From: a virus
IMG/VR virus record: IMGVR_UViG_3300020057_000004
Span: 1 to 48,294 of that record
DNA length: 48,294 bases
Reading direction: 5' to 3' (one strand)
Part shown: positions 1 through 48,294 of the stretch, in pieces
How positions within the stretch are numbered: the stretch's first letter is position 1
Layout: every line of letters starts with the position of its first letter
Position numbers and translations under genes: made by a program
Notes under the pieces: generated by a model
Seen by the model: the letters and a program-made list of their open reading frames with translations, nothing else
Told to the model about the DNA's origin: nothing
Databases searched by the model: none

Positions 1-127
1 CGAGTACCCGGAAGCGGTTCCCGAGCTTTTCCAATGCCGTGAATCCCTTTTCGACAGCAAGGCGCTCCTGTGGTGTCCAGCCTTCCGGTGTGCTCCCACT
101 GCGAGCCACTCGAATCGGTATCCGAGC
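1..127. repeat. Terminal overlap, copy 1 (circular assembly)
   Basis: These 127 bases are identical to the last 127 bases of the window. The length equals a common maximum assembler k-mer, so this is most simply the overlap of a circular or circularly permuted genome and not a biological terminal repeat. It lies inside the helicase gene, whose frame continues exactly through the junction. Confidence 0.9.
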
Positions 128-874
128 CCGGTTCACCAGGCAGCGCAAGTTGACTCGCGGGCGTAGCATGTCGAGGCTCACGAACAAGCAGCAGACATCG
201 GAGCGAGTAGTCATTATCTCCAAGACATTCTGAATAACGAATGCCGTCTTGCCTTCGTTCGATTTCGCTGTTATCAAATTGAGCCCGCCAAATCCGCCAG
301 TCGCTTTATCAAGGCGCGGTATCACATTCTGAGTAAGTCCGATAAACTCAACACCCTGAGTGCTCTTGAGGGAAGTCCGTAAACCGTCGAGGTCTGCTCC
401 GAGAGAGACAATTGGCTGAGTCGGGCGGTCAGCAATAATGTTCTCAGTGTTGATAACAGTTTTCGTCAACGCCTGAAGCGTGCCCTGAATGTCCTTAGAT
501 GACATCAGGCTATTAACGCCTTGCTGTAGTCCGTCCAGGAGCCGGGAATGCTGCTCCTCTTTGCGCTGCTTCTCTTGGAATTTTTCTAGATAGTCGAAGA
601 TGTAATCAAGGTCAACGCCTGTTATGCGCTGAATCTCTTTCCAGAAGTAGCGCTTAACAAACAGCTCAATACGGCTGTCTTTGTGCTCCATGTCCCACTT
701 TATGCCAGCCTCAATCAGTGCGTCATTATATTCATCCGTACCCGCATCGAAAAAGGCGTCCAGGTCTTCACAGAGCGTGGCTACCTGCTCATGCATTAAG
801 TCTTTCCACTTGTTGCCAATAACGCTGGTGTCAAAAGACACGTGTGGCTGTAATGCTATTGCCGGGGATTCCAT
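1..874 (-). CDS. DnaB-like replicative helicase, N-terminal part (continues at window end)
   Basis: Residues 1-291 of a 486-residue protein whose remainder is read at 48167-47581 after closing the circle; the frame is intact (1461 bases including stop). The N-terminal ~110 residues are helical and unassigned. A P-loop AKSNEGKT is at residues 203-210, in the RecA-like fold of the DnaB/SF4 helicases, followed by a strand ending in SLDM. The hydrophobic Walker B (ILVIDFLEL, around residue 325) is on the other part. The role would be unwinding at the phage fork with host polymerase. ATG at 874 directly follows the stop of the upstream HTH gene (875). DnaB-family identity is inferred from the two motifs and the replication-gene context; a RecA/KaiC-type ATPase is the alternative. 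Confidence 0.8.
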   Translation of the reverse strand, partial: MESPAIALQPHVSFDTSVIGNKWKDLMHEQVATLCEDLDAFFDAGTDEYNDALIEAGIKWDMEHKDSRIELFVKRYFWKEIQRITGVDLDYIFDYLEKFQEKQRKEEQHSRLLDGLQQGVNSLMSSKDIQGTLQALTKTVINTENIIADRPTQPIVSLGADLDGLRTSLKSTQGVEFIGLTQNVIPRLDKATGGFGGLNLITAKSNEGKTAFVIQNVLEIMTTRSDVCCLFVSLDMLRPRVNLRCLVNRARIPIRVARSGSTPEGWTPQERLAVEKGFTALEKLGNRFRVL

Positions 875-1156
875 CTAGGAACAAATCGCTAGTGTTTCAC
901 GGTGTAATTGTGAGCAAGTGGTGCCCAGGTGTGGTGCCAATCTTGCCATTAGTTCGCTAGTAACCGGCCGTCGAGATGCCAACACATGCCCGATATAGTC
1001 CGGGTGCATCTCAGCAAGTTCAGCCAGTCGGGTATTGCTCAGGACCGCTCTGCGCATCCGGTCGAGAATGACCCGCCGTAGTGCATCTTGATAGTCCAAC
1101 GTGCCCTCTGATGGGTGCCGGACCATCATCTGCGTGTGCCTTATTCGTGCCGCCAT
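875..1156 (-). CDS. Small helix-turn-helix protein
   Basis: A 93-residue protein with a lambda-repressor/Cro-like helix-turn-helix in its C-terminal half: the pattern RLAELAEMHPDYIGHVL, then SELMARLAPHLG, matches the four-helix XRE arrangement. The N-terminal half is basic. It lies between RusA and the replicative helicase, overlapping RusA by 16 bases and ending one base before the helicase ATG, so it is co-translated with replication genes and may regulate them or act at the origin; that is inference. ATG at 1156 is preceded by GAGG; a TTG at 1165 would add three residues but has poor spacing from the ribosome site. Confidence 0.7.
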   Translation of the reverse strand: MAARIRHTQMMVRHPSEGTLDYQDALRRVILDRMRRAVLSNTRLAELAEMHPDYIGHVLASRRPVTSELMARLAPHLGTTCSQLHRETLAICS

Positions 1157-1647
1157 TGTTCGCAAGCCTCGTCATATTTTGTGTAATCATCAACACTACG
1201 AGCATACAGCCTGACCCAGATAAACTCTTCATGTGGCTCGGTGATACGCTCAGACTTTTCGATGTAACCCCGGATATATTTGTCATCCGTGAACGCTTTA
1301 TTCTTACCGTCCGAATCACCCTTTTGCAGTGCATCCCATAGAGCCTTTTCCAGGTTGTCGGTGTCCGGTGGCCGTTTGCTGTTTAGTCGCTTCTCCGTCA
1401 GTCCAAATATCACCCTGGCTGAGATGGGAAAGTCTATTTCAGGGCGACCTGCCATCATCTCACCGACAATCTTCCCGAAGTAGGTCGTCCAGGTTCTTGT
1501 TTTCTGCGGGGTGTAGTGCGTGACGCCTCGCGGTCGCTCTTTGCTGATAGGAGTAAGTGGGATGTAGAGGTCAAGGATTTCTTCCGGGTAGAAAGAGCCC
1601 CTTGCCTCTACGAGCCACTTATCGAAGAGGTGATACCCTCTTACCAA
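1141..1647 (-). CDS. rusA: RusA-like Holliday junction resolvase
   Basis: A 168-residue member of the RusA endodeoxyribonuclease family. The catalytic acidic residues are visible: PPDTDNLEKALWDAL (Asp95 and Asp97) and the later FTDDKYI (Asp121/122), matching the three essential aspartates of RusA. The core begins near residue 26 with a strand LDLYIPLTP; the ~25 residues before it are an extra N-terminal segment. It would cut four-way junctions in replicating or recombining phage DNA. The start is TTG at 1647 with AAGGG five bases upstream; no ATG or GTG exists before the core. It overlaps the upstream gene's end by seven bases. Confidence 0.9.
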   Translation of the reverse strand: MVRGYHLFDKWLVEARGSFYPEEILDLYIPLTPISKERPRGVTHYTPQKTRTWTTYFGKIVGEMMAGRPEIDFPISARVIFGLTEKRLNSKRPPDTDNLEKALWDALQKGDSDGKNKAFTDDKYIRGYIEKSERITEPHEEFIWVRLYARSVDDYTKYDEACEQWRHE

Positions 1648-2018
1648 GTGCGCCCTTGGATTAGCTTATACAAAGCGTAGATGCTAAGGCTGCTACCAGC
1701 AACAGGGTTCCACCGCTTTGAGCCTATTTGTATCTTATTCCAGATAGGGTGTTGGTCTTCATACGCGCGCAGGTCAGCGACACCACTGAGCTTGCTCTTA
1801 TAGAAGAACTTCCGCCCCGATTCTGTCTCGTAGGTGTAAACGCGCCGGAAGATGCCACCGCTCCGTGATACCACACCTTTGATTAGCTCTGGTGCAGCCG
1901 ACAGGACCACATAAGCCGGTGCTTCCGTGATTGCAGTTGGTATCTGTGGCTTCAGCTCTTGTGCGCCTGCTGACAGTGCCAGCGTGAGCGCCAAGGATAT
2001 TGCAAATATGGATTTCAT
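1641..2018 (-). CDS. Secreted small protein with Sec signal peptide, unknown function
   Basis: A 125-residue protein opening with a typical signal peptide: MKS, a hydrophobic stretch (IFAISLALTLALS), then AGAQE as a probable cleavage site near residue 19-20. The mature part (~105 residues) is mixed charge with several aromatic residues and no motif I recognise. It starts at ATG 2018 in a TAATG overlap with the upstream gene, behind a strong GGAGGAG. An exported protein inside a recombination/replication cluster is unexpected; superinfection exclusion or an envelope function is possible but unproven. Confidence 0.75.
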   Translation of the reverse strand: MKSIFAISLALTLALSAGAQELKPQIPTAITEAPAYVVLSAAPELIKGVVSRSGGIFRRVYTYETESGRKFFYKSKLSGVADLRAYEDQHPIWNKIQIGSKRWNPVAGSSLSIYALYKLIQGRTW

Positions 2019-3439
2019 TATTTCAAGCTCCTCCGTCCAAATTCATTTACCTGGCTGACAACCCAGCCTGGTGGTAGTTCCTTGGCACTCTTCAGCTTAG
2101 TCATATCGGGCACGATTTCAGTCTTGAGCTGGAATCCCCAGTCGGCTTCAAGGGCTGTAAGTTCTTCGGCTGCTTCCGGTGTACCAGCTTGCCGTAGAAT
2201 CTGCATCTTTTGTTTCATTTCATCGAGCCATATTCGGTACTGTGGCTGGCTGTCGCATATAGCAATGTCGCCATCTTTAGTCCAGCCAATAGAGCCGGAT
2301 GTAAGCACCAGGGTCTTGCCAGAAAAGTCGCCTTTCTTGTGCTGGCTCTTGGAGCCTTCCTTGCTGTCAGACTGATACCTCGGCAGGTACTCGGCTCCGC
2401 AAGCATCAATAAACTTACCAAAGACTTCAAGAACCATAGCGGCCCTCTTTTCTTTGGCTCCTGCGAGCTTCTCGGCTTGAGCACGATAACGAGCAGCCGG
2501 GTCGAGCCACTTCGTCCGAATGGCATCAATAATCTTGTCAAGCTCACCCTTGTTCGGTTTGTCCGGGAAGTCCAGTAAGCCAACAGCATCGAGAATCCAA
2601 GGTCTATCAACGACGGCGCCTGTTTCGGGGTCAATCAGTCCGGCAAAGGCCGCATCAGTAAAGAATGCAGTGGTGGCACCGAGTGGTGCGTTATCAGCTT
2701 CTACGCCAGCGGCGGGAGTATTATCGGTTCGTGCATCCAGGGAGGCTCCGAACTCCTGAACGTCGATAGAAATTGCGGCGGACATACCATTACCAGACGT
2801 ATCAATCTTAAAGCCTCGAAGGTTGACGGTATCGAGGAACACGCCAAGGGTGGCGTCACTGATGTCAGGGCTTCCGAGTTCATCCCAGATAGCTTGCCCG
2901 TCGAATCCGAGATTTTCAGCGTGTTTGACAATCTGAACGAATCTTTCATTAGCCCTCAGTGGTGGCGGTACTGGCTCTTTCGGCTTATTCGGTGCCCGTG
3001 TGCGCTTGGTCTTTTCGGTCGGTACTGCACTCTTTGCAGCATGAGCCTTTGACAGCTCTTCGCGCAGGTACTCAAAGGTTGCATCACTTGTCCCGCGCTC
3101 AGCAATGATTGCATTGAGCGGGTTGTAAGCACCCACACCGGTGGCATCAGGCGAGCCAATTGGATAAAACTCACGATAGGCAGAGGTCAGGTCGTTCCAC
3201 TGCGTAGCGGTCTTGCTTGAGCCAGGTATCACCGCTATTATACCGAGCTGCTCCTGAACGCCCCGCTTGGCGTTACGCAGGCGCTTGATTTCAAGCTCGT
3301 CCATCGTCCCGGCAATCTGATTGTTCAGTTCAACGATAAGCGCTTCAAGCTCTGCCCGGTCGGGCTCGGCTGTGACCTCGGCGGTGGCATCTGGTGCCAC
3401 CGCGCCGAAGTCCTCTACTCCGAAGTCCTCTACTGACAT
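2018..3439 (-). CDS. 473-residue replication-region protein, possible Gam/Gp157-like C-terminal domain
   Basis: Begins with two copies of the acidic motif VEDFG followed by AVAPDAT, a module repeated at the C-termini of two other phage proteins (see 46366 and 47096). Residues ~25-70 look like a coiled coil. The C-terminal ~150 residues have a long charged helix, a strand pair around SGKTLVLTSGSIGW and a final ELPPGWVV segment, an order resembling Mu Gam and Gp157-type host-nuclease inhibitors. That resemblance is weak and by eye. It sits between the 344-residue putative recombination protein and RusA, which fits a role in recombination or end protection. The ATG overlaps the upstream stop in a TAATG arrangement. 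Confidence 0.6.
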   Translation of the reverse strand: MSVEDFGVEDFGAVAPDATAEVTAEPDRAELEALIVELNNQIAGTMDELEIKRLRNAKRGVQEQLGIIAVIPGSSKTATQWNDLTSAYREFYPIGSPDATGVGAYNPLNAIIAERGTSDATFEYLREELSKAHAAKSAVPTEKTKRTRAPNKPKEPVPPPLRANERFVQIVKHAENLGFDGQAIWDELGSPDISDATLGVFLDTVNLRGFKIDTSGNGMSAAISIDVQEFGASLDARTDNTPAAGVEADNAPLGATTAFFTDAAFAGLIDPETGAVVDRPWILDAVGLLDFPDKPNKGELDKIIDAIRTKWLDPAARYRAQAEKLAGAKEKRAAMVLEVFGKFIDACGAEYLPRYQSDSKEGSKSQHKKGDFSGKTLVLTSGSIGWTKDGDIAICDSQPQYRIWLDEMKQKMQILRQAGTPEAAEELTALEADWGFQLKTEIVPDMTKLKSAKELPPGWVVSQVNEFGRRSLK

Positions 3440-4473
3440 TAAGCCACCCCAGCAGTTACAAGGGCAGTATCAACACCAGTCATGACACGCTTAAACACTG
3501 ACAGCGTGAGAGTCGTTGCCTTGTTCTGGTTCGTGACACCGAAGGTATCAACTAGCCATTTCGACATATCAGTAATAGCCCAACCGCATTTTTCAGTACA
3601 TTCTTTGACGATGAATTGAATATGCGCGGCATCACCAACAAGGTCAGTGTCAGCGCCTTGAAACAGGGCATTACCGGCGTAACGAGCCGGGTACGGTTCA
3701 CCAACCAAAGAGGGTGTAGATACTACGGCGGCCGGCTTTGGGGCAGGTGCAGAGTGGGCGACAGATGCAGCAGGCGCGACAACCGTTGTAGTGGGTATCG
3801 CCAGGGTAGGGGTGGTCGTCGTTGGTGCAATTACCGTTGTAGTGGGTATCGCCAGGGTAGGAGTGGTCGTCGTTGGTGCAATTACCGGGGTTTTCTCCAC
3901 ACCAGACACAGACTTCGGGGCTTCGTCGGTTGCAGTCTCTTCGATGTTGAGCATTACGGCTCCTTCGATTGATTCGACTTCAGCCTCGTCAATGAAGGCC
4001 AGTCCACATACCTCAAGAGTGGCACGGCGCTTGGCTTTTGTCTCAGCGTGCATGATTTTATTGCTACGCTGTGTGGCCGCCAGGGGATTGCCGTTGTGTC
4101 CAATCAAAGCACAGGAGCCGACAGCCTCAGCAAAGCGCCCACTGTCTCCAAGGATAGCTCTGTAGGTGTAACGAGCCTCTTGGTCGTCCACGTATTCCTT
4201 CATTTGCTGCGTGCTGACGCCCCGGTTGGCAGCAAGCTCAACAGTGGTCTGTCTTGAGGCATACGGTATTTCAGAGATGTTGACAACTTTTGTCTTCCAG
4301 TTCTCAGACTCGGTACGCAATAGATTGATGGTGCCGAATGGCAAACCGGCCTTCTTGTTCAGATAGGCAAGCAAAATAATCTTGTCTTGCATAGTCCACG
4401 TGTGGACTGTCTTTTCCATCGTAAAGCGCATAAGCACTTTCTTTTCAATTTCTGTTGGTTGATATTCAGTCAT
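3439..4473 (-). CDS. Putative recombination/ssDNA-annealing region protein with repeat linker
   Basis: A 344-residue protein in three parts: an N-terminal ~190-residue domain containing AETKAKRRATLEVCGLAF, a low-complexity Thr/Pro/Ala linker (~195-260) made partly of two 17-residue tandem repeats, and a C-terminal ~80-residue domain. I have seen the ETKAKRR...CGL signature in uncharacterised phage proteins near recombination genes, but cannot name a family with confidence; an annealing or mediator protein is the working guess. The start is taken at ATG 4473 because ACGGAG lies just upstream; an in-frame ATG at 4515 would read through the upstream hairpin. It is the first gene of the recombination/replication segment. 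Confidence 0.65.
   Translation of the reverse strand: MTEYQPTEIEKKVLMRFTMEKTVHTWTMQDKIILLAYLNKKAGLPFGTINLLRTESENWKTKVVNISEIPYASRQTTVELAANRGVSTQQMKEYVDDQEARYTYRAILGDSGRFAEAVGSCALIGHNGNPLAATQRSNKIMHAETKAKRRATLEVCGLAFIDEAEVESIEGAVMLNIEETATDEAPKSVSGVEKTPVIAPTTTTPTLAIPTTTVIAPTTTTPTLAIPTTTVVAPAASVAHSAPAPKPAAVVSTPSLVGEPYPARYAGNALFQGADTDLVGDAAHIQFIVKECTEKCGWAITDMSKWLVDTFGVTNQNKATTLTLSVFKRVMTGVDTALVTAGVA
3782..3883. repeat. Two 51-bp tandem repeats
   Basis: Two adjacent, nearly identical 51-bp units (3782-3832 and 3833-3883, one difference seen) encode 17-residue units of the form VIAPTTTTPTLAIPTTT in the linker of the 344-residue protein. The unit is a multiple of three, so copy-number change keeps the frame. 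Confidence 0.9.
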
Positions 4474-4504
4474 GACTTCTCCGTAAATAAAACTTGTTAG
4501 AAAT

Positions 4505-4531
4505 TGGGCTAACACTGTTCATGTTAGCCCA
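4505..4531 (-). terminator. Hairpin between lysis and recombination genes
   Basis: A perfect 10-bp stem (TGGGCTAACA / TGTTAGCCCA) with a 7-base loop lies in the gap between the last lysis gene and the recombination gene. On the minus strand it is followed by ATTTC and later GTTTTATTT, so the U-run is weak. It could be a partial terminator, an RNA processing site or an operator. Confidence 0.5.
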
Positions 4532-4564
4532 TACTTTCTGTGATTGCTAGTGGTTGAGAGCGGT

Positions 4565-4777
4565 TTAATCTTTCTTCGGAAGCTGTTGCAGCTTACCTTT
4601 TATCCCCTCGCGGACTAGCGAGTATATCCTACCGCCGTAAGGAGAAAGTATGATGCCCAGTATCCATTCATCAGGTACGTAATGTATACCATGATACTGC
4701 TGATGCATAACGAATAGCCATGTTCCGATAGCCATAAGAGCAGCCACCCACTCCGCCGGATTAATTTTGCCGTCCAT
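4565..4777 (-). CDS. Small membrane protein, holin candidate
   Basis: A 70-residue protein with two hydrophobic segments (about residues 9-25, EWVAALMAIGTWLFVM, and 38-54, WILGIILSPYGGRIYSL) and a basic tail ending KKD. Size, two membrane spans, charged C-terminus and location two genes after the lysozyme fit a class II holin. It is the last gene before the 4505 hairpin. No family-specific motif is visible, so the call rests on topology and context. Confidence 0.5.
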   Translation of the reverse strand: MDGKINPAEWVAALMAIGTWLFVMHQQYHGIHYVPDEWILGIILSPYGGRIYSLVREGIKGKLQQLPKKD

Positions 4778-4786
4778 TCTTGATGT

Positions 4787-4888
4787 CTACCCCCGGATAA
4801 TGCCAGTGAACCCGGCAATAGCCTCGTAGATAGCGCCACCACAGAGAACGGCGATGGCTATAACGCCAATCCAGTTAATGCTTTCCAT
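4787..4888 (-). CDS. 33-residue single-span membrane peptide
   Basis: A tiny ORF, MESINWIGVIAIAVLCGGAI and onwards, with one hydrophobic span covering residues ~6-20. Its ATG (4888) follows the upstream TAG without a gap, with GGAGG about 12 bases upstream. It lies between the coiled-coil gene and the holin candidate, so it may be a second holin, an antiholin or a pinholin-like peptide. Assignment is by topology and position only. Confidence 0.5.
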   Translation of the reverse strand: MESINWIGVIAIAVLCGGAIYEAIAGFTGIIRG

Positions 4889-5266
4889 CTATTTCTTCGC
4901 CTCCGCGTCACGCTTTTCAAGAACGTCGCGAATCAATTCGAATTGAACGCCTACCAGGGATTGTATGTTTTCCAGGAAGTCGTTCAGGATGCTTTCGTTG
5001 TCCTGAGCATTCTTCAGAAGGCGTTCGAATTCACTCTTGGCAGTCTTCGGGTCTACCAGTTCGCGGATAGCATCTTCGATAGCGCCTTGATGCTCTGTGG
5101 CCGTCTTGATTAAGCCTTGAGCCACCTTGATTGCTGGCAGCTTACTGCCGTCCTCTACGAACACGGGAGCACTCGCGAGCATTTCGAAAAGTTCTTTAGC
5201 TTCTTGAAAAATTGCCAGCGCTTTTCGTACCTGTTTCAATTCATCAAACATTTTCAACATCTCCAT
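4889..5266 (-). CDS. Helical coiled-coil protein in the lysis cassette
   Basis: A 125-residue soluble protein, almost entirely helical by composition, with heptad-like stretches at both ends (MLKMFDELKQVRKALAIFQE; later ESILNDFLENIQSLVGVQFE) and a Lys-rich tail. There is no signal peptide or membrane span, so it is not an ordinary spanin. It is placed between lysozyme and the small membrane proteins, with AGGGAG ahead of ATG 5266. Function unknown. Confidence 0.6.
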   Translation of the reverse strand: MEMLKMFDELKQVRKALAIFQEAKELFEMLASAPVFVEDGSKLPAIKVAQGLIKTATEHQGAIEDAIRELVDPKTAKSEFERLLKNAQDNESILNDFLENIQSLVGVQFELIRDVLEKRDAEAKK

Positions 5267-5289
5267 ACGGTTCTCCCTATCTCTCTAAG

Positions 5290-5763
5290 TTAGCTTACAA
5301 GTGGTGCCTTGAACAAGGCAATCTCTTTGTTACGCCTGTTGACTAGCCCCGGTATCACTTGAGCGAAATCATCACGGACCCATCGTGACATCTCGTTGGG
5401 TATTAAATCAAACTTGCCCATCAGTAGATACCTACGGGCCGTGCTTCTACGCCAGGCACCGAGCCCGATGTTATAGACGAACGCGCACAGGGCATCGAAC
5501 TGATTCTGGTTTGGTTGCCGCTTGATGTCTTTCGTGTCCAAATCAACGGCAAGCTGGAACCGCATCATGTCGGTATCAAAAAGGGTGTCACACTCTTTTT
5601 TCGTAAGCGCCTTACCGGCCGTTACATATAGAGCAAACTCAGCAGGCAGGATTTTATGCCCGTACCCGATAGTCCACTTATTATTGCCGTCAGTATTGTA
5701 CGCCTTGAGGCGCAGCCCCTCGGCGTTCTGCGTGAATTTCTTACCCTGTGGTGACAGCTTCAC
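5290..5763 (-). CDS. Endolysin, GH24 (T4-type) lysozyme
   Basis: A 157-residue muramidase. The T4-lysozyme catalytic region is clear: NAEGLRLKAY with Glu15, Asp25 and then WTIGYGH with Thr31, matching the Glu/Asp/Thr triad, with one extra residue between Glu and Asp relative to T4. The family's C-terminal motif appears as QFDALCAFVYNIG. It hydrolyses the glycan backbone of peptidoglycan at the end of infection. There is no signal-anchor N-terminus, so export should depend on a holin. The start is GTG at 5763, directly after the upstream stop, with AAGG upstream. Confidence 0.93.
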   Translation of the reverse strand: MKLSPQGKKFTQNAEGLRLKAYNTDGNNKWTIGYGHKILPAEFALYVTAGKALTKKECDTLFDTDMMRFQLAVDLDTKDIKRQPNQNQFDALCAFVYNIGLGAWRRSTARRYLLMGKFDLIPNEMSRWVRDDFAQVIPGLVNRRNKEIALFKAPLVS

Positions 5764-6150
5764 TTACGGCCTTGCCTCTAATACTTCGATTCGCTTGATT
5801 AATGAGTTGAATAGAACTGCAATCGGGTCTTTCTTGTCTATTGCCGCCACAGCCTGCGCCTGAGCGGGCGTTAAATCTGGCTTTATAGCAGGGGCAGGAG
5901 GCACATAGTCATAGACAAGATTGCCGTTCTTGTGCGTGTAATGCTCTGCATGACGGTCGCCGTTAGTCGGAATAAACTCGTAAGCTTTGTCCGGGGATGT
6001 GATGTTGCTGTCTTTTGTTGCAATAACTTCCTGTGTGCGCAGCGCACCATTGCGGAACACAATTAACGCGCTTGTTCCCTCGGGATTGGCTAGTGCTGCC
6101 GGTTGGATTGTTAAACATCCAGTAACAAGAATCGCTAAGTATTTCATCAT
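5764..6150 (-). CDS. Putative exported lipoprotein in the lysis cassette
   Basis: A 128-residue protein with an N-terminal signal (MMKYLAILVTGCLTIQ). V-T-G-C is an acceptable lipobox, giving a lipid-modified Cys12 or, if not used, cleavage after PAALA. The mature part ends in a predicted helix (NSLIKRIEVLEARP) after a proline-rich stretch. Location next to the lysozyme makes an outer-membrane spanin-like role possible, but the tail fibre gene on the other side makes a virion role possible too. ATG 6150 overlaps the preceding stop in ATGA. Confidence 0.6.
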   Translation of the reverse strand: MMKYLAILVTGCLTIQPAALANPEGTSALIVFRNGALRTQEVIATKDSNITSPDKAYEFIPTNGDRHAEHYTHKNGNLVYDYVPPAPAIKPDLTPAQAQAVAAIDKKDPIAVLFNSLIKRIEVLEARP

Positions 6151-8597
6151 GGTGCCGTCCTTACGCTGTATGGTGTGCTGCCCACTATGTCGCTGACGCC
6201 TGCGCCACCTGCTGTCTGGTTAGCTGCTGCGCCTACGGGAGTCCCGGCTGCGCCACCAGTTATAGTGACCGTGCCGGAATTAGTCGCAGCGCCGCTAGAC
6301 CTGACAAAAACAATACCACCGGCACCGCCGCCACCAGCAGCGCCTTGTGTCGCTCCACCGTTACCACCGGCACCACCGACAACGCTAATAGTTTTACCGG
6401 CATTGAGTACCCAAGTGCCACCTGAGAGCATTTCAACGCCAGCACCAGAGCCGCCCCCGCCGCCACCGGAGGATGCTCCGCCACCGTTCCCGCCAGCACC
6501 ACCAGCGCCAGTAATATTTGCATCTATAAGAATGTCTGAACTGGCTTCAAGCAGGAATCCGCCACCGCCAGCACCGCCTACTCCGCCGGATGTTGTCCAA
6601 AAGGCACCAGCGCCACCAGATGAACCAGTTAAAGAATGTTCAATTCTGTAAGCTGCGCCGCCAGGAAACCCGTAGTCAGCCGCCCCAAAACTGCCAGCTT
6701 TGCCGCCAGCACCCCCAAAGCCTCCACCGGCGCCACCCGCTGGGTTGCTCGCGAGGAAGAAGAGTGCGCCAGCACCAGCACCTAGTCCTGCGCCCGAGCC
6801 TGAATGTGAATTCTGATTCACGCCAGCAATGCCACCAGTTCTTTCAGTGTTAATTGTCAGTGCGTGGCTAAGGGTATACGTCCCAAGAACATGCAATCTG
6901 CAACGTGTGCAATCGAGCGCCGCCGTCGAAGCCCAATTGCCAACGTGCCAATACTCGCCGGATAATGACCCAGATGTCGGGATTGCGCGAATTGACGCTG
7001 CCGACGTGCCGCCGAGAAGATTCGGTAGCTGTTGGTTAACCTGAGTCTGAAATCCGGGAGCCGCGCTGCCGCTCGTGTTGTTACCAAAGACGGTGTTTGC
7101 GGCTGCGTTCGTGAGCGTGTAGGTCAGCGCCGGTGTTGTCGTTGCGGTTGCCACCGAAGTCGTGAACAGCGGTGACAAGTTGCCGGACGAGAATGATGTC
7201 ACTGTACCAGAGCCGCCAGCGGCGTATTCGAGCGCGGTCGCGCCAGCATTGACGCGGAGAGTTTGTAGGGCTGTACCGATTGGTAATGTGCCAAATGCGC
7301 TAGTGCCGTTACCAAACATGATTGAGTTTGTGGCGACAGTAGCCAGCCCGCTACCACCACCTATCACGCCAACGACAGCAAATGATGGAGCGCTAGCACC
7401 AGCACTTACGAGCGGCCTGCCGGTCGCACCAGCGGCCGTTACCTTTTGGGTTGTGCCATCTGTATAAACAACACCGCCAGCAGTGTAAGGCTCAAGGTTT
7501 GCAAACATAGCGAAGTCGGCACTGGTACCACGGTCGGTTATGTAATAGCTACGAGTGCCAGCAGAGCCAGGATTGTTCCAGTTAATAGAATAGTTGGCGG
7601 CTGCTTGGTTTAGCGTGAAGCTACTTGCCGTGAATGAAGGTGTGGTTAGCGTCTTGTTCGTCAGTGTGTCGGTTGTCGCCTTGCCCACCAGGGTATCAGT
7701 GACAGCCGGAATTGTTACCGTACCAGCGCCAACCGTTACCGTGCCAGTCGAGAGCACCGGTGCCGAGCCAAACGTCTTGACGCCGTTAATAGTGCTGTTA
7801 CCCTCACTCATGACGAAGGAAGCAGCAGCGCCGGGGTCTGGAATCGTCAGTGTACGGTTCGCCGGGAAATCTGCCCAGACGATTTTGCCATCGAAGGTGG
7901 CGACTGAGTTGCGAAGCAGTAGCCCGTCAGTGGCGCTGTATGTCAATTTTGGCGATGTCAGCGTTTTATTGGTGGCTGTCTGAGCTGTGGTCAAGTCCAT
8001 CGTGATGGCGGTATTAATAGCAATCGTAGAGCTTGTGCCAACAACGTTGGTCTTTGTAATGCCGTTACCAGCCGTCAACACCATGCCGTTAGCCAATGCG
8101 CCATCAGCAGCACCGAGGATGTATTGTGCTGTGGCCGGAGCGGCAGCGCCAGTGGTGCTCCATGTGGGTAATCCTGCCGCTATGGTCAGGATTTGGTTGA
8201 CGGTGCCAATTGGCAAACGTACCCAGTCAGTACCGTTGTAATAAATCGTGTCACCAGATGCAATACTGGCAAAGTTCAAGACTGCATTGACAGCGCCTTG
8301 CTGCGTGGTGGCACCCGTGCCGCCCAGGTTGAGCGGTACGGTCGTAAGCGACAGCGCAAAGTTGCCACCGGCACCACCGTCTGTCCTGACGATAGGCGAG
8401 GTCACGGTGAGTAGCCGATAGTTCAGGTACGTACCAGCAGCAGGGGGCGTCACCAGAATTACGGTAGCATTGCCATCTGTGTTCTGGGGGGTGCTCTGCG
8501 GGAATCCACTCGGTATGGTGCCAGAACCACCCGGCTGCGCCAGTGCAGGCGTACATAACGCAAAGAAGGCGAATAACGCAAGAATGAACTTGTGCAT
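6147..8597 (-). CDS. Tail fibre/adhesin-like protein with glycine-rich tip and signal peptide
   Basis: An 816-residue protein. Residues 1-20 form a clear Sec signal peptide (MHKFILALFAFFALCTPALA). Residues ~150-470 contain fibre-type beta repeats, including NKTLTSP/NKTLTTP and INGVKTFGSAPVLS, the latter shared with the protein at 13129. From about residue 600 to 800 it is extremely Gly-rich with several GGAGG runs and short non-Gly interruptions, resembling the polyglycine-II sandwich of T-even gp38-type adhesins. A host-recognition role is likely. The signal peptide is unusual for a cytoplasmically assembled tail part. GAGG precedes ATG 8597. Confidence 0.75.
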   Translation of the reverse strand: MHKFILALFAFFALCTPALAQPGGSGTIPSGFPQSTPQNTDGNATVILVTPPAAGTYLNYRLLTVTSPIVRTDGGAGGNFALSLTTVPLNLGGTGATTQQGAVNAVLNFASIASGDTIYYNGTDWVRLPIGTVNQILTIAAGLPTWSTTGAAAPATAQYILGAADGALANGMVLTAGNGITKTNVVGTSSTIAINTAITMDLTTAQTATNKTLTSPKLTYSATDGLLLRNSVATFDGKIVWADFPANRTLTIPDPGAAASFVMSEGNSTINGVKTFGSAPVLSTGTVTVGAGTVTIPAVTDTLVGKATTDTLTNKTLTTPSFTASSFTLNQAAANYSINWNNPGSAGTRSYYITDRGTSADFAMFANLEPYTAGGVVYTDGTTQKVTAAGATGRPLVSAGASAPSFAVVGVIGGGSGLATVATNSIMFGNGTSAFGTLPIGTALQTLRVNAGATALEYAAGGSGTVTSFSSGNLSPLFTTSVATATTTPALTYTLTNAAANTVFGNNTSGSAAPGFQTQVNQQLPNLLGGTSAASIRAIPTSGSLSGEYWHVGNWASTAALDCTRCRLHVLGTYTLSHALTINTERTGGIAGVNQNSHSGSGAGLGAGAGALFFLASNPAGGAGGGFGGAGGKAGSFGAADYGFPGGAAYRIEHSLTGSSGGAGAFWTTSGGVGGAGGGGFLLEASSDILIDANITGAGGAGGNGGGASSGGGGGGSGAGVEMLSGGTWVLNAGKTISVVGGAGGNGGATQGAAGGGGAGGIVFVRSSGAATNSGTVTITGGAAGTPVGAAANQTAGGAGVSDIVGSTPYSVRTAP

Positions 8598-8599
8598 GA

Positions 8600-9040
8600 T
8601 TACCTCGTTTGCGAGCGTGTCAGGTCGGTATTCGGGTTGATGTCATCTTGAGTACCAGATAATACTGCATCGACGATTGGCGTAGTACCGACTTTAATAT
8701 AGAAAGGGACAGACTCAGTGCAAGTGAAGGAAATTTTCGCGGAGCCGTCGCAGGTCTTTGCGTACTCATTTACGTTAGAGCCGTTCAGCATCCAGCCGTT
8801 AGCGGAGTTTATCCCCGCAAATGCGATGTTCCACTCATATAATGTATAGACCTGGTTCACAGAACCGGAAGCAACGAATGACACGATACCGTTCTTGCCC
8901 GTGAGCCCCATTGAGTGTTTGCGCAAAGTAGGCGAGTTGAGCCCGATAGCCCTGGCAGTACCAGCAGCAGTACCGGCAGCATCCCACTGCTTAGTTATGA
9001 TGCGGCTTGGCACTTCCGCGATATTGCTATGTGTTCTCAT
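8600..9040 (-). CDS. Tail-region structural protein, unknown
   Basis: A 146-residue protein rich in beta-forming and small residues, with two cysteines (TCDGSAKISFTCTES). No family is recognised. It lies between the collar-domain fibre and the 816-residue adhesin-like gene, with AAGGAG well placed before ATG 9040 and only two bases to the next start, so it is probably a minor tail or fibre-associated component, or a chaperone for the adhesin. Confidence 0.65.
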   Translation of the reverse strand: MRTHSNIAEVPSRIITKQWDAAGTAAGTARAIGLNSPTLRKHSMGLTGKNGIVSFVASGSVNQVYTLYEWNIAFAGINSANGWMLNGSNVNEYAKTCDGSAKISFTCTESVPFYIKVGTTPIVDAVLSGTQDDINPNTDLTRSQTR

Positions 9041-9052
9041 TAGAGATTCTCC

Positions 9053-9859
9053 TTAGATTGTGCGCATGATGTAAAACAGTGTGTTGTACGACGGTGATGT
9101 ATTGGCAGCATTGACAGCTACGCCAGATGAAACGGCATAGTTACCACCAAGTAGGATGTTACCAGCGCCGGAACCCGACTGAACCGTTGTCACATTCGCC
9201 AGGAGTACCGAAGCGACACCGGTCGCGCTGTGATTGTGCGACAGTGAGCCGCCCGGCGTATTAACCGCAAGTGTGCCTAACCCACCAGTAGCGGGAGGGT
9301 TGACGCCAGCACCAGCCCCGACGCAATAAACGCCCTGCATGTTTGGTGTGACAATGCCGTTATAGGTGCCACCGTCGCAAACGTTATAGCCTGCCGGAAT
9401 CAAGGCCGCTGACTGGTGCCACAAGATGATGCCGCCGACGGGAACAGCCGGAGCCGCCGCCCAGGCGAGCCCGTTACCGTTGGTACTATCAGCGGTAAGC
9501 ACCTGCCCGTTGGTGCCGATTGGCACACGGGCATTAGCAGCAGCATAGCCAAGCAGGTCGCCCTTGGTGGTTAGTGTGGCGACACTCGCTACTGATTGCC
9601 AACTAACACCAGAAGCAGCAGCACTGTCGGCTTGCAACAGCTTGCCGTTAGTGCCGACCGCGAGCACCTGAAGAGCAGCGCCGTCGAATGCGTAAAGGTC
9701 GCCTTTGGCTGACATCTTATTCAGCCCGGCAGTCAGGAGCGTGTTGTTAATGTAGGTGTAGAGTCCACCTACGGCAGAGTTCCATTCTGTCGCCAGAACG
9801 ATATGCCCGGCTGAAAGCGTGCCGACAGTGTTTGTAATAGCGGCAAATGGATTAGGCAT
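9053..9859 (-). CDS. Tail fibre protein with phage tail collar domain
   Basis: A 268-residue protein. Residues ~45-135 carry two tail-fibre repeats (SAKGDLYAFDG and TTKGDLLGYAA, each followed by VGTNGK/IGTNGQ and a QADS/TADS element). The C-terminal half is a tail-collar-like domain: GYNVCDGGTYNGIVTPNMQG, an HNHS motif and the closing SPSYNTLFYIMRTI. Such domains form trimeric fibre tips or collars. ATG follows the upstream TAA directly, with GAGGG overlapping the previous gene's end. Confidence 0.85.
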   Translation of the reverse strand: MPNPFAAITNTVGTLSAGHIVLATEWNSAVGGLYTYINNTLLTAGLNKMSAKGDLYAFDGAALQVLAVGTNGKLLQADSAAASGVSWQSVASVATLTTKGDLLGYAAANARVPIGTNGQVLTADSTNGNGLAWAAAPAVPVGGIILWHQSAALIPAGYNVCDGGTYNGIVTPNMQGVYCVGAGAGVNPPATGGLGTLAVNTPGGSLSHNHSATGVASVLLANVTTVQSGSGAGNILLGGNYAVSSGVAVNAANTSPSYNTLFYIMRTI

Positions 9860-12244
9860 TTATACCCTCGTACCTCCGATGCTGATAGTGACTACCAGTG
9901 ATGTAAAGTCGCAACTATGCGAGGTGTCATTGCAAATGATTGAAAATTCCCACGCCCGCCCGTGTCCGACCGGAACATAATTAGCCAAGAACTTAGAGCT
10001 ACTCTGAGAAAAAGCGCTTGAGTTCAAGGACCATTGGTTAGGGCTCGCTGGTGCCAATACGGTCTGTCCGGCCGTTGCTGACGCCACCGTAAAGTTAATA
10101 GGCATCTGCGACTGTTGGCGCGTAGCGCCGTTGTCCATCTCCTCAAGGGAAGCTGCATTCATCAAAAATTTCTGGTCGCCGGCGCCGGCGCAGATGACAA
10201 CCTTGTTGATTGAACAAAACTGCCCCGGATTACCTACTCCCACCAATGAGAAAATCATCTCCGAACCAGGCAACACATTGAGCGCATTGGTCGTATTCGC
10301 TATCGCCGCCAACGCGAGAGTGAAGCCGGATGTTGAGCTTTGCCCGAATACGATTGTCAGGGTAGTCGGATATGCGATCGTGACAACGTTCGCGACATTG
10401 GTTGCGCTGACACCCGCACCTACGAGTGCCGCATTGGCGTTTATGGCTGCCACCAGTCCCGCCGCTGCCGTAGTTGTAGTGTCGAGCGCAACTTGTGTAT
10501 ATGACACGGTAACGGGGCTGCCCGTGATTGGCGTGGCTGTGAATGTGACAGATAGAATGCCACCGATATTCAGAACACCGCCCACAGTGACAGTCTGCCG
10601 CGATACATTCCCGCTTATGTCGTCGTAGTTATTGACGCCGTACCAGCGCTGAATCAGCCCCAGTTCAGTGCCACCATAAAACCTATTCTTAAACTGGATA
10701 CTGGCATTACAGCTCGTGTTGTCGATGTTGTACCAGATGTTATTGCCGTCAAGCGTGTTGTACGCCAGGATGAACGCGTGCTTGCAAATACCACCATCAG
10801 TGAGATACGGGACCCAGAACCAGACTTCTTGCGTGTCCCGGTAATGAACAGCATGGCACCGGTCCATCACAGACTTATCAACCTGAATGAACTGGTCATA
10901 AATATCCAAACTGATTGTTGATGTCAGCAGGTTCGGCGTAGTGACATCGCCTGTATAGACCCGGAAGCCATCAGTTGCCATGAATAACAAAGCGTTATCT
11001 AATTGCACGAACGTTGCATTCGATGGGATGCCGAATCCGAGGGTGTAGATTTCCATACGGAAGTTCCCAGCATCGGTGCCTTTCAGGACACAGACACCAT
11101 TCTGGCAGCCGACAAATAGAACTTCAGTGCCCGCTGAACTACTCAGAGAGATGGACGTGAGCGCCGTAGGTGCCCCACAGATGGGCGGAATGGGAATAGT
11201 GAAGGCATCAGTCACGCGTGGTGGTACGGACGCCGGGAACCCCTCTGCGTCACCTAGTCCTGACAGAAGCAGGACGTTTGCCACGGCGCTACCACTTGCG
11301 CCATTAGTGGCAAATTTAGCGTAAGCCATTCGGCTAGCAAACGGTGTGCAGAGTGCAGGCTTAGTATAGGTTAGAGTATTAAATACGCCGGGGAATACCG
11401 GGGTGGCAGAGCTGTCAACCAGGGTCGCCGTAATGGTGCCTGTAACGGTTCTGGCAACCGTAGTACCGAACCCTCGCGGGTAAGTAATTGTCATCACGGC
11501 CGCGTTAGTAGTTGCCTTGATGCCCACAGTGCTAGTGGTGCCAAGCCCCGCATTAATCAATGCGACAAGCCCCGCCGCAACCGTGCTGGTGGTATCGGTT
11601 CCCAGTACCGTGTAAACGATATTGGACGGACTTACGATTAAGGAGGTGCTCGTAAACGTTAGCGTGACAGTGTTGCCAACATTGATGGCACCACCAATAG
11701 TGCATGTGGTGGTGCGGAAGCCATTATCAAACCCAAGCGTCGCAGCCGTATCTGGTGCCAATCCGTCCGTCGTGTTGAAGATTTTCTGAGGCTCAATGGC
11801 CCCATTGCAGTAAATTGTAAAAGGTCGCACTGTCGTTTGCGTCGGGGCAGACAAGCGCATACAAGGACGAGCAACTGTACTCAGTGCAGTCATACCTGCA
11901 ATCGCAGTGCCCTTGTGCGCCACAGTGTCATAGTTGTAAAGCGTGTTACCGACCTGGCTGAGCAGGAATGAGTTACCAAGCGCGTCGAGATATGTACCGA
12001 AGCCGAGTGTATTGTCAGTGCCACTATTCAGAGCGCTCTGAGCATCACGGACCCAGCCACCACCCCTGGAGCTGAACATGCCCCGTGAGAATTGGTGAAA
12101 GTTGCGGATTCTCTTTGCTTTCTGCGCCGGACGTAGGTAGTCATCAATGTTCGACATGATGCCCTGAGAGCAATCAACAGTACGCGTATCGAGTGATACG
12201 CCCTTCTTCGCCAGCGGTGAATATTGCGCTGGTGCCTTTTCCAT
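9860..12244 (-). CDS. Tail nozzle/hub protein, beta-propeller type
   Basis: A 794-residue protein following the adaptor gene, the position of tail nozzle proteins (T7 gp12, P22 gp10). Residues ~320-530 contain strand-turn repeats typical of a propeller (LLFMATDGFRVYTGDV, VHYRDTQEVWFWVPYL). Two inserted ~90-residue domains at about residues 181-278 and 551-635 resemble each other: GGxxNxGxxxTxTFT, then VAAGLVAxINA and VxTIxYP, suggesting an internal duplication of an immunoglobulin-like insert. It would form the DNA channel exit of a short tail. ATG overlaps the upstream stop in TAATG. Confidence 0.7.
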   Translation of the reverse strand: MEKAPAQYSPLAKKGVSLDTRTVDCSQGIMSNIDDYLRPAQKAKRIRNFHQFSRGMFSSRGGGWVRDAQSALNSGTDNTLGFGTYLDALGNSFLLSQVGNTLYNYDTVAHKGTAIAGMTALSTVARPCMRLSAPTQTTVRPFTIYCNGAIEPQKIFNTTDGLAPDTAATLGFDNGFRTTTCTIGGAINVGNTVTLTFTSTSLIVSPSNIVYTVLGTDTTSTVAAGLVALINAGLGTTSTVGIKATTNAAVMTITYPRGFGTTVARTVTGTITATLVDSSATPVFPGVFNTLTYTKPALCTPFASRMAYAKFATNGASGSAVANVLLLSGLGDAEGFPASVPPRVTDAFTIPIPPICGAPTALTSISLSSSAGTEVLFVGCQNGVCVLKGTDAGNFRMEIYTLGFGIPSNATFVQLDNALLFMATDGFRVYTGDVTTPNLLTSTISLDIYDQFIQVDKSVMDRCHAVHYRDTQEVWFWVPYLTDGGICKHAFILAYNTLDGNNIWYNIDNTSCNASIQFKNRFYGGTELGLIQRWYGVNNYDDISGNVSRQTVTVGGVLNIGGILSVTFTATPITGSPVTVSYTQVALDTTTTAAAGLVAAINANAALVGAGVSATNVANVVTIAYPTTLTIVFGQSSTSGFTLALAAIANTTNALNVLPGSEMIFSLVGVGNPGQFCSINKVVICAGAGDQKFLMNAASLEEMDNGATRQQSQMPINFTVASATAGQTVLAPASPNQWSLNSSAFSQSSSKFLANYVPVGHGRAWEFSIICNDTSHSCDFTSLVVTISIGGTRV

Positions 12245-13047
12245 TACCTTATCCCAGATGGAGTTGTGTAACTTTCGTTATCGTTAGGGCTGTTGTAATA
12301 ACCGAACCGACTACCACCGGAAAACATCTTTTTCATGCGCACAGCCTTACGCTCTGCGCGGGGTGCTGTCGCCTTTTGCCGAGCCTTGGCATAAGCTCGC
12401 TCAGCCTGCATCAGCAACGAGCCAGACTTACCTTCGCCTAACAGGTCTTCCAGGTTAAAGCGTGCCATCTCAAGGATGCAGTGCTCGTACTCAGGCGGCC
12501 ACAGCACAACGCTGGTATCAATCAGCAGGCTGTAAGGGTTGAGCTGCGCGATATATTCAAGCTGATAAGCCTTGTCGGGTATCGGGTGAAAGCGAACCTG
12601 ATAAATGGGGCTGATGGCCGTTCTTGCGACAGGCAAGAGGATGTAGTGAACCGGTGCCCCGGAACTAATTTGTGAAAGGTCCGGGTAACGCGTGGTGAAA
12701 TATTCGTAAGTCCAATTACGAATAGCGCCGGGTCCGGCGGGCGTCACTGAGAGATTTCGGAAGCCATCGAAGGTGAGCGACTCAACGGATATGCCAGAGT
12801 CAAGCGAGTAGATAGCACCTTGGATGTTATCAATGTTTAGCGTAATTCGCCTACGGGCAAAGCCCACTGGCAGGTCAACGCTGACCTTGGCGTGCATCAA
12901 TACAATAAACTCGCGAGCGCATAGCTGATAGCGAGTCATTAACCCTTGTGAGGGGTTGTTAAAAGTGTTCCCGTCGTCTGGAATCTCCGACAGTCCAGAC
13001 TGCCGGAGTATCCGGTTTGTAAGTTGAATCCAAGTGCTGTTAGCCAT
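12244..13047 (-). CDS. Head-to-tail adaptor / tail tubular protein A-like
   Basis: A 267-residue protein beginning STWIQLTNRILRQSGLSEI, the helical N-terminus common in gp4/gp11-type adaptors that bind the portal. The middle is beta-rich, and the C-terminus returns to helix (LMQAERAYAKARQKA) and a basic tail. Its place just upstream of the nozzle gene supports a connector role in a short-tailed particle. No catalytic motif. It is preceded by the 13066 hairpin and translationally coupled to the nozzle gene. Confidence 0.65.
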   Translation of the reverse strand: MANSTWIQLTNRILRQSGLSEIPDDGNTFNNPSQGLMTRYQLCAREFIVLMHAKVSVDLPVGFARRRITLNIDNIQGAIYSLDSGISVESLTFDGFRNLSVTPAGPGAIRNWTYEYFTTRYPDLSQISSGAPVHYILLPVARTAISPIYQVRFHPIPDKAYQLEYIAQLNPYSLLIDTSVVLWPPEYEHCILEMARFNLEDLLGEGKSGSLLMQAERAYAKARQKATAPRAERKAVRMKKMFSGGSRFGYYNSPNDNESYTTPSGIR

Positions 13048-13065
13048 GGTTTCCCTACTGTTTTT

Positions 13066-13120
13066 CTCGTTTCAGAGGACTTGCTTTCTGACGGAGAATC
13101 CGGGCAAGCCCTCTGACGAG
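13066..13120 (-). other. Long stem-loop between capsid and tail genes
   Basis: CTCGT-(TT)CAGAGG-A-CTTGC on one side pairs with GCAAG-C-CCTCTG-ACGAG on the other, about 16 base pairs with a mismatch and small bulges. It lies in the 81-base gap between two minus-strand genes. No U-run follows on the minus strand, so an RNA-processing or mRNA-stability element is more likely than an intrinsic terminator. Confidence 0.5.
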
Positions 13121-13128
13121 AGCCTTCG

Positions 13129-14217
13129 TTAGAAGTCGGTCGGTTCGAACTCGATAGTTACGCTAATGTCAATCGCATCAACAGTTTGGACACCAGCGCT
13201 GTACTCGCAATAGATACCCTCAGTGGCAGTTATCGCAAGGTCGGCACCGGTGCCGGTCAAAGTCCCGAGAGTCGCGGTATTCGCGACCAAGGTGTTTGCA
13301 TCGAACGTTGCTGTAGATAGCATCGTAGCGCCAGTACTGGAAGCCTTTAGCACCTTGATGACATCGGTGCCCACAGTTGGTGCAACCTGGCAACCGATGT
13401 TTACGCGAGTGACGATACCGGCTCGTCCGGGGAACGCCAGCCCTCTGTAGAGCGTGGAGTCAGCGGCTGCGGCGGTATTGGGCGACAGTACAAGTTTTAT
13501 GACTTGACGCTTGGCGCTACCTGTTTGAATATTGGCAGCGGTCAAGCCACCAGTAATCGTTGGAGCAGAGCCAAAGGTCTTCACACCATTGATAGTCTGA
13601 GTTCCCTCGGATTGAACAATGTTGGCATTGCCCAAATCTTGAATAGTGATAGTGTCACTACTGGACGTGAGCGTTGCACTGGACAGCACCGGAGCATTGG
13701 TGAAGGTTTTAACACCGCCAATAGTTTGAGCCGTACCGGTTGTCATCAAAATATCGGCTGCACCAAGCACTGGAATGCTGAGAGTACGGGCAGCACTCTC
13801 GTTACCCGATGAAACAGTTATAAGATGAGATGCATCCGAGTCCTGGATTTTCAAGCCAGTCGGAGCGTGAGTGATGACGTTGGCACCAGTCATCGTGTAA
13901 ACGCCAGTAATGGTGGCGTTTCCGGCAGTCATCAGGAATGAAGCGGAAGCGCCAGCATCAGCGATTGTATACGTCCGGGTTGCGGCTGGCGTAGTACAAA
14001 CGATAATAGTATCAAGTGTAACGTTCGCACGGCTCGCCGGACGGAACACAAAGGACGGACCCAGCAAGCCTGTGTTGTTAAGGTTGCCCCCAACAATAAG
14101 CTGTTGTGGAATCCGAACATTGCTTTTGAATCTCGTCTCTGGGGCGGCTTGTGCCATTACTGGCAGCCCCGCCATGAAGGAGACAAGAAGTGCGAGCAGC
14201 GTGATTGCTATACGCAT
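13129..14217 (-). CDS. Fibre-like structural protein with signal peptide
   Basis: A 362-residue protein. ATG 14217 is chosen because AAGGAG lies eight bases upstream and the product then opens with a clean Sec signal (MRIAITLLALLVSFMAGL, cleavage after MAQA); the longer frame would overlap the capsid gene. It contains repeats around TIGGVKTFTNAPVLS and TINGVKTFGSAP, the same motif as in the 816-residue adhesin-like protein, spaced by SADILMT/SASFLMT elements. It is probably a virion decoration or fibre protein, but the signal peptide points to the envelope or periplasm. It lies directly after the major capsid gene. Confidence 0.7.
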   Translation of the reverse strand: MRIAITLLALLVSFMAGLPVMAQAAPETRFKSNVRIPQQLIVGGNLNNTGLLGPSFVFRPASRANVTLDTIIVCTTPAATRTYTIADAGASASFLMTAGNATITGVYTMTGANVITHAPTGLKIQDSDASHLITVSSGNESAARTLSIPVLGAADILMTTGTAQTIGGVKTFTNAPVLSSATLTSSSDTITIQDLGNANIVQSEGTQTINGVKTFGSAPTITGGLTAANIQTGSAKRQVIKLVLSPNTAAAADSTLYRGLAFPGRAGIVTRVNIGCQVAPTVGTDVIKVLKASSTGATMLSTATFDANTLVANTATLGTLTGTGADLAITATEGIYCEYSAGVQTVDAIDISVTIEFEPTDF

Positions 14218-14230
14218 TTTATGTACTCCT

Positions 14231-15157
14231 TTATTGTCCACGGGAACCCCATTGCCCTCTCCAGGTTGGCTGAAGGAAGGAGTACGAGCAGAGCGCTTGA
14301 TACAAGACGCTAGGCGAGTTCTGATCTTTGACCATCCAGGTGCGTGGACGTTCACGGTAAAAGAACATATTCTTTGCCTTGGATACGTCACGCAGATACC
14401 ACTGAGTAGCGGCAATGGTCGGAGCTTCAGCCAAGAGCGGCAAGCAAACGACGGTGATTTTGAACACCTTTTTGTAGACGTTGATAGCGTTGTTGTTGCT
14501 ATCAGGAGTCTTGTCGGAGCCTACCAATTCTTCAGCGTACTTCTTCAAGCGAGGTCCAACGATTAGCTGGATTTCGCCTTCGCCATAACCTTGGCTTACG
14601 CTGCCGTTCTCGTCTTTCGTTTCGAGCATGTCAGCGATAGCATTGAACAAGGTATCGCTGTTAAGCGGTACGTCGTTCCGGTTGGCGTGAGTGACCGAAG
14701 CTGGTGCAAACTTGAGCGTGTGGGCTGTGCTGAACAGCGAGACACCATCGGGCGTAAGCACGGAGGTGAAGCCGTTGTAGAACAACTGCATAGCGTCCTT
14801 GTAAATCTTGCGCTGCATGGCATCAGCAAGACCCCAGACACGGCTATTGATTTCGTCGTAGAGATTATCTCTCATCATTTCGTGCGTGATTTTAACTTCG
14901 CCCGTGAATGTGAGGTGAACCGTAGCAGCAGTGTAAGCCTTACGGACTTGAACGCGCTGATATGGCGTGCCTTCATCGGTCTGGATAACGACATCCGGGC
15001 CGGTGTACTCACTTGCTTCTTCTCTTCGCTTCGTCGATTCTTTTACATCGAAGACGCTCTCCCAACTTGTCCCACCCTCAAATGTGACGGTGTAGACCTC
15101 GCGGAGAGTATCTTCCATGTACTCGATGAAGTCTTGTCTGTTTACTTGTGCAGACAT
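14231..15157 (-). CDS. Major capsid protein
   Basis: A 308-residue protein with HK97-fold features: an N-terminal arm, an E-loop region rich in EGTPYQRVQVRKAY, a long spine helix (ITHEMMRDNLYDEINSRVWG) and a P-domain with LFSTAHTLKF, a segment like that in Mu gpT-type major head subunits. It is preceded by the scaffold and a 245-residue gene and followed by tail genes, the canonical order. AAGGAG lies upstream of ATG 15157. It would form the icosahedral shell. Family placement with Mu gpT is by eye. Confidence 0.85.
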   Translation of the reverse strand: MSAQVNRQDFIEYMEDTLREVYTVTFEGGTSWESVFDVKESTKRREEASEYTGPDVVIQTDEGTPYQRVQVRKAYTAATVHLTFTGEVKITHEMMRDNLYDEINSRVWGLADAMQRKIYKDAMQLFYNGFTSVLTPDGVSLFSTAHTLKFAPASVTHANRNDVPLNSDTLFNAIADMLETKDENGSVSQGYGEGEIQLIVGPRLKKYAEELVGSDKTPDSNNNAINVYKKVFKITVVCLPLLAEAPTIAATQWYLRDVSKAKNMFFYRERPRTWMVKDQNSPSVLYQALCSYSFLQPTWRGQWGSRGQ

Positions 15158-15188
15158 ATTATCTTTACTCCTTACGCGGGTTGGCTAG

Positions 15189-15926
15189 TTAGATTGGGGA
15201 TGTAATTCTGCCGCTGACAAGCGCTGACGTACCTTTCGGCTTGCCTTGCGACATATCAATCTGGTGGACTTGGAACAGTCCGCCAGTAACATCGGCGGCG
15301 GCACTGGAAATCAAAAGTTCCGGTGTAGTGGCATCCCACTTAACCTTGTCGCCGGGACCAAATGGCAATGCTTGGATAGTATCGCCTGTGGTGCAAGCGC
15401 GTGGAGCTGGCGGGTTGAATACCAGTGTCACGTTACCGGCTCCAACTACAGATGTTTCGACAATGCCCTGCCAGTCTTGCTCTGGAAGGTAGACGGTCCC
15501 GCCGGTGAAGTCGCCAGTCGAGCCACCATAAGCAGCTACGGCAGCGGCTTTGTTGGTGTTAACTACAGCGGTCGCACCGATTGTGGCACCACCCAGTAGG
15601 GGTGCCAGGTCTGTTTCAATGTCCTGCATGTCGTGTATGGGGATACCGGTAATCTGCTCACCTTTTGTGGTCGTAAGCAATTCTGTTACCGGTCGCAATG
15701 GTGAAAGGTTTAGACCATTCACGTTACCGAGGCTCTGACCGTTATACGGCTGAATGTCCATGTTCTCAACGAGCAAGAACGGCTGTTCGGTTGCTCCTGC
15801 GATAACAACGGGCACGCCGTCAGTCATCTTGCAGAGCGAACCGAGGACGTACTGTGTTGATTTTTTTCCTTGAAGACGTTCAATCAGGTCATTAATGCCC
15901 GCTCGACTCTTTAATCGAAAAGCCAT
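15189..15926 (-). CDS. Capsid-associated protein, possible decoration protein
   Basis: A 245-residue, beta-rich protein with many Gly, Thr and Ala residues and no recognised catalytic motif. It sits between scaffold and major capsid genes, a slot often used for decoration or head-stabilising proteins. AGGAG precedes ATG 15926. Function is inferred from position only. Confidence 0.6.
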   Translation of the reverse strand: MAFRLKSRAGINDLIERLQGKKSTQYVLGSLCKMTDGVPVVIAGATEQPFLLVENMDIQPYNGQSLGNVNGLNLSPLRPVTELLTTTKGEQITGIPIHDMQDIETDLAPLLGGATIGATAVVNTNKAAAVAAYGGSTGDFTGGTVYLPEQDWQGIVETSVVGAGNVTLVFNPPAPRACTTGDTIQALPFGPGDKVKWDATTPELLISSAAADVTGGLFQVHQIDMSQGKPKGTSALVSGRITSPI

Positions 15927-15932
15927 AATTAG

Positions 15933-16715
15933 TTAACTCCTGCTTTTGGATGATTTTAGTTTTTCTTCGGCTCGACTTATATTGTCGAGGGCTCGTTTCT
16001 GTGCGGCTTCGGGCGTAAGACGCATCTCTTTTTTCCCGAAGCTCATCTGTGAATTGAATAACTCGCGCTGCTTCTCGGTGAGTGAATCAACGCTAAGCGA
16101 GCTTGAGCCTTCTGGTGTACCAGCCGGTGCTGAATTTTTCATTGCGGGTCCACCTGCTGGCTTGGCTGCTGGCTCGGCACCACCGGCACCGTTCCATTTG
16201 GTTACTTGTGCTACAACGGACTTCTCGAATACCTTCCAGTCAATCGAGCCATCTGCATGGAATCGGTTAACCAGGCTCGGGTTTGCGTTATAGTCGGCAT
16301 ACGCCTTCTGTATGATTGAATGTTTCAACTCGCTAATCAGCTCAGGGTTCTTTGCTGATTCTGCGAAGCGGTCAACCATGCGACCCAGTTCGGATTGGAT
16401 TTGCTGACCCCTTTCCTCACCGCGAATCTTTGCCTGCTCTTCGCGCTGAGCGGCCGTCATGTCAGCCATGCCAGCCTTAATCAGGTCAACCATGACGGGC
16501 ATAACATCCGCGTCCATCTTGCCGTCTTTCAGGAACCGTTCGGCTGTGTCTTGGAAAATGCTTGCTCTCTGAGCCACCGCTACTGGTGCAGCTTGCTGAA
16601 CCGGCATCCGGTCGAATACTTTATTGACAATACTTTCAGCCAGCGCTGAGGCGTCTACCACGTGCTGTGGTTCGGCGCTTGCTTGCATCTGGCCCTCTGC
16701 TGGTTCTATCGGCAT
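15933..16715 (-). CDS. Capsid scaffolding protein
   Basis: A 260-residue, highly charged, mostly helical protein: Gln/Ala-rich N-terminus, a central helical stretch (AAQREEQAKIRGEERGQQIQ), a Gly/Pro/Ala linker and a basic C-terminal helix (ISRAEEKLKSSKSRS), the usual build of phage scaffolds that direct shell assembly and leave before packaging. It lies between portal and capsid genes. The first ATG (16715) overlaps the upstream gene by 80 bases; ATG 16688 with GAGG five bases upstream is an equally good start. Confidence 0.75.
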   Translation of the reverse strand: MPIEPAEGQMQASAEPQHVVDASALAESIVNKVFDRMPVQQAAPVAVAQRASIFQDTAERFLKDGKMDADVMPVMVDLIKAGMADMTAAQREEQAKIRGEERGQQIQSELGRMVDRFAESAKNPELISELKHSIIQKAYADYNANPSLVNRFHADGSIDWKVFEKSVVAQVTKWNGAGGAEPAAKPAGGPAMKNSAPAGTPEGSSSLSVDSLTEKQRELFNSQMSFGKKEMRLTPEAAQKRALDNISRAEEKLKSSKSRS

Positions 16716-16989
16716 CTTGTTTCTTTATCTCCGCTGTAATTGATTGGCTTGGCAGTGCCGTTTCTTTTGCTCTGGCTTGCTCTGCACCTCTACGCACCCT
16801 TCCGATTAACTGGTTCAGTGCATATTGGATAGTCGTCAGTGTTTGCCATCCAGGCTCGCCGGGTCTGCATTCAAACTCTTTTTGGATTTCTCCGGCCATA
16901 AGCTGAGCGTAAGCCCACCCCTCTGTTTGAACTAGATACAGAAGTTCTTTATTGCGAACATCTGCCAACAGTGCGCTACTTTCAGACAT
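16636..16989 (-). CDS. Small head-region protein, unknown
   Basis: A 117-residue protein that starts MSESSALLADVRNKELLYLV, then is helical, with a strongly basic, disordered C-terminus (RTTARGRRLSAG). ATG 16989 overlaps the portal stop by eight bases; longer frames would run inside the portal gene. The last ~25 codons overlap the start of the scaffold gene in another frame. It may be a head completion or assembly factor; no family recognised. Confidence 0.6.
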   Translation of the reverse strand: MSESSALLADVRNKELLYLVQTEGWAYAQLMAGEIQKEFECRPGEPGWQTLTTIQYALNQLIGRVRRGAEQARAKETALPSQSITAEIKKQDADRTSRGPDASKRRTTARGRRLSAG

Positions 16990-18946
16990 CAGTGCCTCCG
17001 TCGTCCATGCCACCAGGTAAGCCACCGCCCTGCTGCTCTTGTGCTGCTCCGATTTGCTGCATGGCATTCTGAAGCGCCATAATCTGAACCTGTGGATTAG
17101 CGGCCGCAAGTTCTTGCGGGCTCATCAAGTTCTCGGCTTTGATTGGTACGTTCATCAGGCGACAAGCCTCGACAACCATATCGACAATCACACCGCCAGC
17201 ATTCGGCATATACTGCGCCGCCTGTCCAACCATGCCAATTGCCTGGCTGAGCGCCGCGAGTCTTTGCCCTTTGTCAAAGATGCCTTGAAGAAAGCCAATT
17301 GTGATGCTGCGCGGCTTTTGGAAGTCGCGCATCTTCAGCTTGTCCTGAACTAACCTGCTGTTGATGTTGCGCTGGTATTCAAGGTCGCCCTGCTCGTTCG
17401 GCTCTACGCGGTCTTTCATCAGGTCGTAGGAACCCTGGAAGAATGACGTTAGTGTGTCGCTGTACTTCGCGGACATTTCATCGAGCATCAGGTTGCCCGA
17501 TGAGCTATCGTGATTGACCTCAGTGGCAGTCTTACCCTTACTCACGCTGCGCGTGGCGCTGGTGGCTTGCAAGCCGTCAATGCCCATCTTGGTTCTAAGG
17601 TCATCGCCCCAGAATTTCATATCCTGCCAGCCGAGCTGCAAGCCTCGCTCTGGTGTCGGGACCGGTGACATAACTTTCGTAATATCAACCATGCCGTCAA
17701 TCTCGTTGATAGCACCAGGCATGAACGATACTTCGCCATCTTTGAACACGGAGGCAAGTACGTTCTGTGCCGGGAACTGCACCGCTACGGCTGCGTTGAA
17801 TAACAGCCCGGCAAGCACGTTCTTTTGACGCAAAGCAGATAGTGACTTTTCAATGCCACTGATACCGTATGGCGTATTCGTGAAGAACTCATTATATGTA
17901 TCGAACAGGAATTGTCTTTGACCAGTCGGGTTTGTCTCGACACGAATCATCCGGGGTCCGGCTTTGCCGCCCTTCCCATTGCTGTTGACAGCGAAGTGGA
18001 AATAAGTGTCAAAAAACTCTTTGTCTTCAAACTTCAGATACGGTACGTAACAGATATAGACTGGCACCAGCCTGGTGGAATCATGGCTTGTCTCAGGGTC
18101 GAGCCCCATGATTTCCATGCTGCGAATACGCGTACCGCCATCATGGTTGGTATTCCACAAGTCATAGGCATACTGCCCATCGAGCCCCGATAGGTTGCCG
18201 TAGGTCTTGACGCCGGGGGAATCCTCTTCTGCTACAAGCTCTTGTATGTACCGGAAGGTCTGAACAATGAATGGTTCCTTGCGCCGATTAGTCAGGTCCG
18301 TGATAGGAGAAAAGAAGTAATCATGAGTATCAATAACCCGGATGACCGGACCATTGAAGAGGCAGACTTCTTCCATTACCTGGGTGAATTGAGCGGCTTC
18401 CTTGCTCTTGATACCACCTGTAAGCAGCGCATCACGGATAGCTTGTTGGCTCTTTACTCCAAGCACCGGACGGCGGCCATACTCCTCTTGGTGCTCCCAA
18501 TAGAAAGCGCCATCGCCCCGGACAACCATCATCTTGAGCCACTTGGCGAGCTGCCTGCGTGAGCCTGATTCACGGTGCTTGTATATCAGATAGTCCCGGA
18601 CAGCATCGGTTACGGCTTGTGGTTCGTCAGGGTCGGATGCGGACGGATTGAGGTACGGCATACCGGGCGGCAAGATTGCTTGCAGCATACGGATGACGAT
18701 TGTATTGACGTTATCATGGGCGTCTGTTTCTCCAAACTCGGAGTCATCGAGGAAGTCGATTGCTCCCGTGTCTGGCAGTCGTCGATAGCACAAATAGGCT
18801 TCGTCGCAAGCTCGCCATTTGGCTTCAATGGGTCTTCGGGAGTCATGGTAATACTCTTTGAGTTGCCAGAAGTGTTTTGCCAATCGGTCCATAAATGGCG
18901 AGCTTAATGGTGGCGTGCTGTCCGGTATGAATATTAACTTGCCCAT
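16982..18946 (-). CDS. Portal protein
   Basis: A 654-residue protein, in the size range of podovirus portals. The N-terminal helical region includes KHFWQLKEYYHDSRRPIEAK, followed by a mixed alpha/beta core, a long stem helix region (around LDEMSAKYSDTLTSFFQGSY) and a Gln-rich C-terminus (ALQNAMQQIGAAQEQQGG), compatible with a barrel. The start MGKLIFIPDS at 18946 overlaps the terminase end by 13 bases; the longer frame would lie inside terminase. As a dodecameric ring it would form the DNA gate at one capsid vertex and bind terminase and adaptor. Confidence 0.85.
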   Translation of the reverse strand: MGKLIFIPDSTPPLSSPFMDRLAKHFWQLKEYYHDSRRPIEAKWRACDEAYLCYRRLPDTGAIDFLDDSEFGETDAHDNVNTIVIRMLQAILPPGMPYLNPSASDPDEPQAVTDAVRDYLIYKHRESGSRRQLAKWLKMMVVRGDGAFYWEHQEEYGRRPVLGVKSQQAIRDALLTGGIKSKEAAQFTQVMEEVCLFNGPVIRVIDTHDYFFSPITDLTNRRKEPFIVQTFRYIQELVAEEDSPGVKTYGNLSGLDGQYAYDLWNTNHDGGTRIRSMEIMGLDPETSHDSTRLVPVYICYVPYLKFEDKEFFDTYFHFAVNSNGKGGKAGPRMIRVETNPTGQRQFLFDTYNEFFTNTPYGISGIEKSLSALRQKNVLAGLLFNAAVAVQFPAQNVLASVFKDGEVSFMPGAINEIDGMVDITKVMSPVPTPERGLQLGWQDMKFWGDDLRTKMGIDGLQATSATRSVSKGKTATEVNHDSSSGNLMLDEMSAKYSDTLTSFFQGSYDLMKDRVEPNEQGDLEYQRNINSRLVQDKLKMRDFQKPRSITIGFLQGIFDKGQRLAALSQAIGMVGQAAQYMPNAGGVIVDMVVEACRLMNVPIKAENLMSPQELAAANPQVQIMALQNAMQQIGAAQEQQGGGLPGGMDDGGTDV

Positions 18947-20592
18947 GATTTGGCCCCTGTCTTCCAGACCTTCTCCATCTTCTTGACAGAGAGATGCCGA
19001 ACGTTTCCGCTCTTTAGAATAAATTTGAATACTGCGCCCATGCCCACGCAATCGAAGATGTCAGCCCACGGGTGGCGGCGGTCGATGGCATCCTGCACAG
19101 TGCCATTCTTATCAACCTTCCGGCGATAGCCACCACGGAGGGCCTCGATAAATATCGGGCAATGCTTGCTGTTGATGACGAGGCATGGTCGGTTGTATTC
19201 ATCCACGCGGTTCATCAGCATTTGAATCGCTGTAATCCGCATGGGCTCACGCTTCGTAGACTTGATTTGTGACAGCCATGCGCTGTTGATGGTCATGCCC
19301 CAACTGCGTTGAATGAGCACGTAGTCAGCATCGTCCTGTGACGCGACCTGCCTGGTAGCGCCTTGAGGGTCGCCAATTGCTTGCTCAAATTCAAAGTTCT
19401 CAAACCGGCTGTTGGAGATATTCTCCTCGCATTCCATCACCTGCCCGAGATATGCTTCGTCCATAATCATTTCATGATGAACGAGCAAACGGCCGTTATC
19501 CATGTCAGCCTGAACCCACGCCCATGCGAACGTTTTACCGGGGTCACAAATGCGCAGGATAGGCAGCTCTGGGTCAATTTCCAGTTCTGGGTCACAGTGA
19601 ATATCTTCGTTGAACGACTCGAACAGGCGACCCTTCTGGGAGCTGTTGTAATCCAGCAGGTACTCTTTCGCCATAGTCTCGGCATCGTTGTTCGACTGCA
19701 TCATTTCCAGCCAAGGCGACCATGCTTGACCGTTACGAACTTCTAGTCCCTCGCATCTGTCGGGGTGTCGATACCAGTGGAATCTGATGTGCGTAACTTT
19801 CTCCGGCTTCTCGCCAGGGGAGCAGAACTCAGGGTGTACCATCTTGGCAAATTTGTTAAAGGGTCCGTCAGGAGTGCCGACAGCAATACGGACTTTGACG
19901 GTCCCTGAAAGCGAGCGCCAGGATTGTTCATCGAACTCCCACTTGGGCATCTCGTCGCAGAAAGCCGCAAGTGCCCGTCCGCCTCGTCCGAAGTTTTCGT
20001 TAGACGACTCGCCAACAATTTGCGCGCCACCTTCGCCCGGTGGTTTCGTAGAAAGCAAGCGCTCTTTGCTAAACTTTTTAGACTGAATGTCAAAGCCTGG
20101 AGGTAGAAGAAACTCAGGCTGTCGGATAATGTTGAACCGCAGTTTTTCAAACGGCGTGTCCATGTCGCCAATCTTGTCAACTTCCTCCTCCTTTCTACTA
20201 CCGATAATAAAAGAGGACCCGTGAAACTGCCAGAACCACTGGAAAACATAGAGCACCACGAACGATGCGCCCATGTCCCGAGCCTTGTCGATGACGATGT
20301 TTTCACGGAATAGGTTTTCGTTCTGCGCCCGCTGCAAAGAGTTTACAAGGTGCTCAATAGCTTCCTCTTGAAACTCCCAGGGGATGAACGGTTCTTCGAT
20401 GGACGCAGCATTCTTGCGCGGGTCGTATGCCCACGCTGTATATTGCATCCAGAATATCGGATTCTCTTTGCACTCTTCCACGAACGCTTTTAGTGTCTTC
20501 GGGTCACGAAGACACTTATTCATCATGCGTTCGCGTTCAAGCTCCCACCAGTCCGTATCGGGCTTAGGAGTTGACTTTATTATCAGTTCCAT
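18934..20592 (-). CDS. terL: Terminase large subunit
   Basis: A 552-residue DNA-packaging motor. ATPase: a terminase-style P-loop KARDMGAS (103-110) and Walker B AAFCDE (209-214). Nuclease: RNase H-like acidic residues at Asp350 (RICDPGKTF), Asp408 (IGDPQGA) and Asp511/514 (HPWADIFDC). It pumps DNA into the prohead and cuts it. It is immediately upstream of the portal gene. No obvious small subunit with a helix-turn-helix is adjacent; the 146-residue gene upstream or a more distant gene may serve. Confidence 0.95.
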   Translation of the reverse strand: MELIIKSTPKPDTDWWELERERMMNKCLRDPKTLKAFVEECKENPIFWMQYTAWAYDPRKNAASIEEPFIPWEFQEEAIEHLVNSLQRAQNENLFRENIVIDKARDMGASFVVLYVFQWFWQFHGSSFIIGSRKEEEVDKIGDMDTPFEKLRFNIIRQPEFLLPPGFDIQSKKFSKERLLSTKPPGEGGAQIVGESSNENFGRGGRALAAFCDEMPKWEFDEQSWRSLSGTVKVRIAVGTPDGPFNKFAKMVHPEFCSPGEKPEKVTHIRFHWYRHPDRCEGLEVRNGQAWSPWLEMMQSNNDAETMAKEYLLDYNSSQKGRLFESFNEDIHCDPELEIDPELPILRICDPGKTFAWAWVQADMDNGRLLVHHEMIMDEAYLGQVMECEENISNSRFENFEFEQAIGDPQGATRQVASQDDADYVLIQRSWGMTINSAWLSQIKSTKREPMRITAIQMLMNRVDEYNRPCLVINSKHCPIFIEALRGGYRRKVDKNGTVQDAIDRRHPWADIFDCVGMGAVFKFILKSGNVRHLSVKKMEKVWKTGAKSWAS

Positions 20593-21004
20593 TGGCCACC
20601 GAAGTGAAAAGCTCTACTTCGGGTGCGACTTTTTCGGGAATGATTTCCGGCACCCAGCAGGGACCGATAACCTTTTCTCCGTCTTTGGGTATCTTTATTT
20701 CAAGGGCAAATTCTTCGATAGCGCCTTGGTTAGGTGTCAAGGCAATGCCATTAGCACCGCCAGTGGTGAGGCTGTGAACAATAAACATTGCATGTTGCCC
20801 GGCACGATTATAGTAAGTGCCAAACTTGCTCATGAAGCTCTCAGACTTAGCCCAGTGCTTTTTCTCGCGAGTCTTGAGGTCACGAACCGTATCTTCAAGG
20901 TCTGCAACCTGTAGCGATAGGGCCCCGATAGCCTTGCGTAATTCATCAATCGGAAGTGGGGCCATAATCGCTGGTGGCGCTTTCACTTCGGGAGCAGCAA
21001 CCAT
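20564..21004 (-). CDS. Unknown protein upstream of terminase
   Basis: A 146-residue protein with an Ala/Pro-rich start, a coiled-coil helix (IDELRKAIGALSLQVADLED) and a C-terminal region without recognised motif. It overlaps the terminase start by 29 bases and its own ATG overlaps the preceding small gene's stop (TAATG). Position suggests a small terminase subunit or packaging accessory, but no DNA-binding motif is visible. Confidence 0.55.
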   Translation of the reverse strand: MVAAPEVKAPPAIMAPLPIDELRKAIGALSLQVADLEDTVRDLKTREKKHWAKSESFMSKFGTYYNRAGQHAMFIVHSLTTGGANGIALTPNQGAIEEFALEIKIPKDGEKVIGPCWVPEIIPEKVAPEVELFTSVANGTDNKVNS

Positions 21005-21177
21005 TAGTAGCCGTCCTTGTCAGTATCTTTAACCTTTTTGGTGCTTTTCTTCTTGGCGTCAGAGGCTTCGTGCTCGCCTTCAAGCCCAGGCAAGCCGGGT
21101 ATGGCATCGCTTTTCGTAACGCTGGTAACTTCTTTCCTGGCATTGCTGGTGGTTTTCAACTTCATTTTTTTCATCAT
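21004..21177 (-). CDS. 57-residue lysine-rich protein
   Basis: A short basic protein beginning MMKKMKLKTTSNARKEVTSV, with Lys-rich ends (AKKKSTKKVKDTDKDGY). CAGGAG lies five bases before ATG 21177, and its stop overlaps the next ATG as TAATG, both supporting expression. It is probably disordered and nucleic-acid binding by charge; no family recognised. Confidence 0.65.
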   Translation of the reverse strand: MMKKMKLKTTSNARKEVTSVTKSDAIPGLPGLEGEHEASDAKKKSTKKVKDTDKDGY

Positions 21178-21233
21178 GGATTCTCCTGAGACATAATCGC
21201 AGCATAACGCAGGGCGTATCCTTGAACTAGATA

Positions 21234-24200
21234 CTAAGCTCCTGTGACTTTCTCGACTGGCTTCGCCTTGCGCTCAATATCCTTGATAACTTCGTCCGCT
21301 CTCTTTTGCCAGAACTCAGCCTTAGCTCTCCACTTCTCATCCTGCTTACCCTCTTCGGCAGATAATTTAGTGTACTTTTCGACAACGCGCTTAACTTCGG
21401 GTGAATCCTTGCGAAATCCCTGTTCGTAGAGGTCTTCGAGTGATTCATTTTTATCGGCGTCAAGCTCCTTCAAATCAACCACAGCATCTACCTCTTTCTC
21501 GTCAGCAATTGCCTCACTGAGGTATTCTGCATCGGCTGTATCGGCAACGAAATTACGCAGGTCTTGAGCCTTGGCCGCATTGTAATGCAGCTCATTTTCT
21601 TCCTTGTCGTGCGTTCCCCAATACTTAGAGCTGAGTGCTTTGAACACATTGGTTTCTACTGGAATATTAGCAACGTGCTTCTCGTCACCAAAAAATTCAT
21701 GGTCGTAAATCTTCTCAACCTTGTAGCCGCGCTGCCCCTCATTTGCAGCCTTGACGTAATCAGTAGCAACACCACCACCTATGACTCCGAATAGTGAATT
21801 CGCACCGGCAATCATCAATGCTCTGGCTATAGCTTCGGTTTGTTTTGCAGGGTCGCTGCTCATTGTTCGCTGAAGCGTATCCCTGCCAATCTCCAAAGCG
21901 GAGGCACCACCGCTGGCAATCGGCATTAACGAGTGCTGTAAGTGGGGAATGGTCGGCAGGTTTTCGATATGCAATAGCGCCCGTCCAGCATGAACGTTAT
22001 CCATAAACTTGTAGTAGTTTGGAATCCCGACAGTATGACGGAACGCAGCCTCAAGGTCTTTCGGTATTGGCCCTTTGTCGCCCGCTACTACGTAGAGCCC
22101 AAACATGTAAGCGCCAAGCGTAGCAGACGCCTTGGCTGTTTCCGCTTTGGTTTTTGATGCCAGCAGGTTGCGCACCATGATATGAAAATTGCGCGATTGC
22201 ACTGATGGCATTGAAAGAAACAGATTGCCTAATTTGATTTTGGTGCTTCGTTGAAATATGTTTGAGTCACGGAAGCCGGGTACATTTACGCCAGTTATAT
22301 CGCTCATGTAGTCTTGCGTAATCCGCATAGCTTTGGTTAGCCTCTCGGAATCATTAGCAAGCGGACCCACCCCTTTGCGTGCCGCTAGAATATCAGCAGC
22401 AAGTTTATCACCACTCTTGTATCCAAGCTCTTTGGCGGCTTTCTCAAGCCCCATAATGGCGGCAACATTGTTTGGCGTTTGTTCTAACAACTGCCCCGTA
22501 ACGGCCTTAACGCCACCAGCCACAACACCATGCGGATTCTTGTCGATGGTGGCACGCAACCTACCACTAATCTTATTGTTCACCCCTGCAACAAATCCGA
22601 GCTGCCCGAGTTCCTCTATTGATTCGGTGATTGGACCTTCGATGCCACTCAGTAATTCGCGGGCAAACTCTCGCGTAGCCCCAGGCTTATAAGCCTTGAT
22701 GATAGCTGTAGCGAGGCTTACCGGTCCTTCTTTGGCGAATAACGCAACGCCCTTTTCGGCTGCGTGAATGACAGCATTGGCATTCTTACCAAGGAACATA
22801 TAGCGCATCAACGAACCGACACCACTTGTTACAAGTTTGTCAGCATTACCCTCAACCTCACCGACACCGCCGTGCAATTCTTTCATATGAATACGTAATG
22901 TGTGGTGAAGTCGCCCAAGCCCACTCTGTCTGGAGAATCCCTCGGTGTGCGTATTTAACCATTCTAAAATTGGCGCCATCTTCTTGGTGTAGTCATTGAT
23001 TACGTCGCGAGATTCATCGAGCATCTTTAGCGCTTCTGGTGTCAGTTCGGCACGCTGCTCTTTCGTTAGTTTGCCGCGCAATCCAGACTTGAGTATGCCG
23101 GGCTCAATCTTGCCAGCAGCCATCTGCTTTAATGACAACTTAGCGCGAGTATTTTTGAACAAGCCTTCAAGCCCATCTTTGCCAAGTTCGCTTATAGACT
23201 TACCCGCCTTGAGATAAGCGTCTGCAAGTTCTTTGTCGTACTGACGTAAAATGTCGCTCGTCTTCTGAACACCAAGCCCGTGCATGATAGTGTCGTAAGA
23301 CCGTACCGGGTCTTTCACGGATTTCCATAAGCGGACAAACCCGGAAATAAGAATACCTTCCGGCGAAGCGGCAAGTAGATAAGGGTCGCGCCTGGTTATC
23401 AGTGCGAGCATCTTTGCTGCTTCTGGTGTTGCTTCAGTAAATCCCCTGGCTGCTAATTCTTCCCGTAGTAACGCCCTGACCGCCTCAACATCAGGAGCGT
23501 CATCAATACCCTGGTAGTACCCCTCTGGCTCTGGCTTCTCATCGGGCATATCGCCCGTTTCTTCGTCTAGTTCCTTGCGCCTCGCGTTACTTTTCCCTTT
23601 TTGAAACTTGTGCACCTCTTCGGCGTGAACATCCTTTGGATAGATGGTGGCTGGTGGTGGTGCCTTAGCTGGTGGTGGTGCCTTAGCTGGTGGTGTTACC
23701 GGCTCATTTTTTTTTGCGCCAGCCTTCAGGAATCCAGCGGCTTGACGCTCACCCTCGACATCAATAACTTTCGGCTTCGGTAAGGTGAACTCACCCTTGT
23801 CGGCAGCGCGATAAGATTTAGTCACCGCACGTGCTGGTTCAATTGGTCCGGCTTCTGCCCTGGCAGCGTGGACTTGTAATTCGGCAGCACCATCTGGTAA
23901 CTGTCCCTGGAAGTGCTCAGCCCTGCCTTGTCCGACATTAGCGCGATTACCTTGGTCGGCAGCCTGCTGCTCCCTGAACCGTGCGGCACTTTCGCCGGAC
24001 GATGACTCCCATGCAGCAAGGTCGGCAGCACCATCTGGTAACTGTCCCTGGAAGTGCTCAGCCCTGCCTTGTCCGGCATTAGCGCGATTACCCTGGTCGG
24101 CAACTTGTTGCTCCCTGGAACGTGCAGCACTTTCACCGGCTTGCGACTCCCATGCAGCAAGGTCTTTCTCAGACTGCGCCATTGCAGCCTCGGCTTGTTC

Positions 24201-25418
24201 TAAATGATGCGCGGTCGCCTCTCGTGCTTCCTTGATACGTGTCCCGGCATCTTGGCTTACGCGTAGCCGCTTACCTTGCTTGCCCTTCGCAGTATTCTCG
24301 ACATGTGCCTTCTGGGCATCACCTTCGAGCTTAGCAAACCGCTTACTTTCGCTTTCATAAGCATTCTGCCAAAACTTGGCTTTATCCTGAGAGTCTTTCG
24401 CCCTCTCCTCGGCTATCTTAATCCCTTGTGTTCGCCTGCCCTCTTCGGACGCTTTGACACCTTCATTGTATTTGCGCTGAGCATCACCGGCCGCATGGTT
24501 ATCTTTCATCGCCTTCAGGCGACCCATCTGCTGTAGCTTCTCTTTGTGAACACGGCGCAATTCGCCAACCTTGCCCGCACCCTTAGCCAAGCCTTCGCCA
24601 ATAGCGCCAAGTCCAGCGCCGGCGGCGGCGGCCTGTAGCCCGCCCTTAACGCCGACCGAGAACAATTTGGCAATATCTATATGCGCATTCTTTTGCGCTA
24701 ATTCTTTCGTAGCCTCTTCCTGAATAGCTTGAACGAATCCACCGGCACCGGCACCTGTGGTTAGCTTCAGGATGCGTTGAACCGCGCCAGGTAAATGTAA
24801 TGCGCCTTGAAGTAATGCACCGCCCAAAGGTCCGGCTTGATGCATGATAGCCGGGAGTGCTTTCATGCCTATATTGGCAGCACCAATACCGGCCTCAAAG
24901 CCAACCATCGAAGGTAGCATTTCACCTGCTTGATGGGCGACACCGGATACTATCGGATGCTCACGCTCACCGGCTGCTAATGCTCCCTGGTGGTAATCCT
25001 TAACGGCAGAGGTCAGGTCGGATGGCGTTTGATTTTCTTCCGGTACGTACCGCGGCACGTTAATCATTTGCTGCGATTGATTCATCATCGCATTATCGAG
25101 GTCTTGCAATCCCTGCGCTGCACCTAATGTGACATTAGCGCCAACCTGTCCGGCAATAGCCCCGGCATCATTGCCAAACTTTTGCAAGCCCGCGCCAAAA
25201 CCCCTGGCACCTTCCATTACATTCTGCCCGGCACCGAGAAAGAAATTGCTGTCGCCTTGCTGCGCGGCACCTTCACCGCCTGCCATCAGGTGAGCGCCTT
25301 CGTTAAAAGCCTCAAGGTCTGCGGTTACAGATGGTTTTTTCTTTGTGGTGGCAATAGGCGGTGCCTCAGCGGTTTGCCCTGCACCCTTAAAGGCTGCGAG
25401 GTCTTCCTTGACTCCCAT
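21234..25418 (-). CDS. Large internal virion (DNA ejection) protein
   Basis: The longest gene, 1394 residues. The N-terminal ~270 residues are Gly/Ala-rich with hydrophobic helices (GGALLQGALHLPGAVQRI), possibly membrane-active. Residues ~290-530 are charged coiled coil with two 47-residue tandem repeats. Residues ~640-1150 are a globular helical region, and the end is strongly charged helix. Size, composition and position among other Gln/Ala-rich genes match ejection proteins of podoviruses that form a conduit through the envelope. No lytic transglycosylase motif was recognised. ATG 25418 directly follows the upstream gene's stop. Confidence 0.75.
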   Translation of the reverse strand: MGVKEDLAAFKGAGQTAEAPPIATTKKKPSVTADLEAFNEGAHLMAGGEGAAQQGDSNFFLGAGQNVMEGARGFGAGLQKFGNDAGAIAGQVGANVTLGAAQGLQDLDNAMMNQSQQMINVPRYVPEENQTPSDLTSAVKDYHQGALAAGEREHPIVSGVAHQAGEMLPSMVGFEAGIGAANIGMKALPAIMHQAGPLGGALLQGALHLPGAVQRILKLTTGAGAGGFVQAIQEEATKELAQKNAHIDIAKLFSVGVKGGLQAAAAGAGLGAIGEGLAKGAGKVGELRRVHKEKLQQMGRLKAMKDNHAAGDAQRKYNEGVKASEEGRRTQGIKIAEERAKDSQDKAKFWQNAYESESKRFAKLEGDAQKAHVENTAKGKQGKRLRVSQDAGTRIKEAREATAHHLEQAEAAMAQSEKDLAAWESQAGESAARSREQQVADQGNRANAGQGRAEHFQGQLPDGAADLAAWESSSGESAARFREQQAADQGNRANVGQGRAEHFQGQLPDGAAELQVHAARAEAGPIEPARAVTKSYRAADKGEFTLPKPKVIDVEGERQAAGFLKAGAKKNEPVTPPAKAPPPAKAPPPATIYPKDVHAEEVHKFQKGKSNARRKELDEETGDMPDEKPEPEGYYQGIDDAPDVEAVRALLREELAARGFTEATPEAAKMLALITRRDPYLLAASPEGILISGFVRLWKSVKDPVRSYDTIMHGLGVQKTSDILRQYDKELADAYLKAGKSISELGKDGLEGLFKNTRAKLSLKQMAAGKIEPGILKSGLRGKLTKEQRAELTPEALKMLDESRDVINDYTKKMAPILEWLNTHTEGFSRQSGLGRLHHTLRIHMKELHGGVGEVEGNADKLVTSGVGSLMRYMFLGKNANAVIHAAEKGVALFAKEGPVSLATAIIKAYKPGATREFARELLSGIEGPITESIEELGQLGFVAGVNNKISGRLRATIDKNPHGVVAGGVKAVTGQLLEQTPNNVAAIMGLEKAAKELGYKSGDKLAADILAARKGVGPLANDSERLTKAMRITQDYMSDITGVNVPGFRDSNIFQRSTKIKLGNLFLSMPSVQSRNFHIMVRNLLASKTKAETAKASATLGAYMFGLYVVAGDKGPIPKDLEAAFRHTVGIPNYYKFMDNVHAGRALLHIENLPTIPHLQHSLMPIASGGASALEIGRDTLQRTMSSDPAKQTEAIARALMIAGANSLFGVIGGGVATDYVKAANEGQRGYKVEKIYDHEFFGDEKHVANIPVETNVFKALSSKYWGTHDKEENELHYNAAKAQDLRNFVADTADAEYLSEAIADEKEVDAVVDLKELDADKNESLEDLYEQGFRKDSPEVKRVVEKYTKLSAEEGKQDEKWRAKAEFWQKRADEVIKDIERKAKPVEKVTGA
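23881..24162. repeat. Two 141-bp tandem repeats
   Basis: The sequence beginning TCGGCAGCACCATCTGG recurs exactly 141 bp later (23881 and 24022). The units encode 47-residue repeats (DLAAWES...GESAAR...QGNRAN...AEHFQGQLPDGAA) in the coiled-coil part of the ejection protein, with a few substitutions. Confidence 0.9.
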
Positions 25419-27194
25419 TTACTTGCCTCCCGCCTTCCACTTTGAAAGCATCTCGTATTTCTTTTCTGGTGGTAGTACGTCCCAAAGTTCATTATGCTTT
25501 TCCCAAAAGGATAAGCCCATACCATCGCTGGCGAATCGCATAGCACGCTTACGGTCCTTGGTCATCTTCTCGCCTACCGCCGCCGCAATTTGTGTTTTCT
25601 TGAGAGCAGTGCTCGCATCAGCGGCGTCAAGTTTCGCCTGCCCTAACGGGGTCATCTCTCCCGGTATCGGTGGCGGTGGCGGTGACTGAAAGCCTGGCAC
25701 CGGAACGCGAGGCTGTCCGAATCTGCCCGTACTAGCCTCAAGGGCTGATTGCATATTTCGGTACGGTTTGCCATTGTGCGAGATCGTCCGCTTATGCAGC
25801 CTCTCAGAATATCCTTCGATATTCTTGATATCGCCGCTTGCGAATTTGCCCATGTGCTCACCGGTTTTCCTGTAGTGCTGGATCGCCTGTTCTTCTGTGT
25901 GGTGCTTGCCGTCGAAGATAGTAGGTATCAGCACTTCATACTTGCCGTCGTTGAAGCTCATCGAAAATTCTGTGCCGTAGCTACCATCAGGATTGTCTAC
26001 AATCTGACGCTTAGACAGATCGACGTTGCCTTTCTCTACTAGCCCCGGAAAGCTTTTCACGTCCGCATAGCCCGTCGACGTGCCAATCTTTGTTGCGGCC
26101 GGCGGATTCACCATTCCTTTAGTCCCCGGGACATTTCCGACCTGCATTGATTGCGGCGCGCCTGAACTTAACTGCTTTGCAGTCGGTGGCGGCGGCGGTG
26201 ACTGAAAGCCTGGCACCGGAACGCGAGGCTGTCCGAATCTGCCCGTACTAGCCTCAAAGGCTGATTGCATATTGTTGTACTTGATAGCGGGGTTCGCTTG
26301 CACACTCAGCACTTTAGCCTCAGCTAAGTTCATGCCAGTCGCTTGGTTGATAGCAAAACCAAGCTCCATCTCTCTCAGTTTGGCGTTATAGACTTCAAGC
26401 TGCTTGCCCGACAATGATTGACTCGTGTTCGCAATCTTGTCTTGGATATTGATGCGCTGCTGCCCTTGGTTCTCCAGGGTATCATTTCGCTCAGCCTTAA
26501 TATCAAGCCCGGCCCATAGGCGGTCATCGCTCTTAGATTTCTGCTCGTCACCAGTGATGGACTTAAATAAATCCTTCCAGTCACCACCGAGCCCTTGGTA
26601 CTTTGCTATCTCTGCGAGCAGGTCAGCATTGCCAGTTTGATGCAAACCCTCGGCAAACTTGAGAGCCTCGACTTGTCCGCTTAATTGCAATCTTTGTGCT
26701 TGAGTGTTGGCATAACGATTTCGGCTTTTTAGAGTAAGCATCCGGGTGATAAGCCCGCCATCAGCACCAACGGGTGAACCAGTATCACCACCGCCGAGAT
26801 TGGCAAGTTGCTGCATTATTGCATTACCACTCTCCTGGAGTGCCTTATGAGCAGAGCGTCCTTTGTCGTACTCGTCAAGTAGTTCATGAGTCCGTTTGTA
26901 ATCAGGCTGAGTGTCCATCAAGCCTTGTGCTTGAGTGGCAACACGGTCAGCGCCACCGAATGGATTAGGGTCCATCCGTCCCGCTTGAGCAATGCCTGGT
27001 GTTAAAGGATTCGGAAATGCTATCTGGTCGGTACGAGCAGCATTCATTAATAGTTCAATGTTCGGGTCGGCTTCAGCACCACGCGGAGCCACCGCCTGTG
27101 ACGGCTGGCTAGGGATGGGTACTTGTGAGCGCCCTATCATCATCATCTCCGATGGCGGCGGTGGTGGGACTAGCATCTGCCTGCGATTTACCAT
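25419..27194 (-). CDS. Internal virion protein with inserted mobile phage domain
   Basis: A 591-residue protein. N-terminal ~300 residues: Pro-rich start, then helical, Gln-rich sequence typical of inner-core proteins. Residues ~307-333 and ~479-505 are near-identical (MQSAxEASTGRFGQPRVPVPGFQS then poly-Pro), encoded by 80-bp direct repeats 516 bp apart. Between them is a compact domain (NPDGSYGTEFSMSFNDGKYE, then VLIPTIFDGK, EEQAIQHYRKTGEHMGKFAS) that I know as a recurring unit in phage structural proteins. The layout looks like a domain inserted by repeat-mediated recombination. It is coupled to genes on both sides. Confidence 0.75.
   Translation of the reverse strand: MVNRRQMLVPPPPPSEMMMIGRSQVPIPSQPSQAVAPRGAEADPNIELLMNAARTDQIAFPNPLTPGIAQAGRMDPNPFGGADRVATQAQGLMDTQPDYKRTHELLDEYDKGRSAHKALQESGNAIMQQLANLGGGDTGSPVGADGGLITRMLTLKSRNRYANTQAQRLQLSGQVEALKFAEGLHQTGNADLLAEIAKYQGLGGDWKDLFKSITGDEQKSKSDDRLWAGLDIKAERNDTLENQGQQRINIQDKIANTSQSLSGKQLEVYNAKLREMELGFAINQATGMNLAEAKVLSVQANPAIKYNNMQSAFEASTGRFGQPRVPVPGFQSPPPPPTAKQLSSGAPQSMQVGNVPGTKGMVNPPAATKIGTSTGYADVKSFPGLVEKGNVDLSKRQIVDNPDGSYGTEFSMSFNDGKYEVLIPTIFDGKHHTEEQAIQHYRKTGEHMGKFASGDIKNIEGYSERLHKRTISHNGKPYRNMQSALEASTGRFGQPRVPVPGFQSPPPPPIPGEMTPLGQAKLDAADASTALKKTQIAAAVGEKMTKDRKRAMRFASDGMGLSFWEKHNELWDVLPPEKKYEMLSKWKAGGK
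25678..25757. repeat. 80-bp direct repeat, downstream copy
   Basis: Matches 26194-26273 with a single difference (AGGGC versus AAGGC). Offset 516 bp, a multiple of three. It flanks the inserted domain in the 591-residue virion protein. Confidence 0.95.
26194..26273. repeat. 80-bp direct repeat, upstream copy
   Basis: Partner of 25678-25757, coding for the same Pro-rich segment on the N-terminal side of the inserted domain. Confidence 0.95.
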
Positions 27195-27973
27195 TAGAAT
27201 AAACCCCTACTGCCGATAATCGTTTTCGCCGCATTACCAAGGAAATTCTGATTACCCACACCACGTTGAGTATTTGCCCCGGTTTGCGTACCATAGCCAC
27301 CAAGTTGACCCTGATACCGCCCGAGTGCAAATTGATTCCGGTTTTGATTAGCGCCAAGATTGTAGCTATTCTGCGCCTGATTGTTCTGCATGGCGTAGCT
27401 GTTAGCGGCGTTGGTGCTGTCCTGCGCCAACCCTGCAATGCCCAGCCCGCGATTAACGTCAGACCGGTTCTGCTGTTGCTGCAATCCAATCGGCCCGCTA
27501 TACAATTGACTATAAGCAGCTAATTGATTCTGGAAGTCAGCCTGATTCTGCGCAATACCAGCCTGCCATGAACCAAGCTGATTCATGCCTTGTTGTGCGC
27601 CTTGTTGTGCTCCCAGGTAGCTACTTCCGCCCTGTCCTCTTGCTACTCCGTCCGACAGGCTTTGCGCCAGCCCTGGTTGCGCGTATGCGAGATACGCGTT
27701 CTGAGCGGCTTGCATGTTCTTCTGGGAGTTCGGGCTGTCCTTCAGGCTCAGCCACCCGCTCCCGTAATTGCTCAGGTCCGCGTTTACGCCCTCCCCTAGT
27801 GCGCTTCCCGCCACTTGCTGCGAGTTCTGGACTTGCGGGACTGCTGCCTGCATCCGGGCTAGGTTCTGTTGGTTGCTCTCCCCGTAAGGGTCTTGATATG
27901 CCGGTGCCTGCTGGTATTGCTGCGGGGCTTGATACATCGGCGCGGCGGGCGGCTTCGCGGCTTTTTTCTGCAT
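27194..27973 (-). CDS. Gln/Asn-rich internal virion protein
   Basis: A 259-residue protein very rich in Gln, Asn, Ala and Gly (for example QQYQQAPAYQ, AQNSYNLGANQNRNQ), like inner-core proteins of podoviruses. ATG 27973 has AAGGA eight bases upstream. Its first ~117 codons overlap, in another frame, the C-terminal end of the acetyltransferase-like gene (27621-27973). The last base overlaps the next start. Confidence 0.75.
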   Translation of the reverse strand: MQKKAAKPPAAPMYQAPQQYQQAPAYQDPYGESNQQNLARMQAAVPQVQNSQQVAGSALGEGVNADLSNYGSGWLSLKDSPNSQKNMQAAQNAYLAYAQPGLAQSLSDGVARGQGGSSYLGAQQGAQQGMNQLGSWQAGIAQNQADFQNQLAAYSQLYSGPIGLQQQQNRSDVNRGLGIAGLAQDSTNAANSYAMQNNQAQNSYNLGANQNRNQFALGRYQGQLGGYGTQTGANTQRGVGNQNFLGNAAKTIIGSRGLF

Positions 27974-28592
27974 TGAGATATTCCTTGGGTAGATACAGAG
28001 GGTTTATCTTCTCTACTGTAATAATATCCGTCAGGGTGCCTTTGAACAAACCATCTAGTGGCGATTGCCCTGAAACGGTGAACCCGCACCGCCACAGCGT
28101 CCTTTGCGCCGGTATATTTTCAGACGAAAACTGCGCTTTGATTTTCCTGAGCCCTAAGCCTATCGGCGTGTGCATCTGGCTCGGTGTGCTTTCCGGGTTC
28201 CAAGGGGTGAAGCAGTATTCTAGTATCTGAGCAAGCTGCTTCGCGCATGGGTACTTGCCCCGGTATTTCGGAACCGTGTACCCCTCCATCCAAGCATCAC
28301 GGCCCGGACGAACATCACGAAGTAGCACAAAGCCCACCGGCTCCCGCGTCCCGTCTTCCGCCTCGGCCATGCATCCGAACAGCTCACCCGTTTCCATAGC
28401 GCCCCGAACCACTTCGGGAAAAGGGATGTCGAGATTGGTGTCATCCGTGAAATACTTCTCGCGCATCGCATCTTGAAGTAGTGGCAATATCCATTGAATG
28501 TCTTCCAGCCGTTTCGTCCATGCCTCTTTCTGCTGCCCTTCGTGTAGCAGGCTAATGCGATAACCGCTATATCTGCGTGGATTGATATACAT
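27621..28592 (-). CDS. GNAT-like acetyltransferase with long disordered tail
   Basis: A 323-residue protein. Residues ~30-205 resemble a GNAT fold: a strand pair (ELFGCMAEAEDGTREPVGFV), a central helix after YRGKYPCAKQLAQI and a C-terminal RTLWRCGF, as in acyl-CoA acyltransferases. The last ~115 residues are low-complexity Arg/Ser/Pro/Gly and coincide with the overlapping virion gene in another frame, so this tail may be a by-product of overprinting. ATG 28592 overlaps the upstream stop (TAATG); an in-frame start at 28610 is possible. Substrate unknown. Confidence 0.6.
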   Translation of the reverse strand: MYINPRRYSGYRISLLHEGQQKEAWTKRLEDIQWILPLLQDAMREKYFTDDTNLDIPFPEVVRGAMETGELFGCMAEAEDGTREPVGFVLLRDVRPGRDAWMEGYTVPKYRGKYPCAKQLAQILEYCFTPWNPESTPSQMHTPIGLGLRKIKAQFSSENIPAQRTLWRCGFTVSGQSPLDGLFKGTLTDIITVEKINPLYLPKEYLNAEKSREAARRADVSSPAAIPAGTGISRPLRGEQPTEPSPDAGSSPASPELAASGGKRTRGGRKRGPEQLRERVAEPEGQPELPEEHASRSERVSRIRATRAGAKPVGRSSKRTGRK

Positions 28593-29488
28593 TATCCGAT
28601 TACCTTGCATTCATCATTCAACAGCTTAGATGTGTTATTTGTCCTGATACCACATTTGGTGCATTCACTTTTGCGCACCACTATGCCGGGCATATTCTCG
28701 TTTTCTACGGTGACGGTTTTCCAGGTGTGCCCAAGCATGGGTTCGTTTTTTGGCTCAACGTCAAAGACTGTATCGAATCCGAACAACTCAACATCCTCGC
28801 CGTCTCTTCCCGTTCCAAGCGAGTTACCAAAAATTTCGAGAACCTCCCTTCGGTTGATGTCAACGCCTCCTACATTGAGCGCGTCCTTGAGCGCAACAAT
28901 TGGCATAGGGCACTCGGTTCGTGGCGGATATGCTCGCGGGGGGATGCTATAGCTTCCATCAGCCTGAGGCTCAAGCTCAACCACTCGCCCATCGCGTTTC
29001 ACTGCCTCCAATACCTTTGTCATTTTATCAACAGAGCCAGACGTAAGGTACATCTTACGTTCCTCTTTAGTCATCGTTATTTGAATACTCCCGGCCGCAC
29101 CGAGCAGGTCTGCGATAGTTCCAGCCGGGTTTTCTTCGGCTTGAACAGCAGCTATAGCCTTGAGCTGCGCACCACATACGTACCCAAGTGTATTCATCGC
29201 TTCACGGCTGACAATCTCATTATCCGTACCGCTGCCATGAACAAAGGCGTTAATCGCTTCATTCAAGAAATTCACCAGGCCACTATTGGTAGTGATGTCG
29301 TGACGCTTACCTTGGAATCTGTTAGCTGACTCCTCAAGTAGCGCATTGCGTATCTCAGACAGGGGGCGCTTGTCGCCCTCTGATACTTTCACCAAAACAG
29401 TATGCTCGATACTATCGACGGCTACGAGGCTTTGGCTTGGCGGCTTTTTTGGCTTGAGTGGCTTTTGGTTTCGTGGCTTTGCTCGCAA
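28592..29488 (-). CDS. Unknown protein with C-terminal zinc knuckle
   Basis: A 298-residue protein with a basic N-terminus (RNQKPLKPKKPPSQS), helical middle and a C-terminal SECTKCGIRTNN followed by a later Cys, half of a zinc-ribbon pattern. The start is TTG 29488, with AAGG upstream, overlapping the preceding gene by 77 bases; no other start codon was found nearer to 29412. It is upstream of the acetyltransferase-like and virion genes. It could be a small terminase or head factor, but nothing specific shows it. Confidence 0.55.
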   Translation of the reverse strand: MRAKPRNQKPLKPKKPPSQSLVAVDSIEHTVLVKVSEGDKRPLSEIRNALLEESANRFQGKRHDITTNSGLVNFLNEAINAFVHGSGTDNEIVSREAMNTLGYVCGAQLKAIAAVQAEENPAGTIADLLGAAGSIQITMTKEERKMYLTSGSVDKMTKVLEAVKRDGRVVELEPQADGSYSIPPRAYPPRTECPMPIVALKDALNVGGVDINRREVLEIFGNSLGTGRDGEDVELFGFDTVFDVEPKNEPMLGHTWKTVTVENENMPGIVVRKSECTKCGIRTNNTSKLLNDECKVIG

Positions 29489-30005
29489 TTGCTTTTACCT
29501 TCGGTGGTGCCAGTATCGCCCGCTTAACTGGTGCTGGCTTCTTACTGGTAAGTGATACCACTGCTTTTACCTTTGGTGGTAGTATCATCTGAGATTGAAT
29601 CTGTAGCGTCATCAATTGAACAAATGATTCAACTGTGGCGCACAACTTATCAATCTTGGCGCTGTCGCTGCTGGCTGCCAGCTTCTCAGCTCGAACCTCC
29701 TCCGGTATCAAGGCATCAAGCGTATCGGTATCGCGCAGCTCTCGAACTTGGCTGCCGTAAGAAATAACAGATTGTCCATCGGCGGCACGCTTTGCCATCA
29801 GTTCGCCATTCTCCTCTTTGATTGCCTCGACACACTCAATGCAGGATTGCATCGGTGTGTTATGCAATCCGCCGCGCGCCGTTTCCTCCCAGAGGAATAC
29901 AAGTTCCGCGCACGGAACCTGCACTACATCCTCTTCGCAGGACTGGCATACAAATTTGTATCCTGAATCGGGCGACTTAACGCTGCCCTTATTTCTTCTC
30001 GCCAT
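29412..30005 (-). CDS. Zinc-binding protein with histone H1-like tail
   Basis: A 197-residue protein. Residues ~19-58 contain CQSC and CIEC pairs, a likely zinc site. The C-terminal ~60 residues are Lys/Ala/Pro-rich (SKATKPKATQAKKAAKPKPR), like histone H1 or bacterial nucleoid proteins, so DNA binding is plausible. ATG 30005 overlaps the upstream gene by 17 bases. Function inferred from composition. Confidence 0.65.
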   Translation of the reverse strand: MARRNKGSVKSPDSGYKFVCQSCEEDVVQVPCAELVFLWEETARGGLHNTPMQSCIECVEAIKEENGELMAKRAADGQSVISYGSQVRELRDTDTLDALIPEEVRAEKLAASSDSAKIDKLCATVESFVQLMTLQIQSQMILPPKVKAVVSLTSKKPAPVKRAILAPPKVKAIASKATKPKATQAKKAAKPKPRSRR

Positions 30006-30501
30006 CTCTGTGGTGTCCTTGTTGAATCAGGAATCTCCTGAGGTTAATCAGCTCCATATCGGACTGCTTGAAGCGCTGAGCAATCAACGTGCCAAGCGTG
30101 CCACCACCATTCAGTGCGCGACATTCAGCCCATAGAATCTTCTGAAACTCAGTCAAAACTTCCAAAAATGGCGGGCGATACGCTTCGAAGGATTTGACAA
30201 ATGCATCTGGCTCTGGTCCTACAAATTCGTCAATCTCAATCTCGTCCTCCGTAGGGGTGGGGGCATTCAATACTGGGCCTACGAACTCGACAATCTCCGG
30301 CTTTGGGAATAACACGTCAAGAGCTGCCTCTTGTTTTACCTCAAGTGCCTCGGCTGCCGTAGACTCCACGCCAATTGCAGGCAAAGCAAGTTCTTCCGGC
30401 GTATGATTCTCCGAACTGGTCCCGGCAGAAGATTGGTTCAAGTTGCTCTCCACACTTGCGACAACATCCGTCTTGGTTTTCTTCACTTTTATTTCGGTCA
30501 T
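29989..30501 (-). CDS. Acidic protein with duplicated EFVGP motif
   Basis: A 170-residue protein: a disordered N-terminus, then PEIVEFVGPVL and EIDEFVGPEPDAF about 20 residues apart, then a helical C-terminal domain (FLEVLTEFQKILWAECRALN). GAGG lies upstream of ATG 30501. The first ~54 codons are shared with the zinc-ribbon ORF at 30341 in another frame, so a later start is possible. Confidence 0.55.
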   Translation of the reverse strand: MTEIKVKKTKTDVVASVESNLNQSSAGTSSENHTPEELALPAIGVESTAAEALEVKQEAALDVLFPKPEIVEFVGPVLNAPTPTEDEIEIDEFVGPEPDAFVKSFEAYRPPFLEVLTEFQKILWAECRALNGGGTLGTLIAQRFKQSDMELINLRRFLIQQGHHRDGEKK

Positions 30502-30529
30502 TTGGTTTAGCCTCTTTTTCGTCGTGCAT
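30341..30529 (-). CDS. 62-residue zinc-ribbon protein overlapping another gene
   Basis: A four-cysteine ribbon: CRKCGEQLEPIFC, then TCFACNWRG, i.e. CxxC and CxxC about 20 residues apart with the aromatic and glycine placement of small ribbons. AAGGAG lies four bases before ATG 30529. It ends with a 23-base overlap at its start with the 144-residue gene and overlaps most of the N-terminus of the 170-residue gene in another frame. The conserved spacing argues that it is real; which of the two frames is translated here needs comparison. Confidence 0.5.
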   Translation of the reverse strand: MHDEKEAKPNDRNKSEENQDGCCRKCGEQLEPIFCRDQFGESYAGRTCFACNWRGVYGSRGT

Positions 30530-30941
30530 CTCGCTCCTTAATAATCTGCTTCAGGAGTGTTCCAACTTCTTTGTTTCGTTTGCCGTCATACACCTGGCGA
30601 ATACCAGGCAATGCGTCTTCCGGTTCCCAACCGCACACGGTCAGATAGAACGCGAATTGGTCGCTTTCTATCCAGTTTTTGACGTGCTTTCGAGCGGTTG
30701 AAAGAATATTTTCATGGTCATGTTGCTTGTGCCACATCATTATTCTGAAGTGTCGCCACTGTGAAGTGGCGATTTTGTAGCAGTCCACGACTGTCGTATA
30801 GAGCAGCTCCCAGGCTATCAGCTCCTCGAAGTCCATCAACCGAACGGATTGCTTGGTTACAATTTTACTGCCCAGTGCGACAGGCGGTAAATTGCTTCTG
30901 AGTTCCGTCCCGTTACCGTGGTTCTCGTGGATAATCGACAA
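30507..30941 (-). CDS. Unknown 144-residue protein
   Basis: A mostly helical protein with many Trp and His residues (TSQWRHFRIMMWHKQHDHEN) and a basic C-terminus (KERDARRKRG). No family recognised. The start is TTG 30941, with no strong ribosome site; a later ATG (30836) would give a shorter product. It lies in the accessory part of the leftward block. Confidence 0.5.
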   Translation of the reverse strand: MSIIHENHGNGTELRSNLPPVALGSKIVTKQSVRLMDFEELIAWELLYTTVVDCYKIATSQWRHFRIMMWHKQHDHENILSTARKHVKNWIESDQFAFYLTVCGWEPEDALPGIRQVYDGKRNKEVGTLLKQIIKERDARRKRG

Positions 30942-31028
30942 GGTGTAGCTCTAAAATCGGTCAGCTATTGTTTTGTTGAACTATCGCGGATACGCCAGAG
31001 TGGTGGCACGTCTCATCGTTTAGGTGGT

Positions 31029-31370
31029 TTAGCCCTTGCGGAACTGTTCGACATTCGGCGGTGGCTCATCCGGTATCGGATATTGTTCGCGAATCTCGTT
31101 AAGCTCAGCTATTCTCGCGTTTTCGTCTACAATAGTTGCATCAGCAAAAGCAGCCAGCAAGCCGGGTAAATTGCCAACAGCACGACAAGCGATACAGATA
31201 AAGAAGTAGTTTGCAGGAATGCGTAAAATAAACAGCTCAACACCACACGAATTACACTGCGCCGTGATGTTCGTAGCATTACAAACCACCACCTGGAAGC
31301 GCTTCTCCCGGCCCAGCGAAGGAACCATAGATGTCACCTTTGGTACTGGTACTTGATTGGGTTTGTTCAT
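31029..31370 (-). CDS. Small zinc-knuckle protein
   Basis: A 113-residue protein with AQCNSCGVELF and FFICIACRAVGN, two CxxC pairs ~22 residues apart as in a zinc ribbon. The C-terminus is acidic and Pro-rich. ATG 31370 or ATG 31328 (AAGGTG upstream) may be used; the latter reduces the overlap with the upstream gene to 50 bases. Unknown function, perhaps a protein-protein or nucleic-acid adaptor. Confidence 0.6.
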   Translation of the reverse strand: MNKPNQVPVPKVTSMVPSLGREKRFQVVVCNATNITAQCNSCGVELFILRIPANYFFICIACRAVGNLPGLLAAFADATIVDENARIAELNEIREQYPIPDEPPPNVEQFRKG

Positions 31371-31617
31371 TTAATTGCCTGCCGTATAAGCGATACCGCT
31401 CGGTGTACTGATTCATTTCTTTGATTTTTCGTTGACGGAGCTTGACGTACTCTCTTGGTATCAGGCGGTTGCCCGCAAGGTCGGTGAGATTCTTGTTGCC
31501 TAGAAATAATTCGCGCTTCCTGATTTCCGCAAGTAGCTGCTCTTGAATCTCAATGCAAGATTCACGCGATTGCGTGAGTGGGTCGAGGTCCATCAGTGAT
31601 TCAATAATACTTCTCAT
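31279..31617 (-). CDS. Unknown 112-residue protein
   Basis: A helical, charged protein with a Leu-rich centre (IEIQEQLLAEIRKRELFLGN) and a basic helix (REYVKLRQRKIKEMNQYTER), ending in a Gly-rich tail. ATG 31617 is chosen; a TTG at 31668 would extend it by 17 residues. The tail overlaps the next gene's N-terminus. No family recognised. Confidence 0.5.
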   Translation of the reverse strand: MRSIIESLMDLDPLTQSRESCIEIQEQLLAEIRKRELFLGNKNLTDLAGNRLIPREYVKLRQRKIKEMNQYTERYRLYGRQLNEQTQSSTSTKGDIYGSFAGPGEALPGGGL

Positions 31618-31721
31618 CAGGTGCGAATGATTTCCTTTATGTGGTGAAGAATAACAGCTTATTTCCAAATTGCAAGCAATACGGATTTCCAGATGTACTC
31701 GAAGTAAGAATGCTTAGCCAT

Positions 31722-32117
31722 TTATTGCCGTACCTGAGTGGTGCCTTCTGGCTCAGGGGTGTATTCAGCGCAAACACCACAGAAGTTCCAGCCTTGGCCC
31801 TCAAGCCAGCGCATCACGGGTGGTGCCACCTCATGTCCTTCGCGCTTACAGCAACCACATTCAAAGCCAAAGCTGGTATTTTGCAAATAAAGCGTGCTGA
31901 ATCGCTTCAAGGCCTTACCAAGCCGTTTATTCTCTTGGCTCATGTCTTGATACATATTCGAGAGCCATGTATAGGCTGCTTGTCGCGTGTTGCGCTCAGC
32001 GATATGCTCAGAAGCAGGTATTGACCACCACTGAATGACAGCGAGGGCTTCCGGGGCTATAAGCAGCTTCAGGAGCGCCTTGATTTTAGTTAGCATAGAT
32101 TTTTTCCAATTGTCCAT
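31722..32117 (-). CDS. Small cysteine-rich protein
   Basis: A 131-residue protein with an N-terminal helix, then FECGCCKREGHE and WNFCGVCAEY, together a likely CxxC/CxxC zinc site. It overlaps the upstream gene by 32 bases. Unknown function. Confidence 0.6.
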   Translation of the reverse strand: MDNWKKSMLTKIKALLKLLIAPEALAVIQWWSIPASEHIAERNTRQAAYTWLSNMYQDMSQENKRLGKALKRFSTLYLQNTSFGFECGCCKREGHEVAPPVMRWLEGQGWNFCGVCAEYTPEPEGTTQVRQ

Positions 32118-32502
32118 TGACTGCTTCGATGGCAGTTAGCAGGGATTTGGTTATCGTCTGAGTGATTTCCACACGTACCCCTTTCAGGCTTTCTCTTGTT
32201 TGATTCTTGGCAGCATTTATGTCGCCATTTAATTGCATGATGGTGGTATCACGCGATGCCACCATATTCATCAGTTTGATTTTCTCGGCTCGCTCGTGTT
32301 CTAGTGTCTTGCGACATTCTTCATATTCACGCGCACATCGCGTCATTAAGTAAGAATCAGTGCGGTGAAAGGTGCCCTTAAGGGTGACGGTCGTATTTTG
32401 GATACGGACTTTGGTTCCTTCACCGAAGTCGATTTCTTTTGAGGCTTCAGACAATAATCGTAGGTTCATCGGCGCTCCATCCTTGGTTATCACAGACGGC
32501 AT
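32086..32502 (-). CDS. Coiled-coil protein
   Basis: A 138-residue protein: N-terminal beta segment (GEGTKVRIQNTTVTLKGTFH) followed by a long charged coiled coil (AREYEECRKTLEHERAEKIK onward). A second ATG at 32469 is possible. Translationally linked to neighbours. Unknown function. Confidence 0.6.
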   Translation of the reverse strand: MPSVITKDGAPMNLRLLSEASKEIDFGEGTKVRIQNTTVTLKGTFHRTDSYLMTRCAREYEECRKTLEHERAEKIKLMNMVASRDTTIMQLNGDINAAKNQTRESLKGVRVEITQTITKSLLTAIEAVNGQLEKIYAN

Positions 32503-32683
32503 CGAATGCCGCCAGGCGGGTTTCTATTTTGTAGGCGTTGAAGTCTGCACGCAGGGCGGTCAGGACATCAGTATTGGGTGCTTCTTTCTTTTGTTCAAGA
32601 TGCAGGGTGATAAGTAGTTGCCTGCATTTCTCAAATGGTGTCAGTGGGTCGGGCTGATTGTGGTAGCCGTAGTATCCGTTCAT
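32447..32683 (-). CDS. Unknown 78-residue protein
   Basis: A protein starting MNGYYGYHNQPDPLTPFEKC with helical content; the phrase TPFEKCRQLLITL and TALRADFNAYKIE suggest a small helical fold. ATG 32683 forms an ATGA overlap with the preceding stop and has GAGG eight bases upstream, which decides this start over the longer open frame. Confidence 0.65.
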   Translation of the reverse strand: MNGYYGYHNQPDPLTPFEKCRQLLITLHLEQKKEAPNTDVLTALRADFNAYKIETRLAAFDAVCDNQGWSADEPTIIV

Positions 32684-33012
32684 GACGAACCTCTTGAGCG
32701 CCGTGATGGTTTTATTGTTATCGAAGTCCACCGCGTCCAGTAGTCGCATCCCACGTCGTACAAGTAATTGAATCCATTTTTGCAAGGGACGAAGTGCCCG
32801 AATAGGCGATAGAAAAGTTGCTGCGAGCGATTGCAATCTTCGAGCGCTAGCCGTGATTCTTCGAATGTTTCCCCGTCGTGGTATCGCTGTCGAGCCTCTT
32901 TGATTTGTTTGATGAGGAAAGCAGCATCGCCGGCGCGGAGTCCGTCAGTTTGTTTAGCCACGATGTTGAGCCAAACCGGGGTGCATGTGGTGGTAGGCGG
33001 TAAGTTGTGCAT
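32680..33012 (-). CDS. Unknown 110-residue protein
   Basis: A charged helical protein (IKQIKEARQRYHDGETFEES) with a basic C-terminus (TIKPSRRSRGSS). It overlaps the upstream HTH-like gene by 59 bases and the downstream ATG by ATGA. No family recognised. Confidence 0.55.
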   Translation of the reverse strand: MHNLPPTTTCTPVWLNIVAKQTDGLRAGDAAFLIKQIKEARQRYHDGETFEESRLALEDCNRSQQLFYRLFGHFVPCKNGFNYLYDVGCDYWTRWTSITIKPSRRSRGSS

Positions 33013-33616
33013 CGAGGGTTTGCAATGTGGACATAATCGGGCGGGTCACTTCGAGTTCTTTTGCCAGGGAGCGCTGAGTGAGGTCACGTCGTTCGATTTC
33101 GTCTACAAACTGGATAGCAACCTGGTTGACGCATTCTTCGACTTGCTTCAAGGTAAAGCCAGGGAACAGCTTTGATAAAACATCCCACATGCGTTCAGCG
33201 ACAGGGAGGCCGACAGATGTTGCGCCGACAGATGTTGCGCCAACCGACCTCACGGAACGGACATCTGAGATGAGCGCATCAGGTCCAGCTCCGATTTCAT
33301 AGAAGTATTCATTGAATCTTGCGCCAGGGATTAATTGCCAGACTTTGCCGCCTTCGCCGGTGTCCATTTCAAGCAAGACGGAGCCAGTAGGAATATTCAA
33401 TACCGTAGCGCCGCCATCAGCAGGGTTCGGAATGCGATAGTCGTGTTTCACACGAACGAACCGCGAAGCACCACGTCCCCTGCATAGCTTGACATTTCTA
33501 TCGAGGGCGGTGAGGTGTGTTACGAGGGCATCGACAGAGGGGAGGATTTCGAATGGTTTGGGGTTAAAGTCCATGCAGCCGTCATTGGTGGTGCGGTCGA
33601 GCGTTTCATTTTGCAT
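32954..33616 (-). CDS. Protein with C-terminal HTH and an inserted shared peptide module
   Basis: A 220-residue protein. The N-terminal half is beta-rich and unassigned. In the middle is the segment IGAGPDALISDVRSVRSVGA followed by two further TSVGA repeats (15-bp DNA repeats); the same DNA is present in an unrelated rightward gene at 38299. The C-terminal third has an HTH-like pattern (LTQRSLAKELEVTRPIMSTL), suggesting DNA binding. ATG 33616 abuts the preceding stop. It may be a regulator of the leftward block. Confidence 0.65.
   Translation of the reverse strand: MQNETLDRTTNDGCMDFNPKPFEILPSVDALVTHLTALDRNVKLCRGRGASRFVRVKHDYRIPNPADGGATVLNIPTGSVLLEMDTGEGGKVWQLIPGARFNEYFYEIGAGPDALISDVRSVRSVGATSVGATSVGLPVAERMWDVLSKLFPGFTLKQVEECVNQVAIQFVDEIERRDLTQRSLAKELEVTRPIMSTLQTLDAQLTAYHHMHPGLAQHRG
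33233..33297. repeat. 65-bp shared coding module, minus-strand copy
   Basis: Inverted relative to 38299-38363, with 63 of 65 bases identical. Both copies are read in the same frame, giving the same 21-residue peptide except Ala/Val. This copy is followed in its reading direction by 15-bp tandem repeats encoding SVGAT. Confidence 0.95.
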
Positions 33617-33940
33617 TTAGATTTTCTCCGAAGCAGTGGGTTGGTCAGGGTCGAGGTCCGAGTCATCAGGGGTTTCCAGCACGGATACGCGTTTTTCGAG
33701 GGCATCGAGGCGATGGCCTTGGACTTCAGCCAGTTGAATCATGCTGCCGAGCAGGTTGGACAAGAAGACTTCAGAGGACGGAGGAGCCGATATTAGTTTA
33801 GGTCCGGCACAGATGGTGGGCGTCTTACCGTGAGCTGATAGTTGCCAGCCGGCATAGAGGAACAGCCCGAGCACCACCAGGACGACAGCGATACCAAGAA
33901 AGGCAAACAGTCGGAGCGTTTCGTCCCCGTAGTTCCACAT
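33617..33940 (-). CDS. Single-span inner membrane protein
   Basis: A 107-residue protein with one strong transmembrane helix at residues ~11-33 (LFAFLGIAVVLVVLGLFLYA) and an acidic, partly coiled C-terminal region (QGHRLDALEKRVSVLETPDD). The topology resembles small phage membrane proteins such as i-spanins or superinfection proteins, but it is far from the lysozyme. Function unknown. Confidence 0.65.
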   Translation of the reverse strand: MWNYGDETLRLFAFLGIAVVLVVLGLFLYAGWQLSAHGKTPTICAGPKLISAPPSSEVFLSNLLGSMIQLAEVQGHRLDALEKRVSVLETPDDSDLDPDQPTASEKI

Positions 33941-33942
33941 GG

Positions 33943-34212
33943 TTAGTATTTCCCGTTATGAGTGATTGCGGAGTCAGCATCCATGCGGGCTTCACGCAGT
34001 TTGCGCAAGGCAGCAGAGCGGTCAGGGCCGGCAGGCACATGCACAACAATAGCCAGCGCGGCACGACTCAAGGCATCACAGACAGCATCACCAGCATTGG
34101 TCTGAGCCGGGTCCCAAGGATGGTACGTGTATTGGTCATCAATGATTTCAGCAGCCACCAGCTCATCAGCATCACAAGTAGGATTCATTCGATTTATGTC
34201 AATCACAGCCAC
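33943..34212 (-). CDS. Acb2/Tad1-like cyclic-nucleotide sponge candidate
   Basis: An 89-residue protein whose C-terminal half matches the Acb2/Tad1 hairpin family pattern: YTYHP, then helix DALSRAALAIVV and the closing VPAGPDRSAALRKLREARMD followed by ADSAITHN (family: ERSxALxKLEEAxMxANAAIxxN). Characterised members bind CBASS or Thoeris signalling nucleotides and so block anti-phage defence. GTG 34212 is chosen because GGAG lies nine bases upstream and a promoter (34246-34275) starts transcription just before it. It is the first gene of the long leftward block. Family placement is from recalled patterns, not a search. Confidence 0.65.
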   Translation of the reverse strand: MAVIDINRMNPTCDADELVAAEIIDDQYTYHPWDPAQTNAGDAVCDALSRAALAIVVHVPAGPDRSAALRKLREARMDADSAITHNGKY

Positions 34213-34240
34213 AATTATTTTCTCCGCCAGGTAAGTTCGC

Positions 34241-34270
34241 TTGAAATTGTGGCAGCGCATACCGTATTCT
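34241..34270 (+). promoter_or_regulatory. Rightward sigma70-type promoter
   Basis: TTGAAA (34241-34246), 18-base spacer, TATTCT (34265-34270). The start would be near 34277, ahead of the small rightward operon. Its -35 overlaps the -10 of the leftward promoter and vice versa. Confidence 0.5.
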
Positions 34271-34275
34271 GTCAA
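34246..34275 (-). promoter_or_regulatory. Leftward sigma70-type promoter
   Basis: On the minus strand: TTGACA (34275-34270), 18-base spacer, CACAAT (34251-34246). The start of transcription would be near 34239, giving a short leader to GTG 34212. It would drive the long leftward block. It overlaps a rightward promoter. Confidence 0.55.
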
Positions 34276-34298
34276 GCATGGATATTGGAGATTGTCAA

Positions 34299-34601
34299 GT
34301 GTTTTATGTGAGTGATGCAGCAATAGAAGATGCGATATACAGCAGTCAGTTCGCAACGATGCTATGCGATATGCGACAAGCTCATATTCATAGCAGGCTT
34401 GAGGAGCATATCAGCAGAATAACAGAAGTTGTCAAGAGGCGCACAGGGTCAAATTTGTTGCATTGGCTCATCTGGATAGATTACGCTAAGGCCCGAATCC
34501 TTGCCGAAGCAGCCATTGCTTTAGAGAGTGGGAATGCTGCTTCTGGTGCCAAGCCTGATGTGTTCAATACCAAGAAACGACAATGGGAGAAAGCAAAATG
34601 A
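34299..34601 (+). CDS. Unknown helical protein, first gene of a rightward pair
   Basis: A 100-residue helical protein (YSSQFATMLCDMRQAHIHSR, ISRITEVVKRRTG) with a basic C-terminus (KKRQWEKAK). GTG 34299 has GGAG eight bases upstream and lies downstream of the predicted promoter; ATG 34278 would be nearly leaderless. The stop overlaps the next ATG (ATGA). It is divergent from the leftward block. Confidence 0.55.
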   Translation: MFYVSDAAIEDAIYSSQFATMLCDMRQAHIHSRLEEHISRITEVVKRRTGSNLLHWLIWIDYAKARILAEAAIALESGNAASGAKPDVFNTKKRQWEKAK

Positions 34602-34720
34602 GTGACAACATGATGGTGTCCTTATCAACAGGGCGGCACGTCATAACAACCGGAGAAGATGCGGAAAAGTTTGATAGTCCACAGGAAGCAATTGACGCAT
34701 ATAATGCCAGTATTCAGTGA
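34598..34720 (+). CDS. 40-residue protein
   Basis: A short ORF MSDNMMVSLSTGRHVITTGE ending NASIQ, coupled to the preceding gene by ATGA and with GGGAG upstream. It may be a small regulatory or inhibitory peptide. The segment DSPQEAIDAYNA looks helical. No family recognised. Confidence 0.5.
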   Translation: MSDNMMVSLSTGRHVITTGEDAEKFDSPQEAIDAYNASIQ

Positions 34721-34830
34721 ATACTAATGGACTTCCAAAATGATTGCAGAATTGGAGCCGACCCCAGGCACGCTTTCCTGAATCCAGTTCGGGGGTGCCC
34801 CCCCCTTCGAATCTCATGGCAAGGGTATAT

Positions 34831-34875
34831 ACTTGATAACATATAACAGTGATGTACTGTTACATGTTATCAAGT
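34831..34875. repeat. 20-bp inverted repeat with 5-bp spacer
   Basis: ACTTGATAACATATAACAGT, spacer GATGT, then ACTGTTACATGTTATCAAGT: 19 of 20 positions pair. It is AT-rich and lacks a U-run, so it is more like a protein-binding or replication site than a terminator. Confidence 0.85.
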
Positions 34876-35123
34876 GTGTAGTAGTGGTGCACATGGACCT
34901 GGTATTGGGCTAATGATACGAGTATGCTCGTAGTGGACATGCACTGGTATGTGGCACCACGCCACAGTATGTAGTACGACGTGCATCACTGCGCATATAC
35001 AACCAGTGGGGCATGATGTCATATGTTATGTACCAACATTGACAGATTGGAGAAAACGTGCCTGTGTCCACACGCTATTTTTCGAAGTATTTTGGAATGC
35101 TCATTCCAATACAGATAAATGAA

Positions 35124-35152
35124 GAACCACCGAGTAGAATACTCAGCGGTTC
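35124..35152 (-). terminator. Hairpin downstream of the clamp operon
   Basis: GAACC-ACCGAGTA, 3-base loop, TACTCAGCGGTTC forms a 13-position stem with two wobble or mismatched pairs, 33 bases after the last gene of the clamp operon. On the minus strand it is followed by TTCTTCATTTA, a weak U-rich tract. Confidence 0.45.
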
Positions 35153-35184
35153 ATCAGAGGTCGATTGCTGCCTATTAGGGGGCT

Positions 35185-35415
35185 TTATTCTCCAGTCAGG
35201 TCATCTTCTTCTACTAGCGCAATAACTGCTATGTTGTCGCCCTCGCAGCAGTCAGGTACGTGGCAGTTTGTTGTTGCGTCTATTCGTGTTTCACGACTGC
35301 TGTCAAGATATTCATCGAGGCTGAGATACCATAAACGACACAACGACAAATGAACGTCGCTTGCGTGTTCGTCAGAGAGATAGTAGCTACCGGGTTCTTC
35401 TGATAATCTTGACAT
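35185..35415 (-). CDS. Unknown 76-residue acidic protein
   Basis: An acidic protein with an N-terminal Ser/Glu-rich stretch, CHVPDCCEGD in the middle and an acidic end (ALVEEDDLTGE). TGGAG lies eight bases before ATG 35415. It is the last gene of the clamp operon. No family recognised. Confidence 0.55.
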   Translation of the reverse strand: MSRLSEEPGSYYLSDEHASDVHLSLCRLWYLSLDEYLDSSRETRIDATTNCHVPDCCEGDNIAVIALVEEDDLTGE

Positions 35416-35419
35416 TTAG

Positions 35420-35971
35420 TTATTCTCCATCTTGGTAGGTACGGTAGGTACGGTAGGTACGGTAGGGACGGTAGGTATGGTAGATACGGTCGTGCTCCTC
35501 CGCCGCATCTGCCAGCAGTGAGTACTCCGCGTCGTTGGTAGCGGCGTGGGCTAATGCCCACAGGCGCCGGTTCTCGAATTCGAGGTCGTTTACGTATTTG
35601 TCCGCTGCGCAGTCTCTTGTCAAATGTGAACTTTGCCAGCTATCATTGCATTGACAGAATGAGTCTACTCGTATCTCACCTATGTAATGTCCTCGATAAT
35701 TGACTAACTTAAGTGTGCCGCTTGTACCGAAGCTGACTATTTCGATACCCAGTCGTGACATAGCACGAGAACTCCTAGCGCTCCAGTTAAACATCAGGCC
35801 TGTAAACAGGTCTCTTGCAGCTCTTGTCAAGTAACGCGTTGTTAGTTCAGTAGAGCTGATTTTTGTTGTAAGGTGGTATTCGCCTGTGTAGTCAAAGCCG
35901 TCCTTCACGTTGCCTGTCTGTATTGCTTTAACGAACGCGTAGCTGTGTCGTTCTTCGATAATGCTTTTCAT
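35420..35971 (-). CDS. Unknown protein with Tyr-Arg-Thr repeat tail
   Basis: A 183-residue protein; the body has mixed alpha/beta character and a CQCNDSWQSS segment. The C-terminus is a run of PYRTYRTYRTY, coded by a 9-bp tandem repeat. AAGGAG precedes ATG 35971. It lies in the clamp operon. Function unknown. Confidence 0.6.
   Translation of the reverse strand: MKSIIEERHSYAFVKAIQTGNVKDGFDYTGEYHLTTKISSTELTTRYLTRAARDLFTGLMFNWSARSSRAMSRLGIEIVSFGTSGTLKLVNYRGHYIGEIRVDSFCQCNDSWQSSHLTRDCAADKYVNDLEFENRRLWALAHAATNDAEYSLLADAAEEHDRIYHTYRPYRTYRTYRTYQDGE
35434..35490. repeat. 9-bp tandem repeat
   Basis: About six imperfect copies of GTACGGTAG encode Tyr-Arg-Thr units at the end of the 183-residue protein. 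The 9-base unit keeps the frame when copy number changes. Confidence 0.9.
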
Positions 35972-35995
35972 GTTGATTACTCCTTGTATGTACTG

Positions 35996-36190
35996 TTACT
36001 CGCAGGATTCGATTGAGAAGCTCCCTTCTCGGATTTCGTCCGCTGAGGCGGCGTCGGTGCACTGGTCGAGAAGCGCTGTCAGCGCTTCTGGAATAGCCGC
36101 TTCAGCGGCTTTCCGGGTTCCGTGCTCTCCGCATTTTATGTCGCCCTGCTTGTCGGAACTAGTCCAGAATAGTCTGTACGTATTTTTCAT
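35996..36190 (-). CDS. Unknown 64-residue protein
   Basis: A small protein (MKNTYRLFWTSSDKQGDIKC) with a helical middle and acidic end. Its opening, a strand with YRLFW then a helix with KAAEAAI, loosely resembles the N-terminal domain of the gene at 40820 (KKFWMVW...ARDEAE). It is the first gene after the second clamp-type promoter. Confidence 0.55.
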   Translation of the reverse strand: MKNTYRLFWTSSDKQGDIKCGEHGTRKAAEAAIPEALTALLDQCTDAASADEIREGSFSIESCE

Positions 36191-36226
36191 TTTTTGCCGT
36201 TGCTCCGAAATTGATTTGACTCTATC

Positions 36227-36255
36227 AATGTAGCACGGATAGTATTCCCAGTCAA
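36227..36255 (-). promoter_or_regulatory. Sigma70-type promoter, second copy
   Basis: On the minus strand: TTGACT (36255-36250), 17-base spacer, extended TGC-TACATT (-10 at 36232-36227). The surrounding ~70 bases repeat the promoter region of the clamp gene (37469-37497) with few changes. It would drive the three genes at 36190-35185. Confidence 0.7.
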
Positions 36256-36293
36256 CCCTAACGACTACTAATTTACTCTTTGTATGTGAAACC

Positions 36294-36316
36294 CAGGCGC
36301 TCCTGATGAGCGCCTG
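36294..36316 (-). terminator. Hairpin after the sliding clamp gene
   Basis: A perfect 9-bp GC-rich stem, CAGGCGCTC / GAGCGCCTG with a 5-base loop, 12 bases after the clamp stop and before the second promoter. On the minus strand it is followed by GGTTTC, a short U-run; it may insulate the clamp from the next genes. Confidence 0.55.
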
Positions 36317-36328
36317 TGTAGGGTTAGG

Positions 36329-37435
36329 TTAGGCTGCTTTGGCTTTGGCTTTTTCAATTGGCATTAGCAAGTGTCGGTAATCGCCGCCTGGGTTAAAGAT
36401 AAGCGGCTTAAGTGGGCCGTTGTATTGCACGCAAACGTATGCATCAACGAAAGATTTGAGCGCTTCAACTAGAAAGTCGTAGTTGCAGCTCCAACCAACT
36501 TGTTGTTCTTTTAAGTCGTCGGATAGATGCATATTGATGATAGCTTCATGGTCCTCCATTGATATCTTGTTTCCAGTCGCATCAACATCGACAAGATTGG
36601 TTTGCTTCTTGAGAAACGGCTTCCACTTAGCTAGTGCGGTCAAAGTTTCAATCCTATTGAAGCTAATCGTGCTACCGAGTGATGTGACCGGAAACAGCTC
36701 TTGATAACGAGGATATGCGCTGTCAATCAAGCGTGTGATTACAGTCCACTCAGTGGCGCTGAAGGACATTGTTTTCTTGTCTTCAGATTGAATCATCGTA
36801 ACCGAACGATTCTCTTTTGCAGTCAGTTTCACAAGTGGTTGAATCACTTTAGATAGAACCCGTGCATTCACGATTGCGCTGAGCGTAGAGACGCCGGTGC
36901 CGGCGAATGGAACATTGTTGACGCAAGATAGACGACAGCCGTCTGATGAAACAACAGTTGAACCGTCAAAGCTCACTCCGTCAAGTATCGATGAGTCATA
37001 TGTTGCGGCGGCCCAGGCTGTTTGATTGATAACGGAATCGAGCTGCTTTCCGCTGATAGTCACATACTTCGCATCATTGTAGTCAATAGTAGGCGTCCTG
37101 GGGTAGTCACCCGGGGCCCCGCGCAGGTCGATGCGCTGCCCGTCGACCTGCGCGAGCAGTTCTGACAAGCTATTGATGACTACAAGCTCATCTTTAGATG
37201 AAGTGAGTATTGCTAGCAGTTGCTTGCTGTCGACTGCTAGGGGACGGTAGTTGCCGGGGCAATTGCCCGTGCAACTACCGTCCAGTTCAACCCGTATCCA
37301 CGTATCAAGGTCAGTCCCTAGAACGCTATCATGCGCTACTACGACGCACCGCATAAGCGGCATTTTTGCTTTGTTGTCCAATGCTTTGCTGACTGCTTTA
37401 ACGGCATTAGTTAGTTGTTTACGATTAAAATTCAT
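36329..37435 (-). CDS. dnaN: Sliding clamp (DNA polymerase III beta subunit-like)
   Basis: A 368-residue protein, the length of bacterial DnaN. Recognisable family points: N-terminal KQLTNAVKAVSKAL, SSDGCRLSCV (bacterial TDGHRLA), the LIDSAYPRYQELFP strand (family IDGxFPDY..ViP), NYDFLVEALKSF and the C-terminal strand pair PLIFNPGGDYRHLLMPI, matching the end that forms the partner-binding pocket. It would dimerise around DNA and hold polymerase and other partners. It is unusual in a phage of this size with no DNA polymerase gene; it may recruit or divert host Pol III. It has its own promoter (37469-37497) and trailing hairpin. Confidence 0.88.
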   Translation of the reverse strand: MNFNRKQLTNAVKAVSKALDNKAKMPLMRCVVVAHDSVLGTDLDTWIRVELDGSCTGNCPGNYRPLAVDSKQLLAILTSSKDELVVINSLSELLAQVDGQRIDLRGAPGDYPRTPTIDYNDAKYVTISGKQLDSVINQTAWAAATYDSSILDGVSFDGSTVVSSDGCRLSCVNNVPFAGTGVSTLSAIVNARVLSKVIQPLVKLTAKENRSVTMIQSEDKKTMSFSATEWTVITRLIDSAYPRYQELFPVTSLGSTISFNRIETLTALAKWKPFLKKQTNLVDVDATGNKISMEDHEAIINMHLSDDLKEQQVGWSCNYDFLVEALKSFVDAYVCVQYNGPLKPLIFNPGGDYRHLLMPIEKAKAKAA

Positions 37436-37468
37436 TTGCCATTACTCCGAAACTGATTTGACTCTATC

Positions 37469-37497
37469 AATGTAGCACAGATAGTATTCCGGGTCAA
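37469..37497 (-). promoter_or_regulatory. Sigma70-type promoter of the clamp gene
   Basis: On the minus strand: TTGACC (37497-37492), 17-base spacer, extended TGC-TACATT (-10 at 37474-37469). Start of transcription near 37461, about 26 bases before ATG 37435. Near-duplicate of the promoter at 36227. Confidence 0.7.
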
Positions 37498-37557
37498 CTT
37501 TAATGACTACTAATAAAAGTATTCACACGGTAAAATGCGCATATAGAAGATACGTAT

Positions 37558-37609
37558 CAAGTTGTCATGCTCCTGGCATACCAAGTTGTCATACATACCA
37601 AGTTGTCAT
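37558..37609. repeat. Three direct repeats of an 11-mer
   Basis: CAAGTTGTCAT occurs at 37558-37568, 37582-37592 and 37599-37609; the first and third are followed by GCTCCTGGC. Start-to-start spacing is 24 and 17 bases. These look like iterons or operator sites. Confidence 0.85.
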
Positions 37610-37646
37610 GCTCCTGGCTGCTTTCTGGGTCCTGGATAGGCGTAGA

Positions 37647-37693
37647 GGGGTGCTGGCTCGCTCCGAAGGAAAAGCGAGACAGACTAGCACCCC
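37647..37693. other. Large bulged hairpin
   Basis: GGGGTGCT-G-GCTCGCT pairs with AGCGAG-ACAGACT-AGCACCCC around a purine-rich loop: two stems of 8 and 6-7 base pairs separated by a bulge. No U-run follows on either strand. It could be a structured RNA or an origin element. Confidence 0.6.
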
Positions 37694-37788
37694 ATCCATA
37701 GGACTTACGACATAAATTATGGGCAAATCCTAAATTTGAAACAATTCATATTTCCTCCGAGATTGTACCACTAACCATCTTGAGACAA

Positions 37789-37805
37789 ATATATCAATGA
37801 TATAT
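37789..37805. promoter_or_regulatory. 17-base palindrome, operator candidate
   Basis: ATATATCA-A-TGATATAT is a perfect 8+1+8 palindrome in AT-rich DNA upstream of the rightward operon, the size of a dimeric repressor site. Confidence 0.5.
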
Positions 37806-37996
37806 ACAACAAAAGACTTGCATTTCAAAAAAAAACCACTAACCTATCATTGTGATTCCCCACCAGGAACAAGGGTTTTTTTCAGGTGTGCCGAGTTGGT
37901 TTTTTCCACGCTATCGCTAAAAAACCCGGCACCAGTAAAACGTACCCTGAACTGGATGACAAACACACTAATTGCAAGGCGTATATCTTGTACTAC

Positions 37997-38026
37997 TTGA
38001 CAACCTAAGATGGAGGTGGATACTTT
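37997..38026 (+). promoter_or_regulatory. Possible rightward promoter
   Basis: TTGACA (37997-38002), 18-base spacer, TACTTT (38021-38026). Transcription would start near 38033, inside the 72-residue ORF at 38027, so either this promoter or that ORF is likely false; the promoter would then serve the gene at 38226. Confidence 0.35.
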
Positions 38027-38245
38027 GTGAATACTTGGCGTAATAATGGTGGAATTTCGGGCTGGGATTACCTTTCGAGGTTATCTAAAGAACGGGTAAT
38101 CGGTATTCGATATGAATATAGCCAATTGTCCGTCTTGAAAACCCGCACTACTTCTCAGAATTACAGGCTGCGTGCTTTGAAACTGTTGGTTATGCGACTC
38201 GACAGTATAAATCGGAGAAACAATAATGGAAACTGCTGCAACTAA
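38027..38245 (+). CDS. Unknown 72-residue basic protein
   Basis: A basic protein (MNTWRNNGGISGWDYLSRLS, then many Arg/Lys/Asn) starting at GTG 38027 with GGAGG ten bases upstream. It overlaps the next gene by 20 bases. Composition is plausible, but the overlap with a promoter-like sequence leaves doubt. Confidence 0.4.
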   Translation: MNTWRNNGGISGWDYLSRLSKERVIGIRYEYSQLSVLKTRTTSQNYRLRALKLLVMRLDSINRRNNNGNCCN

Positions 38246-38618
38246 ACAACCGCTGGAAATGTCTAAGGCTGCCATCAGTGACGCGGTTATACGGAATCAA
38301 ATCGGAGCTGGACCTGATGTGCTCATCTCAGATGTCCGCTCCGTGAGGTCGGTTGGCGCAACAATGCTTGAGCTTCTTGAAGATTGCTATTGGGGTGAAG
38401 CTGAGGCATTAGCTCTGGCTTGCAATAAGCACTGGACTAATATCAAAGAACGTAAAACGTTCTGGATGGATGTCGCCCTCTACATCACTAACAATTCAGC
38501 GGCTCCTGTTAATGACGACGACGATGCTGTGTCCAACGGCGACAAACTCCTCGCCCTGATAACAAAAATCTGGGCCGACAATCAATATGAGGCTAAGCAA
38601 AATGGACTGGTTTTTTGA
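38226..38618 (+). CDS. Unknown protein carrying the shared peptide module
   Basis: A 130-residue protein. Residues ~25-46 are IGAGPDVLISDVRSVRSVGA plus T, the module also in the leftward HTH protein at 32954, encoded by 65 near-identical bases. The rest is helical (MLELLEDCYWGEAEALALAC, KERKTFWMDVALYI) with an Asp-rich stretch. GGAG lies eight bases before ATG 38226. Function unknown. Confidence 0.65.
   Translation: METAATKQPLEMSKAAISDAVIRNQIGAGPDVLISDVRSVRSVGATMLELLEDCYWGEAEALALACNKHWTNIKERKTFWMDVALYITNNSAAPVNDDDDAVSNGDKLLALITKIWADNQYEAKQNGLVF
38299..38363. repeat. 65-bp shared coding module, plus-strand copy
   Basis: Inverted copy of 33233-33297; two differences, one silent (CGT/CGC) and one Ala-to-Val. 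Confidence 0.95.
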
Positions 38619-38709
38619 CATACACTCATGCCAGGTGTTCTTGATGGGGCTCGGCATGGGACTACTACTATCACTCTTCTATGATAAATCGGAGGCAATA
38701 GAAGAATGA
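38602..38709 (+). CDS. 35-residue membrane peptide
   Basis: MDWFFDIHSCQVFLMGLGMG continues into a Leu-rich stretch (LLLSLFYD) and an acidic tail; one hydrophobic span. It overlaps the preceding gene by 17 bases and the next ATG by ATGA, which supports coupled translation. Function unknown. Confidence 0.5.
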   Translation: MDWFFDIHSCQVFLMGLGMGLLLSLFYDKSEAIEE

Positions 38710-39035
38710 CACTCATACTCAATGCCGCCGGACCTATCGCCTACTCACCAACACTTGATAAGTGTATTGATTTCATGTGGGAGTGGCAGCGCCTCATGTC
38801 CCGGATGCGCTTTGAACAATGGGCTGGTGTCCGTGTTCAGGCGTACACTAAGTCTTATAAATCACAACTCAAACGCTTCTCGCGGGGCGTACAATCATCT
38901 GCCACTGACATCTTTATGGAGCAATTACATGAGCAACTTGCACTCGACCCCGGGGAACGTAATCCACTCAGACCGGTTTGGGTCAACGAACAACTCGACC
39001 TCGTGCCCACCCAGGGAGGTGCCGACACCCCCTGA
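38706..39035 (+). CDS. Unknown 109-residue protein
   Basis: A helical, Trp/Arg-rich protein (DFMWEWQRLMSRMRFEQWAG). ATGA overlap with the preceding gene. Its last ~36 codons overlap the next gene in another frame. No family recognised. Confidence 0.55.
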   Translation: MTLILNAAGPIAYSPTLDKCIDFMWEWQRLMSRMRFEQWAGVRVQAYTKSYKSQLKRFSRGVQSSATDIFMEQLHEQLALDPGERNPLRPVWVNEQLDLVPTQGGADTP

Positions 39036-39345
39036 GCCGTGGGTGATTGAATGTCGGCGTATGCTTGAGCACGCATCCGCTGAAATCAACACGGCCTGCC
39101 GTGAGGGATTCTATGTCCACATGCTGCCGCCTATTCTTGATTTCGGTGACGCCAAGGTGGAGCTGGAACTTGACGAAAACAACCAGGTGATTGGCGTCAA
39201 GGAAATTCACTACCCGCGCCCGGACTTCCGGCTGCAATACCAGATTGTCAAGATTGACCCTAGACGTGAATCGGCAGTGAACCACCGGACTGCGCTTGAG
39301 CAACTCCGAAACCCTGACTACCAGCCGTTTGGGGGTATCTCGTGA
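38929..39345 (+). CDS. Unknown 138-residue protein
   Basis: ATG 38929 has GGAG eight bases upstream, so this start is preferred over the longer frame from 38722. After a Ser/Pro-rich start the protein has a helical then beta-rich fold (GDAKVELELDENNQVIGVKE). It overlaps the preceding gene by 107 bases. Unknown function. Confidence 0.55.
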   Translation: MSNLHSTPGNVIHSDRFGSTNNSTSCPPREVPTPPEPWVIECRRMLEHASAEINTACREGFYVHMLPPILDFGDAKVELELDENNQVIGVKEIHYPRPDFRLQYQIVKIDPRRESAVNHRTALEQLRNPDYQPFGGIS

Positions 39346-39539
39346 AACACGAATGGACGCAACCGCCATATTCAATCTGGCTGTATTGCGTAATTTGCGG
39401 CAAGAGAGCTTATGACCTGGTCCGCGACATGCACGAGCCTTGCGTTGCAGACAGGGAGATTATTCAAGACGCACCAGAAGACTTCACGCGCCCGTTCAGG
39501 CTGCCTGACTATCCCAACAGTGGGAGCCGGGTCGTTTAA
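39342..39539 (+). CDS. Small protein with CxxC motif
   Basis: A 65-residue protein (MKHEWTQPPYSIWLYCVICG) with one CVIC pair and later Cys and His residues, possibly a zinc knuckle. GTG 39342 overlaps the preceding stop (GTGA). It is the last gene of the rightward operon, 24 bases before a terminator. Confidence 0.6.
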   Translation: MKHEWTQPPYSIWLYCVICGKRAYDLVRDMHEPCVADREIIQDAPEDFTRPFRLPDYPNSGSRVV

Positions 39540-39562
39540 CCAGGCAGCACCCACAGAACCAA

Positions 39563-39599
39563 AAACGGACAGCCCGATAAGTGGCTGTCCGTTTTTTTT
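39563..39599 (+). terminator. Rho-independent terminator of the rightward operon
   Basis: AAACGGACAGCC, 8-base loop, GGCTGTCCGTTT followed by a run of T to 39599. A textbook intrinsic terminator; the A-run on the left gives a shorter U-run on the minus strand, so it may also act leftward. Confidence 0.93.
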
Positions 39600-39642
39600 G
39601 TTGTCGTTCGCCCAGGGAAGCTAATTGACTGAAAGATACTAA

Positions 39643-39667
39643 CACAAAAGCCACCCTTTCAGGCGGC
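39643..39667 (-). terminator. Terminator of the leftward block
   Basis: On the minus strand GCCGCC, loop, GGTGGC forms a short GC-rich stem followed by TTTTGTGTT. It lies 62 bases past the last leftward gene, so it is a likely end of the leftward transcript. Confidence 0.6.
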
Positions 39668-39728
39668 CTTCGTGCAGTTTACGCTATCTCTCCACGCTTT
39701 ATCGCGAGCGGATAGTCTTTTTCAGTCA

Positions 39729-40064
39729 TTACGCCATCTCTCCATGCATTTCATTCCAGTGCCCGCGACACATTTCCGAGTACCTCACGCTCAAGGTTCT
39801 AACTCCACAGCCGGTAACTGGGCAGGTGGTCTGTCTAAACAGCACAGTGTGGCTATCAGCGCCCCGAGTAAGCACGCAACCGTTATCGAATACAGCTTTG
39901 TAGTCATGTTTGTACGGCTGGATTTTACAAGCTCCGATTGCACCACGCTCTGATAAATCAGTTCGTGAGAACGCGAGTAGAAATGTAGCCAATCTTTCAA
40001 GGTCTTTGGTATCACCTGCTGCCACCACCGTATTTATCGTAATCATATTTACCGCCATTGTCAT
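39729..40064 (-). CDS. Unknown 111-residue protein
   Basis: Last gene of the leftward block. A mixed alpha/beta protein with CPVTGCG near the C-terminus and a Met-rich end. ATG 40064 has AGGAG eight bases upstream; ATG 40070 is too close to it. A shorter ORF in another frame (39791-40015) is an alternative. No family recognised. Confidence 0.5.
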   Translation of the reverse strand: MTMAVNMITINTVVAAGDTKDLERLATFLLAFSRTDLSERGAIGACKIQPYKHDYKAVFDNGCVLTRGADSHTVLFRQTTCPVTGCGVRTLSVRYSEMCRGHWNEMHGEMA

Positions 40065-40112
40065 CGCCATTGCTCCTGTCGAACCAAGAAATCATAACAC
40101 GACAAATGCAGT

Positions 40113-40140
40113 GATGCGCCCTGATTATTCAGGGCGCATC
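40113..40140 (-). terminator. 12-bp perfect hairpin after the ABA-sandwich gene
   Basis: GATGCGCCCTGA-TTAT-TCAGGGCGCATC, a perfect 12-bp stem with 4-base loop, 38 bases after a leftward gene. The following minus-strand sequence (ACTGCATTTGTC) has no clear U-run, so it may be a weak terminator or stability element. Confidence 0.6.
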
Positions 40141-40177
40141 TACTTGCTTTCGGAGGACACGCAATGGCATTAGCGCT

Positions 40178-40783
40178 CTATGAGCTTACCACCTCTTTCA
40201 CCCAAGGGGTACTGTTTGGTTTGGGATTGTATCGCGGTACCTCCGCACCGTTCGCCAACGTCTCTTTATGCTCCCGGCGCTCAATTTCCGCATCGACGAA
40301 CTCAGCAGCTCTGGGAGATTGCTTAAACGGGTCATGCCCGCGATTAATGTCATTTTCGTGTGCGTCGATAAACGCATGACAAATATGCGTATGTAAATCA
40401 TCAGCCAGGCTGAGAAATACATCGGGGTATTGCGGCAAGGTCAGGTCAACCGGGTCGAGGCTGGCGCGTCGTTGTAAGACACCAAAGAAATGGCACCGAG
40501 AAACGTAGTTCCACTTACTAGCCACCACCAGTAGAACTTTATGGGCTCCGTTCATATCAAACGAATAGAACGGCACACCGGACCCCTCATCACGATATTG
40601 CCAAACGTGACCCCAAGGCGGCGGCTCACTCCAATAGGTGCCATCTTCCCAGTTCAGCTCACCAATCACGTTTACCTTTACCCATCCAAGGATTTCGGCA
40701 ATTTTGCAATCTACAGCACGAGCGGCCTCATACTCCTGCTCTGTCATTCCAGCACCAGGTCCATCCATCAAAACTTTAGACAT
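40178..40783 (-). CDS. Phage ABA-sandwich-domain-like protein
   Basis: A 201-residue protein. Residues ~20-90 follow the pattern of the phage ABA sandwich domain: a helix with CKIAEILGW, an intermediate segment with W and PP, then PFYSFDMNGAHKVLLVVASK (family: PYSTDIAAAWEVVEK). The C-terminal region is charged and unassigned. This domain is common in phage accessory regions and has no established function. Confidence 0.6.
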   Translation of the reverse strand: MSKVLMDGPGAGMTEQEYEAARAVDCKIAEILGWVKVNVIGELNWEDGTYWSEPPPWGHVWQYRDEGSGVPFYSFDMNGAHKVLLVVASKWNYVSRCHFFGVLQRRASLDPVDLTLPQYPDVFLSLADDLHTHICHAFIDAHENDINRGHDPFKQSPRAAEFVDAEIERREHKETLANGAEVPRYNPKPNSTPWVKEVVSS

Positions 40784-40819
40784 AGCTTTCCCTCCTTATC
40801 ACTAAAGCATTCCAGTCGC

Positions 40820-41839
40820 TTACCCGTTGTACGTCTTGTTCTTTTTTGTCAAGAAAAGAAATCTGCTGCCAGGTGTTTCCATCTCAATCAGTATCTGTAC
40901 TACATCTTCAGAGAAATCAGACATAAATTTGTCAAAATCAGTGGTAGATCTGACAGCGTAGGCAGCAGCGGTAGCAGCGTAGGCAGCAGCGGTAGCAGCG
41001 TAGGTAGCAGCGGAGGCAGCGTAGGCAGCAGCGTTGGCAGTGTAGGTAGCAGCGGAGGCAGCGTAGGCAGCAGCGTTGGCAGCGGAGGCAGCAGCGTTGG
41101 CAGCGGAGGCAGCAGCGTCGGCTTTTCTTGCTGATTCTTCTGTCGGGTTTTTCTCGCAAAGACCAGCGGCTTCCAGCAGCGCTGTCTTGTGCGGCTCAGA
41201 AGATAAGCTGGCAGCTGCTCTTAGAGCTTTTACTAATACCGTACTGATAGTAAGCTGTACCAGCTTTTCAACGAACAACTTTTCGTTAAGCGTGTTTTTC
41301 GTGCCAAGTTGAGCGATAGCTAATCGGCGCATACCCGCTGCCCGTGCAGCGTTGCTGGTCCACGATTTATCATTAAGACTGATCTTGAACGACCTCAAAA
41401 CAGGTGAGACGCAGCTAGGTTCGTCACTAAACGGCTCGCCTAACGCGTAAGTAACGGCAGCTTCGACGCACATTTCTCCAGGAATTGGCTTTCCTACACC
41501 TGAACATAGCCCAGCGTCGACTACGCTAAGTACTTTGCTGCAAATTGTTTCTGTAATTTCCATTTTTCGTCCTTCCTTTGTACTCGTGTAGACATCACCT
41601 GCCGTGCAGGCTTGTTCTTTCACGCTAGGCAAGCAAGTATGCGTCACCCTGAGTTCTTGCGGCGGTGGTGGCACAGCAGCCGTGCATGAAATTGCTTCCA
41701 CTACGTAAGTGTTCATACCGGGATGCCGTTGCGCTATGCGCTCAGCCTCATCTCTTGCCGACTCGGGCGTATCATGCTTTGAGCGCGAACGGGCACCGCC
41801 TTCGCGCCATACCATCCAAAATTTCTTGATTTCTTGCAT
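40820..41839 (-). CDS. Fused accessory protein with alanine-rich repeats
   Basis: A 339-residue frame. Residues 1-50 are a small domain (IKKFWMVWREGG...NTYVVEAI); residues ~70-90 (CTAGDVYTST) duplicate the end of the neighbouring 66-residue protein. From residue 93, MEITETICSK begins a second unit: a conserved-looking helical domain (GLCSGVGKPIPGEMCVEAAV, SWTSNAARAAGMRRLAIAQL), an Ala-rich heptad-like repeat (SAANAAAYAASAATY) and a final FDKFMSDFSEDVVQILIEM. AAGGACG lies eight bases before Met93, so a separate 247-residue product is likely. The second unit resembles a widespread uncharacterised family in environmental phages and bacteria. Confidence 0.65.
   Translation of the reverse strand: MQEIKKFWMVWREGGARSRSKHDTPESARDEAERIAQRHPGMNTYVVEAISCTAAVPPPPQELRVTHTCLPSVKEQACTAGDVYTSTKEGRKMEITETICSKVLSVVDAGLCSGVGKPIPGEMCVEAAVTYALGEPFSDEPSCVSPVLRSFKISLNDKSWTSNAARAAGMRRLAIAQLGTKNTLNEKLFVEKLVQLTISTVLVKALRAAASLSSEPHKTALLEAAGLCEKNPTEESARKADAAASAANAAASAANAAAYAASAATYTANAAAYAASAATYAATAAAYAATAAAYAVRSTTDFDKFMSDFSEDVVQILIEMETPGSRFLFLTKKNKTYNG
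40957..41120. repeat. Alanine-coding tandem repeats
   Basis: Imperfect tandem repeats of 21 bp (core GCAGCGTAGGCAGCAGCG) encode the Ala-rich helix in the fused protein at 40820. Confidence 0.85.
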
Positions 41840-41852
41840 TACGTTCTCCGTT

Positions 41853-42053
41853 TTATACTTTAACCAAACACGCTAACTCAAACTCATCATCGAATCGTTC
41901 AAATGTACTCGTGTAGACATCACCTGTCGTGCAGGCTTGGTATGTCACGCTTGGCACCCAGTCGTTGCTGCCAGGCAATTGCATCTTGCCGTGCGCTACG
42001 AGCTGATAATACTCGTTCTCCTTGTATCTATAGACATGAACCTGGTCTTTCAT
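41853..42053 (-). CDS. Unknown 66-residue protein
   Basis: MKDQVHVYRYKENEYYQLVA then WVPSVTYQACTTGDVYTSTF and an acidic end; the aromatic strand pattern resembles small DUF1653-like phage domains. A 34-base segment coding CTTGDVYTST is repeated in the upstream-positioned gene at 40820. GGAG precedes the ATG. Confidence 0.65.
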   Translation of the reverse strand: MKDQVHVYRYKENEYYQLVAHGKMQLPGSNDWVPSVTYQACTTGDVYTSTFERFDDEFELACLVKV

Positions 42054-42538
42054 TTTTCTCCGTTTACTATGCCGCTGAAATTCATGTCAGCGAGTGTCTT
42101 TACCAGTGGACTGTGTGCTGGTGGCTTGTATGCCAGGTCTGCCAGGAACGTGTCGGAGTGGGAATTGTAACTGCCACCACTGGCGCGAATGATTTCTTCC
42201 TTTGCTTTCTCTTTCATGTCGCGCAACTCGGCCCACCATTTCGGTATCAGCTTAGCTTGCACATTAAGTGGGTGAAACTTGAGCCAGAACCCGCTCATGT
42301 AGCACTTGCACTTAAACCACGCCATCTTAACGACGGCCGTAGTTATGCGGTGGTCCGATACAATGTAATCCTCAAGCCATACCTTGTGCGGGTAAGCACC
42401 AGTGCCCTTGCATTTCATGCATTCCCCGTCCGAGGGGGTGTCAGTCGAGTCATGCGAGATACCTTGATTCGGTAGCAACAACTCTTTATTCTGAAAACCC
42501 CTCGGCACCAATATGGCGACTTTCTTATCCTTGTTCAT
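42050..42538 (-). CDS. Zinc-finger-like protein
   Basis: A 162-residue protein with ECMKCKGTGAYPH and, about 30 residues on, FKCKCYMSGFW, a plausible four-Cys zinc site like that of DnaJ-type CxxCxGxG modules. AAGGAG precedes ATG 42538; its stop overlaps the next gene by four bases. It lies directly after SSB; function unknown. Confidence 0.6.
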   Translation of the reverse strand: MNKDKKVAILVPRGFQNKELLLPNQGISHDSTDTPSDGECMKCKGTGAYPHKVWLEDYIVSDHRITTAVVKMAWFKCKCYMSGFWLKFHPLNVQAKLIPKWWAELRDMKEKAKEEIIRASGGSYNSHSDTFLADLAYKPPAHSPLVKTLADMNFSGIVNGEK

Positions 42539-42546
42539 CTTGCTCC

Positions 42547-42960
42547 TTAGAACGGGATTTCATCATCTGACGCGAATATTTCATCGAAGTTAGTCGGTGC
42601 AGGTGGCGGTGTGGCAGGCTTAGGTGGCGCCGGCGGCGCTTGTGCTGGTGCTGGTGATAGCAGGTCGATGTCATTGACGTTGATAACGACTTTGAACCCC
42701 GGCGTGCCGTCTGTTTTCTGGAATGTTTGCTGCTCCTGCCTGCCGGACACCGCGACCTTGTTGGCGACCATCAGGTATGGCATCAATGCTTCCCCGCGCT
42801 TGCCCCAGATTTCACACGAGTACCAATCAGTACCGGCCTTCAGTTCGTCTTTCTTCTTTTGCTTGTCCACCGCGAGGGCGAATGAGCATACTGTTGTGGC
42901 ACCCACTACGCGCAATTCCGCATTGCGCCCGAGTCTACCAATTGCTGTTACTGTAATCAC
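42547..42960 (-). CDS. ssb: Single-stranded DNA-binding protein
   Basis: A 137-residue SSB. The OB fold starts ITVTAIGRLGRNAELRVV and contains WYSCEIWGKRGEAL; a Pro/Ala-rich linker leads to the acidic tip ASDDEIPF, the canonical partner-binding C-terminus. GTG 42960 is chosen: AAGGA lies eight bases upstream, it gives the normal SSB N-terminus and it forms a GTGA overlap with a small upstream ORF. Upstream in-frame ATG (42984) or TTG would add up to 11 residues. It coats ssDNA during replication and recombination. Confidence 0.93.
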   Translation of the reverse strand: MITVTAIGRLGRNAELRVVGATTVCSFALAVDKQKKKDELKAGTDWYSCEIWGKRGEALMPYLMVANKVAVSGRQEQQTFQKTDGTPGFKVVINVNDIDLLSPAPAQAPPAPPKPATPPPAPTNFDEIFASDDEIPF

Positions 42961-43064
42961 TTTACTTTTCCTTGTTGAATCCATCTGTAGCAACCGTTTA
43001 TTTTGAACATATAAAGCCTTTCGTCAAGCGTGAATGTCTCCTTGGTAAAACCATCAACCTCCAA
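42957..43064 (-). CDS. 35-residue ORF between SNF2 helicase and SSB
   Basis: TTG 43064, right after the SNF2 stop, with AAGAGG nine bases upstream, opens a frame MEVDGFTKETFTLDERLYMF to WIQQGKVK. Its stop overlaps the SSB GTG (GTGA), which fills the otherwise empty gap. It is short and not certain; function unknown. Confidence 0.4.
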   Translation of the reverse strand: MEVDGFTKETFTLDERLYMFKINGCYRWIQQGKVK

Positions 43065-43065
43065 C

Positions 43066-45315
43066 TTATACAGCCTCTTCAAGGGCCTTTTCGCATCGTC
43101 GAGCTTCTTCCTCTAGGTCGCTGTCATTATGCAATTTACTGTCACTAAGCGCGTTAGATACGCTACGCCTAATTGCTTCGCGGTCAACCTGGTGAGTGGC
43201 TCGTGCGGCGAGTTCAAGAATGATTTGCCCGATGATATCATTTTCTTCGGCTGTTGCAGGTCCGCGTAATCCTTTGTTGATGGCATCGGTTATCCTCCTT
43301 TTCTTGTCGAGCTTGAGCTTGATAGCATCTTCGATAGTATCCGATGCGTGAGCCCGCCATGCAGTGATGTTATGTGCTTTGTGCCGGTCAACTCGTGCAA
43401 TCGCCTGGTCTTCGTCTGTCGAGGTCCACTGCTGCTCACAGAGCAAAATATCATCAGCCGCATCAAGGCTAATCCCCTCGCGTGCGGCACCAAAAGAGCA
43501 TACAATTTCCTGCGCTGATAATCCAGTATCATTAGGTACTTCGCCCTGAAATATCATCTTGCTGCGCTGCCGAGACACGACGTTATCTTTGCCATATATG
43601 TGCAAGCAATTCAGATGAGCGCCAAGGTCGTATTGAATCGCCCGGCTGTCCGCAAAGACTACCAGTTTTTTCTCAGACGCCTGGAAGTCTTTAATCCATT
43701 CCTTGATAGCTGACACCTTGCCAAGTCCAGCTACACGCTTGAGCGCACCGACACGCACCAATGCCTCCACGGCCATGATACGCAGGCGCGTCTCAATCAT
43801 CTTCTTTTCGATGCAGTGGTCGTGTAGTAGCGGATTAAGTTGCGCGAGGTATTTCAAGAACTCTTCTTTCAATACAGCTTTCTCTGCGCACCAGTTAATG
43901 ACATCAACTTCGACACGGTGGTACTCATCCCAGTTGTCCAGGTCTACAAAGATTGTAGCTTCTCGGATAGGCGGTAAATCTTTTCGGACATCACGCTTAT
44001 TTCGTTGGATATAGCCAACACTTCTAAGCATTTTATTGAGCTGAGTTTCGTTGATGCTTCCGGTGTCGTCGAATTTCCCGTTGCGCATATCGGCTCCACA
44101 GAACTCACGACAAAATATATCTTGCCCTCCCAGGTCATCCAGTCTATCGAGAAACTTGAGCTGTGGGATAAGCTCCTTAGGTCTGTTTTTTGTTGGAGTA
44201 CCGCTAAGTGCAAGGCGTACCTCAGTTCCGGCGGTAACACTGAGAACCGCCTTGGTCCGTTGAGAATCATCCTCCTTGATGTAATGGGATTCGTCGATAA
44301 TAGCTGCTCGAAAACCTCGCGCTTTAAGAGAATTGGCAATGCTAGAAAGTTCGACATCGAGCGGTGCGCCTTTCTCTCTTTTGTACCCTTTGATTTTTTT
44401 TCTTTTGCCTGTTTGTTCATCAATTGTAAAACCATCCTTCCATCCGATAGCGAGCTTGTCATAATTTACAACTACGATGTCCGCTTGCACTAGGCAGCAG
44501 GCCGCGCAAGAGTCATCGAAGTAATTCATATCCAACAGCGAGAGCTGCTTCTGCTTGCATGTATGAGCTGGCACACTGCGAGCTGTGACGTGGTGCAATC
44601 TCCGCTTAGGGAACGCCCGCCGCGCCTCGTCCATCCAATTGAGCGGTACTGATGCGGGGCAAATCACCAACGCCGGGAATGATTTCAATGTCCATAAAAC
44701 ACCAAGCGCTTGACGCGTCTTTCCTAAGCCCATGACATCTGCCAGAAACGCCCGCCTACACCGGGTTGCAGCCTTTATACCAGCCAGTTGATAAGGGTCC
44801 AATTCTAACCCAAAGTCACCCATGTCAATGTCAGCATCTTGTGCTGATGACGCGTGGTATCGGTCGCGGATTTCGTGCATCATCCATTGGATTTCCGCCC
44901 TCGCTTCGTCTGTGCAATGCAGGTTGACGGACTTGACGAACTCGTGCAGCTTTACTACTGGGTACATGCGCGGTGCGAGCGTATACAAGCCAGTCTTGCG
45001 GTCGTACTTCATCTTTGGTACGTGTATCAACACTTCTGCCTGTGCTTCGGATAAGCGCAGAACATAGCGCCCATTAACGAAGTGGCAAAAGAACTCAGCT
45101 TCAGGTAACTTGACTGGTGGCACCGGCTCTGGTGGCAGGCGAACACCAATCATCTTCAGGGAGAACTCGTATTTCTTGACGGCCTTCCACAGGTAATATC
45201 GTTGCGTGAATGACGGCTTTGAGATAAGCGCGAGTGCTTCCGCCGCCGGTTCCTTACCTGGTGGCAACAGCTTAAACAGTGCATCAACCGCCTTACCTAG
45301 TGCATCCTTAGCCAT
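43066..45315 (-). CDS. SNF2-family DNA helicase/translocase
   Basis: A 749-residue superfamily 2 ATPase. Motifs: LDPYQLAGI (172-180), Walker A DVMGLGKT (193-200), motif Ia LVICPASVPLNW, DESH (341-344), motif III ALSGTPTKNRP (369-379), and in the second RecA lobe VVFADSRAIQYDL, then QAIARVDRHK (motif VI). The N-terminal ~165 residues resemble the HARP-like region of SMARCAL1-type annealing helicases. A Cys-rich insertion (DDSCAACC) follows motif Ia. It probably remodels forks or recombination intermediates with SSB and RusA. Confidence 0.92.
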   Translation of the reverse strand: MAKDALGKAVDALFKLLPPGKEPAAEALALISKPSFTQRYYLWKAVKKYEFSLKMIGVRLPPEPVPPVKLPEAEFFCHFVNGRYVLRLSEAQAEVLIHVPKMKYDRKTGLYTLAPRMYPVVKLHEFVKSVNLHCTDEARAEIQWMMHEIRDRYHASSAQDADIDMGDFGLELDPYQLAGIKAATRCRRAFLADVMGLGKTRQALGVLWTLKSFPALVICPASVPLNWMDEARRAFPKRRLHHVTARSVPAHTCKQKQLSLLDMNYFDDSCAACCLVQADIVVVNYDKLAIGWKDGFTIDEQTGKRKKIKGYKREKGAPLDVELSSIANSLKARGFRAAIIDESHYIKEDDSQRTKAVLSVTAGTEVRLALSGTPTKNRPKELIPQLKFLDRLDDLGGQDIFCREFCGADMRNGKFDDTGSINETQLNKMLRSVGYIQRNKRDVRKDLPPIREATIFVDLDNWDEYHRVEVDVINWCAEKAVLKEEFLKYLAQLNPLLHDHCIEKKMIETRLRIMAVEALVRVGALKRVAGLGKVSAIKEWIKDFQASEKKLVVFADSRAIQYDLGAHLNCLHIYGKDNVVSRQRSKMIFQGEVPNDTGLSAQEIVCSFGAAREGISLDAADDILLCEQQWTSTDEDQAIARVDRHKAHNITAWRAHASDTIEDAIKLKLDKKRRITDAINKGLRGPATAEENDIIGQIILELAARATHQVDREAIRRSVSNALSDSKLHNDSDLEEEARRCEKALEEAV

Positions 45316-45336
45316 TACTCTTCTTTCTTCAAAATG

Positions 45337-45483
45337 TCAGATAGCTGTGTCACACGCCTCGTAAGCAGTGTCACACGCCTCGTAAGCAGTGTCACACGCC
45401 TCGCATTCACATTCTTCAACGGCATGTGATATATAGTGTTCGACAATTTGAATTGCATCTTCAATCGGTCGTTCGGTCTTCAT
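45337..45483 (-). CDS. 48-residue acidic protein with EACDTAY repeats
   Basis: MKTERPIEDAIQIVEHYISH followed by EECEC and three EACDTAY-type repeats. ATG 45483 follows the preceding stop closely, with GGGG upstream; longer frames would overlap the methyltransferase-like gene. The regularly spaced Cys residues could bind metal. Function unknown. Confidence 0.5.
   Translation of the reverse strand: MKTERPIEDAIQIVEHYISHAVEECECEACDTAYEACDTAYEACDTAI
45347..45402. repeat. 21-bp tandem repeat
   Basis: Two full and one partial copy of GTGTCACACGCCTCGTAAGC plus A (45347, 45368, 45389), encoding seven-residue EACDTAY units. Confidence 0.95.
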
Positions 45484-45485
45484 TG

Positions 45486-46067
45486 TTAACCCCATTGCTC
45501 CGCCATCGCTGTTGCGATACCACTGTAGGTGCGTGAGCGCTCCATCCATCTATTTTCCGATGGTCCTAATTTATTTTGCCCCGATGGAGTCTGGTTGTCC
45601 CATCGCCCAGATTCAGGCAATGATAGAACATCCGTATACTGAAGTAACGGTAATCCTTTGAGCCAAAGGCAGATTGCCTTTGATTCAGGGTGTCCAAATT
45701 GCCAAGGTTGGATAATCTGGTCCGGTTTTCTAACGCGACTACTAATACAACCAACAGGGTTTTCTAATGCTATCTTCTCGACAGGTGCATCGAGAAACAT
45801 GCGTACAAAATCTAACGCATCTTCAGTCCGGGATGCTCGTTCTGGTCGCTTAGTATTCCAGTGAAGTCCTGAACTACTCAGATATGTGCAAGGCGGGTGA
45901 CATACCATCAAGTCCCACCCCTCTTGAATAATGTCGCGGACATCGCCCATATAATGATGTCCGGGCTTTTCTGACGGCATTAAGTCGCAACTTACTGCAA
46001 AGTGCCCACGAGCGGTAAACGCGTCACGCACTACTCCGCTAAACTCACACGCCACTAATACCCTCAT
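45486..46067 (-). CDS. DNA methyltransferase-like protein
   Basis: A 193-residue Rossmann-type protein: MRVLVACEFSGVVRDAF (SAM-binding motif I-like), VSCDLMPSE (motif II acidic), GDVRDII, then DLMVCHPPCTYLSSSG, an HPPC motif like motif IV of cytosine-C5 methyltransferases with its catalytic Cys, and IALENPVG (ENV-like motif). It lacks a clear target-recognition region and is shorter than full C5 enzymes. Such proteins are often annotated as phage DNA cytosine methyltransferases; activity and target are unknown. Confidence 0.7.
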   Translation of the reverse strand: MRVLVACEFSGVVRDAFTARGHFAVSCDLMPSEKPGHHYMGDVRDIIQEGWDLMVCHPPCTYLSSSGLHWNTKRPERASRTEDALDFVRMFLDAPVEKIALENPVGCISSRVRKPDQIIQPWQFGHPESKAICLWLKGLPLLQYTDVLSLPESGRWDNQTPSGQNKLGPSENRWMERSRTYSGIATAMAEQWG

Positions 46068-46369
46068 TCCTTTCCCGCTCTTTCTTCAGCCCGAGCCGCT
46101 GTTAACGCAGCAACACTCGCGTTCAATACCTGGTTAGCCTCAGTCCACGCAATTCGTGCTCCGACCACTGCAATTTTAGCCTCACTCCACGCCCTATGCG
46201 CCTTCTCCCGCGCATCAACAACACTCACATGAAACACTTGACTGGCTGTCTTGAGCCACGCACTCTCAGCTTCGCGCTCAGCAGCATTAGCCTCGTTCCA
46301 CACCGCCGTAGCTGCTAATACCGCTGCATCAGCCTCTCTCCACGCACTGTGCGCATCTTTAGTTTTCAT
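46064..46369 (-). CDS. Ala/Trp-rich helical repeat protein
   Basis: A 101-residue protein composed of ~13-residue helical repeats (AVWNEANAAEREAESAWLK; AWSEAKIAVVGARIAWTEAN). Probably an all-helical coiled bundle. ATGA overlap with the preceding gene and a four-base overlap with the next. Function unknown. Confidence 0.6.
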   Translation of the reverse strand: MKTKDAHSAWREADAAVLAATAVWNEANAAEREAESAWLKTASQVFHVSVVDAREKAHRAWSEAKIAVVGARIAWTEANQVLNASVAALTAARAEERAGKE

Positions 46370-46893
46370 ACTCCAAAGTCCTCAATGATACAAAAATCCT
46401 CGACTGGCTCGATAGTGGCAACCGGTGCCACCGGTGCCACTACTCTCGGTCTAGGCTTTGGTGCTTTACGGGGATTGCCTTCTTTCGGTAATGGTGCAGG
46501 GTCTTGCGAGGTATTATCCCAGCCATTGGTGCGGGCGGTATCCACCAGGTATTTGTACTCGACCATATTGAGAAATTTCTTGTCAACAAGTTCGCGTATA
46601 TCAACCAGATACACACGCATCGGCTCATCAGCCGTATCAACCAATACGCGACACAGGAAATGGAACGCGTGTGTTGCATACTCTAACTGAAACGCATTGG
46701 TCATCAGTATGGGTGTACTGCTGGTGTCAATCTCATAGTCCTGGCTTGCCTCGACAACGAAGCCGGGCAAGTAAACTTCAAGCATAGCCTGTGTTGCCAG
46801 GCTGCTTAGTGTTTTTGCTGGATAGCGTTTTTTCAGCTCAGCCAGCATGGTATTCGGGATGGTCAAACATCTCCGGTCGGTGTTTCTGCTCAT
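46366..46893 (-). CDS. Putative ribbon-helix-helix protein with acidic EDFG tail
   Basis: A 175-residue protein. Residues ~8-42 (RRCLTIPNTMLAELKKRYPA then SSLATQAMLEVYL) fit a ribbon-helix-helix DNA-binding fold. The middle is alpha/beta. The C-terminus is Pro-rich, then VVAPVAPVATIEPVEDFCII plus EDFGV, the module shared with genes at 2018 and 47096. GGAG precedes ATG 46893. Possibly a DNA-bound partner of the replication proteins. Confidence 0.6.
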   Translation of the reverse strand: MSRNTDRRCLTIPNTMLAELKKRYPAKTLSSLATQAMLEVYLPGFVVEASQDYEIDTSSTPILMTNAFQLEYATHAFHFLCRVLVDTADEPMRVYLVDIRELVDKKFLNMVEYKYLVDTARTNGWDNTSQDPAPLPKEGNPRKAPKPRPRVVAPVAPVATIEPVEDFCIIEDFGV

Positions 46894-46931
46894 TAGGTAT
46901 TCTCCGTGAATGAACCTATTCTACCCAATTG

Positions 46932-47099
46932 TTATGTACCCTTGCAAGCCTTTTCATCACGCTCAAGCCTTTCTAATACAGCTTGTTTGATGTAGTCATT
47001 CCTGCGCTGGCTGTTATGCTCCGCGATTGCGTCCAGGCGCTTAACGAATAACGGAGTCCAGTATACGGATACCATTTTCGATTGTTTCTTTTCGTTCAT
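46932..47099 (-). CDS. 55-residue ribbon-helix-helix protein
   Basis: MNEKKQSKMVSVYWTPLFVK continues RLDAIAEHNSQRRNDYIKQ and a charged helix: a beta strand and two helices as in CopG/Arc-type proteins (family pattern: strand, LxxRLDxxA, sRxxxIxxAvxxyL). Its ATG overlaps the preceding stop by ATGA. Probably a DNA-binding regulator acting as a dimer. Confidence 0.75.
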   Translation of the reverse strand: MNEKKQSKMVSVYWTPLFVKRLDAIAEHNSQRRNDYIKQAVLERLERDEKACKGT

Positions 47100-47584
47100 A
47101 CTCCAAAATCCTCTATTACTCCTGCTCCAAAATCCTCAATGGTGGCAACCGGTGCCACTGCTCCAAAATCCTCAATTACAGGCACCTCCATTTTTTCCCA
47201 CGCTCGTTCCATCTCCTCGAAGCACTCACCGAACCACTGCCCCAGCATCGGGTCGGCTTGAGGTTCCAGGTAGCTGCCCCATACTTTCGACATCTCCCGG
47301 AACATCAGGCTAACAGCTTCGCGCCCGCCTGCTTGGAGCTTCTCGGCTATCTTCTCATTGCAGCTTTGCTGAGTCCATACGCGCAACTTGCGAACTGCTC
47401 CGTGTTCCATGCGTTCATAGAAACGATTGCCGTCTCGTTCAATTACTTCGTGTTTCGGTAGTGCCATTCTTCGCGCCTTCCTGTATTCGTTGATTATCGC
47501 AGCCATGTCTGGTCTTCTCTTCAAAAGTTCGGTTAAGAAATACTCGTTGCCGTTGCGTATCCAGCCCTGCCAGAACACGCTCAT
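47096..47584 (-). CDS. Helicase-adjacent protein with EDFG repeats at its C-terminus
   Basis: A 162-residue helical, charged protein translated right after the helicase (ATGA overlap). The last ~27 residues carry three EDFG units joined by AVAPVAT (VIEDFGAVAPVATIEDFGAG then VIEDFGV). The globular part (EYRKARRMALPKHEVIERDG; REMSKVWGSYLEPQADPMLG) matches no family I know. Its place suggests a helicase loader or primase-like helper, unproven. Confidence 0.65.
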   Translation of the reverse strand: MSVFWQGWIRNGNEYFLTELLKRRPDMAAIINEYRKARRMALPKHEVIERDGNRFYERMEHGAVRKLRVWTQQSCNEKIAEKLQAGGREAVSLMFREMSKVWGSYLEPQADPMLGQWFGECFEEMERAWEKMEVPVIEDFGAVAPVATIEDFGAGVIEDFGV

Positions 47585-48294
47585 TCAAAGCGCTCTAATG
47601 GCGTGAAATAATTCTGCCGCCAATGGCTCTGAATGTAAAATTCGTCCCGCTCGGCCCCATCACGAGCCTTGTCAATCTTCAGCATGATAGGCGCTAACCC
47701 GTCATGCTTGAGCAGCTTCTTGATTCGCTTGGATACCTTCAACATTTCTTTGTCATTCTTGAAACTCGGCGGGTCTTTGTCCGGCCGCCTGTTGTAGAAG
47801 TCGTGGTCGTTGATTTCGTAGAAGTCCGTTATCTCTTCGTCCGTCATGACACTGAGAGTAATAACGCAATCAGAACGCATCACTTTTCGATAGCTGCCCT
47901 TGACGTTCGCAGCGCTGCCCCGCGCATAACTGTCACCCTTGCCGGATTCACAAATGCAGAATACAACCGACTGGTCATTCATGTTGTCAGCAATCCATCG
48001 GACCTGCTCAATCAGCCAATCATCAGGATTCTTTTCTTCCACCGGCGGGACCATCAATTCCAAGAAGTCGATAACAAGGATGATATTTTCGCATTCTGAC
48101 TCATCCATCAGGTGGCGCATTTCGCGGTTAATGCTGTGCCTGGTGGCGTGTGGGAAGTTGAATCGGTCGAGTACCCGGAAGCGGTTCCCGAGCTTTTCCA
48201 ATGCCGTGAATCCCTTTTCGACAGCAAGGCGCTCCTGTGGTGTCCAGCCTTCCGGTGTGCTCCCACTGCGAGCCACTCGAATCGGTATCCGAGC
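47581..48294 (-). CDS. DnaB-like replicative helicase, C-terminal part (starts at 874 on the circle)
   Basis: Continuation of the gene at 1-874. This part holds the Walker B-type strand CENIILVIDFLELM (Asp325 of the whole protein), a motif VFCICESGKGD ~30 residues on that resembles the DnaB H3 region, and a basic RVSKRIKKLLK-type segment. The last 127 bases of the window duplicate its sequence at 1-127. Stop at 47581 overlaps the next gene's ATG. Confidence 0.8.
   Translation of the reverse strand, partial: ARIPIRVARSGSTPEGWTPQERLAVEKGFTALEKLGNRFRVLDRFNFPHATRHSINREMRHLMDESECENIILVIDFLELMVPPVEEKNPDDWLIEQVRWIADNMNDQSVVFCICESGKGDSYARGSAANVKGSYRKVMRSDCVITLSVMTDEEITDFYEINDHDFYNRRPDKDPPSFKNDKEMLKVSKRIKKLLKHDGLAPIMLKIDKARDGAERDEFYIQSHWRQNYFTPLERFE
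48168..48294. repeat. Terminal overlap, copy 2 (circular assembly)
   Basis: Identical to bases 1-127; see that entry. Removing one copy gives a 48,167-base circle with one uninterrupted helicase gene. Confidence 0.9.

Follow-up and report, generated by a model that had tools for sequence, protein, structure and literature searches.

The window analyzed here is the whole of IMG/VR virus record IMGVR_UViG_3300020057_000004 (48,294 bases), which belongs to an uncultured tailed phage and encodes a terminase, a portal-like protein (phrog_332), a DnaN-like clamp, SSB, an SNF2-type helicase, RusA, an endolysin, and a DNA methyltransferase. Coding sequence covers 39.3 kb on the minus strand versus 5.8 kb on the plus strand in a greedy ORF census, and the rightward gene cluster spans only about 1.5 kb. 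Two genes on opposite strands, whose products of 220 and 130 residues we refer to as P1 and P2, share a short stretch of coding sequence in inverted orientation (Table 1), and the main genes inside the interval between the two copies (33.3-38.3 kb), DnaN and its neighbors, share the minus strand with most of the genome. Close relatives of the phage were not found by alignments of TerL and the helicase or by tblastn with DnaN: the best matches reached 28-37%, about 33%, and about 25%, respectively, and were all rejected as relatives for being too distant. The record begins and ends with the same repeat of exactly 127 bp (1-127 and 48168-48294). The identical length in 2 of 6 other phage records examined, the distantly related G002 and G029, suggests that assembly of a circular contig with a k-mer overlap probably produced this repeat, which would then not be a biological terminal repeat.

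Table 1. Coordinates of the two genes, the tract that they share, and associated features.
Feature	Position in window	Strand	Description
Host gene 1 (P1)	32954..33616	minus	220 aa: uncharacterized N-terminal domain, module/linker, C-terminal HTH
HTH segment of P1	33014..33124	minus	residues 165-201; profile matches
15-bp tandem repeat	33209..33241	minus	SVGAT units; 2.2 copies, 100%; overlaps last 9 nt of copy 1
Module copy 1	33233..33300	minus	68 nt; inside 220-aa gene, residues 107-128 EIGAGPDALISDVRSVRSVGAT
Hairpin core of copy 1	33253..33293	minus	one C to T change turns a G-C pair into G-T/U and weakens the stem
Host gene 2 (P2)	38226..38618	plus	130 aa; helical prediction at low confidence; no family
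Module copy 2	38296..38363	plus	68 nt, 65 identical to copy 1; inside 130-aa gene, residues 25-46 QIGAGPDVLISDVRSVRSVGAT
Hairpin core of copy 2	38303..38343	plus	imperfect, 41 nt; CGGAGC-t-GGAC-CTGA ... TCAG-at-GTCC-GCTCCG
ATG directly after copy 2	38364..38366	plus	read from the sequence; possible former start

Both genes are preceded by a good ribosome-binding site (TTCGGAGAAAATCTAA-ATG for P1 and AAATCGGAGAAACAATA-ATG for P2). An earlier, sequence-only reading of this DNA had labeled P1 an HTH-type protein, which is supported for its C-terminal part by a match to phrog_2339 (E 4.6e-6): residues 165-201 align to family positions 25-61, with the family's first residue falling near P1 residue 141, just past the SVGAT linker. 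Pfam HTH_37 scored 23.7 bits on P1, under its curated cut-off of 27. The sole locus returned for the 220-aa protein (L003) proved to be a chance match of FNEYFYEI in an AAA-type ATPase. For P2, the same reading's description as a small helical protein finds support in a single low-confidence model. The single-sequence structure models of the two proteins are weak (mean pLDDT 45.8 and 56.9), and solved structures offered no useful match.

A 68-nt tract read in one frame by two unrelated genes

The sequence-only reading had reported a core of 65 nt (33233-33297 and 38299-38363) with 63 of 65 positions identical. Recounting confirmed these figures and extended the inverted repeat to 68 nt, of which 65 are identical (96%), at a distance of about 5 kb. 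Across the window, 38 16-mers are common to both strands, compared with 0-5 in each of 20 order-2 simulated genomes. Both copies are, as had been claimed, read in one shared frame, so that each protein contains E/Q-IGAGPD(A/V)LISDVRSVRSVGAT. The copies differ in three codons, of which one change is silent (CGT/CGC) and two alter the residue (GAA/CAA, E/Q; GCG/GTG, A/V). Among the six frames of the 68-mer, the frame in use is the single one that is open in both copies, while one antisense frame is free of stops in copy 1 but not in copy 2. Since stop codons in at least one of the genes exclude any other frame, a copy that did not disrupt its host gene would be seen in the used frame anyway, and the shared frame needs no selected peptide function.

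Outside the module, the proteins are unrelated, again in agreement with the earlier reading: flank alignments at both the protein and the DNA level all scored within or below the range of shuffled sequences, and we therefore rejected a common origin for P1 and P2. In both proteins, the module lies outside the predicted structured core and ahead of a helical domain. The weak single-sequence models place pLDDT below 50 over P1 residues 97-154 and P2 residues 1-38, a low-confidence region that includes the whole module in P1 and the larger part of it in P2. The edges of the module show no microhomology clear enough to account for its endpoints.

The two copies end differently. In P1 only, the tail of the module is continued by a tandem array, running as VRS-VRS-VGATS-VGATS-VG into a repetitive linker, and the 15-bp SVGAT repeats that had been noticed at this copy are real. 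Copy 2, in P2, ends mid-repeat, directly before an ATG and the predicted helical part. Judged from its position in the sequence, this ATG is possibly the former start codon of P2; it now has no Shine-Dalgarno sequence at a usable distance.

The module also has some dyad symmetry, with 41 of its 68 nt lying within an imperfect hairpin. When folded as DNA, the 46-nt core of copy 2 gave a z-score of -3.57, for a core that was picked after seeing the fold, and the core of copy 1 gave -1.39. As RNA, the module has one stem of about 14 pairs and a second of 3-4 pairs; the folds of the full 68 nt were unremarkable (z -0.66 for copy 2 and +0.61 for copy 1), and the minimum-energy RNA structure of copy 1 differs from that of copy 2.

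Other palindromes occur in the same region. The DnaN-like gene contains two strong ones (37242-37283 and 37120-37154, with arms of 21 nt and 17 nt and a spacer of 0-1 nt), and the first lies where the protein has a 5-residue insertion when compared with four distant homologues. Their sequence is unrelated to the module, and the 2 palindromes above threshold in the window, where 0.4 are expected per genome, amount to a weak excess only; they offer a hint that inverted copying occurs in this region. A large hairpin with 25-nt arms and a 5-nt loop (34826-34880) separates plus- and minus-strand genes.

Searches for further copies and comparable duplications

No third copy was detected in the window by blastn, an ungapped scan, or a covariance model of the two copies, and this model found no further copy in 1.1 Mb of other phage DNA. 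The sequence-only reading had proposed searching for the module DNA and peptide in phage and host genomes, and no credible match emerged from IMG/VR, GTDB genomes, GenBank phages, or plasmids. Specifically, an exact 62-mer is absent from IMG/VR, where a degenerate pattern of the peptide core, which recovers both window copies, had 0 matches in 2.9 million viral contigs and a pattern of the module tail had 0 matches in viral contigs. A longer peptide core had 0 matches in 84,980 GTDB genomes, and tblastn of a 31-residue peptide gave no credible match in GenBank phages. With blastn, the module DNA retrieved nothing in plasmids and only 19-nt words in phages; these exact matches, in Vibrio phages (E=2), were dismissed as chance. 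Together, the searches speak to absence from other lineages and not from the closest kin of the phage. The earlier idea of a mobile or recombination-spread module thus survives in part: copying within this genome fits the high DNA identity and the unrelated flanks, whereas a mobile or widely spread module is unsupported since there are two copies only and no match in the collections searched.

As a background, we collected repeat pairs of at least 50 bp and at least 88% identity from 118 other phage loci (1.9 Mb), which yielded 33 direct but only 2 inverted pairs. One of the inverted pairs (locus L095 of record G001, 6295-6420 and 19478-19601; 126 bp, 97%) encodes an in-frame C-terminal segment of about 41 residues that is common to two otherwise unrelated ORFs on opposite strands, and because of this pair the kind of event seen here is not unique. 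Short in-genome duplications are common in these phages, and in-frame inverted sharing is uncommon.

Several other repeats were noted. Within the window, a second in-frame module (PSVxxQACTxGDVYTST; 41570-41631 and 41895-41956, 62 nt at 85%) is shared in direct orientation by two neighboring minus-strand genes of 339 aa and 66 aa, and a 21-bp tandem array of 7.8 copies (40954-41117) encodes an alanine-rich repeat in the 339-aa protein. A 98-nt repeat (95%; 25667-25764 and 26183-26280) lies in frame inside one 591-aa gene. An 80-bp direct repeat (89%; 36193-36272 and 37435-37514) upstream of two minus-strand genes carries promoter-like hexamers and looks like a duplicated control region. In another phage contig, about 5 dispersed copies of a 57-92-bp unit occupy 2.6 kb (L020, 134-2695).

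Origin of the shared tract

High DNA identity, unrelated flanks, and confinement to one genome in the searches made are features of an in-genome duplication, and we consider it fairly probable that the module arose by a recent, single inverted duplication of about 68 bp within this phage, probably from the 220-aa into the 130-aa gene. It has the look of a recent copy that was made by accident and is tolerated in flexible protein linkers, rather than of a mobile element or a switch. Because the module tail runs on into a repetitive linker in P1 while the copy in P2 stops mid-repeat before an ATG, the 220-aa gene is the likely donor and the 130-aa gene the likely recipient, a polarity that may run the other way if expansion of the 15-bp array followed the insertion. 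As no orthologue without the module was found, we infer the insertion into P2 (or P1) rather than see it, and plain accident is a thin account given how rare inverted pairs are in the background.

A different event with the same outcome would be staggered breakage followed by inversion of the 5-kb interval, in which filled-in ends leave an inverted duplicate at both ends and one of the two genes would be a re-joined chimera. The geometry of the repeat is exactly what the staggered-break model predicts (model described in PMC7584159), the module sits at a two-part junction in both genes with the ATG directly after copy 2, and the swapped fusions are in frame: inversion of the interval is predicted to give two clean, full-length chimeras of 138 and 212 aa. 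However, the main genes of the interval share the majority strand of the genome, for which reason the present gene order looks ancestral, and it would take luck to end up with good in-frame genes at both ends. We regard such an inversion footprint as unlikely.

The sequence-only reading had compared the module with the palindromic elements of Rickettsia genes. A small palindromic element of this kind, mobile, in frame, and encountered while still at low copy number, would amount to selfish DNA that spreads within the genes of a virus. Likeness exists in the 41-nt imperfect hairpin core, a point in favor of the comparison that the earlier reading had not known, and in the placement of the module in frame within two unrelated genes; the DnaN gene close by has further strong palindromes in its coding sequence. 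The comparison fails on abundance and size: Rickettsia palindromic elements are about 150 bp long and fall into ten families, and R. conorii has 44 of them (PMC10969869), whereas the module is 68 bp long and present twice, and its hairpin is shorter than the unit. The RNA z-scores of the copies are ordinary. Moreover, its peptide core is unmatched in IMG/VR and GTDB genomes, blastn gave no credible match in phages or plasmids, and the DnaN palindromes are unrelated to it in sequence. PARCELs (PMC2996958) resemble the module as short peptide-coding units with dyad symmetry and intragenomic shuffling, but they form tandem arrays of 25-residue units across taxa, whereas here each gene has one unit that is unmatched elsewhere. 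We therefore find the palindromic-element interpretation quite unlikely.

Selection or gene conversion could also have kept the two copies alike if they were a shared functional peptide or nucleic-acid signal, such as a binding motif common to both proteins, an operator for the HTH protein, or a put-like antitermination RNA. Each copy lies on the sense strand of a transcript that runs outward, and a near-palindrome would fit a dimeric HTH protein. The length of 68 nt and the location of copy 2, about 265 nt past a TTGACA-16-GATACT site, resemble putR of phage HK022, which is about 70 nt long and lies about 270 nt after the start (PMC9378689), and HK022 likewise has two elements of about 70 nt that resemble each other and lie in transcripts that diverge. 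Yet put functions as RNA with two long stem-loops (PMC9378689), while the module forms one modest stem within translated codons and its RNA stability is unremarkable. In addition, an Rfam search of the window gave no match, two of the three differences alter the amino acid, and the rightward gene cluster is short. A selected signal of any of these kinds strikes us as distinctly improbable.

Grouping both copies of the module with the two DnaN palindromes as a class of small in-frame palindromic coding inserts of the phage's own, a viral counterpart of the Rickettsia elements that shuffles linkers, seems very unlikely. Inversion between the repeats, which the sequence-only reading had raised, is physically possible, but an inversion switch, homologous or site-specific, that exchanges the N- and C-terminal halves of P1 and P2 is highly improbable: inverted sites do flank a segment, arms of 68 bp fall close to the minimum length for homologous recombination (about 50-150 nt according to PMC8262927), and both exchanged products would be in frame and full-length, but no invertase, integrase, or transposase was found among the 47 predicted proteins, a subset of the ORFs, that were scanned with at least one family library, DnaN and its neighbors would run against the rest of the genome, the assembly is clean with a single orientation, and the halves of P1 and P2 bear no sign of being alternatives. 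A template/variable repeat pair of a diversity-generating retroelement was rejected, as the copies do not differ at adenines and no reverse transcriptase was seen among the scanned proteins. Taken together, the palindromic-element, put-like RNA, shared-function, and switch interpretations each fail on, or lack, a defining feature.

For the single inverted duplication that we favor, one strand would have been copied once onto the other gene during phage replication, by analogy through template switching or short-homology break repair. Phage T4 joins ends at homologies of 3-13 nt (PMC8262927), and both this minihomology repair and template switching in yeast genes (PMC8604942) resemble the present case in their short tracts, their restriction to one genome, their sharp edges, and in making mobility machinery unnecessary. 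They differ in that the T4 cases are deletions and the yeast events are local and span a few codons, whereas here a 68-nt tract would have been copied inverted across 5 kb. The copy may have persisted because the segment that received it, ahead of a helical domain, has little structure, and because it is read in the one frame that would not bring a stop codon into either gene. If this simple reading is right, phage replication can copy a short stretch of one gene into another and thereby supply it with a linker in a single event; stop codons, and not any function of the peptide, would then dictate the reading frame.
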